DNA of 64,000 nt from Agrobacterium tumefaciens (GTDB taxonomy: Bacteria > Pseudomonadota > Alphaproteobacteria > Rhizobiales > Rhizobiaceae). The stretch's first letter is position 1, and each line of letters opens with the position of its first letter. Positions 1-64,000 of the stretch are shown here, piece by piece. A program made the position numbers and the translations under genes. A model generated the notes under the pieces. That model searched no databases, was not told the origin of the DNA, and was given only the letters and a program-made list of their open reading frames with translations. The stretch is taken from positions 2,572,501-2,636,500 of the forward strand of contig CP048485.1 of NCBI GenBank assembly GCA_025560025.1, read 5' to 3'.

Positions 1-63
1 CCGCCGCGTTAACACAGCTTGCCGTATTAATAAACAGCGGTAACGAGGAACGGTGTAAACTAA

Positions 64-89
64 GGGCGGTTTTTGCCTGAAACCCGCCC
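64..89 (-). terminator. weak candidate terminator after the heparinase-like gene
   Basis: A 6-bp GC stem (64-69 with 84-89) with a 14-nt loop lies just past the stop of the leftward gene. On the minus strand it is followed only by a broken T run, so it is a weak candidate. Confidence 0.3.
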
Positions 90-97
90 GGAACCGT

Positions 98-1807
98 CTA
101 GGCCCTGCGTTCGATGAGCCAGCGGATTTCGCGCGTATTGGCGAGGTTAAAAGGCAGCTCGATCTGCTGCGAGGGCCTCATGCCGGACGCATCGGCCATA
201 AAGACATCCTCGGTGACGAAAAGCTCCAGTCCCGGCGCCGAAAACAGCCAGGTCGTTCCATCCGCCGCCTCCAGATAAACCGACTCCTCATCCCGCTGAT
301 GCAGCTGTATGTGGGGGTGGATATGGAAACGCGACACGGCCGAAACCGACTGCAATTGCGCTTTCACGGCATTGTCGTCGGCACGCAGCAGGTCGCGGCC
401 CTTTATCTTCGTTCCCGCTGCATTCAATTCAATTTCCCGCTCATGATAACAGCCGAAATTCTGCAGATATCCGTCATGTGACGCCCACAGGGCATCATTG
501 CCGCTTCCATCCGCTCCACGCCGGCTATCGACATGGCTGACTCCAGAAACCATGATGGGTCCAAGCAGCCTCGAACGCGACAGCCTGCAAGACGAGGTGT
601 CCGCCAATGTCACGGTGGAGTGGGCGGCCGTCGACCGGCTGGCCCGCTGATATTCCGGTGCTGCATTTTTGGGAAAGCCGGAATTGACGATGAACCTGTT
701 CTTGCCGCAGGACATCTCAAAAGACAGACACCCCGAATGGGCGTTGCGTGAAAGCTCTGCCGAACCGGGATAGCCCGTATCCACAATGATGACGGTATCA
801 TCGGTCGCAAGCCGATGATAATTCACATCGGGCAGGACTTTGGAGGGCCGGCCCGCCGTTTCATCATAACGGAGCACGGAGACAAGTTCATTTGCAAGCG
901 TGGCCGTCGCGCCGTTAAACAGCGCTAGATCCCCGCCCTGATGCCGGAAAAACCGGATTGCCGGAAACATGCGGTCTATCGCCGGCACAAGCCCGGACGG
1001 CAGGTCGTGGCCGAGATTGATATAGCTTTGCCGAAGCGGCAAAAGATCGAGCAGCAGATCCAGCATGACCCGCGGATTACGGGAAACATGACCGCCATCG
1101 GGAAGAATCTGGCGTTCCATTTCCTGAGCCAGCTTCATTCCATGCCGGGTAATGCGGGAAAGGCGGGTGGGCATGGCGATGGAGGCCATGGCAAGAGCAA
1201 TCCTGATCCGCAGCCTCGCTTCCCCATCGGGTGCGTGTTTCACGATCCTGTCGAGGTAACGGACATGAAAGGCAAGGCTTTTCAGAAAGCGGCGGTAAAA
1301 GCCCGCATCAGCCTCATATAGAACGACGGGGGAGTGGGACAGCCAGGCGATCAACCGCTGCGCCGCAATCTCCGGTGACCAGGCTGTGCCGGTGAGCCGC
1401 TTGCCATTGATGGCGATCCACTCGGCAACGATGCGGCGGGCGCGCTTACACGCCTCGCTCGATCTGTCGGAACGGATATGCCGCAACCAGCCGAAGGCAT
1501 GTAGCCGCTCTTCGAAAACCAGCGAAGGATAATCCACCTGAAATGGCGACAGGCCGCCAGTTTCAACCACGCGGCCAGCAAGCGCTATCCGGCCGTGCAG
1601 GAGCTCCTCGGCAAAATAGGGGTCGATGGCCCTGAGATCGGTCGGCGCTGCCACCAGCCCATCGGGAACACGATTGGCAAACCGCGATAGATGCAGGCGC
1701 AAAGGAGTGAGGCCGACACACAGATGCCGATACGCCATCCGTGAAAGAAGACCGGCCGCATTCATGCTGCCTGCGAAGGACCCTAACAAGCTGTGTTTCC
1801 CGTTCAC
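98..1807 (-). CDS. heparinase II/III family protein
   Basis: About 569 aa. The first half looks like the helical toroid of polysaccharide lyases. The second half, with a His-containing stretch (NAHSGCLSFEMS) followed by small-residue turns (RFIVNSG), matches the heparinase II/III C-terminal beta domain. The substrate cannot be told; in rhizobia such proteins are often annotated only by domain. The listed start is a GTG with no clear ribosome site; in-frame ATGs at 1765 and 1735 are equally possible, so the first 14-24 residues are doubtful. No convincing signal peptide is seen. It lies 82 bp downstream of rsmB on the same strand and may be co-transcribed with it. The family call is firm and the function is not. 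Confidence 0.8.
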   Translation of the reverse strand: MNGKHSLLGSFAGSMNAAGLLSRMAYRHLCVGLTPLRLHLSRFANRVPDGLVAAPTDLRAIDPYFAEELLHGRIALAGRVVETGGLSPFQVDYPSLVFEERLHAFGWLRHIRSDRSSEACKRARRIVAEWIAINGKRLTGTAWSPEIAAQRLIAWLSHSPVVLYEADAGFYRRFLKSLAFHVRYLDRIVKHAPDGEARLRIRIALAMASIAMPTRLSRITRHGMKLAQEMERQILPDGGHVSRNPRVMLDLLLDLLPLRQSYINLGHDLPSGLVPAIDRMFPAIRFFRHQGGDLALFNGATATLANELVSVLRYDETAGRPSKVLPDVNYHRLATDDTVIIVDTGYPGSAELSRNAHSGCLSFEMSCGKNRFIVNSGFPKNAAPEYQRASRSTAAHSTVTLADTSSCRLSRSRLLGPIMVSGVSHVDSRRGADGSGNDALWASHDGYLQNFGCYHEREIELNAAGTKIKGRDLLRADDNAVKAQLQSVSAVSRFHIHPHIQLHQRDEESVYLEAADGTTWLFSAPGLELFVTEDVFMADASGMRPSQQIELPFNLANTREIRWLIERRA

Positions 1808-1889
1808 ATGTTTTGTTTTTATCAGTGAACCGCGATGACCGGAACGTTATCGATAAATATCTAATGATTCGCGAAAGCTTCGCTTTTTT

Positions 1890-3281
1890 CTACTTCTTAC
1901 GCAAGACACTGCTAAAAAACCCATCAACTCCGCCGAACATATCCGGCGTCGTGCGAAGATCGCCCTCCGCAGTGATGGCGGTTTCCATTGCAGGCCAGTC
2001 CTCCTTGCGGACGGCAATACGCTCAATGCCGGAGTTTTCCGCCAGAACCTGCGCGATCATCATTTCCCCTTCCGAGGGATCGAGCGAGCAGTTGGAAAAG
2101 ACAACAATGCCGCCGGAATCGATCATGGTGAGTGCATGTCGCAGCATCTGGCCCTGAAGAGCTGCAAGTTTGGCAATATCATTTTCATCCTTGGTCCAGC
2201 AGACATCGGGATGTTTACGCAGCGTGCCGGTTGACGAGCAGGGCGCATCGAGAAGAACGGCGTCGAAAGGCTGTTCCGGCTGGTACTTCATCATATTGAT
2301 CTCCACCGTTTCGGCATGAAGGCCGAGCCGGTCGAGATTTTCCCTCAGGCGGCGAAGACGATTGCCGGACTGGTCAAGCGCGGTCACTTTCGCACCCGCA
2401 AGCGCAAGCTGGGCGGTCTTGCCGCCCGGAGCCGCACAGAGATCGGCAACACGCTTGCCGGAAATATCGCCCATCAGCCTCACCGGCATGCTGGCAGCGA
2501 GATCCTGCACCCACCACGCCCCCTCGGCAAAGCCCTGCAGCGAGGGAATTTGGCCATCGAATTCCCCAAGCCGCACACTGCCATTTGGCAGGAGCGTGCC
2601 GCCCAGCTTTTCCGCCCACAGAGCCGGATCGGCCTTGACCGTGAGATCGATGGAGGACGGCGTCAGCTGCGCCTCGGAAATCCGCTTTGCAGTCTCATCG
2701 CCATAGGCCGAAACCAGGCGCGCATAGAACCAGTCCGGCAGCACCGGAACCTGCGCAATGGCCTGTTCGATGTCCGTTTTTTCCCGACCCAGCCGCCGGA
2801 GAACGGCGTTCACAAGCTTGACGAAACGCCTGTTACGCGGATCGCGATGGGCCTGTTCCACGGCCAGATCCACCGCGGAATGATCCGGAACGTCCAGATA
2901 GAGCATCTGCGCCGCACCGACGACAAGGACGTGATGCAGCGAACGGGCGCCCTGCGGCAACGGCCCGTCAAGCAGCATCGATAGCGCCGTCTCGATACGC
3001 GGCAGGTGACGAAGCGCGCTGTTGACGATGGCTCTTACCAACGCCCGGTCTGCAAGGGAAAGCGCGCGATAAACGGGATTACCGTTTTCACTGTCCAACA
3101 TCCCGTCGAGCGAGGTCTTCTTTTCAAGAACGGCTGCGAGAATGCGCGTCGCGGCAATGCGTGCTGCAAGACCCGGCTTATCCTGGAAAGACGAAGGGCC
3201 GTCTTCACGGCCCTTGCCATTGGCCGACCTCGGCTTTTTGGACCGCGCCGGCTTATTCTGCATATCGGATGTCAAGACCAC
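1890..3281 (-). CDS. rsmB: RsmB/NOP-family 16S rRNA (cytosine) methyltransferase
   Basis: 463 aa from a GTG start. An N-terminal NusB-like helical domain (about 40-165) is followed by an RsmB-type SAM methyltransferase domain. Motif I is [11 protein letters not shown] (279-289). Motif IV is DAPCS (Cys348). The motif VI cysteine is in SNCS (Cys398). The two cysteines are the pair used by m5C RNA methyltransferases, one as nucleophile and one for product release. The basic, low-complexity N-terminus is typical of alphaproteobacterial members. An ATG at 3263 would start just past the htpX stop; neither start has a good Shine-Dalgarno, and the GTG would overlap htpX by 10 bp. The family is clear; the exact methylated cytosine is inferred from the name-giving enzyme. 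Confidence 0.9.
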
Positions 3282-4237
3282 GGCCCTTTACACTCGTTTT
3301 CATTGCCTCGGCCCCTGCCTGTTGTGGGAACCGAGCCTGATTTGCGCAGAGGCTTATCATTCGCTGGCGTCGGCGTCGATCCTCGCGGGTAAAACTCATG
3401 TGCCATTGCATGCAAGGCCGCCACCCGGTTTTCCGTATTTGGATGGGTGGAGAAAAGATTGTCCATGCGCTCGCCGGAGAGCGGGTTGATGATGAACATA
3501 TGCGCCGTTGCCGGGTTGCGCTCAGCATCGTCATTGTGAATCTGCTGCGCCATGCCGGAAATCTTCTGTAGCGCAGACGCCAGCCACAGCGGATTGCCAC
3601 ATATTTCCGCGCCGCGCCGATCGGCGGAATATTCCCGTGTGCGGCTGATGGCCATCTGCACCAGCATCGCAGCCAGCGGTGCCACGATCATCGCGACCAG
3701 AACGCCGATGAAGCCAAGCGGATTATTGTTGTTTTCGCGATTGCCGCCGAACAGGAAAGCGAAATTGCCCAGCATGGAGATGGCGCCCGCCAGCGTCGCG
3801 GTGATCGTCATGGTCAGCGTATCCCGGTTCTGCACATGTGCCAGCTCATGCGCCATGACACCGGCCACTTCTTCAGGCGTCAGACGCTCGAGCAGGCCCG
3901 TCGAGGCGGCGACAGCGGCATTTTGCGGGTTTCTTCCCGTCGCGAATGCATTGGGCTGCGGGCTATCGTAAATATAGACCTTTGGCATCGGCAGGCCGGC
4001 GTTATGCGAGAGATCGCGGATCATATGAAAGAACTCGGACGCATTGGCCTCATCGATCTCCTTCGCGCGATAGGCGGAAAGGACCATCCTGTCTGAGTTC
4101 CAGTAGGAGAACAGATTCATGCCGGCAGCGATGAGGAAGGCAATCATCATGCCGCCTTTGCCGCCGATAAGAAAACCGACACCCATGAACAATGCCGTCA
4201 TGAAGGCCAGAAGCATTGCCGTGCGCATCATGTTCAT
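3272..4237 (-). CDS. htpX: membrane zinc metalloprotease HtpX
   Basis: 321 aa M48-family inner-membrane protease that degrades damaged membrane proteins. Two N-terminal transmembrane segments precede the zinc site HELAH (130-134 from this start). Two more hydrophobic segments follow, then [10 protein letters not shown], which supplies the third zinc ligand. The start is the ATG at 4237, not the ATGs at 4255/4258, because GGAG sits 10 nt upstream of it and the resulting N-terminus (MNMMRTAML) is the usual one. The C-terminal 30 residues are polar and look disordered. The gene is followed directly by rsmB and diverges from the DUF1674 gene across about 120 bp. Confidence 0.93.
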
Positions 4238-4356
4238 CTGCCAAAATCTCCTCATCATCTATCAGGGAATATTCCGGGGGTTTATAAAGCCGGTTTGATT
4301 ATATAATCTGGTAAACAGCAAACATATTTCAATATCCCGTCATAGGGAGGATTCTC

Positions 4357-4557
4357 ATGCAGGATGCAGACAATGACAACGGCGCGGAAATGGCGAAACG
4401 GCTTTCGCCGGCGGCGGAACGCGCATTGAAGGAAGCGGAAGAGCGCCGCAAACAGCAGGCGGATCTTCAATTACCACCGGAAACCGGTGGCCGCGGCGGC
4501 GCAGAACCCGTTCGTTTCGGTGACTATGAAATAAAAGGTCGGGCGATCGATTTTTGA
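4357..4557 (+). CDS. DUF1674 small protein (SdhAF4-like)
   Basis: 66 aa. The charged N-terminal half ends in the family hallmark near the C-terminus: a Gly/Pro-rich stretch with EPVRFGDYEIKGRAIDF. The eukaryotic relatives (Sdh8/SDHAF4) chaperone the flavinated subunit of succinate dehydrogenase, so a similar role is plausible here but only inferred. GGGAGG at 4345-4350 is an excellent ribosome site 6 nt before the ATG. It is the only rightward gene left of the origin and ends at a strong bidirectional terminator. Confidence 0.85.
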   Translation: MQDADNDNGAEMAKRLSPAAERALKEAEERRKQQADLQLPPETGGRGGAEPVRFGDYEIKGRAIDF

Positions 4558-4570
4558 TCGGTAAAACAAA

Positions 4571-4598
4571 AAATACCCGCTAAAAGCGGGTATTTTTC
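4571..4598. terminator. bidirectional intrinsic terminator between DUF1674 and parB
   Basis: A perfect 10-bp stem (4571-4580 with 4586-4595) with a 5-nt loop, flanked by A-rich and T-rich tracts on both sides. It suits the convergent DUF1674 and parB transcripts. Confidence 0.9.
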
Positions 4599-4617
4599 AA
4601 TAAAAACAGATGCTTAC

Positions 4618-5499
4618 TTATTTCTGTTCCAAAAGTCGGCAGACCGCTTCCAGTTGCTCCAGTGTGCGGTAGCCAATACGGATTTGTCCGGAACCGCCTT
4701 TGTGGCTGATCTTCACATCAAGACCAAGGGCGTCGGATAGGCTGCGTTCCAGCGCAATGGTATCGGAGTCCTTCTCGGCAGCCGGACGCTTCTCGGTAAC
4801 ATCGCCCTGCGACTTGATATCATTTTGCGCCAGACGTTCGGCATCACGAACCGAGAGACCCTTGGAGACGATGGTCTTCGCCAAAGTCGCCGGATCGGAG
4901 GTTGACACCAGCGCTCGCGCATGACCGGCGGAAAGAGAACCGTCTGCCAGCATATCGCGCACCGGATCGGGCAGCTTCAGCAACCGCAAGCTATTTGCAA
5001 CGTGGCTTCGGCTTTTGCCAATGATTTCACCGAGATCGTTCTGGGTGTAACCATGCTCGGCAATCAGCTGTTCGTAACCCATCGCCTCTTCGAGCGGATT
5101 GAGGTCGGAACGCTGCACGTTTTCGACAATCGCCAGCTCCAGGGCCGTGCGATCGTCCACATCACGAACGATGACCGGCACATCGGTAAAACCAGCCAGC
5201 TGCGCCGCGCGCCAACGCCGTTCACCAGCGATAATCTCGTAACGGTTGACGCCAACCGTTCGCACCACCACAGGCTGAACAATTCCATGTTGACGAATGG
5301 ATGCGGCAAGATCCTGCAGCTCATTCTCATCAAAATGACGGCGTGGGTTTCTCTGGCTGCGGGCAATGAACTCAATCGGAATGGTGCGATCAGCGTTGAC
5401 GGCGCGCTGCGGCTCACCCACTGGCACCGGTTGATCCATTTCTCCGATCAGCGCCGCAAGACCACGCCCGAGCCGACGCTTGGAAAGATCATCACTCAT
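4618..5499 (-). CDS. parB: chromosome partitioning protein ParB
   Basis: 293 aa CTP-dependent DNA clamp that loads at parS and spreads to organise the origin region. The N-terminus (KRRLGRGLAALIGE) is the ParA-stimulating peptide typical of chromosomal ParB. The CTPase motif GERRWRAAQ is at 92-100, ENVQRSDLNPLEEA is near 126-139, and a helix-turn-helix lies at about 151-175. The C-terminal 45 residues form the dimerisation domain. A GGAG ribosome site sits 9 nt before the ATG. It follows parA by 30 bp. Several consensus-like parS sites are visible in this window. Confidence 0.96.
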   Translation of the reverse strand: MSDDLSKRRLGRGLAALIGEMDQPVPVGEPQRAVNADRTIPIEFIARSQRNPRRHFDENELQDLAASIRQHGIVQPVVVRTVGVNRYEIIAGERRWRAAQLAGFTDVPVIVRDVDDRTALELAIVENVQRSDLNPLEEAMGYEQLIAEHGYTQNDLGEIIGKSRSHVANSLRLLKLPDPVRDMLADGSLSAGHARALVSTSDPATLAKTIVSKGLSVRDAERLAQNDIKSQGDVTEKRPAAEKDSDTIALERSLSDALGLDVKISHKGGSGQIRIGYRTLEQLEAVCRLLEQK

Positions 5500-5529
5500 A
5501 AGATATTACTCCATACATTCCGGTGAACG

Positions 5530-6324
5530 TCACGCGGCCTTGCGCAGACGCTCTCTCTGGATCACTTCAGACGCCAGCTGCAAATAGGCTTGGCTACCGG
5601 CACATTTGAGGTCGTAAAGAATTGCTGGCTTACCATAAGACGGCGCTTCGGAAACACGAACATTACGCGGAATGAGCGTGTGGTAAACCTTCTCGCCCAG
5701 ATGCGTCCTCACATCGGTAACGACCTGTTGCGCCAGGTTGTTGCGCGCATCAAACATCGTCAGGACGATACCCTGAATATCCAGCTGCGGATTAACCGAG
5801 CCCCTTATCTGACTTACCGTATCCAGCAACTGGCTGAGACCTTCCAGTGCGAAGAACTCACACTGCAACGGCACCAGCACGGAATGGGCGGCTGTCATGG
5901 CATTCATGGTCAGGAGGTTAAAAGAGGGCGGGCAGTCAACGAGGATATAGGAGTAAGCTCTTGCCTCCGGCGTTTCCATGGCAGCGCGCAACAGAAACAC
6001 ACGATTACTGACATTCGCGACCTGCATTTCGAAGCCGAGCAAATCCATCGTCGAAGGAACAATGTCCAAATTCGGAACCGCTGTCGGAACCGCGACTTCG
6101 GAGATGCCATTATCGCCCACCAGGAGATCGTAGGACGACAATTTGCGCTCTTTACGATCGATACCGAGCCCGGTGCTGGCATTACCCTGCGGATCAAGAT
6201 CAATGATCAATACGCGCTCACCGATCGCCGCCAATGCGGTCGCCAGATTGATGGCCGTCGTTGTTTTGCCAACGCCGCCCTTCTGGTTTGCAACTGCGAT
6301 AATCCGATTTTTCTCAAAGCTCAT
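5530..6324 (-). CDS. parA: chromosome partitioning ATPase ParA
   Basis: 264 aa deviant-Walker ATPase that moves ParB-parS complexes. The Walker A is KGGVGKTT (15-22), with the signature first lysine, and DLDPQGN (42-48) is the A' motif. Length and the lack of an N-terminal HTH extension mark the chromosomal (Soj-like) type rather than the plasmid RepA type. It starts 19 bp after rsmG and precedes parB, so rsmG-parA-parB are probably one transcript, an arrangement conserved around alphaproteobacterial origins. Confidence 0.96.
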   Translation of the reverse strand: MSFEKNRIIAVANQKGGVGKTTTAINLATALAAIGERVLIIDLDPQGNASTGLGIDRKERKLSSYDLLVGDNGISEVAVPTAVPNLDIVPSTMDLLGFEMQVANVSNRVFLLRAAMETPEARAYSYILVDCPPSFNLLTMNAMTAAHSVLVPLQCEFFALEGLSQLLDTVSQIRGSVNPQLDIQGIVLTMFDARNNLAQQVVTDVRTHLGEKVYHTLIPRNVRVSEAPSYGKPAILYDLKCAGSQAYLQLASEVIQRERLRKAA

Positions 6325-6343
6325 GCCGCACCCGGTCAGTTCG

Positions 6344-6961
6344 TCAGTGCCTTAAAATGAGGTTTCTGATTTCAAGAACAACAGAATCTGCCTCAATGAC
6401 ACTCTGATGTTTTACCAGATCAAACTGCCAGCGGCCATGCGCTTTCTGCACTTCGGAATCATAATCCCGGCCTTTATTAAAATAGGCCTTGAGATGCGGA
6501 TTATTCTTCGCCCAGGGATGGATATAGTCGAACAGCAAATCCAGCTCCGCAAGTGCTCTTGCGGAAACAGCGTCGCAGTCTTTTACCGTTTGCGGCGCTT
6601 TTTCAATCCTGACTGGATGAACGGAGCCTCTTGCGCCGGTTTCCTTCAGCGCAATGCGCAGAAAGGCTGCTTTTTTATTGTTGCTTTCGACAAGATCGAC
6701 CCAGCCGTCGCCGAGCTCGGCCAGGAAAATCGCGGTGATAACGCCGGGAAATCCACCGCCGCTGCCGAGATCGATCCATTTTTTAGGCTCAGGGGAGAGC
6801 TGAAATATCTGCGCGCTATCGGCCACATGCCGGCTCCAAAGCTCAGTAAGAGTTGAAGGCGCCACCAGATTTGTGGTTTTATTCCACTTCTTGAAAAGCT
6901 CGACAAAGTGCTCGAGTCTTTCCTGTGTTTCACGTGAAACACTCTGGCCGTTTATCTTCAT
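6344..6961 (-). CDS. rsmG: 16S rRNA (guanine527-N7)-methyltransferase RsmG (GidB)
   Basis: 205 aa. It uses SAM to methylate G527 of 16S rRNA; loss in other bacteria gives low-level streptomycin resistance. The SAM motif [10 protein letters not shown] is at 64-73, preceded by the family pattern [10 protein letters not shown]. The start ATG at 6961 is 11 bp after mnmG. A perfect 16-bp parS palindrome lies inside codons 7-12, so the N-terminal SVSRET residues are dictated by the ParB site. Confidence 0.95.
6926..6941. promoter_or_regulatory. parS: parS site 1 (perfect)
   Basis: The sequence is TGTTTCACGTGAAACA, identical to the bacterial parS consensus, and the symmetry extends one base on each side. 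It lies within the 5' end of rsmG, about 1.4 kb from parB. Confidence 0.95.
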
Positions 6962-6972
6962 AGTCCGACTCG

Positions 6973-8856
6973 CTATTGGTGCATGCGCATTTTTTCATTT
7001 CGCGTTGCAGAGCTTTTCCGCAGCAGTGCGAGTAGCAGCGATATAGCAGCAGGCGTCATACCGTCAACACGGGCAGCCTGTGCAATGTTTTCAGGACGCG
7101 CCTTTTCCAACTTTTGTTTCAATTCGTTCGAAAGGCCGGACAAAGTCTGAAAATCGAAATCATCGGGGATTTTTCTATCCTCGTCTCGCTTGATATCGAC
7201 AATATCTGCACTCTGGCGCTGCATATAGACGGCATAGCTGGCCTCAATTTGCAAAACCTCAGAAACTTTGCTGTCAATCGATAGCAACTCAGGCCAATGC
7301 ACAGCAAGCGTCTCCAGGCTCATCTCGGGATAGGCGAGCAATTCATATACCGTGCGGCGCTGACCATCCTGATTTAGCTTCAATCCCTGTTTCGCTGCCT
7401 GAGACGGGCTGATGGACATGTTTCTCATCACCTCACGCCCCTTATCCAGATCCGAGAGGAAACCCGAGAAGCGCTCTTGCCTCTCACGACCAATGATGCC
7501 GGCAGCTTCACCAATAGGAGTTAGCCGCAGGTCGGCATTATCGACACGCAGTGAAAGTCGATATTCCGCTCTCGATGTGAACATACGATAGGGTTCGCTG
7601 ACACCTTTTGAGGTCAGATCATCGATCATCACGCCGATGTAGGATTCCGTGCGGCTGAAATAGATGACGTCAGCATCGCCAGCATAAAGCGAAGCGTTCA
7701 GCCCGGCCACAAGGCCCTGAGCGGCGGCTTCTTCATAACCCGTCGTTCCATTGATCTGACCAGCAAGAAATAACCCCGGAATTTTACGGCATTCCAGAGA
7801 GGGCTTAAGCTCCCGCGGATCGACATAGTCATATTCAATCGCGTAACCCGACTGAAGAATGGAAACTCTTTCGAGGCCCGGTATGGTGCGGATAAATTGT
7901 TCCTGAACGAATGCCGGAAGCGATGTCGAAATTCCATTTGGGTAGATGGTATGATCGTCCAGCCCTTCCGGTTCCAAAAATATCTGATGGCCATCGCGTT
8001 CGCCGAACCGGGTGATCTTGTCCTCTATCGACGGGCAATATCGCGGGCCTACCCCTTCGATCTGCCCTGAATACATCGCCGAGAGGTGAATATTGTCCTG
8101 AATGATCTTATGCCCGGCCGGCGTCGTCCGGGTCACACCACATTCGATCTGCGGATTGAGAATGTGATCCGTCATGAAGGAGAAAGGGATAGGATCCTCG
8201 TCAGCTGCCTGTCGATCCACCGCATTCCAGTCGATCGTACGGCCGTCGAGCCGGGCAGGGGTCCCCGTCTTCAACCGGCCCATGGCAAGACCCAGGCGCG
8301 AAAGCGTTTGCGAGAGGCCGAGGGATGGCTCCTCACCAACGCGACCGGCGGGAATCTTTTCGGAGCCGATATGAATGAGGCCACGCAAGAAGGTGCCACT
8401 GGTAAGCACAACAGCACCGCAATGAATCCGGCTACCATTTGCCATGATAACGGCAGAGACGCGATCACCAGCCATTTCGATATCGAAAGCATCACCCTCA
8501 ATAATCGTCAAATTCTCTATTGCGCTGATTTCGCACTGCATAGCCTCGCGATACAGACGTCGATCGGCTTGCGTGCGAGGACCACGAACGGCCGGACCTT
8601 TTTTGCGATTGAGCATACGGAACTGAATGCCTGCAGCATCCGCAACGCGGCCCATCAGCCCATCCAATGCGTCGATTTCTCGAACGAGATGTCCCTTACC
8701 AAGACCCCCGATCGCCGGGTTGCAGGACATGACGCCAATCGTTTCGCGCTTATGGGTAACGAGAGCGGTTTTAGCACCGTGTCGCGCAGCCGCAGCCGCG
8801 GCCTCGCTGCCGGCATGGCCGCCTCCGATAACAATGACATCGAATGACTGGTGCAT
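6973..8856 (-). CDS. mnmG: tRNA uridine-34 modification enzyme MnmG (GidA)
   Basis: 627 aa FAD protein that, with MnmE, installs the carboxymethylaminomethyl group on wobble uridine 34 of certain tRNAs. The dinucleotide-binding motif GGGHAG is at 11-16, the family signature [11 protein letters not shown] at 270-280 (Cys274), and [11 protein letters not shown] at 371-381. Length matches the family. It lies between mnmE (62 bp upstream, with a parS-like site in the gap) and rsmG (11 bp downstream), so both partners of the modification complex are made together. Confidence 0.96.
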
Positions 8857-8905
8857 ATCCCTGCGCCCTATCTTAATTCATCAGCTTTGCCGCATCGGCA
8901 GCCAA

Positions 8906-8921
8906 TGTTTCACGTGAATCA
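8906..8921. promoter_or_regulatory. parS: parS site 2 (one mismatch)
   Basis: TGTTTCACGTGAATCA differs from the consensus at one base in the right arm. It lies in the mnmE-mnmG gap. Confidence 0.85.
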
Positions 8922-10244
8922 TTTTCCAATGCAGAATTCCGAGAAGATTACGCCGAGCAAATCTTCCACATCCACGCGGCCCGTAATACGCCCGAGTGAG
9001 GTCGCCGCGAGCCTCAAATATTCCGACCTTATCGCAAGGTCCATGGCTTCGGAATGGAGCGCATCACTAACATAATTCAGCGTCTCTTCAAGGCGTTTTT
9101 TATGACGCGCACGCGCGGGAACCAATGTCTGTCCAGCACCGACACGTTTCTCGATCTCACGCTTGATCGCTACACGCAGCTCATCCAGGCCGAGCCCTTC
9201 CCGCGCCGAAATAGACAGGTCAAAGCTCGCTTTAACAGCGGGAGAAAGTGCCGATTTGGTTCGCACCTGCAAAAGACGCTGGTTCGCAAGGGAGGTTAAG
9301 GATTGTTTCGGAATCGAATCATTGTCCCGCAACAACAAGATGAGATCAGCGGTTTCCGCCGTCATAACCGCGCGCCTTACGCCCTCCTGTTCGACCACAT
9401 CCTGCGTATCGCGGATTCCCGCTGTATCAAATATGCGAACCAGATAGCCATCAAGATTGAGATCGACACTTAAAACATCTCTGGTGGTACCAGCTATGTC
9501 GGTCACGATGGCCACGTCACGGCCGCTCAGGGCGTTCAGAAGAGTGGACTTGCCCGCATTGGGTTCCCCGACCAACGCCACCTTGAAGCCGTCACGGATG
9601 ATCTCACTATTCCCGCCGCTCCGCAGATGACCGGCAATTTCATCCCTAAGCTCAGATACCGAGTGCCAGACCTGGGACGCGACGGAATCCGGGATATCAT
9701 CTTCGTCGGCGAAATCGAGTTCCGCCTCGATCAACGCGCGCGCGCGAGTCAAACGGTTTGCCCAGCCATCATAAAGGGCCGACAATTTACCTGTACTCTG
9801 CTCCACGGCCAGGCGTCGCTGCATTTCCGTTTCCGCCTGCAACAGATCCGCAAGCCCCTCGATCTCGAGGAGGTCCATCTTGCCGTTCTCAAATGCGCGG
9901 CGGGAGAATTCACCCGCATCCGCAGGCCGGAGCCCCTGGAGATTTTCGAGTTCGGAAAAAATTGAAGCCATAACGGCGCGACTGCCGTGGCTGTGAATCT
10001 CGACGCAGTCCTCACCCGTAAAGGAATTTGGGGCAGGGAAAACAACCGTCAGCGCCTGATCGATTATATCTTCGTTTCGATCCCGAATCGAAGTCAGCGT
10101 GACCTGTCGGGGAGCAGGAGGCGCACGGCCGGTCAATATTTCCAGAGCCTCAAAGGCTTTTGGTCCGCTGATCCTGATGATGGCGACACCAGCCGGCAAA
10201 GCGCCGCTTGAAAGCGCGTAGATCGTATCGGCGGAAGCTGACAT
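8919..10244 (-). CDS. mnmE: tRNA modification GTPase MnmE (TrmE)
   Basis: 441 aa potassium-activated GTPase and partner of MnmG. The N-terminal domain binds formyl-tetrahydrofolate. A helical domain carries an inserted G domain with P-loop GEPNAGKS (226-233), DIAGTT (249-254) and DTAG (273-276). The C-terminal CIGK (438-441) carries the conserved cysteine. I prefer the ATG at 10244 over the adjacent GTG at 10247 because GAGG lies 6 nt before it. A parS-like site overlaps its last codons. Confidence 0.95.
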   Translation of the reverse strand: MSASADTIYALSSGALPAGVAIIRISGPKAFEALEILTGRAPPAPRQVTLTSIRDRNEDIIDQALTVVFPAPNSFTGEDCVEIHSHGSRAVMASIFSELENLQGLRPADAGEFSRRAFENGKMDLLEIEGLADLLQAETEMQRRLAVEQSTGKLSALYDGWANRLTRARALIEAELDFADEDDIPDSVASQVWHSVSELRDEIAGHLRSGGNSEIIRDGFKVALVGEPNAGKSTLLNALSGRDVAIVTDIAGTTRDVLSVDLNLDGYLVRIFDTAGIRDTQDVVEQEGVRRAVMTAETADLILLLRDNDSIPKQSLTSLANQRLLQVRTKSALSPAVKASFDLSISAREGLGLDELRVAIKREIEKRVGAGQTLVPARARHKKRLEETLNYVSDALHSEAMDLAIRSEYLRLAATSLGRITGRVDVEDLLGVIFSEFCIGK

Positions 10245-10268
10245 CACTCACCTCGTTTAAAACAGTCA

Positions 10269-10296
10269 AGCCGCATCCGAACAAACGGATGCGGCT
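10269..10296 (-). terminator. rho transcript terminator
   Basis: A perfect 11-bp GC-rich stem (10269-10279 with 10286-10296) with a 6-nt loop lies 37 bp past the rho stop. The T run on the minus strand is interrupted (TTGACTGTTTT). Confidence 0.7.
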
Positions 10297-10332
10297 TTAA
10301 AGCTTAGTCGATGAATCCGGCTAAACTCCGAA

Positions 10333-11598
10333 TCAGGTATTCATGGACTCGAAGAAGTCCGAATTGGTCTTGGTCTGCTTAAGCTTGTCGATGAGGAATT
10401 CGATGGCGTCCATGGTTCCCATAGGTGCCAGAATTCGACGAAGCACGAAAATCTTCTGCAGGTCCTGGCGCGGCACCAGCAGGTCTTCCTTGCGCGTGCC
10501 GGACTTGAGAATATCGAGCGCCGGGAAAATGCGCTTGTCGGCAACCTTGCGGTCAAGCACGATTTCCGAGTTACCCGTACCCTTGAATTCTTCGAAGATC
10601 ACTTCATCCATACGGCTGCCTGTATCGATCAGTGCAGTCGCGATAATCGTCAGCGAACCGCCTTCTTCGATGTTACGTGCGGCACCGAAGAAGCGCTTGG
10701 GCCTCTGAAGCGCATTGGCGTCCACACCGCCGGTCAGAACCTTGCCGGAAGACGGAACGACCGTATTATAGGCGCGTCCGAGACGGGTGATGGAATCAAG
10801 CAGGATGACGACGTCGCGGCCGTGTTCGACCAGGCGCTTGGCCTTCTCGATGACCATTTCAGCGACCTGAACGTGGCGTACAGCGGGTTCGTCGAAGGTG
10901 GAGGACACAACCTCGCCCTTGACCGAACGCTGCATGTCCGTGACTTCCTCAGGGCGTTCGTCGATCAGCAGAACGATCAGATAACATTCCGGATGGTTTG
11001 CCGTGATGGAATGCGCGATGTTCTGCAACAGAACGGTTTTGCCGGTGCGCGGTGGCGCGACGATCAATCCACGCTGGCCCTTGCCAAGCGGTGCGACGAG
11101 ATCGATCACCCGCGAAGACAGATCCTTCGATGTCGGAACATCGAGTTCCATTTTGAAGCGCTCATTTGGATAAAGCGGCGTCAGATTGTCGAAGTGAACC
11201 TTGTGACGGATCTTTTCAGGATCGTCGAAATTGATCGTGTTGACCTTGAGAAGCGCGAAATAACGTTCGCCTTCCTTGGGTCCGCGGATCGGGCCTTCAA
11301 CGGTATCGCCGGTCTTCAGCGAGAAGCGGCGGATCTGCGAGGGCGAAATATAGATATCATCCGGACCGGGGAGATAATTCGCGTTAGCGGACCGCAGAAA
11401 ACCGAAACCGTCCTGCAGGACTTCGACGACGCCTTCGCCGATGATTTCGATGTCCTGGCTCGCGAGAACCTTGAGGATTGCGAACATAAGCTCCTGCTTG
11501 CGCATGGTGCTCGCATTTTCAACTTCCAGGGATTCAGCAAAAGTCAGCAAGTCGGTAGGCGATTTGCTCTTAAGTTCCTGAAGCTTCATTTCAGCCAT
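10333..11598 (-). CDS. rho: transcription termination factor Rho
   Basis: 421 aa hexameric RNA helicase. The Rho-N region (about 5-45) precedes a cold-shock-like RNA-binding domain with GFGFLR (64-69). The RecA-like ATPase has Walker A APPRTGKT (181-188), [13 protein letters not shown] in the Walker B/R-loop area, and [13 protein letters not shown]. Length is as usual for Proteobacteria. It has about 185 bp of leader before the next gene, enough for the self-attenuation often seen for rho, though I cannot point to a rut site. Two nearby ATGs (11598 and 11589) could start it; neither has a clear ribosome site. Confidence 0.97.
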
Positions 11599-11782
11599 GA
11601 AGGAAAGACCGTTTGATAATGTATTTGGGGGAGGGCGTGTTCGCGAATCAGATGCTGAGGGCGATACCGCAGATGACTGAATAATTCACATGCCACGAAG
11701 ATGAGTGAAGCGAAAATAGCGATTGAACACGGCCGCCGCAAGAGGAAAGCACGAATTCCGCGAAATTTATCGTTACCGCGTC

Positions 11783-12328
11783 TTAACCAAAGGGTTTCAC
11801 AACCACAAGTATGACGATGAGGATCATCAGCACGGTCGGAACCTCATTCATCAACCGCCAGTGACGGGCCGGTCTGGTATTTTCATCCCGCGCGAAACGT
11901 TTGGCGCTGCGGGTGAAATAAACATGGGTGATCGTCAAAATCACGACCAGTCCGATCTTCGCATGCAGCCAGCCGCCGGAAAAACCATAAACCGACCAGG
12001 CGAGATAAAGTCCCAGCACCCAGGATATCATCATCGCCGGATTCATGATGACCTTGATCAGCCGCTGTTCCATCACCTTGAAGGTTTCGGATTGCTGCGA
12101 ACCGGCCGGTGCATCGGTGTGGTAGATGAACAGCCGCGGCAGGTAAAAAATCGCCGCCATCCACGAAATCACCGCGATGATATGAAGCGCCTTGATCCAG
12201 AGATAAAGATCGGCGGGATCGGCGTAAAACAGCAAGGCGACAAATGCCGCAAAGACACCAAGTGCCACTCCGGCACGAAGTGCGGCCCTGTTTCCCGAAC
12301 GGGCGGAGGTCTGTTTCTCGTTGCTCAT
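11783..12328 (-). CDS. hemJ: protoporphyrinogen IX oxidase HemJ
   Basis: 181 aa membrane protein of the UPF0093/HemJ family, the oxygen-independent replacement for HemG/HemY that makes protoporphyrin IX. A basic N-terminus is followed by four or five hydrophobic segments. Conserved features are [17 protein letters not shown] (His49), the [10 protein letters not shown] motif (His70), and the C-terminal [10 protein letters not shown] before the last helix. Its ATG overlaps the hemE stop by 4 bp (ATGA), so two heme-pathway steps are translationally coupled. No other protoporphyrinogen oxidase is present here. Confidence 0.9.
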
Positions 12329-13359
12329 GCCCCGGCTCCGAGAGCGCGCACCCGCTGCACCAGCCGCGTGACGTTTTCCGGGTCGGCCTGCGGGGTAATG
12401 CCATGACCGAGATTGAAGATCAGCGGACCCTGTCCGAGCCCCTCTAGCACTGCATCGATGCCATCCTGCAACGCCTTACCGCCCGCCACCATCAGCATCG
12501 GGTCCAGATTACCCTGCACCGGGCCTTCCTTCTGCAGATCGCGAGCGAAGCTGAGGGGCACAGACCAATCTAGCCCAATGGCGTCTGCACCCGTCTTGCG
12601 GCGATAATCCTTCAGAAGATAACCCGCCCCCTTGGCGAAAGCGATGATCTTTGCGGACGGACGACGGGCGCGCACAGAGGCAATAATCCGCGCAACCGGT
12701 TTTACCGCATATTCCTCGAATTCCTTCTCGCCGAGCACGCCAGCCCAGGAATCGAAAATCTGAACCGCATCTGCCCCAGCATCGATCTGCGCCACCAGAT
12801 AGTCTGCAGAAATATCCGCGAGGAAAGCGAGAAGCTTCTCCATCGCAACCGGCTCCTGATAACCGAAGAGCCGCGCTGGCGCCTGGTCAGGCGTTCCGTG
12901 CCCAGCAATCATGTAGGTGGCAACCGTCCAGGGCGCGCCGCAAAATCCAAGAAGGGTCGTCTCATCCGGCAATGTCGTGCGCAGGCGGGACACAGTCTCA
13001 AAAACCGGCGAAAGATGCGCAATGACATTCGCAGCATCCAGCCTGTCGATACCATTGACATCGATCGGGTCCATCGCCGGACCCTTGCCTTCGCTGAAGG
13101 ATACGTTCCGATCAAGTGCGTCCGGTATCACCAGAATATCGGAAAAGAGAATGGCGGCGTCGAGCCCGAACCGACGAATGGGCTGAAGGGTCACTTCGGT
13201 CGCCAGTTCGGGATTATAACAGAGATCAAGGAAACTGCCGGCGGTCTTGCGCGTTTCCCTGTACTCGGGAAGGTAACGCCCTGCCTGCCGCATCAGCCAT
13301 ATGGGCGGCGGTGTGACCGTTTGCCCGTTCAACACCTTTAAAACCTTGCGCTCGCTCAT
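12325..13359 (-). CDS. hemE: uroporphyrinogen decarboxylase
   Basis: 344 aa. It removes four carboxyl groups from uroporphyrinogen III to give coproporphyrinogen III. The first signature, [17 protein letters not shown] (18-34), contains the substrate-binding arginines. The second is [17 protein letters not shown] use the ATG at 13359: homologues begin with this MSERK-type N-terminus, and the extra 10 residues of a longer reading frame are not family-like. It is the last gene before the origin gap and reads away from it, as in Caulobacter and Sinorhizobium where oriC is beside hemE. Confidence 0.95.
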
Positions 13360-13769
13360 GCCACCCAACTTCTCAAAAAATAAAATCAAAGAGATTTAAA
13401 AGATTTTCTATTTCTTAGAGTCTGTGGGTAGCAAGGATTAAAATCATTCCAGTCGAAATGCCGCAGTCGAGGAGTGTGACCGGTCTTTGCGGATATCATT
13501 TGATAGCCAGTTCTCCAACAACAGGGAGAACTAATATTTATTGAATGATTTCATTTATTTACCGCCTATGCGGAAAATATCCTGATCTGTGGATAGGCTG
13601 GGGAAAATTCTGGACAAGCCTTCATTCTTCCAACAATTCACAGGCACGCCGATGGTGATTGAAGCCACGTGCGGATTGTGGAAAAACACCACCTTATTCA
13701 CGTCGCGGCTCGGCCTTCAGGACAATTCGGAAGTTTGTCCCGGTTTATCAACAGCGGGAGAAAAACAGC
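13360..13769. other. probable chromosomal replication origin (oriC) region
   Basis: A gap of 410 bp with no gene. It is AT-rich near 13375-13420 and 13530-13586. DnaA-box-like 9-mers: TGTGGATAG at 13588-13596 and TTATCAACA at 13745-13753 (one mismatch each to the classical box), TGTGGAAAA at 13677-13685 (one mismatch), and TGTGGGTAG at 13423-13431 and TTATTCACG at 13694-13702 (two mismatches each). A GAGTC (CcrM-type) site is at 13418-13422. An 8-bp inverted repeat is at 13509-13532. Known biology: alphaproteobacterial origins lie next to hemE. Flanking genes diverge from here. Confidence 0.75.
13509..13532. repeat. inverted repeat in the origin region
   Basis: Perfect 8-bp arms AGTTCTCC (13509-13516) and GGAGAACT (13525-13532) with an 8-nt spacer. 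No T run follows, so it is not a typical terminator; it may be a protein site or part of the origin structure. Confidence 0.6.
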
Positions 13770-14591
13770 GTGGAGAACAAAAAAAGCTTCTTCCATTTGC
13801 ACCTGATTTCGGACTCGACGGGAGAGACTCTCATGTCGGCGGGTCGCGCCGTCTCGGCCCAGTTTCATGCCTCCATGCCCGTGGAACATGTTTATCCGAT
13901 GATCAGGAACCAGAAGCAGCTCGCCCAGGTGGTTGACCTTATCGACAAGGAACCCGGCATCGTCCTCTATACCATCGTTGACCAGCAGCTGGCTGAGTTC
14001 CTGGACTTACGCTGCCATGCGATCGGAGTACCCTGTGTCAACGTTCTCGAGCCGATCATCGGCATTTTTCAGACCTATCTCGGTGCGCCTTCCAGACGGC
14101 GGGTCGGAGCGCAGCATGTCTTGAATGCGGATTATTTCGCACGGATCGAAGCGCTCAATTTTGCCATGGATCATGATGATGGGCAAATGCCGGAAACCTA
14201 TGACGAGGCCGATATCGTCATTATCGGGATCAGCCGCACATCGAAAACACCGACCAGCATCTATCTCGCCAACAGGGGAATAAAGACCGCCAATATACCC
14301 GTCGTTCCGAATGTGCCCCTGCCTGAAAGCCTTTATGCGGCGACTAGGCCACTGATCGTCGGTCTGGTTGCAACATCTGATCGCATATCGCAGGTGCGTG
14401 AAAACCGTGAACTTGGCGTCACCGGCGGATTTGACAGCGGGCGTTACACGGATCGCGCTACCATCATGGAAGAGCTGAAATATGCGCGTGCGCTCTGTGC
14501 CCGCAACAATTGGCCACTGATTGATGTTACGCGACGCTCCATCGAGGAAACGGCCGCGGCCATTCTTGCCCTTCGTCCGAGGACACGATAA
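13770..14591 (+). CDS. bifunctional pyruvate phosphate dikinase regulatory protein (PPSR/DUF299 family)
   Basis: 273 aa. The family phosphorylates (ADP-dependent) and dephosphorylates (Pi-dependent) the catalytic threonine neighbour of PPDK, or of PEP synthase in enterics. The start is a GTG at 13770 with GGGAG 9 nt upstream; this gives the typical N-terminus ([19 protein letters not shown]). The ATP/ADP-binding P-loop-like motif GISRTSKTP is at 153-161. Rhizobiaceae carry PPDK (ppdK), so PPDK is the likelier target; no target gene is in this window. It is the first gene right of the origin gap. Confidence 0.88.
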
Positions 14592-14622
14592 TCCGGATCG
14601 CACCATTCGGAGAAGACAGTCG

Positions 14623-15222
14623 ATGAAACAAGAATTGATCCTCGCCTCGTCCAGCGCATCACGCCAAATGCTGATGCGCAATGCTGGGCTGATATTCTCG
14701 GCGATTCCCGCGGATATAAACGAGCGCGCGCTCGATGAAGAACTGGAAAGAAATGGCGCCAGTCCCGAAGACGTGGCACTCGAACTTGCCAGGGCCAAGG
14801 CGCTGGCGGTCAGTACACTCTATCCATCAGCGCTGGTTCTTGGATGCGACCAGACAATGGCGCTTGGCACCCGTGTTTATCACAAGCCGAAAACCATGGC
14901 GGAAGCCGAGGCGCACCTGCTGTCTTTGTCCGGCAAAGCTCACCGGCTGAACAGCGCCGCCGTTCTTGTCCGGGGAGCGGAAGTGTTATGGCAGACTGTC
15001 TCCAGCGCCGAACTCTCCGTACGAAATCTGAGCACTGAATTTATCGCCCGTCACCTGCAACGGGTCGGGGAAAAGGCCTTAAGTAGCGTTGGCGCCTACC
15101 AGCTCGAGGGTGAGGGAATCCAGCTATTCACCTCAATCGAGGGGGACTATTTCACCATTCTCGGCCTTCCGCTTTTGCCCCTATTAACGAAACTGCGCGA
15201 CATGGATGTCATCGATGGCTGA
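14623..15222 (+). CDS. maf: Maf/YceF-family nucleotide pyrophosphatase
   Basis: 199 aa house-cleaning hydrolase of non-canonical or excess nucleoside triphosphates. It opens with the family pattern [10 protein letters not shown] (5-14; many members read SSSPRR), has the conserved GCDQT (Asp76), and near the end LEGEGIQLF...[12 protein letters not shown]. Without a Gln/Thr subgroup motif I could read with certainty, substrate class (dTTP/UTP versus m7GTP) is open. The ATG at 14623 has GGAGA about 9 nt upstream. Its last codons overlap the aroE start by 8 bp, with a parS-like site across the junction. Confidence 0.9.
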
Positions 15223-16075
15223 TTCACGTGAAACATTAACCATAAATGCCTTCGTTGCCGGTTACCCGATCAAGCATTCCCGCTCGCCGATCATCCATTC
15301 CTACTGGCTGAAGAAATTTGGCATTTCCGGCTCCTATAAGGCCGTGGAGGTCAAGCCGGACGATTTCCCGAATTTCATTGCGACAATAAGGGCGCAGGGG
15401 CCGGGATCCGCCGTCGGCGGAAATGTCACCATCCCGCACAAGGAAGCCGCCTACAGGCTCGCGGATAGCCCTGATGAGGTGGCAGAAGAACTGGGTGCCG
15501 CAAACACCATCTGGATGGAAGAGGGCAAGCTTCGCGCCACCAATACCGATGGCTACGGTTTCGTCTCCAATCTCGATGAGCGCCACGCGGGGTGGGATAA
15601 AACTGACCGGGCAGTGGTGTTCGGAGCTGGCGGTGCCAGCCGCGCCGTGGTCCAGTCCTTGCGGGACCGCGGCATTGCTGAAATCCATATTCTGAACCGC
15701 ACGGTGGAACGGGCCCGGGAACTGGCCGACCGTTTTGGCCCAAGGGTCTTCTCCCATCCCCAAGGCGCACTTCACGAGGTCATGCAGGGTGCCGGCCTTT
15801 TCGTGAACACCACATCACTCGGAATGGATGGGACCGAAGCGCCAGACCTGGATTTCTCACCGCTCGCCGAAAATGCCGTCGTGACGGATATCGTTTATGT
15901 GCCCTTGATAACGCCCATCCTGCAGATGGCGCAAGCGCAGGGCATTGCGACTGTTGACGGGCTTGGCATGCTTCTTCACCAGGCTAAACCCGGCTTCAAG
16001 AGATGGTTCGGCCAGATGCCGGAGGTGGACGAAACCCTCCGCTCCCTCATCATCGCGGATATGGAAAAACATTGA
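15215..16075 (+). CDS. aroE: shikimate dehydrogenase
   Basis: 286 aa NADP-dependent reduction of 3-dehydroshikimate in aromatic amino-acid synthesis. The substrate-binding HSRSP is at 21-25. NVTIPHK has the catalytic Lys76, NTDG is at 110-113, and the nucleotide loop GAGGASRA begins at 137. I chose the ATG at 15215 (MADSRET) over the one at 15206; residues 2-7 are encoded by a parS-like palindrome. It overlaps maf at its start and coaE by one base at its end (TGATG). Confidence 0.95.
15220..15235. promoter_or_regulatory. parS: parS site 3 (one mismatch)
   Basis: TGATTCACGTGAAACA has one mismatch in the left arm. It spans the maf stop and codons 2-7 of aroE, on the other side of the origin gap from sites 1 and 2. 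Confidence 0.85.
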
Positions 16076-16683
16076 TGATTGTCATCGGTCTTACCGGCTC
16101 GATCGGAATGGGAAAAACAACGACGGCAAGGCTGTTTGCTGAAGAAGGCGTTCCGGTTCTCGATTCCGATGAGGTCGTGCACGCGCTTTATCGGGCGGAA
16201 GCTGTTGGCCTGATCGAAACCGCTTTCCCGGGCACGACTGTTTCCGGTGCGGTGGATCGCCAGAAGCTCGGCGAGGTTCTGCGGGAGAATCCGGCTAATT
16301 TCGGCAAGCTCGAAGCGATTGTTCACCCGCTTGTCCGGGAGAAACAGGAAGCCTTTCTCGCAAAGGCTAGGGAAGAAGCTCGGCAATTCGCCCTTCTCGA
16401 TATTCCCCTTCTGTTTGAAACCGGGGCTGAAGAGCGGGTCGATAAAATAGTGGTCGTCAGCTGCGCTCCTGACATACAGCGCCAGCGCGTTTTATCCCGA
16501 CCGGGCATGACGGAAGAGAAGTTTGAAATGATCCTTGCCCGGCAGATGCCAGATACTGAAAAGCGTCAACGCGCCGATTTCGTCATCGATACCGGAAATG
16601 GTGTCGAAGCGGCGCGGGATCAGGTAAGAGGAATCTTGCAAAGATTGGCCGCCGGTTCGGGCCACGGAGAAAACAATGCGTGA
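16075..16683 (+). CDS. coaE: dephospho-CoA kinase
   Basis: 202 aa, last step of coenzyme A synthesis. The P-loop GSIGMGKTT (8-16) is right at the N-terminus, which fixes the start at 16075 and rejects the 24-residue longer reading frame. VLDSDEVVHALY and the RQMPDTEKRQRADFVIDTG C-terminal pattern are typical. The ATG shares a base with the aroE stop, and the 3' end overlaps dnaQ by 8 bp. Together maf-aroE-coaE-dnaQ read as one coupled operon. Confidence 0.95.
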   Translation: MIVIGLTGSIGMGKTTTARLFAEEGVPVLDSDEVVHALYRAEAVGLIETAFPGTTVSGAVDRQKLGEVLRENPANFGKLEAIVHPLVREKQEAFLAKAREEARQFALLDIPLLFETGAEERVDKIVVVSCAPDIQRQRVLSRPGMTEEKFEMILARQMPDTEKRQRADFVIDTGNGVEAARDQVRGILQRLAAGSGHGENNA

Positions 16684-17374
16684 GATCATTTTCGATACGG
16701 AAACCACGGGCCTTGAATCGAAACTGGACCGTGTTATCGAAATCGGCGGGATTGAGCTGATCAACCATTTCCCAACCGGGAAAACGCTGCATCTCTACAT
16801 CAGCCCGGAAGACCGCAAGGTTCACCCCGATGCGCTTGCTGTTCACGGCATTACTGACGACTTCCTGAAAGACAAGCCGAAATTCGCCGATGTCGCCGAC
16901 CAGATCCGTGATTTCTTCGAGGGTGCACGCTGGGTGGCGCATAATGCGACATTCGATATGGGCTTCATCAATGCTGAATTCGCGCGTCTGGGCATTGAGC
17001 CGGTCGCGGCCGATCTGGTGACGGACACGCTTTCGCTCGCCCGCCGCAAGCACCCGATGGGACCAAACTCTCTCGATGCGCTCTGCCGGCGTTACGGTAT
17101 CGACAATTCCCACCGCACCAAACACGGCGCGCTCCTCGACTCCGAACTGCTTGCCGAAGTCTACATCGAGATGATCGGTGGGCGTCAGACGGCGCTCGGT
17201 TTCGGTTCGGCGGCCAAACAGGAAACGGTCGTCATCGAGGATGATGTACCACTTGAGCCGCTACAGCGGCCAAGCCCTTTGCCCTCGCGACTGGATGCGG
17301 AGACCGTCGCGGCCCACGGCAAACTTGTTCTCGGCATGGGCGACAAGGCGATCTGGAACCGTTACCAGAATTGA
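16676..17374 (+). CDS. dnaQ: DNA polymerase III epsilon subunit (3'-5' exonuclease)
   Basis: 232 aa DEDDh proofreading exonuclease. Exo I is FDTETTGL (Asp7, Glu9), Exo II is AHNATFDMGF, and Exo III is HGALLDSELLAEVY with the catalytic His and Asp. The C-terminal about 50 residues are poorly conserved and would bind the alpha subunit. The start overlaps coaE by 8 bp with GGAGA upstream. It ends before a strong hairpin terminator shared with secB. Confidence 0.95.
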   Translation: MREIIFDTETTGLESKLDRVIEIGGIELINHFPTGKTLHLYISPEDRKVHPDALAVHGITDDFLKDKPKFADVADQIRDFFEGARWVAHNATFDMGFINAEFARLGIEPVAADLVTDTLSLARRKHPMGPNSLDALCRRYGIDNSHRTKHGALLDSELLAEVYIEMIGGRQTALGFGSAAKQETVVIEDDVPLEPLQRPSPLPSRLDAETVAAHGKLVLGMGDKAIWNRYQN

Positions 17375-17414
17375 CGCCTGCCTGGACGCTTAAAATAGCA
17401 AATGCAGCCAAAGA

Positions 17415-17446
17415 AAAACCCGGGCCAATAACCCGGGTTTTGTTTT
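17415..17446. terminator. bidirectional terminator between dnaQ and secB
   Basis: A perfect 10-bp stem (17415-17424 with 17432-17441), 7-nt loop, A tract before and T-rich tail after, between convergent genes. Confidence 0.88.
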
Positions 17447-17477
17447 GTCAGAGATTCTGAAACGCAATAGGCGCTGT

Positions 17478-17960
17478 TCAGTTCGGTACGGCCTGAACCT
17501 TGGCTCTCGCCTGTTCTTCGGCAACGCGCTGAGCAAACATCTGCGCGAAATCGATCGGATCGATCATCAGCGGCGGGAAGCCGCCGTTGCGAGTGACATC
17601 CGCGATGATCTGGCGCGCGAAGGGGAACAGCAGGCGGGGGCATTCGATGAACAGCACCGGCAGCATATGTTCCTGCGGGAAACCGGCAATGCGGAACACG
17701 CCGCCATAAACCAGCTCGGCCGCGAACAGGACCTTGTCGCCATCCTTGGCTTCCGCATTCAGCGCCAGAACAACGTCAAAATCAGAACCCGAGATCGGGT
17801 TTGCGTTGACATTGACATTGATGTTGATCGACGGCGCGTTTTCACGGGCCTGAAGCGAACGAGGAGCGCCCGGATTTTCGAAGGAAAGATCCTTGATGTA
17901 CTGGGTAAGAATATTCAGGGAAGGACTTACTGCGCCCTGTGCACCATTTTCAGCGGTCAT
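17478..17960 (-). CDS. secB: protein-export chaperone SecB
   Basis: 160 aa cytoplasmic tetrameric chaperone that keeps preproteins unfolded and hands them to SecA. The family core is visible: [13 protein letters not shown] near 21-33, [12 protein letters not shown], and the [16 protein letters not shown] motif towards the C-terminus. GAGGA lies a few bases before the ATG. It is convergent with dnaQ and lies 102 bp downstream of fxsA. Confidence 0.95.
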
Positions 17961-18062
17961 TACGTTTCCTCGCGGCGTGAATTCGTGGAAGGCGGTCTAT
18001 CATTTCGACCCGAGCCTTACAACCCTTCGCGAGCCGGCCCCGGCGTCCGTTCCGCTGCGCCT

Positions 18063-18611
18063 TCAGGGTTTGGGCAGGTCGCGATCATCCGGCTTGCTCG
18101 ACCAGGGAGAATCCTTTGGCCCTTCGCGGTGAAACTCTTCCTCGTCGAGGTCTACGACCTTGGAATTCCCGCTCTGTCTCTGATCATTGCGGAACCCGGA
18201 AAAATCGCCGGGCTGAGGACCGGACTGGCTGCCAGACTGGCGAAACGAACCCGCAACCACGACACGCGGCCCGAAAGCTTTCCAGAAAAAGCGCCGCACT
18301 GTTTTCGACAACAGTAGAAGGCCGAGGATGTCGGTGATGAAACCGGGAATGAAAAGCAGGATACCGGCGACAACCCGCATGGCGCCATTGACCAGTTCAT
18401 CCGCCGGCTGGGCACCGGTGCGTCCGGCCGCTTGGAGATTTCTCACCATGCCGATACCGCCGAGGCGCAGGATCAAGAGCCCGAGAAACGACGTGAACAG
18501 GACGAGCGCCAATGTCAGCCATAAACCGATCGCCTTGCCGACGATGATGAAGCCGGCAATTTCGAGGATGGGCATCATCAGTATGACGATGGGGAGAAAG
18601 GAAAAACGCAT
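18063..18611 (-). CDS. FxsA family membrane protein
   Basis: 182 aa. The FxsA region (about 1-125) has three or four hydrophobic segments: an N-terminal pair (FLPIVILMMPILEIAGFIIVG and LWLTLALVLFTSFLGLLIL), then RVVAGILLFIPGFITDILGLLLL with the family PGFITD motif. The polar, Gly/Ser-rich C-terminal 60 residues are cytoplasmic tail. E. coli FxsA suppresses F-plasmid exclusion of phage T7; the chromosomal role is not known. AAGG lies 7 nt before the ATG. It is divergent from the Tim44-like gene. Confidence 0.88.
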   Translation of the reverse strand: MRFSFLPIVILMMPILEIAGFIIVGKAIGLWLTLALVLFTSFLGLLILRLGGIGMVRNLQAAGRTGAQPADELVNGAMRVVAGILLFIPGFITDILGLLLLSKTVRRFFWKAFGPRVVVAGSFRQSGSQSGPQPGDFSGFRNDQRQSGNSKVVDLDEEEFHREGPKDSPWSSKPDDRDLPKP

Positions 18612-18752
18612 CTTCTAGCCTTGCGTGTGCATCTCTGGCAGATTGCCGGTTCGCGAGAACACCGATGATTGAATCTGCACATTTGAATGATGGTAAGATG
18701 CAGACTATATGATGGTGTGGTTTTCGAATTTAAATGGCGGTTTTGGTAAAAG

Positions 18753-19451
18753 ATGGGCTTTAGCGACTTTATCACATTGTTTTTTCTCGTTGCAGCGGTG
18801 CTGATCTTCTTTCAGCTGCGTAGCGTTCTCGGCCGCCGAACGGGCAATGAGAAGCCGCCATTCGATCCCTATAGCCCGCGCGACGTCGCGAAAGGTCCCG
18901 TCACGGACGATAACAAGGTCGTGACCCTGCCGAAGCGTGGCGAGGCGGAGGATGAAAACCGCTTTGCCGAAGCTGATGCCCTTGCGCCCGTGGACTCGGC
19001 ATTGAATACCTCTCTCAGAGAGGTGATGACCAAGGATCCGACATTCCGCCCGAAGGAGTTCCTGAACGGCGCTCGTATGGCCTATGAAATGATTGTCATG
19101 GGTTTTGCCGATGGCGACCGCAAGACGCTGAAGAACCTTCTGTCGAAGGAGGTTTTTGACGGTTTCGATGCAGCCATTTCCGAGCGCGAAAGTCGCGGCG
19201 AGGTCGTGAAGTCCACCTTCGTCGGCATCGAAAAGGCCGATATCACCCAGGCGGCCATCCGCGATTCCGAAGTGCAGATCACGTTGAGGCTGGTCAGCCA
19301 GCTCATTTCGGCCACCTATGATAAAGATGGCAAGCTGGTGGATGGCGATCCGGACGCGGTTGCGGAAGTAGATGACATCTGGACCTTCTCGCGTGATATT
19401 CGTTCGCGCGATCCGAACTGGAAGCTGATCGCTACCGAATCCGAGCAATGA
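18753..19451 (+). CDS. Tim44/TimA family protein
   Basis: 232 aa. One N-terminal hydrophobic anchor (about 5-21) is followed by a charged linker and the Tim44-like domain (about 85-230) with FLNGARMAYEMIVMGFADGDRKTLKNLL. The mitochondrial homologue tethers the import motor to the inner membrane; alphaproteobacterial TimA proteins are membrane-associated and their exact role is unsettled. It is the first gene of a four-gene run in which every junction overlaps by 4 bp (ATGA). Confidence 0.88.
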   Translation: MGFSDFITLFFLVAAVLIFFQLRSVLGRRTGNEKPPFDPYSPRDVAKGPVTDDNKVVTLPKRGEAEDENRFAEADALAPVDSALNTSLREVMTKDPTFRPKEFLNGARMAYEMIVMGFADGDRKTLKNLLSKEVFDGFDAAISERESRGEVVKSTFVGIEKADITQAAIRDSEVQITLRLVSQLISATYDKDGKLVDGDPDAVAEVDDIWTFSRDIRSRDPNWKLIATESEQ

Positions 19452-20560
19452 GCACGCCTTTTTCAATCGACGAAGTGTCTTTCCGCGATCTGCCAGGGTG
19501 GCGGGAGGATGATCCCAGCGAGCTTTTTGCAGCCATGGGAACGATCCTGTCGCATCTGCGTAATGCGAAACCCTATAGGACCGGCGCGCTCGGCGTCACC
19601 GCTGGGGAACTGGTTTCACTTCTGGAAGCCGCCGAAGGCTTCGAAGCGGATAGCCCCGAACAGGCGCGCCGCTTTTTCGAAACCAATTGCGTTGCCTTCA
19701 AGATTTCTCCTGCTCAGGGAAAGAGCGGTTTTGTTACCGCCTTTTACGAACCGGAACTGGAAGTGTCTTCCACCCCGGACGAAATCTGGCGTTATCCAAT
19801 CTATCGCAGGCCACCGGAACTGGTGGATATCGGCGACGATAATCGTCCCGCCGGTTTCGATCCGACCTATGCTTTTGGCAAAGAAGGCGAAGACGGGATT
19901 TCCTATTTTCCCGACCGTCGCGCCATGGATGAAGGATATCTGGAGGGCAGGGGTCTTGAGATCGCCTGGGCGAAATCAAAGGTCGACCTGTTCTTCGTCC
20001 ACGTTCAGGGCGCCGCCCGTCTGGTGTTTCCGGATGGTGCGGTAAAACGGGTAACCTATGCGGCGAAAGCCGGGCATCCGTTTTCGCCGATAGGCCGGCT
20101 GCTTCTGGATCGCGGAGAACTCGATCCCAAAACCGTCTCGATGCAGACGATCCGCAAATGGCTCGCCGATCATCCCGACGACGTGGATGGCGTGCTCTGG
20201 CATAACCGCTCCTATATTTTTTTCCGGGAAGCGGATGTTGCCGAAGAGGATATGGGACCCATTGCCGCCGCCAAGGTGCCGTTGGTCGCCGGCCGGGCGC
20301 TTGCGGTGGACAGGCTCATCCACACATTCGGTTTTCCCTTTTTCATCCATGCGCCGTCATTGACCCATCTGGATGACGGAAAACCATTCGCCCGGCTGAT
20401 GCTGGCGCTCGATACGGGGTCGGCCATCGTCGGACCGGCGCGCGGTGATATTTTCACCGGCTCCGGTTTCGAAGCCGGTGAACTTGCCGGTACGGTGCGC
20501 AACGACGCCGATTTTTATATACTGCTGCCACGTGTTGCTGCGGAAAGGTATCGGCGATGA
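19448..20560 (+). CDS. MltA-type lytic murein transglycosylase
   Basis: 370 aa. The MltA domain starts near residue 95 (SGFVTAFYEPELE) and runs through YLEGRGLEIAWAKSKVDLFFVHVQGAARL. It ends in the 3D domain with LMLALDTGSAIVGPARGDIFTGSG, which carries the catalytic-type aspartates. The enzyme would cut peptidoglycan glycan strands to anhydro-MurNAc ends. Odd point: the N-terminus (MSTPFSIDEVSFRDL) has no signal peptide or lipobox, and the ATG is fixed by overlap with the previous stop. Either export uses another route or the start is elsewhere. Confidence 0.85.
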   Translation: MSTPFSIDEVSFRDLPGWREDDPSELFAAMGTILSHLRNAKPYRTGALGVTAGELVSLLEAAEGFEADSPEQARRFFETNCVAFKISPAQGKSGFVTAFYEPELEVSSTPDEIWRYPIYRRPPELVDIGDDNRPAGFDPTYAFGKEGEDGISYFPDRRAMDEGYLEGRGLEIAWAKSKVDLFFVHVQGAARLVFPDGAVKRVTYAAKAGHPFSPIGRLLLDRGELDPKTVSMQTIRKWLADHPDDVDGVLWHNRSYIFFREADVAEEDMGPIAAAKVPLVAGRALAVDRLIHTFGFPFFIHAPSLTHLDDGKPFARLMLALDTGSAIVGPARGDIFTGSGFEAGELAGTVRNDADFYILLPRVAAERYRR

Positions 20561-21126
20561 AGGGCAGTCGAAAGCTTGGCAAGGAAGAACGCATCCTGTG
20601 GGGTAAGGTCGCACGCACAGCGCGGCCGATCCCAGGCAGGCTGGAGGATTTGCTGGCTTTCGACGATGTAGAGGAAACCCCGGCCGAGCCCGTGGTTCCG
20701 CAAACGGGCAAGGGTCTCTTTCCGCGCATGCTCGCAGAGCCGGCGGAGGTGCCGCCCGCTTCGCCGGACAAGAAACCCCGAATTCATCAGCCGCTGGAAA
20801 AACCGGTCAAGCGCAAGCTCACCCGCGGCAGGCTGCCGCTGGAAGGGCGGATCGATCTGCACGGCATGTTTCAAAGCGAGGCCCATGCGGTTCTGCTTGA
20901 TTTTCTGCTGCGCGCACATGAACGTGGTCTCCGGCATGTGCTGGTCATTACCGGCAAGGGCCGTTCCATCGGCAGCGACGGCGCGCTGAAGAGGGCGGTG
21001 CCCATGTGGTTCTCCAAACCGGAATATCGCCATTTGATTTCGTCCTACGAGGATGCATCTGCCAATCATGGCGGCGACGGCGCGCTCTATGTGCGGCTGG
21101 CACGCCGCAGGGGTGAAAAATCATGA
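20557..21126 (+). CDS. Smr domain protein
   Basis: 189 aa. A basic, proline-rich N-terminal 90 residues leads to a Smr domain (about 95-185). The conserved LHGMFQSEAHAVL and the ITGKGRS loop sit before a C-terminal GGDGALYVRL strand. Stand-alone Smr domains are DNA or RNA nickases in known cases; the domain in this gene has the LDLHG-type motif as DLHG. Its place between mltA and a regulator does not reveal its target. Both ends overlap neighbours by 4 bp. Confidence 0.88.
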   Translation: MKGSRKLGKEERILWGKVARTARPIPGRLEDLLAFDDVEETPAEPVVPQTGKGLFPRMLAEPAEVPPASPDKKPRIHQPLEKPVKRKLTRGRLPLEGRIDLHGMFQSEAHAVLLDFLLRAHERGLRHVLVITGKGRSIGSDGALKRAVPMWFSKPEYRHLISSYEDASANHGGDGALYVRLARRRGEKS

Positions 21127-21488
21127 CACCCTTTGCGGAGGCCGTGCGACAGCTTCGCGAACGCAAGGGCGTAACGCAGAAGGAAATGGCAGCAGCCATC
21201 GGCGTATCGCCAGCCTATCTTTCGGCACTGGAGCACGGCAAGCGTGGCAAACCGAGCTTTGATCTGCTTCAGCGCATTGCCGGATATTTCAATATTATCT
21301 GGGATGAGGCGGAGGAATTGTTCTTTCTCGCCGGCTCTTCCGACCCGAAAGTGGTGATCGACACGATCGGCCTTCCGCCGCAATATACGGCTTTCGCCAA
21401 TCGTCTGGCGCGGGATATTCGCAAGCTGCCGCCGAGTATGATAGAGGAACTGTCAGCGGTGCTGCAAAAAAGCCGTTCTTGCGATTGA
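21123..21488 (+). CDS. XRE-family transcriptional regulator
   Basis: 121 aa. A single Cro/CI helix-turn-helix occupies residues 5-60 (VTQKEMAAAIGVSPAYLSALEHG). The C-terminal half has no recognised ligand domain but includes a conserved-looking KLPPSMIEELSAVL. It is translationally coupled to the Smr gene. It may control this operon or gyrB, which begins 156 bp later, but no operator could be assigned. Confidence 0.85.
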   Translation: MTPFAEAVRQLRERKGVTQKEMAAAIGVSPAYLSALEHGKRGKPSFDLLQRIAGYFNIIWDEAEELFFLAGSSDPKVVIDTIGLPPQYTAFANRLARDIRKLPPSMIEELSAVLQKSRSCD

Positions 21489-21551
21489 AACCCCTCTATC
21501 CCCTGCTTTATGCAGCATCCGGAAGCATGCGGCCTTTGGGATTGGGTGTAG

Positions 21552-24080
<2,529 letters not shown>

Positions 24081-24102
24081 TTCTGTGGGGCGTCTCACGT
24101 AA

Positions 24103-24118
24103 CGATTCACGTGAAACG
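24103..24118. promoter_or_regulatory. parS: parS-like site 4
   Basis: CGATTCACGTGAAACG keeps the central TTCACGTGAA but has three mismatches in 16, two of them at the outermost bases. It lies between the gyrB stop and its terminator. Confidence 0.65.
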
Positions 24119-24128
24119 AAGATTTAAC

Positions 24129-24164
24129 AAAAGGCCCGGCGGTTGTTTTCCGCCGGGCCTTTTT
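24129..24164. terminator. gyrB terminator, bidirectional
   Basis: A perfect 10-bp GC stem (24133-24142 with 24150-24159) extended by four A-T pairs, 7-nt loop, then TTTTT. It serves gyrB and probably the convergent nitroreductase gene. Confidence 0.92.
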
Positions 24165-24185
24165 GTTGATATGGATGCTCGGATA

Positions 24186-24788
24186 TCAATCGGCCTTGCC
24201 GGTAAAACGCCCCTTGAAAGCAACGTCCGAAAGGGGGAGGCGCTTGCTCGGAACTTCCCGTTCCGCCAGATCGTCGGGAAGGACGGTCTTGTCGGTCAGC
24301 GTGCCGATGGCAATCGCTGCCTCCACCTTGTACCCATCAGGAACATTGAGCTTTTCCACGATCTGGTCTTTGAATATGCCGGCCATGCCATGGGCATGGT
24401 AACCGAGCAGATGCGCCTGCATGGCAAGCGAAAACCATGCTGCACCCGCATCGAAGGAATGGGTCGCCGACGGTTTTTTCTCGCCGTCGCGTGAGACATT
24501 GTGGTCGCGGGAAATGACGAAAAGCAGCACGGAGGCATTTTTCGCCCAGCGCTGGTTTCCTTCCATCAGAAGTTCCACGAAGAGAGGCCAGTCCTCGCCA
24601 TCTTTGTGTGCGTAGACAAACCGCCATGGCTGGTGATTGGATGCCGAAGGCGCCCAGTGCGCCGCATCGAGAATGGTCAGCAGATGCTCTTGCGGCATGG
24701 CATTGCCATCGAAGGCGCGCGGAGACCAGCGATCGAGGAAAAGTTGATCGACGGGATATTCTGATTGTCGGGAATTGCTGTTCGTCAC
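24186..24788 (-). CDS. nitroreductase family FMN oxidoreductase
   Basis: 200 aa. FMN-dependent NAD(P)H oxidoreductase fold. RWSPRAFDGNAM near the N-terminus holds the phosphate-binding Arg. WAPSASNHQPWRFVYA is the family's Ser/Asn/Gln flavin segment. The middle and C-terminal helices follow the family pattern. The natural substrate cannot be deduced. It is divergent from the FAH-family gene, and a palindromic element lies between them. Confidence 0.85.
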   Translation of the reverse strand: MTNSNSRQSEYPVDQLFLDRWSPRAFDGNAMPQEHLLTILDAAHWAPSASNHQPWRFVYAHKDGEDWPLFVELLMEGNQRWAKNASVLLFVISRDHNVSRDGEKKPSATHSFDAGAAWFSLAMQAHLLGYHAHGMAGIFKDQIVEKLNVPDGYKVEAAIAIGTLTDKTVLPDDLAEREVPSKRLPLSDVAFKGRFTGKAD

Positions 24789-24860
24789 GGGCCATGTCCT
24801 TTTGATTGCCGGGAAGGAAAAGGTATTTTTCGAAAGTCGGAGCAGTCAAGGGGTGACAAG

Positions 24861-24879
24861 TATGAATGCATCGTTCATA
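24861..24879. repeat. operator-like inverted repeat between nitroreductase and FAH genes
   Basis: TATGAA (24861-24866) and TTCATA (24874-24879) form 6-bp arms around a 7-nt spacer in a divergent promoter gap of 128 bp. ATGCAT occurs twice nearby. The regulator is unknown. Confidence 0.4.
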
Positions 24880-24916
24880 TATGCATCACCTTGTCAGACA
24901 ACCGGGAGAGAGTTCC

Positions 24917-25759
24917 ATGAAATTGATGCGCGTTGGCCAGCCTGGCCAGGAAAAGCCTGCGATCCTCGACGCGGAAGGAAAAGTCCGCGATCTGTCCGCC
25001 CACGTGAAAGACATTGGCGGCGACGGCATCTCTCCCGAAGGCCTCAAGAAGATTGCCGCCATCGATCTTGGCACTCTTCCGGTCCTCAACGAAGATCGCA
25101 TCGGCGCCTGCGTTACGGGAACCGGAAAATTCATCTGCATCGGCCTTAACTTCTCCGACCACGCCGCTGAAACAGGTGCGACCGTACCGCCGGAACCCGT
25201 CATTTTCATGAAGGCGACCTCGGCGATCGTCGGTCCGAACGACGACGTCGTCATTCCGCGCGGCTCCGAAAAGACCGACTGGGAAGTCGAGCTTGGTGTG
25301 GTCATTGGCAAGACGGCAAAATATGTTTCGGAAGCTGATGCTCTCGATTACGTCGCCGGTTATTGCGTGTCGCATGATGTTTCCGAACGTGCCTTCCAGA
25401 CGGAGCGTGCCGGGCAGTGGACCAAGGGTAAGTCCTGCGACACTTTCGGTCCGATCGGCCCCTGGCTTGTCACGAAGGACGAAATCACCGATCCGCAGAA
25501 CCTCGGCATGTGGCTGAAGGTGAACGGTCAGACGATGCAGGATGGTTCCAGCAAGACCATGGTCTACGGTGTCGCTCATGTCGTTTCCTATCTCAGCCAG
25601 TTCATGTCGCTGCATCCCGGTGACGTCATCTCCACCGGCACGCCTCCCGGCGTTGGCATGGGCCAGAAGCCGCCGCGTTATCTCAAGACCGGCGATGTCG
25701 TGGAACTTGGCATTGAAGGCCTCGGTTCCCAGAAGCAGACTTTCGTCGCCGACATCTGA
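24917..25759 (+). CDS. fumarylacetoacetate hydrolase family protein
   Basis: 280 aa. A short N-terminal domain (DUF2437-like, 1-60) precedes the FAH fold. The metal site is seen as the DWEVELGVV glutamates and the aspartate of CVSHDVSER. KGKSCDTFGPIGPW and STGTPPGVGMG are standard. Members split C-C bonds of acylpyruvates or related keto acids, or are annotated as ureidoglycolate lyases; the substrate is open. GGGAGAG before the ATG at 24917 fixes the start. A very stable terminator follows. Confidence 0.9.
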   Translation: MKLMRVGQPGQEKPAILDAEGKVRDLSAHVKDIGGDGISPEGLKKIAAIDLGTLPVLNEDRIGACVTGTGKFICIGLNFSDHAAETGATVPPEPVIFMKATSAIVGPNDDVVIPRGSEKTDWEVELGVVIGKTAKYVSEADALDYVAGYCVSHDVSERAFQTERAGQWTKGKSCDTFGPIGPWLVTKDEITDPQNLGMWLKVNGQTMQDGSSKTMVYGVAHVVSYLSQFMSLHPGDVISTGTPPGVGMGQKPPRYLKTGDVVELGIEGLGSQKQTFVADI

Positions 25760-25785
25760 TCGCAAAGGCGTTCAACGGAAAGTGA

Positions 25786-25820
25786 GGCGCTGGCGGGAAA
25801 CCGCCGGCGCCTTCGATTTT
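25786..25820 (+). terminator. terminator after the FAH-family gene
   Basis: An 11-bp stem with one G-U pair (25786-25796 with 25801-25811) closed by a GAAA tetraloop, followed by TTCGATTTT. Confidence 0.78.
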
Positions 25821-25882
25821 GTGCACCTGCGAAAAGCTGCTATGGTTGAAAAAAGAGCGTGATCGCGAGGGAGGCGTCATCA

Positions 25883-27115
25883 GTGTTCTACCACCTCTAT
25901 GAAATGAACCATGCGGCCATGGCGCCGCTGCGCGCCGGTGCTGACATGATGCGCCAGGCTTGCAACAATCCGCTCAATCCGCTTTCCAGCACGGCTTTCG
26001 GAAGAAGCCTCGATGCCGGTTTTGAGGTCTTCGAGCGCATGACGCGCCGTTACGCAAAACCGGAATTCGCTCTCGGCAGTACGCTTGTCGATGGCCAGAC
26101 CGTCAATGTTGTCGAAGAGACCGTCTGGTCGCGTCCGTTCTGCAATCTGCTTCATTTCAAGAAGGAACTTGATCCAGCCCGCCAGCCCGGTCCGAAGGTG
26201 CTGCTGGTGGCGCCGATGTCCGGCCACTATGCCACTTTGTTACGGGGGACGGTGGAGGCCCTGCTGCCTTCGGCGGATATCTACATCACCGATTGGGCCG
26301 ATGCCCGCACGGTGCCGGTGAGCGAGGGTACCTTCGATCTCGACGATTACATCAGCTACGTCATCGAGATGCTGCGCGCGATCGGGCTGGGGGCGCATGT
26401 GGTTGCCGTCTGTCAGCCATCCGTGCCGGTGCTGGCCGCCGTCTCGTTAATGGAGGCGGATGGGGATAAATTCGCGCCGGCATCCATGACGCTGATGGGC
26501 GGTCCGATCGATACACGCATCAATCCCACAGCCGTCAATGATCTTGCCAAAGCGAAACCGATTGAATGGTTCCGCGACAATGTCGTCATGCAGGTGCCGT
26601 GGCCGCAGCCCGCTTTTGGCCGCAATGTCTATCCTGGCTTCCTGCAGCTGTCCGGTTTCATGTCGATGAACCTCGATAAGCACATGACGGCGCATAAGGA
26701 TTTTTACCTCAACCTCGTCAAGAATGATGGCGATTCCGCTGAAAAGCACCGTGAGTTTTACGATGAATATCTGGCCGTCATGGATCTGACGGCGGAGTTC
26801 TATCTGCAGACGGTGGAAACGGTCTTTATCGACCATGCGCTTCCGAAGGGGAACATGCTTCACCGGGGCAGGGCGGTCGAGCCTGCGGCCATTCGCAAAG
26901 TCGCATTGTTTACGGTGGAAGGTGAGAACGACGATATTTCCGGCGTTGGCCAGACAAAGGCCGCCCATGATCTTTGCCGGAACATCCCTGAAGACAAACG
27001 CGCCCATTACATGCAGCCGGATGTCGGGCACTACGGCGTCTTCAACGGTTCGCGCTTCCGCAAGGAAATCGTGCCGCGCATGCTGGATTTTATCCGTAAA
27101 CACCAGACATCTTAG
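25883..27115 (+). CDS. phaZ: intracellular polyhydroxyalkanoate depolymerase
   Basis: 410 aa. An alpha/beta hydrolase that mobilises stored polyhydroxybutyrate. The lipase-box equivalent reads VCQPSVP with Cys177 as likely nucleophile, as in the Ralstonia-type intracellular enzymes. PDVGHYGVFNG near the end supplies the catalytic His. GENDDISGVGQT probably holds the acidic residue. The start is the GTG at 25883: GAGGGAGG lies 8 nt upstream. Usual length for the family. No granule-associated phasin or synthase gene is nearby. Confidence 0.9.
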   Translation: MFYHLYEMNHAAMAPLRAGADMMRQACNNPLNPLSSTAFGRSLDAGFEVFERMTRRYAKPEFALGSTLVDGQTVNVVEETVWSRPFCNLLHFKKELDPARQPGPKVLLVAPMSGHYATLLRGTVEALLPSADIYITDWADARTVPVSEGTFDLDDYISYVIEMLRAIGLGAHVVAVCQPSVPVLAAVSLMEADGDKFAPASMTLMGGPIDTRINPTAVNDLAKAKPIEWFRDNVVMQVPWPQPAFGRNVYPGFLQLSGFMSMNLDKHMTAHKDFYLNLVKNDGDSAEKHREFYDEYLAVMDLTAEFYLQTVETVFIDHALPKGNMLHRGRAVEPAAIRKVALFTVEGENDDISGVGQTKAAHDLCRNIPEDKRAHYMQPDVGHYGVFNGSRFRKEIVPRMLDFIRKHQTS

Positions 27116-27183
27116 GGGCAGACGGCGGGCCATGCCGCGCATTTGCATGGCCAAACGACGGACGAATCGGTTATGAAGAGTTC

Positions 27184-27951
27184 ATGTTTTCGCTCCTCAG
27201 AAAATCCCTGAAATCACCGGCCCCAAAGAAGGCGCTGCCCAGCCAGCGCACCGTTGCGGTGGCGGGCAGGCAGGTGCCGATTACGGTCAGGGAAAATCCG
27301 CGCGCCACGCGCATTACGCTACGCATCGAACCCGGTGGCAGAGCGCTGAAACTGACGATCCCGATGGGTCTGCATCACCGCCAGGTGGATGATTTTCTCG
27401 AAAGGCATCAGGGCTGGCTGGAAGGCAAGCTTGTGAAATTCAGCCCCGACGACGGTTTGCGTCCAGATGCGACCATCGATATTCGCGGCACAGCCCACCG
27501 CATTGACCATACTGGCAGCCTGCGAGGGCTGACACATGTCACGAAAGACGCCGATGGGGTGGCCGTTCTGAAGGTCAGCGGCGCGCCGGAACATCTGAGA
27601 CGACGGATAGCGACATTCCTCAAAAAGGAAGCGAAGGCGGATCTGGAACGGCTTGTGGCTGTTCATGCACGTACCGCCGGCCGGCCGGTGCGCTCCATCA
27701 GCATGAAGGATACCCGCAGCCGCTGGGGCTCCTGTTCCCATGATGGAAATTTGAGCTTCTCATGGCGTATCGTCATGGCCCCCGAAAAGGTCATCGACTA
27801 TCTCGCCGCCCACGAGGTTGCACATCTGAGCGAAATGAACCACGGCCCGAAATTCTGGGCATTATGCGAAAAGCTCTGCCCGCACACGGAAGAAGCCAAG
27901 AGCTGGCTGAAACGCCATGGCTCCAGACTCCACGCCATCGATTTCGATTGA
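27184..27951 (+). CDS. YgjP-like (DUF45) zinc metallopeptidase
   Basis: 255 aa. The C-terminal catalytic part has DTRSRWGSCS, then HEVAH (210-214) and a third His (His220, in SEMNH), the family pattern HExxHx5H. An N-terminal stretch of about 75 residues with a basic, beta-rich pattern precedes a middle domain. The substrate is not known for the bacterial proteins. No transmembrane segment. It stands between phaZ and trpF. Confidence 0.88.
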   Translation: MFSLLRKSLKSPAPKKALPSQRTVAVAGRQVPITVRENPRATRITLRIEPGGRALKLTIPMGLHHRQVDDFLERHQGWLEGKLVKFSPDDGLRPDATIDIRGTAHRIDHTGSLRGLTHVTKDADGVAVLKVSGAPEHLRRRIATFLKKEAKADLERLVAVHARTAGRPVRSISMKDTRSRWGSCSHDGNLSFSWRIVMAPEKVIDYLAAHEVAHLSEMNHGPKFWALCEKLCPHTEEAKSWLKRHGSRLHAIDFD

Positions 27952-27975
27952 AACCTGCAGCGCGGATCGCCATCT

Positions 27976-27991
27976 GGATTCACGTGAAACA
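27976..27991. promoter_or_regulatory. parS: parS-like site 5
   Basis: GGATTCACGTGAAACA has two mismatches, both in the left arm. It lies in the gap between the YgjP-like gene and trpF, the farthest site found (about 14.5 kb from the origin gap). Confidence 0.7.
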
Positions 27992-28053
27992 TTCCATCGG
28001 AAATGGATGCGATTTGGCTCGACTCTTGTCGCATTTCATGTCAGGTCGCGGGT

Positions 28054-28716
28054 ATGAAACCGGATATCAAGATTTGCGGATTGAAGACACCGGAAGCGCT
28101 CGAGCGCGCCGTCAGGCGTGGTGCGTCCCATGTCGGTTTTATTTTCTTTGAAAAGAGCCCGCGCAACATCGAGCCCGATATTGCCGGCAGGCTGGCGGAA
28201 GGTGCCCGTGGCGCCGCCAAGGTGGTTGCCGTCACCGTCAATGCCGACAATGATTATCTCGATGAAATCGTCGATCTCGTCAAGCCGGACATCCTGCAGC
28301 TGCATGGCAATGAAAGCCCAGAGCGGCTGCTGAATATCAAGGCGCTGTATGGCCTGCCTGTCATGAAGGCGATTTCCATTCGCGATGCCGCTGATCTTGC
28401 CAAAATCGACCCTTATATTGGAGTAGCCGACCGTTTTCTACTGGACGCCAAGGCGCCCGCCGGTTCCGAGCTGCCGGGCGGCAACGGCGTATCCTTCGAC
28501 TGGACCATCCTGCGATCACTTGACGGAAGTGTGGATTACATGCTTTCCGGGGGATTGAACAAGGACAATGTCGCTGAGGCGCTGGCGGAGACCAGGGCAA
28601 GCGGACTAGATTTATCGTCCGGTGTGGAAAGCGCGCCGGGCGTCAAGGATCTGTCCATGATCGACGCATTTTTCGATGTGGTGAATGATTGGTCGAAAGG
28701 CCCAAAGGGAGCTTGA
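28054..28716 (+). CDS. trpF: phosphoribosylanthranilate isomerase
   Basis: 220 aa TIM barrel, third step of tryptophan synthesis. KICGLKT (6-12) carries the catalytic cysteine (Cys8), DILQLHGNE is at the middle, and [11 protein letters not shown] is the phosphate-binding loop. The ATG at 28054 is used because the family starts right at KICG; the longer frame adds unrelated residues. It is the first gene of trpF-trpB-trpA, with one base before trpB. Confidence 0.94.
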
Positions 28717-28717
28717 A

Positions 28718-29938
28718 GTGAACGACGCGCCAACACCCAATTCTTTTCGCGCTGGTCCCGATGAGGACGGCCGTTTCGGCATTTACGGAGGTCGCTTCGT
28801 TGCCGAAACGCTGATGCCGCTCATTCTGGATTTGCAGGCGGAATGGGACAAGGCCAAGACTGATCCCGCGTTTCAGGCGGAACTCAAGCATCTCGGCGCG
28901 CACTATACCGGCCGTCCGAGCCCGCTTTATTTTGCGGAACGCCTGACGGCGGAACTTGGCGGCGCGAAGATCTATTTCAAGCGCGAGGAGCTAAACCACA
29001 CTGGCTCGCACAAGATCAACAATTGTCTCGGCCAGATCCTGCTTGCCAAGCGCATGGGCAAGACCCGTATCATTGCCGAAACCGGTGCCGGCCAGCACGG
29101 CGTTGCCTCCGCTACCGTCGCTGCACGCTTTGGCCTGCCCTGCGTCGTTTATATGGGCGCGACGGACGTTGCCCGTCAGGCCCCGAATGTTTTCCGCATG
29201 AAGCTCCTTGGTGCTGAAGTGAAGCCGGTGACGGCTGGCCACGGCACCCTGAAGGACGCCATGAACGAGGCCCTGCGCGACTGGGTCACCAATGTCGAGG
29301 ATACCTATTACCTGATCGGCACCGCGGCCGGCCCGCATCCCTATCCGGAAATGGTCCGCGATTTCCAGGCCGTTATCGGCGAGGAAGCCAAGGCGCAGAT
29401 GCTGGAGGCCGAAGGCCGCCTGCCGGATCTGGTCGTCGCGGCTGTCGGCGGTGGTTCGAATGCCATCGGCATCTTCCATCCTTTCCTCGATGACAAGAAT
29501 GTCCGCATCGTCGGCGTCGAAGCCGGCGGCAAGGGTCTTTCGGGTGATGAGCATTGCGCTTCCATCACCGCCGGTTCGCCGGGCGTGCTGCATGGCAACC
29601 GCACCTATCTGCTGCAGGATGAGGACGGTCAGATCAAGGAAGGTCATTCCATCTCCGCCGGCCTCGATTATCCCGGCATCGGCCCTGAACATTCCTGGCT
29701 GAACGATATCGGCCGCGTGGAATATGTGCCGATCATGGACCATGAGGCGCTGGACGCGTTCCAGATGTTGACCCGCCTTGAAGGCATCATTCCGGCTCTG
29801 GAGCCGAGCCACGCCCTGGCCGAGGTCATCAAGCGTGCGCCGAAGATGGGCAAGGATGAAATCATCCTGATGAACCTCTCCGGTCGCGGCGACAAGGATG
29901 TCCACACCGTCAGCAAGTTCCTTGGAATGGATGTATAA
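28718..29938 (+). CDS. trpB: tryptophan synthase beta subunit
   Basis: 406 aa PLP enzyme joining indole and serine. HTGSHKINN places the PLP lysine at Lys99. The phosphate loop is GGGSNAIG, and [10 protein letters not shown] carries the conserved acid. The start is a GTG at 28718 with GGGAG upstream, one base after the trpF stop. It precedes trpA by 4 bp, as expected for a 1:1 complex. Confidence 0.96.
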
Positions 29939-29942
29939 GATC

Positions 29943-30782
29943 ATGACTGCACGTATGGACAAGCGCTTTGCCGATCTGCGCGCTGAAAATCGCCCGGCCC
30001 TGATTACCTATTTCATGGGCGGCGACCCGGATTTCGAAACCTCGCTCGGCATCATGAAGGCCCTGCCGGAAGCCGGTGCTGATGTTATCGAACTCGGCAT
30101 GCCCTTTTCCGACCCGATGGCGGATGGTCCGGCCATTCAGCTGGCCGGTCAGCGTGCGCTGAAGGGCGGCCAGACGCTGAAGACGACGCTCGATCTCGCC
30201 CGCGAGTTTCGCAAGCAAGACGATGCAACGCCGATCGTGATGATGGGCTATTACAATCCTATCTATATCTACGGCGTCGAAAAATTTCTGGACGACGCAA
30301 TCGCGGCCGGCATCGATGGCCTGATCGTTGTCGATCTGCCGCCGGAAATGGACGATGAACTCTGCATCCCCGCACTCGCGCGCGGCATCAACTTCATCCG
30401 TCTGGCGACGCCGACGACGGATGGCAAGCGCCTGCCTGCCGTCCTTAAAAATACCTCAGGTTTCGTTTATTACGTCTCGATGAACGGTATTACCGGTTCA
30501 GCGCTTCCCGATCCCTCGTTGATCTCGGGCGCTGTCGGTCGTATCAAGGCGCATACGGAACTGCCGGTCTGTGTCGGTTTCGGTGTCAAGACGGCCGATC
30601 ATGCCAAGGCGATCGGTGCTGTGGCGGATGGCGTGGTGGTTGGTTCCGCCATCGTCAACCAGATTGCGGGCAGCCTGACCAAAGACGGGCAGGCGACCGC
30701 CGATACCGTACCGGCCGTTACGACGCTGGTAAAAGGACTTTCAACGGGCGTGCGTGCATCGCGCCTTGCCGCTGCGGAATAA
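29943..30782 (+). CDS. trpA: tryptophan synthase alpha subunit
   Basis: 279 aa TIM barrel that cleaves indoleglycerol phosphate. The catalytic pair Glu50 and Asp61 sit in [14 protein letters not shown]. The phosphate-binding VGFGVKT and GVVVGSAIV lie near the C-terminus. The start at 29943 follows the trpB stop by 4 bp; the longer frame would overlap trpB. The channel partner trpB is directly upstream. Confidence 0.96.
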
Positions 30783-30809
30783 GCGCGCGGCCCAGTCAGG
30801 AGTAGACAG

Positions 30810-31706
30810 TTGAACTGGATCACCAATTACGTACGGCCCCGGATCAATTCCATGCTTGGCCGCCGTCCGGAGGTTCCCGAGAACCTGTGGATCAAGTGCC
30901 CGGAAACGGGCGAGATGGTCTTCCATAAGGACCTCGAGGACAACAAGTGGGTCATTCCGGCTTCCGGTTACCACATGAAGATGCCTGCAAAGGCGCGTCT
31001 CGTCGATCTGTTCGATGGCGGCGTCTATGAGGCTCTGCCGCAGCCCAAGGTGGCGCAGGATCCGCTGAAGTTCCGCGATTCCAAGAAATACACCGATCGC
31101 CTGCGCGACAGCCGGACGAAAACCGAGCAGGAGGATACCATCCTTGCCGGTGTGGGCCTGCTGAAAGGCCTGAAGATCGTTGCCGTCGTGCATGAATTCC
31201 AGTTCATGGGCGGTTCTCTCGGCATCGCGGCAGGCGAAGCCATCGTCAAGGCATTTGAGCGCGCCATTTCCGAGCGTTGCCCACTCGTGATGTTCCCGGC
31301 CTCCGGCGGCGCCCGCATGCAGGAAGGCATTCTGTCATTGATGCAGCTGCCGCGCACCACTGTTGCGGTGAACATGCTCAAAGAAGCGGGAATGCCTTAC
31401 ATCGTGGTTCTGACGAACCCGACGACGGGTGGTGTCACTGCCTCTTATGCCATGCTGGGTGACGTGCATATCGCCGAGCCAGGTGCCGAAATCTGCTTCG
31501 CCGGCAAGCGCGTGATCGAGCAGACCATCCGTGAAAAGCTGCCGGAAGGTTTTCAGACCTCGGAATACCTGCTGGAACACGGCATGGTCGACATGGTGAT
31601 CGATCGCCGCGAAATTCCCGATACGCTCGCCAGCCTTCTCAAGATCATGACGAAGGCGCCTGCGGCGGAAGCAAACGCGGTCGTTCCGCTTGCGGCTTCG
31701 GCCTGA
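30810..31706 (+). CDS. accD: acetyl-CoA carboxylase carboxyltransferase beta subunit
   Basis: 298 aa. With AccA it transfers carboxyl from biotin to acetyl-CoA, the first step of fatty-acid synthesis. The crotonase-like core is complete ([44 protein letters not shown]). Odd point: the N-terminal zinc ribbon of E. coli AccD (CxxC...CxxC) is degenerate here. Only Cys30 (WIKCPET) remains, and the other three positions read Thr, Ile and Ser. The start is TTG with AGGAG 7 nt upstream. It is in the trp operon, 27 bp after trpA. Confidence 0.95.
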
Positions 31707-31718
31707 TAAAAATATCTC

Positions 31719-31748
31719 CCCCCGAAGGCGACAAATCGTTTTCGGGGG
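31719..31748. other. hairpin between accD and folC
   Basis: 8-bp arms CCCCCGAA (31719-31726) and TTCGGGGG (31741-31748) with a 14-nt loop and no T run. It could damp read-through or protect the accD mRNA end. Confidence 0.4.
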
Positions 31749-31827
31749 ATGTTATACGTTGCATGATTTCATCTCGAATGCGGCGGACAAAATGGCCAAG
31801 ACAACGCCTGAAAGGCGGACAGAAGAC

Positions 31828-33171
31828 ATGACGAAGCCCGCAATCGGCGAGGCCGAAAAGATCATCGAAGAGCTGATGCAGCTTCACCCCAAGGGCTTTG
31901 ATCTTTCTCTGGATAGAATTTCCCGTCTTCTCGAAAAACTCGGCAATCCCCACAAAAGGCTGCCGCCGGTCATTCATGTCGCAGGCACCAACGGTAAGGG
32001 TTCGGTTACGGCCTTCTGCCGCGCATTGCTGGAAGCCGCAGGCCTTTCCGTCCACGTTCACACCTCCCCGCATCTCGTCAACTGGCATGAACGCTATCGC
32101 ATCGGCGTTTCCGGCGAAAAAGGCCGTTATGTCAACGATGCCGTCTTTGCGGACGCGTTGCGCCGCATCGAAGCCGCCAATGGCGGCCAGATGATAACGG
32201 TTTTCGAAATCCTGACGGCTGCCATGTTCGTGCTCTTTGCGGAGCAGCCAGCCGATGCGGCCGTTGTCGAGGTCGGCCTGGGTGGTCGCTTCGATGCAAC
32301 GAATGTGATCAATAATCCCGCCGTGTCCGTTATCATGCCGATCTCGCTGGATCATCAGGCCTATCTCGGTGACCGTGTGGAACTGATTGCTGCCGAAAAG
32401 GCCGGCATCATGAAGTCGGGTTCTCCCGTCGTCATTGGCCACCAGGAATACGACGCGGCGCTGGAAACGCTTGTCGCCACGGCGGAGCGGCTCGGTTGCC
32501 CGGTCTCGGTCTACGGGCAGGATTTTTCCGCCCATGAAGAATTCGGCCGCATGGTCTATCAGGATGAGTTCGGCCTGACCGATGCGCCGATGCCGCGGCT
32601 TCCCGGCCGCCACCAGCTTGCCAATGCCGCCGCCGCGATCCGTGCCGTCAAGGCTGCCGGTTTTGAAGTGACGGAACGGATGATCGAAAAGGCCATGACC
32701 TCGGTGGAATGGCCCGGCCGTCTTCAGCGCGTCCTGACCGGGAAGATCGCCGAATTGGCCCCGAAGGATGCGGAAATCTGGATTGATGGCGGCCACAACC
32801 CGGGCGCCGGCGAAGTCATTGCCGAAGCCATGGCAGGGTTCGAAGACAAGACGTCACGCCCGCTCTTCATCATTGCGGGCATGATCAACACCAAGGATCC
32901 AGTGGGCTATTTCAAGGCTTTCGCCGATATCGCCGAATATGTCTTCACAGTGCCGATCGGCGGCACCGATGCGGCGATCGATCCGGTCGTGCTCGCCCAC
33001 GCCGCCTTCGATGCGGGCCTTGTGGCCGCGCCTACATCGTCCCTTACCGAAGCGCTGGATGAACTGTCACGCCGCTTCGATCCCGAAGGGCCGGCACCAC
33101 GCATTCTGATCGGCGGTTCGCTTTATCTTGCCGGAAATGCGCTTGCCCTGAACGGCACGGTTCCCCAATAA
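31828..33171 (+). CDS. folC: folylpolyglutamate synthase/dihydrofolate synthase
   Basis: 447 aa from the ATG at 31828. Mur-ligase fold. The P-loop GTNGKGS is at 53-59, and HTSPHLVNWHERYRI and EVGLGGRFDATN follow. ISLDHQAYLG is the Mur-type metal/ATP segment, and DGGHNPGAGE lies in the C-terminal domain. It attaches glutamates to folates and may also make dihydrofolate. An ATG at 31792 is possible; neither start has a strong ribosome site. Downstream of accD by 121 bp, as in many bacteria where accD-folC are linked. Confidence 0.92.
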   Translation: MTKPAIGEAEKIIEELMQLHPKGFDLSLDRISRLLEKLGNPHKRLPPVIHVAGTNGKGSVTAFCRALLEAAGLSVHVHTSPHLVNWHERYRIGVSGEKGRYVNDAVFADALRRIEAANGGQMITVFEILTAAMFVLFAEQPADAAVVEVGLGGRFDATNVINNPAVSVIMPISLDHQAYLGDRVELIAAEKAGIMKSGSPVVIGHQEYDAALETLVATAERLGCPVSVYGQDFSAHEEFGRMVYQDEFGLTDAPMPRLPGRHQLANAAAAIRAVKAAGFEVTERMIEKAMTSVEWPGRLQRVLTGKIAELAPKDAEIWIDGGHNPGAGEVIAEAMAGFEDKTSRPLFIIAGMINTKDPVGYFKAFADIAEYVFTVPIGGTDAAIDPVVLAHAAFDAGLVAAPTSSLTEALDELSRRFDPEGPAPRILIGGSLYLAGNALALNGTVPQ

Positions 33172-33201
33172 AAAAGCCCGGCAAATATGCCGGGCTTTTT
33201 T
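33171..33201. terminator. bidirectional terminator between folC and trxA
   Basis: A 12-bp stem (33171-33182 with 33189-33200; seven GC-rich pairs plus A-T pairs), 6-nt loop, A tract and T tract on either side, between convergent genes. Confidence 0.92.
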
Positions 33202-33218
33202 CATTCCATAGAAATTGC

Positions 33219-33539
33219 TTATGCGGCGCCGGAAATCCAGGCGGAAAGCGCTGTCTTGGGAGCAGCACCAACCTTGATATCGGCCACTTCGCCGCCCTTG
33301 AACATGGCGAGCGTCGGGATCGAGCGAACGCCGAATTTGGCGGCCAGTTCCGGGTTCTCGTCGATGTTGAGCTTTGCAACCTTGACCTTGCCGGCAAGCT
33401 CCGAAGAAATTTCTTCAAGGCTCGGGGCGATCATCTTGCAAGGGCCACACCATTCGGCCCAGAAATCCACCACAACGGGTTCGGCGGATTCGAGGACTTC
33501 GGACTGGAAGTTGGCGGCATCGACTTTTACGGTAGCCAT
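33219..33539 (-). CDS. trxA: thioredoxin 1
   Basis: 106 aa. The redox motif WCGPC (Cys31, Cys34) and the cis-proline loop SIPT are standard, with VVVDFWAEW before the active site. No signal peptide, so it is the cytoplasmic disulfide reductase. It lies 76 bp downstream of addA on the same strand and ends at a strong terminator shared with folC. Confidence 0.95.
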
Positions 33540-33615
33540 ATCTGGCTCTCCTTTCAGCTAAACTTTTCCGCTATGATGTGATGCGGGCGCGGCGAAATTT
33601 CAATGCCCCGGTATC

Positions 33616-36600
33616 TCACTTTGTCTTTATTGCGGCAAGGGCCTGCTTCATGGCATCGTCATCAACCGTCACAAAAGCAGCATTTTCCGTGTAGATCAAC
33701 GCGCAGACAAATTCCTTGCCGGGATAAAGCGGTGCGAGGATTTCGCGATAAATGGCAAGCTGCGCTGTGTGGGAAAAGGGTATTTCGCGCGCCTCGCGCG
33801 GCGGCACGCGGTTGGTCTTGTAATCGACCAGAATGACCCGGTCGCCATCCACCGCCAGACGGTCGATACGGCCGGAAACGGCATAATGTTGCCTGCCGAT
33901 CGTCATGGTTCCCATGATGGAAACTTCAGCGCGACTATTCGGCGAAAATGCCGGTTGCACCGCCGGTTCGGACATGACCCGCAAAACAGCCCGTATCAGG
34001 TGCTCGCGCTCCTTGGCCGGCCAGAAACGGGCCGCGCGTTCCGCATAACGGCGGGCCGCTTCTTCCCGTTCATTCTCGGCAAAATCGGGAAGGGCCTGCA
34101 GCATGCGATGCACAAGCCGGCCGCGTTGCAGCGCCAGCGAGGAGACATCGGCCTTTTCGCCGAACAGCGGCGAACGCACGGCAAGGTCGTCGGCACCATC
34201 ATCGATGATGGTGCCCGCACCGGAAGGGCTGAGCGGCCTCGGCAATGGAGGCAGGGCAGGCAAGGGAGCAAGAAGTCCCGCCGGAAGAGCGTATTCTTCT
34301 TGCCCTTGCGGTTCCGGCACTCTTTGCGGGGCAGATGCCGGGCGAGCCTCGGATTTGCGCCAGACAAGCCCCTGCCATTCCTCGCCGTCCGCCATGAACT
34401 GTTGCGGCTGGCAATGATCCTGATTGTCAGCCAGCGCCGCCTTCACGATGGCATGCCAGCATTCTGGATTTTCTTTCTGTCCTCGATAACCGCAAACGAC
34501 CAGATGATCGGCGGCACGCGTCATCGCTACATAAAGCAGCCGGCGATATTCGTCTTCGGCGGCCGTCTTCAGGCGGTCCTCGTCGGCGCGGATGAGATGG
34601 TTGGAAAAACCGCTGCCGGGCAGCCAGACGGGGAAGGCGTCCCCATCCGCTTCGACAAAGCGTAGTTTCGGCACATGGCTGTGGTTGAAGGCTTTCGAAC
34701 CGCCATCGACGACAAAAACCACCGGCGCTTCAAGGCCCTTGGAAGCATGCACGGTCATGATGCGTACTTCGCCGCGATCCTTGTCCTGCTCGCGCTTCAC
34801 TTCCGGCGAATCCGTTTCCAGAACGGAGAGGAAAGCCTGCAGGCCGGGCAAACCGGTTCTTTCATGATCGAGTGCAAAGGACAGGAACTCGTCCAGAACG
34901 TCGCTCGCCTCGTTGCCGAGCCGGCCGAGAAACTTCTTGCGCCCGTCGTGCAGCGTCAGAACCGCGGCGAAGAAGTCATGAACCGTCGCCGCTTTTGAAA
35001 GCGCGATGAAGTGTTCCAGCTTGTTGACGACGACGGAGAAGCGGTTGTTTTCCTCCTGAGAAAGCGTTTGCAGTCTTTGCCACACGCTCTCCTTCTCGGA
35101 TCGCGTGGCGGCGATGTCGAACACGTCGTCTTCGGAAAGATTGAAAAGCGGGCTCTTCAACAGCGCAGCGAGGGAAAGATCGTCCTCGGGCAACACGACA
35201 AAACCACCAAGCGCCAGAAGATCCTGCACGGCGATATGGTCGGTCAGGCGGAGACGGTCGGCACCGGCAACGGGAATGTTCTTGCGTCGTTTCAGCTCAC
35301 GGGTCAGTGCGTTGACGAAGGCGTGCCGCTTTCTGACCAGCACCAGAATATCGCCCGGCTCGACGGCGCGTTCAACGCCTTTCTCAATGATGGTCTGGTT
35401 CCCGATCATCCCCGCGATGCGCGCCGCGATCCGACGGGCGACGATGGTCGCCGGCGCGCTTTCTCTCAACGCATCGAAGGGTGCAGTCCAGTCATCCTCA
35501 TCCTCGGCGGTTTCCGGCGCCACCATATCCCAGACTTCCACGGTACCGGGATGGCCGGCGCGGTTGGAACGGTGTTCGACAGGCTCGTTATCGGCGCTGA
35601 GGCCGCTGGCATTTTTGGGGTCGGAGAAGACCTGATCGACGGCGGCCAGCACATCCTCCGTGGAACGGAAGGACAGTGGCAGACGGATGCGGTGAAACGC
35701 CTGCTCCACCGAATCGACGCGCCTTTTCGTCTCGTCGCGTTCCTGGGAGAACCGTTCCGGCCGGGCACCCTGAAACGAATAGATCGACTGCTTTTCGTCG
35801 CCGACGGCAAAAAGCGTGCGCCGGCCCATGCGGGCGCTCTCGCCGGAAAAGAAATCCGCAGCCAGCGACTGGATGATCGACCATTGCACCGGGCTGGTAT
35901 CCTGCGCCTCATCCACGAGAATATGGTCGATACCCTGATCGAGCTTGTAGTGCACCCAGGCGCCTGCCGTATCGCGGTTGAGGAGGTTGGCGGCGCGTTC
36001 GATCAGATCTTCGAAATCGAGCTGGCTTCGCTGCTTTTTCAAATCCTCGAAATCGCCGATTAACCGCTCGGCCAGAACAAGGGCGCATTTTGTCGCCGCC
36101 AGCATCCGCACCAGACGATAGCGGTTGCGGCAGGCGACGACATGGTCCCGCGCCAGCGTCAGCGCGTCGAGGAGATCAGGTGCCGATTTCTGCATGCCTT
36201 TGTTGATGACATAGGCATCGGATTTTTTTTCACCCTTGGCCGTCAACAGCGCGGCCTCGATGAACTCCATGCGCCGCACGGGATCCGCCTGCCGTTTCGC
36301 TTCCCTGAGCGCATAGGCGACATCGATGACGCGCGATCCGCCCACTTCATCGGCAAGCGTCAGATAGGTATCGAGAGGAAGCCCCGAGAGACCGGGCAGG
36401 GGCCAAAAGGCCGCGGCTGCTGTTTCCTCGGTTTCGTCCCGTTCGATCTGCATTGCCTGCCGCAATCGCGCATCGATGTTACCGAACTGGCTTGCTTCAA
36501 GCAGAAAGGTTCGAAGGGCGCTACGATTGGCGATGATGGCGGAGAGCAGCGATTCCAGCCCGCTTTCATCTGCAAGATCAAGCACATAGGCGAGCGATTG

Positions 36601-37170
36601 GGCGAGTTCCGTGTCGCCCTCTGTCGAAACTGCCGTCAGAAGAGAGCGGCGTGCCTCAGCCAGCAGGGTGGTTGCAGCGCGGTCATCGAGAACGGAGAAG
36701 TGGCCGGCGACATTGGCTTCCAGCGGAAACTGATGCAGCAGCGCCTCGCAGAAAGCGTGGATCGTCTGGATTTTCAGCCCGCCCGGCGTTTCCAGCGCCT
36801 TGGCGAACAGCCGGCGCGCTTCGGCAAGCTTGAGCCGATCCGGTGCCTTTCCTTCGATGGCGGCGATGCGGTCCTTGAGATCGTTATCCGGCAATGTCGC
36901 CCATTCCGCCAGACGGTCGAAGACGCGGCTCGACATTTCGGATGCGGCAGCCTTGGTATAGGTGAGGCACAGGATCGCAGAGGGTCGGCATCCTGCCAGA
37001 AGCAGGCGGATGACGCGCTGGGTCAGAACATGGGTCTTGCCGGAGCCGGCATTGGCGGAAACCCAGGCGGAACTGGCCGGATCGGAGGCGAGCCGCTGCC
37101 GGTCGCTTGTCCAGTCAATCCAGCTTTGAGGCGTGTCCGTGGCAGGCCCGTGATCGATAGGATCAATCAT
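33616..37170 (-). CDS. addA: AddA helicase-nuclease subunit
   Basis: 1184 aa UvrD-like helicase fused to a RecB-type nuclease; with AddB it resects double-strand breaks for RecA. Walker A is ANAGSGKT (39-46). Other helicase motifs are HILVDEAQDTSPVQW, AVGDEKQSIYSFQGARP, LPLSFRS, IMTVHASKGLEAP and LLYVAMTRAADHL. The C-terminal nuclease core is VILVDYKTNR. The ATG at 37170 is chosen because GGGAG lies 9 nt before it; the ATG at 37179 has no spacing. It overlaps addB by 8 bp. Confidence 0.95.
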   Translation of the reverse strand: MIDPIDHGPATDTPQSWIDWTSDRQRLASDPASSAWVSANAGSGKTHVLTQRVIRLLLAGCRPSAILCLTYTKAAASEMSSRVFDRLAEWATLPDNDLKDRIAAIEGKAPDRLKLAEARRLFAKALETPGGLKIQTIHAFCEALLHQFPLEANVAGHFSVLDDRAATTLLAEARRSLLTAVSTEGDTELAQSLAYVLDLADESGLESLLSAIIANRSALRTFLLEASQFGNIDARLRQAMQIERDETEETAAAAFWPLPGLSGLPLDTYLTLADEVGGSRVIDVAYALREAKRQADPVRRMEFIEAALLTAKGEKKSDAYVINKGMQKSAPDLLDALTLARDHVVACRNRYRLVRMLAATKCALVLAERLIGDFEDLKKQRSQLDFEDLIERAANLLNRDTAGAWVHYKLDQGIDHILVDEAQDTSPVQWSIIQSLAADFFSGESARMGRRTLFAVGDEKQSIYSFQGARPERFSQERDETKRRVDSVEQAFHRIRLPLSFRSTEDVLAAVDQVFSDPKNASGLSADNEPVEHRSNRAGHPGTVEVWDMVAPETAEDEDDWTAPFDALRESAPATIVARRIAARIAGMIGNQTIIEKGVERAVEPGDILVLVRKRHAFVNALTRELKRRKNIPVAGADRLRLTDHIAVQDLLALGGFVVLPEDDLSLAALLKSPLFNLSEDDVFDIAATRSEKESVWQRLQTLSQEENNRFSVVVNKLEHFIALSKAATVHDFFAAVLTLHDGRKKFLGRLGNEASDVLDEFLSFALDHERTGLPGLQAFLSVLETDSPEVKREQDKDRGEVRIMTVHASKGLEAPVVFVVDGGSKAFNHSHVPKLRFVEADGDAFPVWLPGSGFSNHLIRADEDRLKTAAEDEYRRLLYVAMTRAADHLVVCGYRGQKENPECWHAIVKAALADNQDHCQPQQFMADGEEWQGLVWRKSEARPASAPQRVPEPQGQEEYALPAGLLAPLPALPPLPRPLSPSGAGTIIDDGADDLAVRSPLFGEKADVSSLALQRGRLVHRMLQALPDFAENEREEAARRYAERAARFWPAKEREHLIRAVLRVMSEPAVQPAFSPNSRAEVSIMGTMTIGRQHYAVSGRIDRLAVDGDRVILVDYKTNRVPPREAREIPFSHTAQLAIYREILAPLYPGKEFVCALIYTENAAFVTVDDDAMKQALAAIKTK

Positions 37171-40100
37171 CGTCGCCATCTCCCGGTTCCGCTGTCGACC
37201 ATTCCGAAACGCGGGCGAGGTGGTCATATTCCCCGCCATAGGACTGTTGCTCCTCCGGTACCAGCCGCGAGGCAAAACCATTCTCGCCCTCGCGTAGCGA
37301 ACGCACGAATTTGGCCAGCTGGTCGATGGATTCGGTCGCCAGTTCGATTGCCGATTTCGGTGCTTTCTTGCCGCCCCGGCTGGAATGCTCGTTATTCACC
37401 TGGTCGGCAAAAAAACGCTCCCCGGGACGCAGGCGAACATAGATCAGGTTTTCCGGCGTTTGCGAACCGGCCTCGCGGAAGGCGCCACGCATCAGTGCTG
37501 CCGCTTCCAGCGCAAGCTGCGGGTCGAGCAGCGCGCGTGCCTGATTGACCGAAGGCGCAAGTCCCGTTTTGTAGTCGATAATATCCGCCTGACCACCGGT
37601 CTTGATGTCGATGCGGTCGGCAATGCCGGTCAGTCTTATACCCGCCTCGGGGATTTCCTGTCCGGCACGCGCTTCGAAAAAGCTGTGGCGGATGGACGGA
37701 TAACGTTCCTTCTCCCAGTCGATGAAGGCGCGGGCCACGGCCTCGAAACGCGGCCGCCAGATGACGTCGATATGCAGGGGAAGGTCCTGCGCATCGAAAC
37801 TGTCATCCAGAATGCGCTGCATGGCTTCAAGCGAGGCCGGCGTGCCGGGAATATGGCCCTCGCGGGAATAGCGCTCGATGATCGCATGGTAGAGCGTGCC
37901 ACGGTCAGCGGCGTTGGGATCGCGGTTGAACGGATGGAGAGGATCGAGCCGCAGGATACGCCGCGCATAAATTGCGTAAGGGTCGCGGCGCAGCCTGCCC
38001 ACCTCGCTGAAGGAATAGCTTTTCGGCTGCAACTCGGCCGGCGGTTTCGGGGCGGGGCGCTTTGCCGCTTCCTGGTCGATGCTGGCATCCATCAGGGCCG
38101 CCCAATGGCGATAGGTCTCCCCGCGCTTCTTTAGCTGGCTGGCAAAATCCTCGCCGCCCAGCGCCAGAAGCCGTTGCAGCCAGCGAGAGGCGACGGCAGG
38201 TGTGGAACCCTGCCGCAGCGCGCGCGTGTAAAAAATCTGTCGGGTGCCGTTCGCCATCTCGAAATCATGCGCCAGCTGGCCGATGCGTCGTTCCGGCGGC
38301 TCCAGCCCGATGGCTGTCTTCATGTTGCGGGATAGAAACGGATTATTTGCCGTCTGGCCCGGCCAGAGCCCTTCGTTCAGGCCGCCGATGACGATGGTAT
38401 CGACACTCTGCAATCTTGCTTCAAGTGCGCCAAAAATGAAAATGCGTGGATGGCGCATGGATCGCGGCTTGATGGATTCTCCCGCCACGAGTGCCGCAAA
38501 TATATCGACCCATTGCGGTCCGTCGGCATCGAGAACGTCGCCGCTTTCCATCAATTCCCCAAACAGGCTGGAAAGTTTGTCGCCGGCCTCGCCGGACCAG
38601 AGCGCGGCAAGATCGTTGTTGTCATCCGCGCAGATGGCTTCGATCACGCGGCCCGTCCGCGCCGCCCAATCGGAAAGCGGCAATTTATCCGTGAAGGACC
38701 GGCCTGACCGGTCGCGGCGGACGAATGTAGCGCCGAGCGGGTCGATCGAAAGAGTGATCCTGCGCGCCAGATCGCGCGCGGCATCCACGCTTCCCTCAGG
38801 CAGTGCAAGCCGCCATGCGGGTGGGTGCCGGTCATCGCGCTGTGCGGCCAGTTGCGCATCGACAACCGCTTCCAGATTGCCGATTTCGGTTTCGACGCGA
38901 CCTCCCCTGAGTGCGATCAACTCCAGCGCTTTCGACGCTTTCGTAAATGCCGCCTCTGAAAGCCCGAAGCGGCTGAGCGGATGTTTCAGGAGGGAAATGA
39001 CCGGTACCGGATCTCCAGGTCTGAGGATCGCTTCCAGCACCAATTGCGTCAGTCCCGCCTGTGGCGTGGCGGATAGTGGCGTGCCGGCCGAATCGTCCGC
39101 TTCAATGCCGAATCTCTGCAACTCGGTCGCCACGCGCCGCGCCAGTCCGCGATCAGGCGTTATCAGCGCTGCCTGAGAGGGGCGGCCAGCGCCCGGTGTT
39201 TCAAGCGCCAGTCTGAGCGCTACAGAGATTGCGGTTGCTTCTTCGCGTTCGTTCGCAGCCTCTATCAGGGTTGCTGCTGCGAAGGCATCGTCAAAAAAGC
39301 CGGGTTGCCTGTCCTCGCGCCAGCGGTTCCAGTCACTTGTGGATTTGGCCGGTGCGAGCGCGGCCGAAAACACCGCCGCGCGCCTTTCGAGATCACTGTC
39401 GATGGCTCCGATCTGAATGACGTCGTCACGCAGGATGCCGAGCTTCTGCAATAGCATGTAGAGCCCATATTGCGAGTGGGTGCGGCTCGAAGGATCGGTG
39501 GGGTCCTCGGCAATCGCTTCCCATTGTTCCTCCGGCATCGAAAGATCGAGACCGGGAAGCACGACGACGCCCTGGGGCAGGGAGGCGACGGAGGCGATGA
39601 GGTCTGCCGCGGCCGGAATGGAACCCGTGGAGCCAGCAACGATGATCGGTCCGGTATCCGGCAAATTGGCAAGCCGGTTCGCTTCCGCCCTCAATATGCC
39701 GTTGCGATGCCGGCCTGCGGAAGAACGGTTGAGTTCGGCAAGGCGCGCTGGCCAGAAAATACTGGCGATCTTCAGGAAATCCGCGGTCAGCTGCCACCAT
39801 TGGGCGTGATCACCGGTATCGAGATGCTGAAGAGCCTCCCATTCCTTTTCTTCCGTATCCATCGCATCGATCACTTCGCCAAGCGCGCGCGCCAGCCATA
39901 TGGCGTCGGCGGGGCTGGCAGGGGCAACGAGCGGCGAATCGGAATGGATCGCCCGGATGGCATCCGGCAGGCTGTTACGCCATGCCAGAATGAGGCGCGC
40001 CAGCTCGATGAGCCGGCCGGTGCCGGAAATAGGCGGCGCCAGATCCATGATTTCAGGATTTTCGATCTCGAAAAAGCCGCTGTCGTCATCCGTTTCGCCG

Positions 40101-40348
40101 AGCGGCCGGATCAGCGGCAGAATGGCGGATCGGCCACCCAGGAGATCGACGAATTCGGAGCGCAGCACGCGGGCGGAGCGCCGCGTCGGCACATAGATGG
40201 TTACCTTGGCGAGTGAAAGCGGATCGGCCGGATCGTATTTATAGCCTGATGTCAGTGTCCCGTCACACAGCGTTTCCGCGAGCGTTTTGAGGAACGGTGT
40301 TCCCGCAGCGATCGTCAGGACGCGCTTTTCATGGTGGGAGAGCGTCAT
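37163..40348 (-). CDS. addB: AddB subunit of the double-strand break repair complex
   Basis: 1061 aa. An inactive-helicase-like N-terminal region is followed by a PD-(D/E)XK nuclease near the C-terminus (GIADRIDIKTG...ADIIDYKTG). The four cysteines that hold the Fe-S cluster in Firmicutes AddB are not apparent; only two cysteines are easily seen. The rhizobial-type AddB is assigned from length, the nuclease motif and its position directly before addA. It overlaps murU by 4 bp and addA by 8 bp, so the subunits are coupled for stoichiometric synthesis. Confidence 0.93.
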   Translation of the reverse strand: MTLSHHEKRVLTIAAGTPFLKTLAETLCDGTLTSGYKYDPADPLSLAKVTIYVPTRRSARVLRSEFVDLLGGRSAILPLIRPLGETDDDSGFFEIENPEIMDLAPPISGTGRLIELARLILAWRNSLPDAIRAIHSDSPLVAPASPADAIWLARALGEVIDAMDTEEKEWEALQHLDTGDHAQWWQLTADFLKIASIFWPARLAELNRSSAGRHRNGILRAEANRLANLPDTGPIIVAGSTGSIPAAADLIASVASLPQGVVVLPGLDLSMPEEQWEAIAEDPTDPSSRTHSQYGLYMLLQKLGILRDDVIQIGAIDSDLERRAAVFSAALAPAKSTSDWNRWREDRQPGFFDDAFAAATLIEAANEREEATAISVALRLALETPGAGRPSQAALITPDRGLARRVATELQRFGIEADDSAGTPLSATPQAGLTQLVLEAILRPGDPVPVISLLKHPLSRFGLSEAAFTKASKALELIALRGGRVETEIGNLEAVVDAQLAAQRDDRHPPAWRLALPEGSVDAARDLARRITLSIDPLGATFVRRDRSGRSFTDKLPLSDWAARTGRVIEAICADDNNDLAALWSGEAGDKLSSLFGELMESGDVLDADGPQWVDIFAALVAGESIKPRSMRHPRIFIFGALEARLQSVDTIVIGGLNEGLWPGQTANNPFLSRNMKTAIGLEPPERRIGQLAHDFEMANGTRQIFYTRALRQGSTPAVASRWLQRLLALGGEDFASQLKKRGETYRHWAALMDASIDQEAAKRPAPKPPAELQPKSYSFSEVGRLRRDPYAIYARRILRLDPLHPFNRDPNAADRGTLYHAIIERYSREGHIPGTPASLEAMQRILDDSFDAQDLPLHIDVIWRPRFEAVARAFIDWEKERYPSIRHSFFEARAGQEIPEAGIRLTGIADRIDIKTGGQADIIDYKTGLAPSVNQARALLDPQLALEAAALMRGAFREAGSQTPENLIYVRLRPGERFFADQVNNEHSSRGGKKAPKSAIELATESIDQLAKFVRSLREGENGFASRLVPEEQQSYGGEYDHLARVSEWSTAEPGDGDDD

Positions 40349-41082
40349 GCAGAGCGTTTTTCCCTGAATTGCCGGATGATGTCTTCGGCATCGTCAATCG
40401 CATCAGGCGTGCCGACGGTGATCCAGTGGCCATCCAATGAAAGTCCGAAAAGCCGGTCTTTTTCGATGGCACGGTCGAAATAGATATTGAGGTTGAAGGC
40501 GTCCGCCGGTGCATCATCGAGCAGACGCGAATCCATGGCGATGGCGCCGGCATAAACCACGGGGTTCGGGTCACCGTCGCGATATCGCGCCAACGTCGCG
40601 TCACTGGAGAGATTGAAATCCCTCTTGCCGTTATGTCCGGTGGTGCGGTCCATGTCGACGCAGAGCAGGGCCATATCCATGCGTGCGGGATTGAAAAAAT
40701 GCCCGAGCTTGCGCAGATTGCTGACGGCGTTCCGCTGTTCACCAATCCAGAAAAGATCGGCGTTCATGACTAAAACTGGACCGGGCTCCAGGAGCTTGAG
40801 ACCCTTGGCAAGTCCGCCACCGGAATTCATCAGCTGCGAGCGCTCGTCGGAAATAAGGATTTCGGCGTCGGTGCGGTTTTCGAGATGGGCAATCATCAGT
40901 TCGGCGTGGTGATGCACGTTGACGACGATCCTTTCCGCCCCGGCTTCGACAAGGGCGTCGAGCGCGTAGTCGATCATCGGCTTGCCGGCAATCTTGACGA
41001 GCGGCTTCGGAATTGTATCCGTAATCGGGCGCATCCGCGTGCCGAGCCCTGCGGCCAACACCATCGCATTCTTGATCGTCAT
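40345..41082 (-). CDS. murU: nucleotidyltransferase, probable MurNAc-1-phosphate uridylyltransferase
   Basis: 245 aa. N-terminal NTP-transferase motif LAAGLGTRMRPIT with the PKPLV lysine, then MNADLFW with the metal aspartate. ITVGTPDAIDDA is the C-terminal end typical of sugar-1-phosphate nucleotidyltransferases. In Pseudomonas, MurU makes UDP-MurNAc from recycled MurNAc-1-P after AmgK phosphorylation. Here an AmgK-like kinase domain is encoded directly upstream, which favours this role, though a mannose-1-P-type substrate cannot be ruled out. Start ATG at 41082; no strong ribosome site, and the earlier frame starts are less likely. Confidence 0.78.
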   Translation of the reverse strand: MTIKNAMVLAAGLGTRMRPITDTIPKPLVKIAGKPMIDYALDALVEAGAERIVVNVHHHAELMIAHLENRTDAEILISDERSQLMNSGGGLAKGLKLLEPGPVLVMNADLFWIGEQRNAVSNLRKLGHFFNPARMDMALLCVDMDRTTGHNGKRDFNLSSDATLARYRDGDPNPVVYAGAIAMDSRLLDDAPADAFNLNIYFDRAIEKDRLFGLSLDGHWITVGTPDAIDDAEDIIRQFREKRSA

Positions 41083-41105
41083 CGTGGTCAACCGTTTTTC
41101 AGTCT

Positions 41106-42611
41106 TTAAAATTCCATGCCCATACGGACGCACCAGTCTCTGAGCGGCGCAAGTTCGGGATGCGAAAGCGCCGTAGCGAGATAGCGAAGCGTCCTCGGCA
41201 TATGTTTCATATAACCGGGTTTGCCATCGCGTTCCAACAGCCTTACCCAGATGCCGGCCAGCTTGCAGTTCCGCTGCGCCGACATGATGGCGAAAGCCTT
41301 GAGAAAGGACGCCTCATCGAAAGACGGCTCGATTCGTCTATTGTCGAGATAGCGCGAAAGCAGGCGTGCCTGCAGCTCGGGCGAAATGGTGACCCGCGCA
41401 TCCTGCACGATGGAGGCGAGATCGTAGGCCGTTGGCCCGATCATCGCATCCTGAAAATCGATCAGGCCGACCTGTCGGACGCCGGAATTCTGCTGTTGCC
41501 AGAGAATGTTCGGCGAATGAAAATCGCGCAGCAGAAGCCCCGTTTCGCACCCGCCAAGCGCATCGATCAACTCGTCCCACAGGGCGTAATAATCGCTCTT
41601 CTCGCCATCGGACAGTGGTTTGCCGCGTTTGTGGGGCAGATACCATTCTACCAGCAGAGAGACTTCGATCTTCATCGCCTGCCGGTCGAAGGGAGGAACC
41701 TCGTAGGTGCTGCCGTCACCCAACTGCAGCACGTCAGGCTGCGGAGATTGATGAAGGGAGGCGAGGCAGGCGACGCTTTGCAGATAACGTTCCTCTATCG
41801 GCGCTCCGTCCGGCGCAAGCACGCCATCCCGCCCAAGGTCTTCCAGCAGGAGAATACCCTGATTGATATCCGCCGCCAGAATCTCCGGTGCGCAAAAGCC
41901 GCTGTTTCGCAGATAATTGCCGATCGCGACGAAGGAACCTGCATCCTGGGCAAGATGGGCGATTTCCGCATAGGTCTTTCCGTCCGCAATGACCGCCCCT
42001 TTCAAGGGACGTCGCCAATCCATCAGGATGAGGTCGGAACCGTCGGTGGAAATGGCCTCATAGGCGCGTGTAGACGCATCGCCGCTCAGAAAACGGCGGG
42101 CCGCATCGCCTTTGCCGTTTTTAGCCAGGAATTCGCGAATGGCGAAAACACGCTCGAGCCGCGCTTTGAGTTTTGCCGGGGCCTCGATGACGGCCAGACG
42201 GCCTTCACCCGAATTTGTGAGCGTGAGGGTGATGGTCTGCTCTGGCGGCAGAACCTCGGCGGCGATATCCGGCCATTCGATCAGGCAGATGCCGTCCTCC
42301 AGCATCTCGTCGATGCCAAGCTCGTCCAGTTCCGAAACATCCGAAAGCCGGTAAAGATCGAGATGAGCGACAGGAATACGAGCGGAATAGGTCTGGATGA
42401 TCGTGAAGGTGGGGCTTGGAACCTCGAGATCGGGCTCATCCGCCATTGCCCGGATGAAGGCGCGGGCGAGAGTGGATTTGCCGGCACCGAGATCGCCGAT
42501 GAGCGCGAGGCAATCGCCGGCCTTCAAAGCCAGAGCGAGGTCCTCACCCAACCGGATGGTGTCTTTTTCTCCCTCGAGGGAAATGGTGATCGGCAAGATG
42601 TCTTCGCTCAT
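41106..42611 (-). CDS. tsaE: fusion of TsaE (t6A ATPase) and an AmgK-like sugar kinase
   Basis: 501 aa in two parts. Residues 1-145 are TsaE: Walker A GDLGAGKS (39-46), the SPTFTI loop (66-71), and IEWPD (111-115). TsaE is the ATPase of the tRNA t6A37 complex. Residues about 170-501 are a phosphotransferase: GDASTRAYEAI (177-187), the catalytic loop LRDFHSPNIL (361-370), and LIDFQDAMIGP with Asp385. The loop's HxD-type position reads LRD, not H-x-D. AmgK in Pseudomonas phosphorylates MurNAc/GlcNAc at the anomeric carbon. It overlaps divL by 4 bp and is 23 bp before murU. Confidence 0.88.
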   Translation of the reverse strand: MSEDILPITISLEGEKDTIRLGEDLALALKAGDCLALIGDLGAGKSTLARAFIRAMADEPDLEVPSPTFTIIQTYSARIPVAHLDLYRLSDVSELDELGIDEMLEDGICLIEWPDIAAEVLPPEQTITLTLTNSGEGRLAVIEAPAKLKARLERVFAIREFLAKNGKGDAARRFLSGDASTRAYEAISTDGSDLILMDWRRPLKGAVIADGKTYAEIAHLAQDAGSFVAIGNYLRNSGFCAPEILAADINQGILLLEDLGRDGVLAPDGAPIEERYLQSVACLASLHQSPQPDVLQLGDGSTYEVPPFDRQAMKIEVSLLVEWYLPHKRGKPLSDGEKSDYYALWDELIDALGGCETGLLLRDFHSPNILWQQQNSGVRQVGLIDFQDAMIGPTAYDLASIVQDARVTISPELQARLLSRYLDNRRIEPSFDEASFLKAFAIMSAQRNCKLAGIWVRLLERDGKPGYMKHMPRTLRYLATALSHPELAPLRDWCVRMGMEF

Positions 42612-45190
42612 TCTGCAGCGATGGAATGCGGGCGTGTGCCGGAAGGGATGCGGCAGGTGACGGTGGTGCCGTTGCCCGGCCGGCTGTCGATGCTGACGGT
42701 GCCGTGATGGAGGCTGACGAAGCTTTCCACGATGGAAAGGCCAAGCCCTGCGCCGGTCCGCCGCCCGCCATTACCGCGCGTCTCGAAGCGGTCGAATACG
42801 CTCTTCAGCATGTCTTCCGGAATGCCCGGCCCCTTGTCCGCCACCGAGAACAGGAAGTCACCTTCACTACGCTGGCAGGAAAGCTGAACGGCAGAGCCTT
42901 CCGGCGCGAAGTTGATCGCATTGGTCAGGAGCTTGATGAGGATCTGCTTCAGGCGCTGATGATCGGCCACCAGACTGCCAAGATGGGCAGGGGCGATGAT
43001 CTCGAGCGAAATGCCGCTCTCCTGCAGCCGGTCGGCAATCTGCACCGAAACGTCTTCGAGCAATTCGTTCAGATCGTTTTCCGAATAATTCAGCTGCATG
43101 ATGCCGGCATCAACGGTCGCGAGATCGAGAATATCGTTGACGATGGTGAGCAGAACCGAGGATGAGGTGGAAATATGGTCGAGATATTCCGCCTGCCGTT
43201 CCGTCAATTGTCCGAGACCCGGCGTTTTCAGGAGGTCGGTGAAACCGATGATGTTGGTCAGCGGCGAGCGCAATTCGTAGGAGACATGCTGCACGAAATC
43301 GTTCTTCAGCTCGTCGGCCTTGAGCAGCGCGTCGTTCTTTTCCTTGAGTGCCCGCTCGGCCCGCACGCTGTCAGTCATGTTGACGAAGGTCAGCATGGTC
43401 TGGGCATCCGGCAGCGGGATGATGGCGAAGTCGAGCACGAGACCGGAGAGCAGCTCCAGCGTACCCTGTTTGGACGGACGTTCATCGTCGAAGCTGGTGA
43501 TGAACTGGCTGAAGGCGCGCCAGCCGTCCGGCCTGTCATAGGATGGTGTGCAGGCCGTCTCAATGGCGCGGATATGCGTTCCCGTCTCAGCCTGTTCAGC
43601 AGTCACGCCCCAGAGCGCCCGGAACGCCGGATTGGAAAGACGAATGCGGCCATCCGCACCGAACACGGCGACACCTTCTGCCAGATGGTCGATGGTTTCG
43701 CCCTGCACTTTCACCAGCGTGTTATAACGCATCTGCAGATCGACCTGCTCGGTCAGGTTTTCGAATACCCAGGTTGCACCACCCTGCGGATGGGCGGTCG
43801 CGATGACCCGCAAGGTCTGGCCGTTAGGCAGATGCCAGAGATCTGTCTTGGTATCGAGTGAGCGGTAGACGGAGAGCGCCGTCTCCTTCCAGTTCTTCCA
43901 GTTCAGCTGCTCTGGCAATTTGCCGGCGGTCCGCAGCCTGTCCAGGAGCTCGGAATTATCAGGCCCGGATTCGAGGAAAACCAGATCGAAACCCCACAGG
44001 GTGGCGAAAGCCTGGTTGTAGAATTGCAGCCGCTGTCGGCCGTCGAAAATGGCGACGGGCGTTGCCAGATGGTCGAGCGTTTCGGCGTGGCTTTTCAGAA
44101 CCCGCTTGAGTTCTTCGCCGATCGTCTCCGCTTCGGTGGCATCAATGGCGATGCCGGCCGAACCGCCTGCCGTCTTGATATCGACGACATCGAAGAAGGT
44201 GCGGTTTCCGGAAACCACTGTCGAAATACGGTCGTGATAGGGTGATTCCGGCGTCGCAGCCGCGCGTATCTTCTGCCGGGTGACGGTGTTCAGAAGCTCG
44301 CGTTTCTCGTGAACGGCCTGTTCGGCATCGCGCGCATCCACCGCCTGCGAATAGGCATGGTTGACCCAGGTGAGTTCGCCTTCAGCGTTGCGCCGCCAGA
44401 CGGGTTGCTCAATGGAATCCAGAAGTTCCTGAAACGTCGAGACCGAGGCAATCAGGCGTTCGCGCTCCACCTGCAATTCTGCAAGTTCGGCACGCAGATT
44501 GTTAAGCGCGATGAAACGCGCAAAAGCATTGCCGCCGGAAACCCGGCCTTGAACCTCAACGACTTCGCCGCGCTGCGTCTCGATGGTCAGATCGAAACTC
44601 TGTGCGTGGCTGCGCAGCTTTTCCAGCGATTTTTCAAGCTGGCTTGCCGATGAGGGTTTCAGCCAGCGCCCGAAGGCCAGAAAATCATGGTCGGCCTGCG
44701 GTGCGCCCGTTTCCACGGGCAATTGCCCGAGAAATTCGGGACGCTTGTCAGCGCCGTCCCAGATGACGATGCGTCGGCTTTTGTCAGAAATCAGCGCTTC
44801 GTATTTCGCGATCTTGTGGTGGGACTGGGCAAGTGCCTGACGGTATTCGCTGCTTTCCGCCTCTATATTGCCGCGCTGGCGCACCAGCCAGACGACGGAG
44901 AACAGCGTTGCCGAAAGCATGCCGACAAAGAGCGAATAGGTGATGGTTTCCCCGGACGAAAACAGCCGTGCACCCGTCTTGGCTACAATGCCGTCCTGCG
45001 CCAGTGCCGCACTTGCCGAGCCAGCCAGAACCGTACCCGACATCAGGACGGGAAGCCATGAAAAGCCTGTCCGAACCGCACTGACGACCCGCTGGCAACG
45101 CGCAAGAGCCGCGCTCAATGCCACGCCAGCATGCGTGTTTTCAACGCGTTGAACTGTCTGCTCGCGCAGATCCGAATTGTGAACCGTCAT
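42608..45190 (-). CDS. divL: DivL-type cell-cycle sensor (tyrosine pseudo-histidine kinase)
   Basis: 860 aa. An N-terminal hydrophobic pair (about 45-65 and 82-103) precedes several PAS domains (about 250-600). The dimerisation H-box reads VSYELRSPL: Tyr638 replaces the usual histidine, the hallmark of DivL. The ATPase domain is intact (Asn757, DKGPGIP 785-791, GAGLGLS 813-819). In Caulobacter, DivL activates CckA and so the CtrA pathway, and binds DivK. Its 3' end overlaps the TsaE-kinase gene by 4 bp, and Caulobacter too has tsaE next to divL. Confidence 0.92.
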   Translation of the reverse strand: MTVHNSDLREQTVQRVENTHAGVALSAALARCQRVVSAVRTGFSWLPVLMSGTVLAGSASAALAQDGIVAKTGARLFSSGETITYSLFVGMLSATLFSVVWLVRQRGNIEAESSEYRQALAQSHHKIAKYEALISDKSRRIVIWDGADKRPEFLGQLPVETGAPQADHDFLAFGRWLKPSSASQLEKSLEKLRSHAQSFDLTIETQRGEVVEVQGRVSGGNAFARFIALNNLRAELAELQVERERLIASVSTFQELLDSIEQPVWRRNAEGELTWVNHAYSQAVDARDAEQAVHEKRELLNTVTRQKIRAAATPESPYHDRISTVVSGNRTFFDVVDIKTAGGSAGIAIDATEAETIGEELKRVLKSHAETLDHLATPVAIFDGRQRLQFYNQAFATLWGFDLVFLESGPDNSELLDRLRTAGKLPEQLNWKNWKETALSVYRSLDTKTDLWHLPNGQTLRVIATAHPQGGATWVFENLTEQVDLQMRYNTLVKVQGETIDHLAEGVAVFGADGRIRLSNPAFRALWGVTAEQAETGTHIRAIETACTPSYDRPDGWRAFSQFITSFDDERPSKQGTLELLSGLVLDFAIIPLPDAQTMLTFVNMTDSVRAERALKEKNDALLKADELKNDFVQHVSYELRSPLTNIIGFTDLLKTPGLGQLTERQAEYLDHISTSSSVLLTIVNDILDLATVDAGIMQLNYSENDLNELLEDVSVQIADRLQESGISLEIIAPAHLGSLVADHQRLKQILIKLLTNAINFAPEGSAVQLSCQRSEGDFLFSVADKGPGIPEDMLKSVFDRFETRGNGGRRTGAGLGLSIVESFVSLHHGTVSIDSRPGNGTTVTCRIPSGTRPHSIAAE

Positions 45191-45322
45191 CCCCGGTCTG
45201 TCTCCGTCCTATGTGCCGCATCTTCGACAAGACATCCCATTTCGTCCCCGCCGCCCTTTGGCGTGTCCGAATCAAGTCTGATGACAATACCGCCTTCATA
45301 AATCTGCGGAAAGGGAGCGCGC

Positions 45323-45361
45323 AAAAAAGATGCCGCGCGCTTTGTCAAGCGCGCGGCATCT
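45323..45361 (-). terminator. ahcY terminator
   Basis: A perfect 15-bp stem (45328-45342 with 45347-45361), 4-nt loop, and on the minus strand a run of six T. It lies 38 bp past the ahcY stop. Confidence 0.93.
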
Positions 45362-45398
45362 AGATATTGTGTAATTTCAGTGGATATTAACTATGAAA

Positions 45399-46799
45399 TT
45401 AATATCTGTAGTGTTCCGCCTTGAACGGACCCTGCTTGGAGATGCCGATATAATCTGCCTGCAGGTCGGTCAGTTCCGTCAGGCGCACGCCGAGCTTCTC
45501 GAGATGAAGGCGTGCGACCTTCTCGTCGAGGTGCTTCGGCAGCACATAAACTTCGTTCTTGTATTCGCCCTGCTTGGTGAAGAGCTCGATCTGGCCCAGC
45601 ACCTGGTTGGTGAAGGACGCAGACATGACGAAGGACGGGTGACCGGTGGCGTTGCCGAGGTTCAGCAGGCGGCCTTCGGAAAGAAGAATGATGCGGTTGC
45701 CCTTCGGGAACTCGATCATGTCGACCTGCGGCTTGATGTTCGTCCACTTCAGGTTACGCAGCGATGCGACCTGAATCTCGTTGTCGAAGTGGCCGATATT
45801 GCCGACGATCGCCATGTCCTTCATCTCGCGCATATGCTCGATGCGGATCACGTCCTTGTTGCCGGTGGTGGTGATGAAGATATCCGCCGACGAAATGACG
45901 TCTTCCAGGCGAACGACTTCAAAACCGTCCATGGCGGCCTGCAATGCGCAGATCGGATCGATTTCGGTGACCTTCACGCGGGCACCGGCGCCCTGCAGCG
46001 ATGCTGCCGAACCCTTGCCCACATCGCCGTAACCGCAGACCACGGCGACCTTGCCGGCCATCATCACGTCGGTTGCGCGGCGAATGCCGTCGACGAGCGA
46101 TTCCTTGCAGCCGTATTTGTTGTCGAACTTCGACTTGGTGACGCTGTCATTGACGTTGATGGCAGGGAAGGGCAGCAGGCCCTTCTTGCTGAGGTCGTAA
46201 AGACGGTGAACGCCGGTCGTCGTTTCTTCGGTAACGCCCTTCAGCGCGTCGCGCTGCTTGGTGAACCAGCCGGGCGAAGCCTTCAGGCGCTTGTTGATCT
46301 GCGCGAAGAGGATCTCTTCTTCTTCGGAGCCGGGATTGGAAAGAACGTCCTCACCGGCTTCGGCGCGCGCACCGAGCAGGATGTACATGGTGGCGTCGCC
46401 GCCATCATCGAGGATCATGTTGGAGAGACCGCCATCGGTCCACTGGAAAATCTTGTCGGTATATTCCCAATATTCCGTCAGGCTTTCACCCTTGACGGCG
46501 AAGACCGGGATGCCGGCTGCCGCGATAGCCGCTGCCGCATGGTCCTGCGTCGAGAAAATGTTGCAGGACGCCCAGCGGATATCCGCGCCGAGTTCCTTGA
46601 GCGTCTCAATCAGAACGCCGGTCTGGATCGTCATGTGAAGAGAACCGGTAATGCGTGCACCCTTCAGGGGCTTGCTCTCGCCGAATTCCTTGCGGCAGGA
46701 CATCAGGCCAGGCATTTCGGTTTCGGCGATGTCCAGTTCCTTGCGGCCGAATGCGGCAAGGTTGATATCGGCGACGATGTAGTCCTTCTCAAGGCTCAT
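45399..46799 (-). CDS. ahcY: S-adenosylhomocysteinase
   Basis: 466 aa NAD-dependent hydrolase of SAH to homocysteine and adenosine, which keeps methylation going. His55 is in GSLHMTIQT, Asp131 in LDDGGD, the NAD loop [11 protein letters not shown] at 256-266, and the C-terminal KAEHYRY reaches into the neighbouring subunit. It lies 129 bp after ptsH, in a gap with operator-like repeats, so it may have its own promoter besides read-through. Confidence 0.96.
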
Positions 46800-46890
46800 G
46801 AGGTTCTCCAGATCAGAAATGCCGTGCCTGTCAGCCCGGCTTTTAAACGTAGCAGGGGTTTAGCAGGCCGCAAACGATCTGGCAATGATG

Positions 46891-46918
46891 ATATAAAGAA
46901 GTCTTTATGTCTTTATAT
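46891..46918. promoter_or_regulatory. operator-like inverted repeats upstream of ahcY
   Basis: ATAAAGA (46893-46899) and TCTTTAT (46902-46908) form a 7-bp palindrome with a 2-nt spacer. A second TCTTTATAT (46910-46918) pairs with ATATAAAGA (46891-46899). Position, about 92-119 bp upstream of the ahcY start, suits a repressor. In Proteobacteria, ahcY is often under the ArsR-type regulator SahR; linkage to it is inferred. Confidence 0.55.
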
Positions 46919-46928
46919 GGGGGATGGG

Positions 46929-47204
46929 TCAGGCTTCTTCGCCGAAGCGGTCGGCGACAAGTGCCTCGAGTGCGGCAAGCGCTTCTTCCGCCTGGTTGCC
47001 GCTTGCCTCGACATAGACGCTGCAGCCGGGGCTGGCCGCCAGCATCATGAGACCCATGATGGAGGTGCCGCCAACGGTCATACCATCCTTGGAAACAGTG
47101 ATCGTCGCGTCGAATCCCTCGACCATCTGCACGAACTTCGCGGATGCCCGGGCGTGGAGACCGCGTTTGTTGATGATCGGTAATTCCCGGGAGAATGGCG
47201 ACAT
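46929..47204 (-). CDS. ptsH: phosphocarrier protein HPr
   Basis: 91 aa from the ATG at 47204, with GAGAAG 7 nt upstream. The phosphorylation site is His17 in KRGLHARASAKF, and the regulatory serine is Ser48 in GGTSIMGLMML, the target of HprK. With no sugar-specific EIIBC in view, it belongs to a PTS-Ntr type relay that reports metabolic state. Downstream of manX by 11 bp. Confidence 0.94.
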   Translation of the reverse strand: MSPFSRELPIINKRGLHARASAKFVQMVEGFDATITVSKDGMTVGGTSIMGLMMLAASPGCSVYVEASGNQAEEALAALEALVADRFGEEA

Positions 47205-47215
47205 GGGCTGACTTC

Positions 47216-47617
47216 TCACTTGCCGCTCAAAACGCGGCTGGCGACGTTGATATATTTGCGGCCGGCGTCAGATGCATCCTGGAGCGCCTTGTCCATGTTG
47301 TCTTCGCTGCGAACGCCGGCGAGCTTTATCAGCATGGGAAGATTGACGCCGGCGATGACTTCGACATTGCCGTTATTCATGACGGAAATCGCGAGATTGG
47401 AGGGCGTGCCGCCGAACATATCCGTCAGGATGATGACGCCATTGCCATCATTGGCGCGTGTGACGGCGTCGATGATATCCTGCCGGCGCTGATCCATGTC
47501 GTCTTCGGGACCGATACAGACCGTCTCGATCAATTTCTGGGGACCGACGACATGCTCCAACGCATGGCGAAACTCCTCAGCCAGCTTGCCATGGGTGACA
47601 AGCACTAGTCCGATCAT
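47216..47617 (-). CDS. mannose-family PTS EIIA domain protein
   Basis: 133 aa, single EIIA-Man domain. His9 (VLVTHGKLAEE) is the phosphorylation site, and TDMFGGTPSNLA is the conserved active-site loop. It lacks the EIIB domain and any transporter partner. In alphaproteobacteria this protein (EIIA-Man) is known from the HprK-EIIA-HPr cluster and affects regulation rather than sugar uptake; that role is inferred here. Gene order hprK, manX, ptsH is conserved in Rhizobiales. Confidence 0.92.
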   Translation of the reverse strand: MIGLVLVTHGKLAEEFRHALEHVVGPQKLIETVCIGPEDDMDQRRQDIIDAVTRANDGNGVIILTDMFGGTPSNLAISVMNNGNVEVIAGVNLPMLIKLAGVRSEDNMDKALQDASDAGRKYINVASRVLSGK

Positions 47618-47644
47618 GAAATGCTCCCTTGCACACGCACTCTC

Positions 47645-47670
47645 ATTGCCGACTATCGCAACGCGGCAAT
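47645..47670. repeat. inverted repeat between hprK and the EIIA gene
   Basis: ATTGCCG (47645-47651) and CGGCAAT (47664-47670) with a 12-nt spacer, in the 119-bp gap. No T run. Function unknown. Confidence 0.35.
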
Positions 47671-47736
47671 CCTGTCCATCGGTGGGATTTCATCTTGATG
47701 AGGAAAATGCGAATCGCAAGCCTAAAATCGCCCGAA

Positions 47737-48207
47737 TCACGGTCGCTTCACATTCGTTTTAAAAAGATTTTGAGCAAGTGCAGCAAATTTTCCATAGGGC
47801 GTAAGACTGGAAAGCGGAATGCGCAGAAGCGGAAGATGCCCGCCGCAGGGCAGCAACACCACCTCGTCATCTTCGGGAAGTCTGGGATTTTCGGGTGAAA
47901 GAACTGTCGTGACGGCGAAATCCAGTGGCGCATTCGCAATGCTTTTGAGTGAAACAATGCCGCTGCCGCGCAGTTCCAGCAATCCGGCGATCGCTTCCGG
48001 CCGCTCCGCAATGATGGTTTCGCCGTCGCGATACACGAAAATCTGATCGTCCGCGATCAATGCGGCCGTCAATCCGCAGCGTTCAGCCTCGACCAGGAAG
48101 CTGAAGGCAAGCTCGCTTTTGCCGCTGCCGGAGGGTCCGGTGAAGAGGATGCCGGTCTTGTCTACGACGATGGCGGTAGCGTGCAGGTTGAAGCGTTCAG
48201 CGTTCAT
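47737..48207 (-). CDS. hprK: short HPr kinase/phosphorylase
   Basis: 156 aa, catalytic domain only; Firmicute HprK has about 310 aa with an extra N-terminal domain. Walker A GPSGSGKS is at 24-31. The signature LELRGSGIV is near 77-85, and Asp53/Asp54 sit in IADDQIF. It phosphorylates the regulatory serine of HPr. Its ATG lies 11 bp inside the 3' end of chvG, so synthesis is probably coupled to the two-component sensor. Confidence 0.92.
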   Translation of the reverse strand: MNAERFNLHATAIVVDKTGILFTGPSGSGKSELAFSFLVEAERCGLTAALIADDQIFVYRDGETIIAERPEAIAGLLELRGSGIVSLKSIANAPLDFAVTTVLSPENPRLPEDDEVVLLPCGGHLPLLRIPLSSLTPYGKFAALAQNLFKTNVKRP

Positions 48208-49987
48208 GGGTCTCGGCCGCCGGCAGCGACAGGGTGAAGCGCGCGCCGGAAATCACACCGTATTTGTCGACGACATTTTCCGCCCTGAGGCTGCCGCCAT
48301 GGGCTTCGGCGATCTGGCGGCTGATGGAAAGGCCAAGGCCGGAATTCTGCCCGAAGCCTTCGCTGGCCGGCCGGTCGGTGTAGAAGCGCTCGAAAATCCG
48401 GTCGATATCTTCTGCCTGAATGCCCGGTCCGTTGTCTTCCACCTGCACAAGGCAACGATCCTTGTGGCGAGAAAGACGCACGGTGATGCGGCCGCTTTCC
48501 TCCGCAACGAAAGAGCGTGCATTCTCGATGAGGTTGGTGACGATCTGGCCTATGCGAAGATCGTGGCCATTCACCACGAAAGAGGTCTTGGTGCCTGCCT
48601 TCCGGTCGACGACATAGTCGATCGTCACGCTTTTCTTTTTGGTGCTTATCTGGCGGGATATATCCACCAGACCCTTCATCAGGACATCGAGATCAAGCGG
48701 CGAGGCATCGGCGCGCGCCAGCTCGGCATCGAGCCGCGAGGCATCCGAAATATCGCTGATGAGGCGGTCGAGGCGGCGCACATCGTGGAAAATGATCTCG
48801 GTCAGACGCTGCTTGGACTCTTCGGTCTTGGCGCGCGGCAGCGTTTCAACGGCGCTACGCAGTGACGTCAGCGGGTTTTTGAGCTCGTGGCTGACATCGG
48901 CAGCGAAACTTTCGATCGCATCGATACGGTCGTAAAGCGCGGTCGTCATTTCACGCAACGCTATCGAAAGGTTGCCGATCTCGTCCTGACGTGCTGAGAA
49001 ATCCGGTATTTCCTCACGGGTTCTTGCCCCACGGCGAACGCGGATCGCGGCGGCCGAAAGCCGCCGCAGCGGCGTGGCGATGGTGGAGGAGAGGAGCAGC
49101 GACAGCACGATATTGACCAGCGTGGCGATGCCGAAGACGCGCATGATCGCAAGGCGTTCCGCATGCACGATCTTGTCGATATCGCCCGCCTGCGTCGAAA
49201 GCAGCAGCACGCCAAGCACAGCGCGGAAGCGCTGTACCGGCACGGCGACCGAAACGATCAGCTCACCCTTTTCGGTCACGCGCACCACGGCACCACGAAC
49301 GCCGGTCAGCGCATTCATCACCTCCGGATAGATGGAGCCGTCGCCGCCCGGCGCTTCCTTGTATTGCGGCAGGCTGCTTGGTTGCAGCATGCGGTTGAAC
49401 ATGCTGGTGAACCATTCGCCCCAGGTCTGGGTTTCCGGTGTCACCGGCGGCAGATCGAAGCGCAGGACCTGTCCGCGCGAATAAAGGTGGCGGGAATCGA
49501 GAAGCAGGTTGGCATCGGCATCGAACAGCCGCGCGCGCGTGCGGGTCGGCGAAATCAGCCGGCGCAGCACCGGCGCCACCCGTTCCGGATTGATCGGAAA
49601 ACTCAGGTCCTCGTCATTGGGGGCAGGGGTAATGCTCTGCCCCGCCTGCAGTTCGAGAAGCTTTTCCGGATTGATGGTGATCGAGTTGGTGTCAACAGAG
49701 GCGGAGGCGGAAATGGCGCCGGCGATGATTTCACCCTGCGTCAGAAGGCTTTCCACCCGCGCGTCGATCAGCCCCTCGCGGAACTGGTTGAGGTAAAGAA
49801 TGCCGCCGACAAGAACGACTGTCGCCGCAACGTTGAAGAACAGAATACGGCGCGTGAGGCTGGAAAACACCGCATTGCCGAAAATGCGCCGGATGATCGT
49901 CAGCGGATGGATACGATGGCGGCGTTCGCTGCCGCGTTCTTCGGCATCGTCACTATCCGAGACGGTTTCCGGCGTTTTCTTCAACAC
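48197..49987 (-). CDS. chvG: sensor histidine kinase ChvG
   Basis: 596 aa. Transmembrane segments at about 47-67 and 280-301 flank a roughly 210-residue periplasmic sensor domain. HAMP follows, then the H-box FAADVSHELKNPL with His367, and ATP-lid motifs DNGPGI and SGLGLS. In Agrobacterium, ChvG senses acid and the host environment with ChvI and is required for virulence; ExoR, its inhibitor, is not in this window. The start is a GTG with GAGGA 9 nt upstream. It lies 56 bp after chvI. Confidence 0.95.
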   Translation of the reverse strand: MLKKTPETVSDSDDAEERGSERRHRIHPLTIIRRIFGNAVFSSLTRRILFFNVAATVVLVGGILYLNQFREGLIDARVESLLTQGEIIAGAISASASVDTNSITINPEKLLELQAGQSITPAPNDEDLSFPINPERVAPVLRRLISPTRTRARLFDADANLLLDSRHLYSRGQVLRFDLPPVTPETQTWGEWFTSMFNRMLQPSSLPQYKEAPGGDGSIYPEVMNALTGVRGAVVRVTEKGELIVSVAVPVQRFRAVLGVLLLSTQAGDIDKIVHAERLAIMRVFGIATLVNIVLSLLLSSTIATPLRRLSAAAIRVRRGARTREEIPDFSARQDEIGNLSIALREMTTALYDRIDAIESFAADVSHELKNPLTSLRSAVETLPRAKTEESKQRLTEIIFHDVRRLDRLISDISDASRLDAELARADASPLDLDVLMKGLVDISRQISTKKKSVTIDYVVDRKAGTKTSFVVNGHDLRIGQIVTNLIENARSFVAEESGRITVRLSRHKDRCLVQVEDNGPGIQAEDIDRIFERFYTDRPASEGFGQNSGLGLSISRQIAEAHGGSLRAENVVDKYGVISGARFTLSLPAAETHER

Positions 49988-50043
49988 GTATTTAAGTCCT
50001 CGCCACCACTTTTCGGGTGGTCTCTTCCGATTTGCGTGCCGAT

Positions 50044-50772
50044 TCAGGCCGCTTCGCGGAAGCGATATCCTACGCCATAAAGCGTTTCAATCATATCGAA
50101 GTCGCCGTCGACCAGTTTGAACTTCTTGCGAAGGCGCTTGATGTGGCTGTCGATCGTACGGTCATCCACATAGACCTGCTCGTCATAGGCGGCATCCATC
50201 AGCGCGTCGCGGCTTTTCACCACGCCCGGCCTCTGCGCCAGCGAATGCAGGATGAGGAATTCGGTAACGGTGAGCGTTACCGGTTCGCCCTTCCAGGTGC
50301 AGGTGTGGCGCTCCTGGTCCATGGCGAGCTGCCCGCGTTCAAGCGTGCGCGCCTGCTGGTCCGCAGTCGGTTTCGCCGCGCCGCCACCGGCGACGGGGGA
50401 GGCGTCGCGGCTGCTGGCGCGGCGCAGGATGGCCTTGACGCGCTCCACCAGAAGACGCTGCGAAAAAGGCTTTGTGATGAAATCGTCAGCGCCCATCTTC
50501 AGGCCGAACAATTCGTCGATCTCTTCGTCCTTGGACGTCAGGAAGATAACGGGAATATCCGATTTCTGGCGAAGACGCCGCAAAAGCTCCATGCCGTCCA
50601 TGCGGGGCATCTTGATGTCGAAAATGGCGAGCTGCGGCGGGCGGGCGATCAGCCCGTCAAGCGCGGACGCGCCGTCCGTATACGTTTCGACCCGGTACCC
50701 TTCGGCTTCGAGCGCGATCGATACCGAAGTGAGAATGTTCCGGTCATCGTCGACAAGCGCGATAGTCTGCAT
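50044..50772 (-). CDS. chvI: response regulator ChvI
   Basis: 242 aa from the ATG at 50772, which has GGAG 9 nt upstream; the upstream ATGs at 50793 and 50787 lack this. The receiver domain has Asp8-Asp10 and the phosphorylated Asp52 in [11 protein letters not shown] Ser/Ala-rich linker leads to an OmpR-type winged helix (about 150-240) with [16 protein letters not shown]. It controls acid-induced, envelope and virulence genes; pckA, just upstream and divergent, is ChvI-dependent in Agrobacterium. Confidence 0.96.
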
Positions 50773-51110
50773 GTAGTTGGTCTCCATCGTCATTTTCTCG
50801 TAACTCCCGACATTCACCCAGCCAAGGTTGTGCGCCGTGAGCCACTCTCTTGAGTATAAAGGTGGAACAAATTGTGGCAAAGGAAATCTCACAGCCAAAT
50901 CCGCAGCGCGATCAGGGGATTTCGGTGAAAACGCCGCAGCCGGATTTTAATGCGTCTTCAACCGATTTAAAAAGAAATAAAATCTTTTAAATCGATTAAT
51001 ATATTGAAATCACTAAGTTTTTTAAAGTGAAGCTCTTGCGTTTCTAAAAGCTGCCACGTATTTTCCGAGGAAATTTCAACGTCCTTATCGTCATTAACAA
51101 GGAACGCGTC
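50773..51110. promoter_or_regulatory. divergent chvI-pckA intergenic region
   Basis: 338 bp without a gene, the second longest gap. The half near pckA is very AT-rich. It contains a perfect 10-bp inverted repeat (50963-50972 with 50985-50994) and must hold both promoters. I could not fix -35/-10 elements. No tRNA or small gene is visible. Confidence 0.7.
50963..50994. repeat. 10-bp inverted repeat upstream of pckA
   Basis: CGATTTAAAA and TTTTAAATCG with a 12-nt spacer, centred about 130 bp before the pckA start. It is a candidate regulator site. Confidence 0.55.
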
Positions 51111-52721
51111 ATGAACGAGCTTGGGGTTCATAATCCTGCCAATGGAGTTGCGGAACTCGGACTGGGCGAGGCCTCCCGCGTCTTTTATAACCTCAATGAG
51201 AGCGAATTATACGAAGAGGCGATCCGCAACGGCGAGGCTGAACTGACCATCGATGGTGCGCTGCGCGCCGTCACCGGTCAGCATACGGGCCGCTCGCCGA
51301 AGGATAAGTTCGTCGTTCGTGATGCCTCCACCGAGAACACCATCTGGTGGGATAACAATAAGCCGCTGTCGCCGGAGAATTTCGAGCTGCTGCGCAAGGA
51401 CATGCTGGCCCATGCCGCCGGCAAGACGCTTTACGTGCAGGATCTTATCGGCGGCGCCGATGAGGAAAATGCGCTGCCGACACGCGTCGTCACCGAACTT
51501 GCCTGGCATTCGCTGTTCATCCGCAATCTGCTGATCCGTCCGAAGCGGGAGAAGCTTTCGGGCTTCAAACAGAAGCTGACCATCATCAACCTGCCGAGCT
51601 TCAAGGCCGATCCGGCGCGTCACGGCGTGCGTACGGAAACCATCATCGCCTGCGATCTCACCAATGGTCTCATCCTGATCGGCGGCACCTCCTATGCCGG
51701 CGAAAACAAGAAGTCCGTCTTCACGGCCCTGAATTATCTCCTGCCGGCCAAGGGTGTCATGCCGATGCATTGCTCGGCCAATGTCGGTCCTGAGGGTGAT
51801 TCCGCCGTGTTCTTCGGCCTCTCCGGCACCGGCAAGACCACGCTGTCGGCTGATCCGTCGCGCACGCTGATCGGCGATGACGAGCATGGCTGGGGCGAGC
51901 ACGGCATCTTCAACTTTGAAGGCGGCTGCTACGCCAAAGCGATCAAGCTCTCGGCCGAAGCCGAGCCGGAAATCTACGCCGCGACCCGCCGTTTCGGCAC
52001 GGTTCTCGAAAACGTCGTTCTGGACGAAAACCGTGTTCCGGATTTCAACGACAACTCGCTGACGGAAAACACCCGCAGCGCCTATCCGCTGCACTTCATT
52101 CCGAATGCATCGGAAACGGGCATTGCCGGCCATCCGAAGACGATCATCATGCTGACGGCGGATGCATTCGGTGTGCTGCCGCCGATCGCGCGTCTGACGC
52201 CGGAACAGGCCATGTATCACTTCCTCTCCGGCTACACCGCAAAGGTTGCCGGCACGGAAAAGGGCGTGACCGAGCCGGAAGCCACCTTCTCCACCTGCTT
52301 CGGCGCACCCTTCATGCCGCGTCACCCGGCGGAATATGGCAATCTGCTGCGCGAGCTGATCGGCAAGCATGGCGTCGATTGCTGGCTGGTCAACACCGGC
52401 TGGACGGGCGGTGCTTACGGCATCGGCAAGCGCATGCCCATCAAGGCGACCCGCGCGCTTCTGACGGCCGCCCTTACCGGTGAGCTCAAGGGTGCCGAAT
52501 TCCGCACCGATGCGAATTTCGGTTTCGCCGTGCCGCTGTCGCTGGATGGCGTCGACAGCGCGATCCTCGATCCGCGTTCGACCTGGGCCGATGGCGCAGC
52601 TTACGATGCGCAGGCGAAGAAGCTGGTTTCCATGTTCGTCACGAACTTCACCAAGTTCGAAGATCATGTCGACAGCAAGGTTCGCGACGCTGCACCTGGC
52701 CTGCTGCTCGCGGCTGAATGA
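51111..52721 (+). CDS. pckA: phosphoenolpyruvate carboxykinase (ATP)
   Basis: 536 aa, first committed step of gluconeogenesis from oxaloacetate. RSPKDKFVV (61-69) holds the substrate-binding arginine. The kinase-1a loop GLSGTGKTT is at 236-244, and IGDDEHGW follows. MHCSANVG carries the metal-binding His. ATP-type by length and motifs. AAGGA lies before the ATG. It ends at a hairpin terminator. In Agrobacterium it is acid-inducible and under ChvG/ChvI. Confidence 0.96.
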
Positions 52722-52749
52722 ATGAAGCCTCATTTGTGAGGAGGAGGGG

Positions 52750-52775
52750 ACCCGGCCTTGTGCCGGGTTCTTTCG
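52750..52775 (+). terminator. pckA terminator
   Basis: A 7-bp GC stem (52750-52756 with 52762-52768), 5-nt loop, then TCTTTCGTTT. Confidence 0.72.
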
Positions 52776-52833
52776 TTTGGCCTGCTGTTTCCATTCCTGC
52801 CGATCTATGGCATCACCGGCGCGGAGAAAGATC

Positions 52834-53268
52834 ATGGCCAGCGACGCGCTTTACATCAGCAACCGTATCACCATCGCCGGCTGGGAGCTGACGGAGCAAT
52901 TTGTGCTGGCCGGCGGTCCGGGCGGCCAGAACGTCAATAAGGTCTCGACGGCGGTCCAGCTGTTTTTCGACATTGCCAATTCCCCCTCCCTGCCGGACCG
53001 GGTGAAGACCAATGCCCTGCGTCTGGGCGGCAGGCGTGTTTCGAAAGACGGCGTGCTGATGATAGAGGCGAGCCGGTTTCGCAGCCAGGAGCGCAATCGC
53101 GAAGACGCGCGCGAAAGGCTCAAGGAACTGATCCTCGAAGCCGCCGCCCCGCCGCCGCCGGTGCGCAAGGCCACCAAGCCGACCAAGGGGTCCGTCGAAC
53201 GCCGCCTCAAGGCAAAGTCCGGACGTTCGGATGTCAAGAAAATGCGCGGCAAGCCGTCAGGTGAATAG
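52834..53268 (+). CDS. arfB: alternative ribosome-rescue factor ArfB (peptidyl-tRNA hydrolase YaeJ)
   Basis: 144 aa. The GGQ loop (GGPGGQNVNKV; GGQ at 30-32) hydrolyses peptidyl-tRNA on stalled ribosomes. A long basic C-terminal tail (about 110-144, rich in Lys/Arg/Pro) would enter the empty mRNA channel. No codon-recognition domain, which sets it apart from release factors. GGAG before the ATG at 52834 sets the start; the longer frame runs back into the pckA terminator. Confidence 0.93.
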   Translation: MASDALYISNRITIAGWELTEQFVLAGGPGGQNVNKVSTAVQLFFDIANSPSLPDRVKTNALRLGGRRVSKDGVLMIEASRFRSQERNREDARERLKELILEAAAPPPPVRKATKPTKGSVERRLKAKSGRSDVKKMRGKPSGE

Positions 53269-53352
53269 GCTTTGGGCCGGCAAAATGTTTCGCCCTTGTC
53301 ATAGAGCCTCAAATATCGTCTGGTAAGCCTCCCTACAACCAAGGAGGGTGCT

Positions 53353-53805
53353 ATGGGTCTGTTCAATTTCATCAAGGAAGCGGGAAAGAAGCTTGGTATC
53401 GGCGGCGGCGATGATGCTCCCGATGTCGAAGCGGTCAAGAAGGAACTCGCTTCTCACGATCTCGGCACGGACAAGGTTCAGGTCGAGGTGGTGGACGACA
53501 AGGTCGTCCTGAAGGGCGAAGTGGCCGATCAGTCGGTTTTCGAAAAGGCGGTCATCGCGGTTGGCAATACGCTTGGCATTTCCAAGGTCGAGGCCGGCGA
53601 GCTGAAAGTGGCCGAAGCGCCGGCGAAAGAACCCGTCTTTTACACGGTCAAGAAGGGCGATAACCTCTGGAAGATCGCAGAGGCCCAGTACGGCAAGGCA
53701 AATGGCGCGAAGAACAATATCATCTTCGAAGCCAACAAGCCGATGCTGACCCATCCGGATAAAATCTATCCGGGTCAGGTCCTGCGTATTCCTGAGCTTG
53801 CGTAA
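53353..53805 (+). CDS. BON and LysM domain protein (Kbp/YgaU-like)
   Basis: 150 aa. An N-terminal BON domain (about 25-90) is followed by a LysM domain (about 95-148, YTVKKGDNLWKIAEAQYG). The same size and order as E. coli Kbp (YgaU), a potassium-binding protein; that function is inferred. No signal peptide. AAGGAGG lies 7 nt before the ATG, an excellent site that predicts high translation. Confidence 0.9.
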   Translation: MGLFNFIKEAGKKLGIGGGDDAPDVEAVKKELASHDLGTDKVQVEVVDDKVVLKGEVADQSVFEKAVIAVGNTLGISKVEAGELKVAEAPAKEPVFYTVKKGDNLWKIAEAQYGKANGAKNNIIFEANKPMLTHPDKIYPGQVLRIPELA

Positions 53806-53830
53806 TAACGGGTTTTAACTATCGCAATGG

Positions 53831-53853
53831 AGATGCCGCGTTGCGCGGCATCT
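53831..53853. terminator. bidirectional hairpin between the BON-LysM gene and coaA
   Basis: A perfect 10-bp stem (53831-53840 with 53844-53853) with a 3-nt loop. The T tail is short on both strands. It sits between convergent genes. Confidence 0.65.
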
Positions 53854-53854
53854 T

Positions 53855-54823
53855 TCACAACTTGCGAAGCGCCACCGTGTCGATCAGGTGGTTTTTTCCC
53901 TTGCGCAAGATAAGGTCGGCGCGCGGGCGCGTGGGCACGATGTTCTGGCGCAGGTTCTTCAGGTTGATATTCTGCCAGAGACCCTCGGCAATGCTGAGCG
54001 CCGCTTCCTCGCTGATCGATGCATAGCGATTGAAGAAGGAATTCGGGTCGCGGAAAGCGGTTTGCCGCAGATTCATGAACCGGTTCACATACCAGTTGTG
54101 AATGAAGTCCTCATCCGCATCGATATAGATCGAGAAATCAAAGAAATCCGAAACGATCGGCACGATCCGCCCGCCTGCGGGTAGATCACGCGATTGCAGG
54201 ACGTTGATGCCTTCGAAGATCAGGATATCCGGCTGGTCGATGACGGTGAATTCGTTCGGCAGCACGTCATAGGTTAGGTGTGAATAGCGTGGTGCCTTCA
54301 CATTGGGCTGGCCCGCCTTGATTGCCGAGAGGAAACGTAAGAGCGCACCGATATCGTAGCTTTCAGGAAAGCCCTTACGCTCCATCAGGTTCTCGCGTCG
54401 CAGCACCTCGTTCGGGTAAAGAAAGCCATCGGTGGTGATGAGATCGACTTTCGGGCTGGAGGGCCAGCGGGCCAGAAGCTCCTTCAGGATACGCGCCGTC
54501 GTCGATTTACCAACGGCCACCGAACCGGCAATACCGATGACGAAAGGCGTCTTGTTGACATCCCCCATGTTGAGGAAGCGGTTGCGCTGCTCGAACAGCA
54601 GCTGCGACGCTTCCACATGCGAAGACAGCAGGCGCGACAGCGACAGATAGATGCGCCGCACTTCGTCCAGATCGATCGGATCGTCCAGTGAGCGCAGTCG
54701 CTTGACCTCGTCGGCGGAAAGCGTCAGTGGCGTGTCGGCACGAAACTTCGACCATTCTTCCGAACTGAAGAAGTGGTAGGGTGAATATTCATCTGGTCGG
54801 AAATGATCGAGTGTGCTCGGCAT
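53855..54823 (-). CDS. coaA: pantothenate kinase, type I
   Basis: 322 aa from the ATG at 54823, preceded by GGGGAGAG. The P-loop is GSVAVGKST (100-108), with the TTDGFLYPN and EGINVLQ segments of CoaA typical. It catalyses the first step of coenzyme A synthesis; coaE in this window does the last. An upstream ATG at 54856 overlaps the hisE stop (ATGA), so a version longer by 11 residues is possible. It closes the his cluster. Confidence 0.94.
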
Positions 54824-54852
54824 GCCTCTCTCCCCGCTGCCTGCCCCGACAT

Positions 54853-55176
54853 TCATGAGTTAGGCCTCGCTGCCTTTTCAGCAAGGCCGGTTTGACCCGT
54901 CCGGCGCTCCAGCTCGGCAAAAACATCGTCCAACGCAATGTCGGCGATCTTCAGCACCACCAGCAGATGGTAAAGCAGATCGGCGGCCTCGTTTTTCAGC
55001 CCGTCGCGATCCTTCGCGATAGCGGCGATAACGGCTTCGACAGCCTCTTCGCCCAGTTTTTTCGCCGCACGCTCCTGGCCGGCAGCAACCAGCTTGGCCG
55101 TCCAGGATTCGTCAGGAGAGGCAGCGGCGCGTGTCGCGACAATGCGTTCCAGATCGGAAAGGGAAAATGCGCTCAT
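54853..55176 (-). CDS. hisE: phosphoribosyl-ATP pyrophosphohydrolase
   Basis: 107 aa MazG-fold enzyme, second step of histidine synthesis. [14 protein letters not shown] and [14 protein letters not shown] hold the metal-binding glutamates. HisE is separate from HisI here; hisI is not in the window. AGGAA is 6 nt before the ATG at 55176. It follows hisF by 15 bp. Confidence 0.94.
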
Positions 55177-55191
55177 GGAAAATTCCTGCAA

Positions 55192-55964
<773 letters not shown>

Positions 55965-55968
<4 letters not shown>

Positions 55969-56708
55969 GCGTTTACCTCCTTCGCAGCCTTGATGAGGGC
56001 AAGCGCCTCGGTGGGATCGATGCGGCCGTCGTAAAGGGCGCGGCCGGAAATTGCGCCTTCGAGCTTTGCGGCATCGGGCTGCAACATGCGCTTTATGTCA
56101 TCGATGGATGCGAGACCGCCGGAGGCGATGACCGGGATCGACACGGCATTCGCCAGTTCCAGCGTCGAAGCCCAGTTGATGCCGGCCAGAATGCCGTCGC
56201 GATCAATATCGGTGTAGATGATGGCCGCGACGCCGGCACCTTCGAAACGTTTGGCCAGTTCGATGACGCCGAGTTCGGACGCCTCTGCCCAGCCTTCAAC
56301 AGCGACTTTGCCGCCCTTGGCATCGATGCCGACGGCGACCTGGCCGGGGAAACGCTTGCAGGCTTCGATGACCAGAACCGGATCACGAACCGCCACGGTG
56401 CCGAGAATGACACGGGCAAGCCCACGGCTGAGCCACGCTTCGATGTGGTCGAGCGTACGGATGCCGCCGCCAAGCTGCACCGGGTTTTTCGTGGCTTTCA
56501 GAATGGCGTCGACCGCCTCGCCATTGACTGTCTGGCCGGCAAAGGCGCCGTTGAGATCAACGACATGCAGCCATTCGAAGCCCTGATCCTCGAAGGCTTT
56601 CGCCTGCGCGCCGGGGTCCTCGTTATAGACGGTGGCCTGCTCCATATCGCCGAGTTTCAGGCGAACGCACTGGCCGTCTTTAAGGTCGATTGCGGGAAAA
56701 AGAATCAT
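55965..56708 (-). CDS. hisA: HisA isomerase (ProFAR isomerase)
   Basis: 247 aa TIM barrel. [13 protein letters not shown] with Asp8 as acid/base, YTDIDRDG with the second aspartate, and SGGLASIDD at the phosphate site. It acts just before HisF/HisH. It overlaps hisF by 4 bp and lies one base after hisH. Confidence 0.96.
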
Positions 56709-56709
56709 G

Positions 56710-57360
56710 TCAGGGCTTCCAGCGCAGGAAATTGGAAATCAGGGCAAGGCCGAGCGTCTGGCTTTTTTCCGGGTGGAACTGTGCGCCCGCCATATTGTCG
56801 CGCCCGACGAAAGCCGTCATCGCGCCACCGTAATTGGTGGTGGCGATGACATCCGTCGAATGCTTGGCTGCCAGATGATAGGAATGTACGAAATAGGCGT
56901 GCAATCCGTCCGCGCCGGTCTTGATACCGTCGAATAGTGGGTGGGCGTGACGGATTTCCAGCGTGTTCCAGCCGATCTGCGGAATCTTCAGGCTCGGATC
57001 GGACGGCGTCATTTCCACGACATCGCCTTCGATCCAGCCAAGGCCCTTGCTGACAGTCTTTTCCAGCCCGCGCGAGGACATCAGCTGCATGCCGACGCAG
57101 ATACCAAGGAACGGATGGGCCTTTTTCTCCACGGCTTCGATGAGCGCTTCATGCATGCCGGGAACGGCGTCAAGACCGGCGCGGCAATCCGCATAGGCGC
57201 CGACGCCCGGCAGAACGATGCGATCCGCCGAGGCGACATGATCCGGCTTGTCGGTCAGGTCGATGGTTGCATTGATGCCGGCTTCACGGGCGGCACGCTC
57301 GAAAGCTTTGGTGGCCGAACGCAGATTGCCCGAACCGTAGTCGATGATCGCGACACGCAT
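56710..57360 (-). CDS. hisH: imidazole glycerol phosphate synthase subunit HisH
   Basis: 216 aa class I glutaminase. The nucleophile is Cys88 (LGICVGMQ), with the HPEKS histidine/glutamate pair near the end. GGAAGG is 7 nt before the ATG at 57360; the ATG at 57375 overlaps the upstream stop and is less likely. HisH feeds ammonia to HisF. Confidence 0.95.
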
Positions 57361-57361
57361 G

Positions 57362-57856
57362 TCAGCGCCTTCCATTCAAGTCGAAAAGAAACGATCCGGC
57401 GGGATCGTTGACGAAGTTTTTGTCGCCGCTCTTTTGCGGCGAAGGGGTCCAGACCGGCTGGGACAGCTGTTCCGCCCACTCGGTGTTTTCGCCGAGACCG
57501 GAGAAATATATCTCTTCGGCACTCGAAAGATCAGGGGCGGAAACGATGGATGTCATCTTCCAGCCTTTACGGACAAGATGCCGGGCAAGGAAATTGCGTC
57601 CCTCCAGCGCCGTGATGAGGGCGATGGCGAAACCACACAAAATGCCCGCCGGTTCGAATCCGGGTAACATTGATGCCTGCCCGGCCAGAAGAAGGGCGAT
57701 GAAAACGACGGTTGCGGCGAGCCACAGCCGGTTTATAGCAAGCCACAACCAGGGTGCGATCAGCGCCAGCCAGACAAAACGGTCTGCGATGAAGCGGGTC
57801 GTCTTGTGGTCCCTGTCCGGCCCGTTGGGGGCTTCCAGAACGAGATAGCTTGTCAT
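57362..57856 (-). CDS. DUF2628 membrane protein in the his cluster
   Basis: 164 aa from the ATG at 57856 (AGGAA just upstream). Three hydrophobic segments span about 25-95 ([44 protein letters not shown]). A cytoplasmic stretch with a conserved-looking [15 protein letters not shown] and a polar tail ending in FLFDLNGRR follow. No function is known to me. It is one base before hisH and 22 bp after hisB, so it is co-transcribed with histidine genes. Confidence 0.82.
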
Positions 57857-57878
57857 GGGCTTCCTGACAGCTTTGGCG

Positions 57879-58475
57879 TCAGGCCAGCATGCCCTTCGTG
57901 GAGGGAACGCGGCCTGCCTGCCGGGGGTCGATCTCGGTTGCCGTGCGAAGAACGCGGGCAACGGCCTTGAAGCATGTTTCGGCGATATGATGGTTGTTGG
58001 CGCCGTAATGGTTCAGGATATGCAATGTGATGCCGGCATTCTGCGCCAGCGCCTGGAAGAATTCACGCACCAGTTCCGTATCGAAGGTGCCGATCTTCGG
58101 CGCGGAAAAATTGACGTTCCAGACGAGGAAAGGCCGGCCGGAAATATCGACGGCGGCCTTGGTCATCGTTTCGTCCATGGCAAGATCGAGCGAGGCATAA
58201 CGGGCAATGCCGCGCCGGTCGCCCAGCGCGCTGGCAATCGCCTGGCCGATGGCAATACCGGTATCTTCCACCGTGTGGTGGTCATCGATGTGCAGGTCGC
58301 CCTCTACCTCGATCTCCATGTCGATCAGCGAATGGCGGCTGAGCTGGTCCAGCATATGGTCGAAAAATCCCACGCCGGTGGAAATTTTCGATTTGCCGGT
58401 GCCGTCGATATCCACGCGCACCGAAACCGAGGTTTCGTTGGTCTTGCGGATAATCTCGCCTTTACGTTCTGCCAT
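57879..58475 (-). CDS. hisB: imidazole glycerol phosphate dehydratase
   Basis: 198 aa, IGPD domain only, without the histidinol-phosphatase domain seen in enterics. [12 protein letters not shown] holds the manganese histidines, and NNHHIAE the second site; [12 protein letters not shown] is near the N-terminus. GGAG is 8 nt before the ATG at 58475. The long upstream extension of the open frame is antisense to hslV and is rejected. Confidence 0.95.
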
Positions 58476-58676
58476 TTTGGCCGCTCCGTGGAAATGTTGC
58501 CGTTCCTTATCAGCACGGGACACAAATATCCAGTTGTTCCATCGTCTTGCCTGGCCTGCATAAAACTGCGCGTCACAAGGATGATTGCAATCGCGAAAAG
58601 CAAACTTACATAGAACTCGAGAAGGGCCGCATCCCGGCCCGTTAACAGCAGGCCCGGCAGGGCAGACAGGTGTTTG

Positions 58677-59201
58677 ATGACAACGATTATTACAGTCAGG
58701 AAGGGCGGCAAGGTCGTCATGGCTGGCGATGGTCAGGTAAGCCTCGGCCAGACCGTCATGAAGGGCAATGCCCGCAAGGTTCGCCGCATTGGCAAGGGTG
58801 AAGTGATTGCCGGTTTTGCCGGCGCGACGGCGGATGCTTTCACGCTGCTTGACCGTCTTGAAAAGAAACTCGAGCAATATCCCGGCCAGCTTATGCGCGC
58901 CGCTGTAGAACTCGCCAAGGACTGGCGCACGGATAAATATTTGCGCAATCTCGAAGCCATGATGCTGGTGGCCGATAAATCCACCACGCTCGCCATCACC
59001 GGCAATGGCGATGTGCTGGAGCCCGAGCACGGCGCGATCGCCATCGGTTCCGGCGGCAATTATGCCTTTGCGGCTGCCCGCGCCATGATGGATACGGATA
59101 AATCGGCTGAGGACGTGGCGCGCCAGTCGCTCGATATCGCCGCCGATATCTGCGTTTATACCAATCACAATCTCGTCGTCGAAACGCTCGACGCCGAATA
59201 A
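58677..59201 (+). CDS. hslV: HslV protease subunit
   Basis: 174 aa threonine protease of the HslUV proteasome-like complex. Thr2 (MTTIITVR) becomes the N-terminal nucleophile after Met removal; this sets the ATG at 58677 and excludes the TTG at 58674. GDGQVSLG and [12 protein letters not shown] are family motifs. It lies 74 bp before hslU. A small GC hairpin (58624-58640) is in the leader; a heat-shock promoter could not be identified. Confidence 0.96.
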
Positions 59202-59275
59202 GCTAGTTTCTCACCCAAGGGTCCTGTGGGCCGGGCCGGAATGGCCGGCCGGAACAGGAAAGCCGAGAGGATAGA

Positions 59276-60583
59276 ATGACCACTTTTTCTCCCCGGGAAA
59301 TCGTCTCGGAACTCGACCGCTTCATCATCGGCCAGCATGAGGCCAAACGTGCGGTGGCGATTGCGCTGCGTAACCGCTGGCGCCGCCAGCAGCTTGATGA
59401 GAGCCTGCGCGATGAAGTCATGCCGAAAAACATTCTCATGATCGGGCCGACCGGTGTCGGCAAGACGGAGATTTCGCGCCGCCTCGCGAAGCTCGCCGGT
59501 GCGCCCTTTATCAAGGTTGAGGCGACGAAATTCACCGAAGTCGGTTATGTCGGCCGCGATGTCGAACAGATCATCCGCGATCTGGTCGAGATCGGCATCG
59601 GCCTCGTGCGTGAAAAGAAGCGCGCCGAAGTACAGGCCAAGGCGCATCAGAGCGCCGAAGAGCGGGTGCTCGATGCGCTGGTTGGCGCAACCGCCTCGCC
59701 CGGCACGCGTGAAAGCTTCCGCAAGAAGCTGCGCGACGGCGAACTGGACGACAAGGAAATTGATATCGAAGTGGCGGATAGCGGCTCGGGCATGCCCGGT
59801 TTCGAAATTCCCGGCATGCCGGGCGCCAATATCGGCGTTCTCAACCTGTCGGAAATGTTCGGCAAGGCCATGGGCGGACGAACCAAGAAGGTGCGCACGA
59901 CAGTATCGAAATCCTATGCCGATCTGATCCGCGATGAATCCGACAAGCTGCTCGACAATGAAATGATCCAGCGCGAGGCGGTGAAATCCGTCGAAAATGA
60001 CGGCATCGTCTTCCTCGACGAAATCGACAAGATCGCCGCCCGCGACGGCGGCATGGGCGCCGGCGTTTCGCGCGAAGGCGTGCAGCGCGATTTGCTGCCG
60101 CTGGTCGAAGGAACAACGGTTTCGACGAAATACGGGCCGGTGAAGACAGACCACGTTCTCTTCATCGCATCGGGCGCTTTCCATGTGGCGAAGCCGTCGG
60201 ATCTTCTGCCGGAGCTTCAGGGCCGTCTGCCGATCCGCGTCGAGCTGAAGCCGCTGACCAAGGAGGATTTCCGCCGTATCCTGACGGAGACGGAAGCCAG
60301 CCTCATCCGCCAGTACAAGGCGCTGATGGCGACGGAAGAACTTGACCTCGATTTCACCGATGACGCGATCGATGCGCTGGCCGATGTGGCCGTTCATCTC
60401 AACTCCTCGGTTGAGAATATCGGTGCGCGCCGCCTCCAGACGGTGATGGAGCGGGTTCTGGACGAGATTTCCTTCAATGCACCGGATCGCGGCGGTTCCG
60501 CCGTCAAGATCGATCAGGACTATGTCAAAAAACATGTCGGCGATCTTGCTGCCGATACGGACTTGTCCCGCTATATTCTTTGA
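59276..60583 (+). CDS. hslU: HslU ATPase subunit
   Basis: 435 aa AAA+ unfoldase. Walker A GPTGVGKT (57-64), Walker [11 protein letters not shown], and sensor/arginine region [14 protein letters not shown] are present. The I-domain lies between about 110 and 230, as expected. The C-terminal DLSRYIL tail docks into HslV. A strong terminator follows. Confidence 0.97.
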
Positions 60584-60607
60584 AGACTATAGAGATTAAA
60601 GATACGG

Positions 60608-60640
60608 GAGTGCGGCCATATTTGCCGCACTCTTTTATTT
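60608..60640 (+). terminator. hslVU terminator
   Basis: A perfect 9-bp stem (60608-60616 with 60624-60632), 7-nt loop, then TTTTATTTT. Confidence 0.9.
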
Positions 60641-60780
60641 TATCTGCCTCATCTCGCATTCAGCCCGCATTTTGTTTATGGGAAGGGCTGCATTCCGGTT
60701 GGAACCGCTTTCGTGGAATGGTCCGGTTTTCCTCACGTGTTTCGAAGGGAAGCCGCAGGCTTGAGAAAAGGCATTCGCTC

Positions 60781-61746
60781 GTGCGCAAAACTCTTCTGGC
60801 ATTTGCCGCTGCTTTGACGTTCACCGTCGTCTCGTCTTCTTATGCCGAGGCTGCGACGGTCGTTCCACCGGGCAATCGCAATGCCGAACAGCCGGGCGTT
60901 CCTGGGGCTTCTGCGCGCAGGACCAAGGCGTCCAACAGCTCTTTCGACCGTAAATATCAGAAGGTGATCGACCTTCTGTCCTCTGACAAGGCGCTGATCG
61001 CCAAGATCAAGTCGACTGCCGGGCGCTACGGTATCGATCCGATCCATATGATCGGCGCGATCGTCGGCGAACACACTTATAATGTCGACGCCTATGACCG
61101 GCTGCAGTCCTATTACGTCAAGGCGGCCTCTTATGCGGGCAACAGCTTCCGTTTCGGCTATAAGGACGAAACCATCGCGCAGTTTCTGGCCCATTCGCAA
61201 TTTGCCAAATGCCAGTCTAAAAAGGATTCCTACAGTCTCTGGAACTGTCGGGAAGATGTCTGGGAAGACAGTTTCCGTGGCAAGACGGTGGATGGCGTCG
61301 CTTATCCGAACAACCGTTTCAGCGCTGTATTCTTCCAGCCCTTTTATGCCGGTCAGACTTTCGGTCTTGGCCAGATCAATCCGCTGACGGCACTGATGCT
61401 GTCGGATATGGTGTCGAGAACGTCGGGCTATGAGAAGCTGGATGAGAATGACGCTACCGCCGTTTACACGGCGATCATGGACCCTGACCGCTCGCTGGCC
61501 TTCATGGCAGCTTCGATCCGCAAGTCGATCGACGACTACAGATCGATTGCCGATATGGATATTTCAAAAAACCCGGGCGTAACCTCCACCCTTTATAATG
61601 TCGGTGGTTCGCAGCAGCGCGCAGCTGCCCTTGCCCAGAAGAACCGCCAGCGCGCCTCAGGCGGAGAGCAGCCCCTATTGCCGGAAGAAAACTATTACGG
61701 CTGGCTTGTGAATGACCGCATCAAGGATTTGCAGGCGCTTTTGTAG
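60781..61746 (+). CDS. DUF1402 secreted lytic-transglycosylase-like protein
   Basis: 321 aa from a GTG at 60781; this start gives a clean signal peptide (RKTLLAFAAALTFTVVSSSYAEA) while longer frames run into the hslU terminator. The mature part has IGAIVGEHTYNV and the GQTFGLGQINPLTALM segment, which resemble the catalytic-Glu and GLGQI motifs of soluble lytic transglycosylases. I infer a peptidoglycan role in the periplasm. DUF1402 proteins are not well characterised. Confidence 0.82.
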   Translation: MRKTLLAFAAALTFTVVSSSYAEAATVVPPGNRNAEQPGVPGASARRTKASNSSFDRKYQKVIDLLSSDKALIAKIKSTAGRYGIDPIHMIGAIVGEHTYNVDAYDRLQSYYVKAASYAGNSFRFGYKDETIAQFLAHSQFAKCQSKKDSYSLWNCREDVWEDSFRGKTVDGVAYPNNRFSAVFFQPFYAGQTFGLGQINPLTALMLSDMVSRTSGYEKLDENDATAVYTAIMDPDRSLAFMAASIRKSIDDYRSIADMDISKNPGVTSTLYNVGGSQQRAAALAQKNRQRASGGEQPLLPEENYYGWLVNDRIKDLQALL

Positions 61747-61867
61747 AAAAAGACGATTATCGATCGTATTATTTCCAAAAAGGAAACAATATTTGGCTGC
61801 CTGCCGCAATTGACGAGCGCCCGCCTCAGCGTCCAATCTGGACGCATAGAATAATGAGGAGGCGCAT

Positions 61868-64000
61868 ATGAGCCGCACGGATAAATTCGGTCTTTCCATC
61901 GATGACAGGCTTTATGCCTTTTTGACAGACGAGGTGCTGCCGGGCACGGGTCTGGACAGTGAAACCTTTTTCAAGGGCTTTTCCAGTATTGTCCACGAGC
62001 TGTCTCCGAAGAACCGTGAGCTGCTTGCCAGGCGCGATTCCCTGCAGGAAAAACTGGATGGCTGGTACCGGCAGAACGGCGCTCCCCTGGATTTCGATGC
62101 CTATGAAGGCTTTCTGAAGGAAATCGGTTACCTGCTGCCGGAAGGTCCCGGCTTCAGGGTGGAAACCGGCAATGTCGACCCGGAAATTGCCCTTGTCGCA
62201 GGCCCGCAGCTGGTTGTTCCCGTCATGAATGCGCGTTATGCGCTGAACGCGGCCAATGCCCGCTGGGGTTCGCTTTACGACGCGCTTTACGGCACGGACG
62301 CCATTTCTGATGCCGACGGCGCGGAAAAGGGCAGGGGCTACAATCCGAAGCGCGGCGACAAGGTCATCGCCTGGGCGAGAAACTTCCTTGATGAATCGGC
62401 CCCGCTCGAAACGGCGGGCTGGTCGGATGTGACTGGCTTCAAGATCGTTGACGGCGCATTGCAGCTTGCAATCGGGGACGGCACGACCGGCCTCAAGGAC
62501 GCCGCTCAATTCAAGGGCTTTACCGGTGAGGCGGCAAAGCCGGCAACGATTCTGCTTGGCAAGAACGGTTTGCACACGGAGATCGTCATCGATCCGTCGA
62601 CCGAAATCGGCAGAGGCGACAGGGCAGGCATCTCGGATGTCATTCTCGAATCGGCGCTCACAACCATCATGGATTGCGAGGATTCGGTTGCCGCCGTCGA
62701 TGCCGAAGACAAGGTGCTGGTCTATGGCAACTGGCTCGGTCTGATGCGCGGCGACCTGACGGAAGAGGTTTCGAAGGGTGGAAAAACCTTTATCAGAAGC
62801 CTCAATCCGGATCGTTATTATACCGCCCCCGATGGGTCAGCGCTCACTCTGCCAGGGCGCTCCCTGATGCTGGTGCGCAATGTCGGTCATCTCATGACCA
62901 ATCCGGCAATCCTCGACAGGGATGGTCGCGAGGTGCCGGAAGGCATCATGGACGCTGTCGTCACGGCTCTGATCGCGCTTTACGACGTCGGTCCGTCCGG
63001 GCGGCGGCAGAATTCCCGCACCGGCTCCATGTATGTGGTCAAGCCGAAGATGCATGGGCCGGAGGAAGTCGCCTTCGCCAACGAGATTTTCACCCGCGTC
63101 GAACAGCTTGTCGGCATGGCGCCGAACACCATGAAAATGGGCATCATGGACGAGGAGCGCCGCACCACGGTCAATCTCAAGGAAAGCATCCGCGCGGCAA
63201 AGGACCGGGTCGTCTTCATCAATACCGGCTTCCTCGACCGCACGGGCGACGAGATCCATACCTCGATGGAAGCGGGTCCGATGATCCGTAAGGGCGATAT
63301 GAAGCAGGCGGCCTGGATCGCGGCATACGAGAACTGGAACGTCGATATCGGACTGGAATGCGGTCTTTCCGGCCATGCGCAGATCGGCAAGGGCATGTGG
63401 GCCATGCCGGATCTGATGGCGGCGATGCTGGAGCAGAAGATCGCCCATCCGAAAGCCGGCGCCAACACCGCCTGGGTGCCATCACCGACGGCCGCGACGC
63501 TGCATGCCACGCATTATCACAAGGTTGATGTTGCTGCGGTTCAGGAAGGCTTGAAAAGCCGCGGACGCGCGAAGCTCTCCGATATTCTGTCCGTGCCGGT
63601 CGCACCGCGTCCCAACTGGACGCCGGAGGAAATCCAGCGCGAACTCGACAATAATGCACAGGGTATTCTGGGATATGTCGTGCGCTGGGTCGATCAGGGC
63701 GTTGGTTGCTCCAAGGTGCCTGATATCAACAATGTCGGGCTGATGGAGGATCGCGCCACACTGCGTATCTCCGCGCAGCATATGGCGAACTGGCTGCGCC
63801 ATGGCGTGGTGACGCAGGAACAGATCGTCGAGACCATGAAGCGCATGGCAGCTGTTGTCGATGCGCAGAATGCCGGCGATCCGGCCTATCTGCCGATGGC
63901 ATCCGACTTCGACGGATCGGTCGCGTTTCAGGCGGCTGTCGAACTGGTGCTGAAGGGCCGTGAACAACCGAACGGCTACACCGAGCCGGTTCTGCACCGC
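61868..64000 (+). CDS. glcB: malate synthase G (3' end outside the window)
   Basis: 711 codons are present, and the family usually has about 720, so only a dozen residues are missing. It condenses glyoxylate and acetyl-CoA to malate in the glyoxylate route. The catalytic region shows VRNVGH (Arg337), MDEERRTT (Glu429) and FLDRTGDE (Asp457), and [10 protein letters not shown] carries the late aspartate. GAGGAGG lies 5 nt before the ATG. About 120 bp separate it from the DUF1402 gene. Confidence 0.95.

Follow-up and report, generated by a model that had tools for sequence, protein, structure and literature searches.

AmgK, the N-acetylmuramate/N-acetylglucosamine kinase, was first worked on in Pseudomonas, and TsaE (YjeE), an ATPase of the t6A machinery, is essential in other bacteria. 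A fosfomycin Tn-seq study of A. tumefaciens implicated AmgK (Atu0026) and MurU (Atu0025) in MurNAc recycling and named Atu1614 at the MupP step, and its main text makes no mention of TsaE (PMC9790009). Deletion of amgK in Caulobacter led to MurNAc accumulation and fosfomycin sensitivity, according to the accessible part of PMC13046382, and fosfomycin sensitivity was reported as well in the accessible part of a second Caulobacter study (PMC11980594). The function of the AmgK-MurU part is largely published already. No paper discussing a TsaE-AmgK fusion was found in our literature search, most subscription journals lying outside its coverage; the passages found in a t6A review (PMC9654439) do not mention the fusion, and the accessible passages of PMC8770471 hold nothing relevant on domain essentiality.

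In the window, i.e. the whole 64,000-nucleotide stretch of A. tumefaciens DNA that was analysed, a TsaE and an AmgK-type kinase were found within one gene (41106-42611, minus strand), a single ATG-started frame of 501 aa with no internal stop. The nearest named record of the protein, from Agrobacterium genomosp. 13 CFBP 6927, is 98% identical to it. The TsaE half (42162..42611, minus strand, residues ~1-150) matched Pfam TsaE PF02367 over residues 14-135 (E 8.9e-35) and scored 103.2 bits against NCBIfam TIGR00150, over the curated cut-off of 60.1. The kinase half (41106..42161, minus strand, residues ~151-501 and the stop codon) matched Pfam APH PF01636 over residues 173-425 (E 1e-24), which identifies it as an APH-fold kinase domain, and its best NCBIfam family was AmgK NF045698 (E 1.5e-70, residues 159-494). 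These matches uphold the sequence-only reading, which had seen a TsaE and an AmgK-like kinase in one frame, and the motif positions it gave are correct, namely Walker A GDLGAGKST from residue 39, GDASTR from 177, LRDFH from 361 (LRDFHSPN) and Asp 385 in IDFQDA.

The joined TsaE-kinase open frame was detected in 112/121 sampled genomes of the order, in 107 of them as a single match covering most of the query. The other five (G009, G016, G024, G057 and G067) gave partial or two-segment matches, being drafts or split alignments in which a single frame spans parts of both halves. All 80 named loci that were retained, from 121 confirmed, were fused too. Since 112 of the 121 genomes join both halves in an open frame, the fusion is neither chance nor a sequencing slip, and a frameshift between the halves, which had been proposed as a check, was not upheld. 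The TsaE-kinase fusion is genuine, and its oddity is largely explained. In G074 (L166), a stop codon interrupts the kinase half of the joined frame. No AnmK was detected in G074 or in G031 and G109, two further genomes of its family. In G018 and G032, the kinase alone was visible, at a contig edge. No kinase match was obtained in 6 of the 121 genomes (G005, G056 and G093; G007; G051 and G088), in which the AmgK model was likewise negative. Stand-alone TsaE was found at five loci of the order, in genomes without AmgK.

The TsaE half has an intact Walker A P-loop together with SPTFT, DLYR and EWP, which are common among the aligned relatives and which, with Walker A, we take to be the motif set of TsaE. 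The solved structures related to this half in the PDB comparison were TsaE structures. The fusion was the only TIGR00150 match in the window's genome (E up to 1e-8), and at the same threshold TIGR00150 matched exactly once in 118/121 genomes of the order and not at all in G088 and the two contig-edge cases (G018 and G032). Since no second TsaE match occurs in this genome, the N-terminal half must supply the TsaE function, if anything does; this single-copy half is the only candidate found for t6A synthesis with TsaB and TsaD. It is like TsaE (YjeE) in its cut-off score, motifs and single copy, whereas it differs in that the protein bears an extra kinase of ~350 residues at the C-terminus. For one TsaE chain in the PDB (6nak, 6s84), an old label reads 'predicted to have essential role in cell wall biosynthesis', a prediction that may go back to the linkage of tsaE with cell-wall genes.

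In the kinase half, LRD stands where HxD is usual, and it had been suggested from this that the kinase may be altered. We examined 153 aligned kinases, of which 114 were fused in the order (80 of them the related named set), 12 were fused outside it and 27 were not fused; the counts omit L112, L164 and L166, the second copies L161 and L162, and L137 and L151, where TsaE was not found. The catalytic-loop triplet was LRD in 139/153. The position held by His in many APH kinases was Leu in 143 rows, Met in 4, Ile in 2, Phe in 1 and His in only 3, while the catalytic Asp (Asp 363 in the window) was D in 153/153. Asp 385 (IDFQDA) is present in the window and in motif variants of the aligned kinases. 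The closest solved relative, PDB 3csv ('aminoglycoside phosphotransferase'), aligned over residues 155-490 and has HRD at the place of the LRD. Thus, LRD is ordinary in the examined alphaproteobacterial AmgK-type kinases, fused or not, and because it occurs in 139 rows and the catalytic Asp in every row, the kinase is not altered; a kinase damaged by LRD is excluded by the same counts. Purifying selection was observed on both halves, with dN/dS of 0.077-0.185 for the kinase half and 0.066-0.179 for the TsaE half in the 6 usable Agrobacterium pairs of 9, dS being >1 in two of the six; the pairs with L042, L043 and L111 were dropped, as the ungapped comparison was spoiled, probably by an indel.

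The second NCBIfam match of the kinase half was AmgK as well (NF045759, E 1.3e-33), and the next kinase family, capreomycin phosphotransferase, reached only E 3.4e-6. AmgK therefore fits the C-terminal half best, which answers the question whether some other family would suit it better, although the scores were below the curated equivalog cut-offs (238.3 bits vs 500 for NF045698 and 116.5 vs 550 for NF045759). Given the distance between these E-values, another APH subfamily is unlikely. The five stand-alone AmgK-type proteins scanned were all under the AmgK cut-off too (277-372 bits). As both the fusion and these stand-alone relatives fall short of it, we named the half an AmgK-type kinase and not a certified equivalog. 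It shares with AmgK the APH fold, the family match over residues 159-494, the catalytic Asp and an adjoining murU, whereas it sits behind TsaE, scores below the curated cut-offs and has LRD instead of HxD. Second AmgK-like kinases, 35-36% identical to the fusion's kinase half, were seen elsewhere in two fusion-bearing genomes (L161 in G017 and L162 in G045).

The next gene on the minus strand (40345..41082) encodes a murU-type N-acetylmuramate alpha-1-phosphate uridylyltransferase, and its junction with the fusion was read. Its open frame extends to a GTG at 41133, but the ATG at 41082, 23 bp past the fusion stop, is the likelier start. The best curated family of its product was MurU NF045697 (E 8.8e-62), with NF045761 matching too (E 4.6e-39), both under their cut-offs (208.5 bits vs 370 and 134.6 vs 250); its second-best structure match was PDB 8hhd, which has this enzyme among its names. 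With MurU as the best match of the 40345-41133 frame, the likeness to the AmgK-MurU pathway that had been noticed from the letters alone holds good. MurU was matched in 114/121 genomes of the order (E up to 1e-20) and AnmK in 109/121, including the window's genome (G000; PF03702, 288 bits).

MurU was absent in 4/6 kinase-less genomes vs 3/115 others (Fisher p 5.9e-5) and AnmK in 3/6 vs 9/115 (p 0.013), both tests ignoring kinship and draft gaps and the six kinase-less genomes representing 3 families only. Two of these (G005 with L153 and G056 with L154), from one family, retained MurU and AnmK without an AmgK match, which indicates that the recycling module is not strictly linked. In the second of them, murU lies directly after the stand-alone tsaE. 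For MupP, 2 of 9 phosphoglycolate-phosphatase-like matches were checked and neither fits the MupP model best. The C-terminal half probably recycles a cell-wall sugar.

Upstream of the fusion lies a PAS-domain sensor histidine kinase gene (42608..45190, minus strand; Pfam PAS_7, HisKA and HATPase_c); its stop codon and the start of tsaE share 4 bp (ATGA). Both belong to a same-strand run from 50898 to 33616 on the minus strand, in which the gene names were given from domains and synteny. It starts with a response regulator, a ChvG-type sensor, HPr kinase, EIIA-man, HPr and ahcY, and continues with the PAS histidine kinase, tsaE-amgK, murU, addB and addA. The response regulator (50044-50898, minus strand) and the sensor kinase (48197-49987, minus strand) form the two-component pair at the head of the run (48197..50898; Pfam Response_reg, Trans_reg_C, Stimulus_sens_1 and Sensor_TM1), six to seven genes upstream of the fusion. 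By gene order the pair appears to be ChvI/ChvG, and the run would form one operon with it.

The genes in 33616-50898 follow the same order as the 16 genes of the bvrR/bvrS operon in Brucella abortus, in the accessible part of the table in PMC9491525, where the counterparts of tsaE-amgK and murU are listed as TsaE and mannose-1-phosphate guanylyltransferase. By synteny with that partly accessible table, the latter is probably MurU and the Brucella TsaE probably carries AmgK. In the accessible text of PMC9731437, chvG and chvI are Atu0033 and Atu0034, and both rise on PBP1a depletion. The numbering of Atu0026/Atu0025 in the part of PMC9790009 at hand fits the window order, with chvG as Atu0033. 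From the gene numbers and the distance of the pair from the fusion, Atu0026 would be its orthologue by position; that it is itself fused is presumed from this position and from the named Agrobacterium relatives. Cell-wall recycling genes thus lie downstream of a ChvG/ChvI-type system that is reported, in the accessible text of PMC9731437, to respond to cell-wall stress.

The reason for the fusion was stated as not known in the sequence-only reading, and relatives outside the order supply part of the answer. We examined 41 such loci, chosen and not drawn, of which 13 were joined among the matches listed and 28 came from 27 families. Twelve were fused, including L152, which had not been recognised as joined in the match listing; 2 had a single in-frame stop, 25 had separate frames and 2 had no TsaE found (L137 and L151). 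Wherever the frames were separate (25 chosen loci), tsaE and amgK lay side by side. A possible amgK start, the start codons being inferred, overlaps the tsaE end in 20/25 of these pairs, by 4 bp in 13 and by 8 bp in 7, and in the other 5 the start candidates are at -17, -14, +7, +24 and +19. A murU frame was found in 39/41 stretches, the exceptions being L128 (contig edge) and L151. The tsaE-amgK-murU cluster is found across the class, its frames mostly overlapping, so that a small indel or the loss of a stop would suffice for a merger. As the separate genes are adjacent at 25 loci and overlapping at 20, the fusion is best understood as a merger of overlapping genes of an operon. In L121 and L122, tsaE and amgK are in the same frame with exactly one stop codon between them and an ATG at once after it; they are possible intermediates of fusion or fission.

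In a tree of 86 kinase domains, built by a quick method with no bootstrap and omitting 71 of the 80 named loci, L112 (duplicate), L166 (internal stop) and L164 (contig-edge fragment), 40 fused kinases of the order formed one well-supported group. Three long-branched fused rows from one family of the order (f4) fell outside this main group, and their placement is unsure. The fused label needs 5 changes on the tree, at least 2 of them forced by well-supported branches, in a method that cannot separate gains from losses of the fusion. Several independent fusions are likely on these sequences, and one fusion with later splits is a possible alternative history.

We consider it quite probable that the protein consists of two independently working enzymes in one chain, which arose by the merger of neighbouring, overlapping operon genes. 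Adjacent and overlapping tsaE and amgK, belonging to one operon, would have become a single chain. Its N-terminal half would be the cell's only TsaE, the ATPase of tRNA t6A synthesis; its C-terminal AmgK-type kinase would convert recycled MurNAc to MurNAc-1-phosphate, from which MurU, the product of the next gene, would make UDP-MurNAc. Both activities would be independent of each other in this strain, and the fusion would be a near-neutral outcome of an old operon linkage that fixes them in equal amounts. We infer the merger, in preference to splitting, and this neutrality; that the order has kept the fusion almost without exception could also mean that it is useful and not neutral.

The joined frame in 112/121 genomes, together with fusions in several families outside the order (12/41 chosen loci), could also be taken to mean that the halves are functionally coupled, i.e. 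that MurNAc supply, AmgK catalysis or ATP use in one half alters how active or abundant the other is and ties t6A formation and translation to cell-wall turnover. The same-strand run headed by a ChvG/ChvI-type pair, in the order of the Brucella 16-gene operon as far as PMC9491525 was accessible, and the rise of chvG and chvI (Atu0033 and Atu0034) on PBP1a depletion, given in the accessible text of PMC9731437, fit such coupling. However, the stand-alone TsaE of AmgK-less genomes of the order (5 loci) indicates that TsaE does not need the kinase, 25/41 chosen outside-order loci keep two genes, gene overlap accounts for the merger without any coupling, and no Atu002x gene is named in the main text of PMC9731437. 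Thus, coupling seems unlikely. Quite doubtful is its wider form, in which the fusion would join the two processes both physically and by regulation. Cell-wall turnover, through MurNAc supply and the ChvG-ChvI stress output, would then determine how active or abundant the sole TsaE is, and with it t6A modification and translation order-wide, with translational coupling doing the same in overlapping-gene relatives.

The fusion might also be only partly real at the protein level, if the kinase were made as a separate product from an internal start or by cleavage. Among the 120 proteins listed of 7926 matches, which formed our name survey, P0068 (400 aa, with its start within the TsaE half) and P0087 (364 aa) had no TsaE domain match, and in relatives with a separate amgK that gene starts close to the corresponding position. 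These two records may, however, be start-site mistakes or fragments, and we regard a separate kinase as rather improbable.

Very improbable is the reading that the AmgK name over-annotates the C-terminal half, which would then be an APH-fold kinase with another specificity or an inactive remnant. Its score under the NCBI AmgK cut-offs would agree with this, as would the name of 3csv, which is just 'aminoglycoside phosphotransferase'. On the other hand, AmgK is by far the best family (1.5e-70 vs 3.4e-6 for capreomycin phosphotransferase), murU adjoins, the catalytic residues are conserved, the half is under purifying selection, and loss of the kinase accompanies loss of MurU (4/6 vs 3/115, Fisher p 5.9e-5, uncorrected for kinship). 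A fosfomycin phenotype is also published for the locus that is orthologous by position (PMC9790009, accessible in part). Finally, an assembly or frameshift artefact joining two genes can be dismissed, as the joined frame recurs in 112/121 genomes of the order and 80/80 named loci.

Source prefixes apart, 2 of the 120 listed names start with 'bifunctional tRNA' (P0043 and P0087) and one protein (P0115) is named N-acetylmuramate 1-kinase, most printed names being TsaE or YjeE alone. P0043, 87% identical to the window protein, is named 'bifunctional tRNA (adenosine(37)-N6)-threonylcarbamoyltransferase complex ATPase', the rest of the name presumably being '/phosphotransferase'; this NCBI record has the same architecture as the window protein, and its visible name gives no sugar substrate. 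The parts and the pathway are known and the architecture is on record, while the comparative account is new, namely the overlapping neighbours in the class, the order-wide fused form, the single-copy TsaE and the unaltered kinase.

A puzzling gene is thereby settled, in which a tRNA factor thought essential and a probably dispensable recycling kinase share one frame. The main effect of the fusion may be that the recycling enzyme is hidden from annotation. A regulatory role of the fusion, if there is one, would tie cell-wall recycling to translation. As a TsaE thought essential and a kinase that is probably dispensable lie in one frame, automatic names and essentiality calls made on whole genes may mislead in this order.
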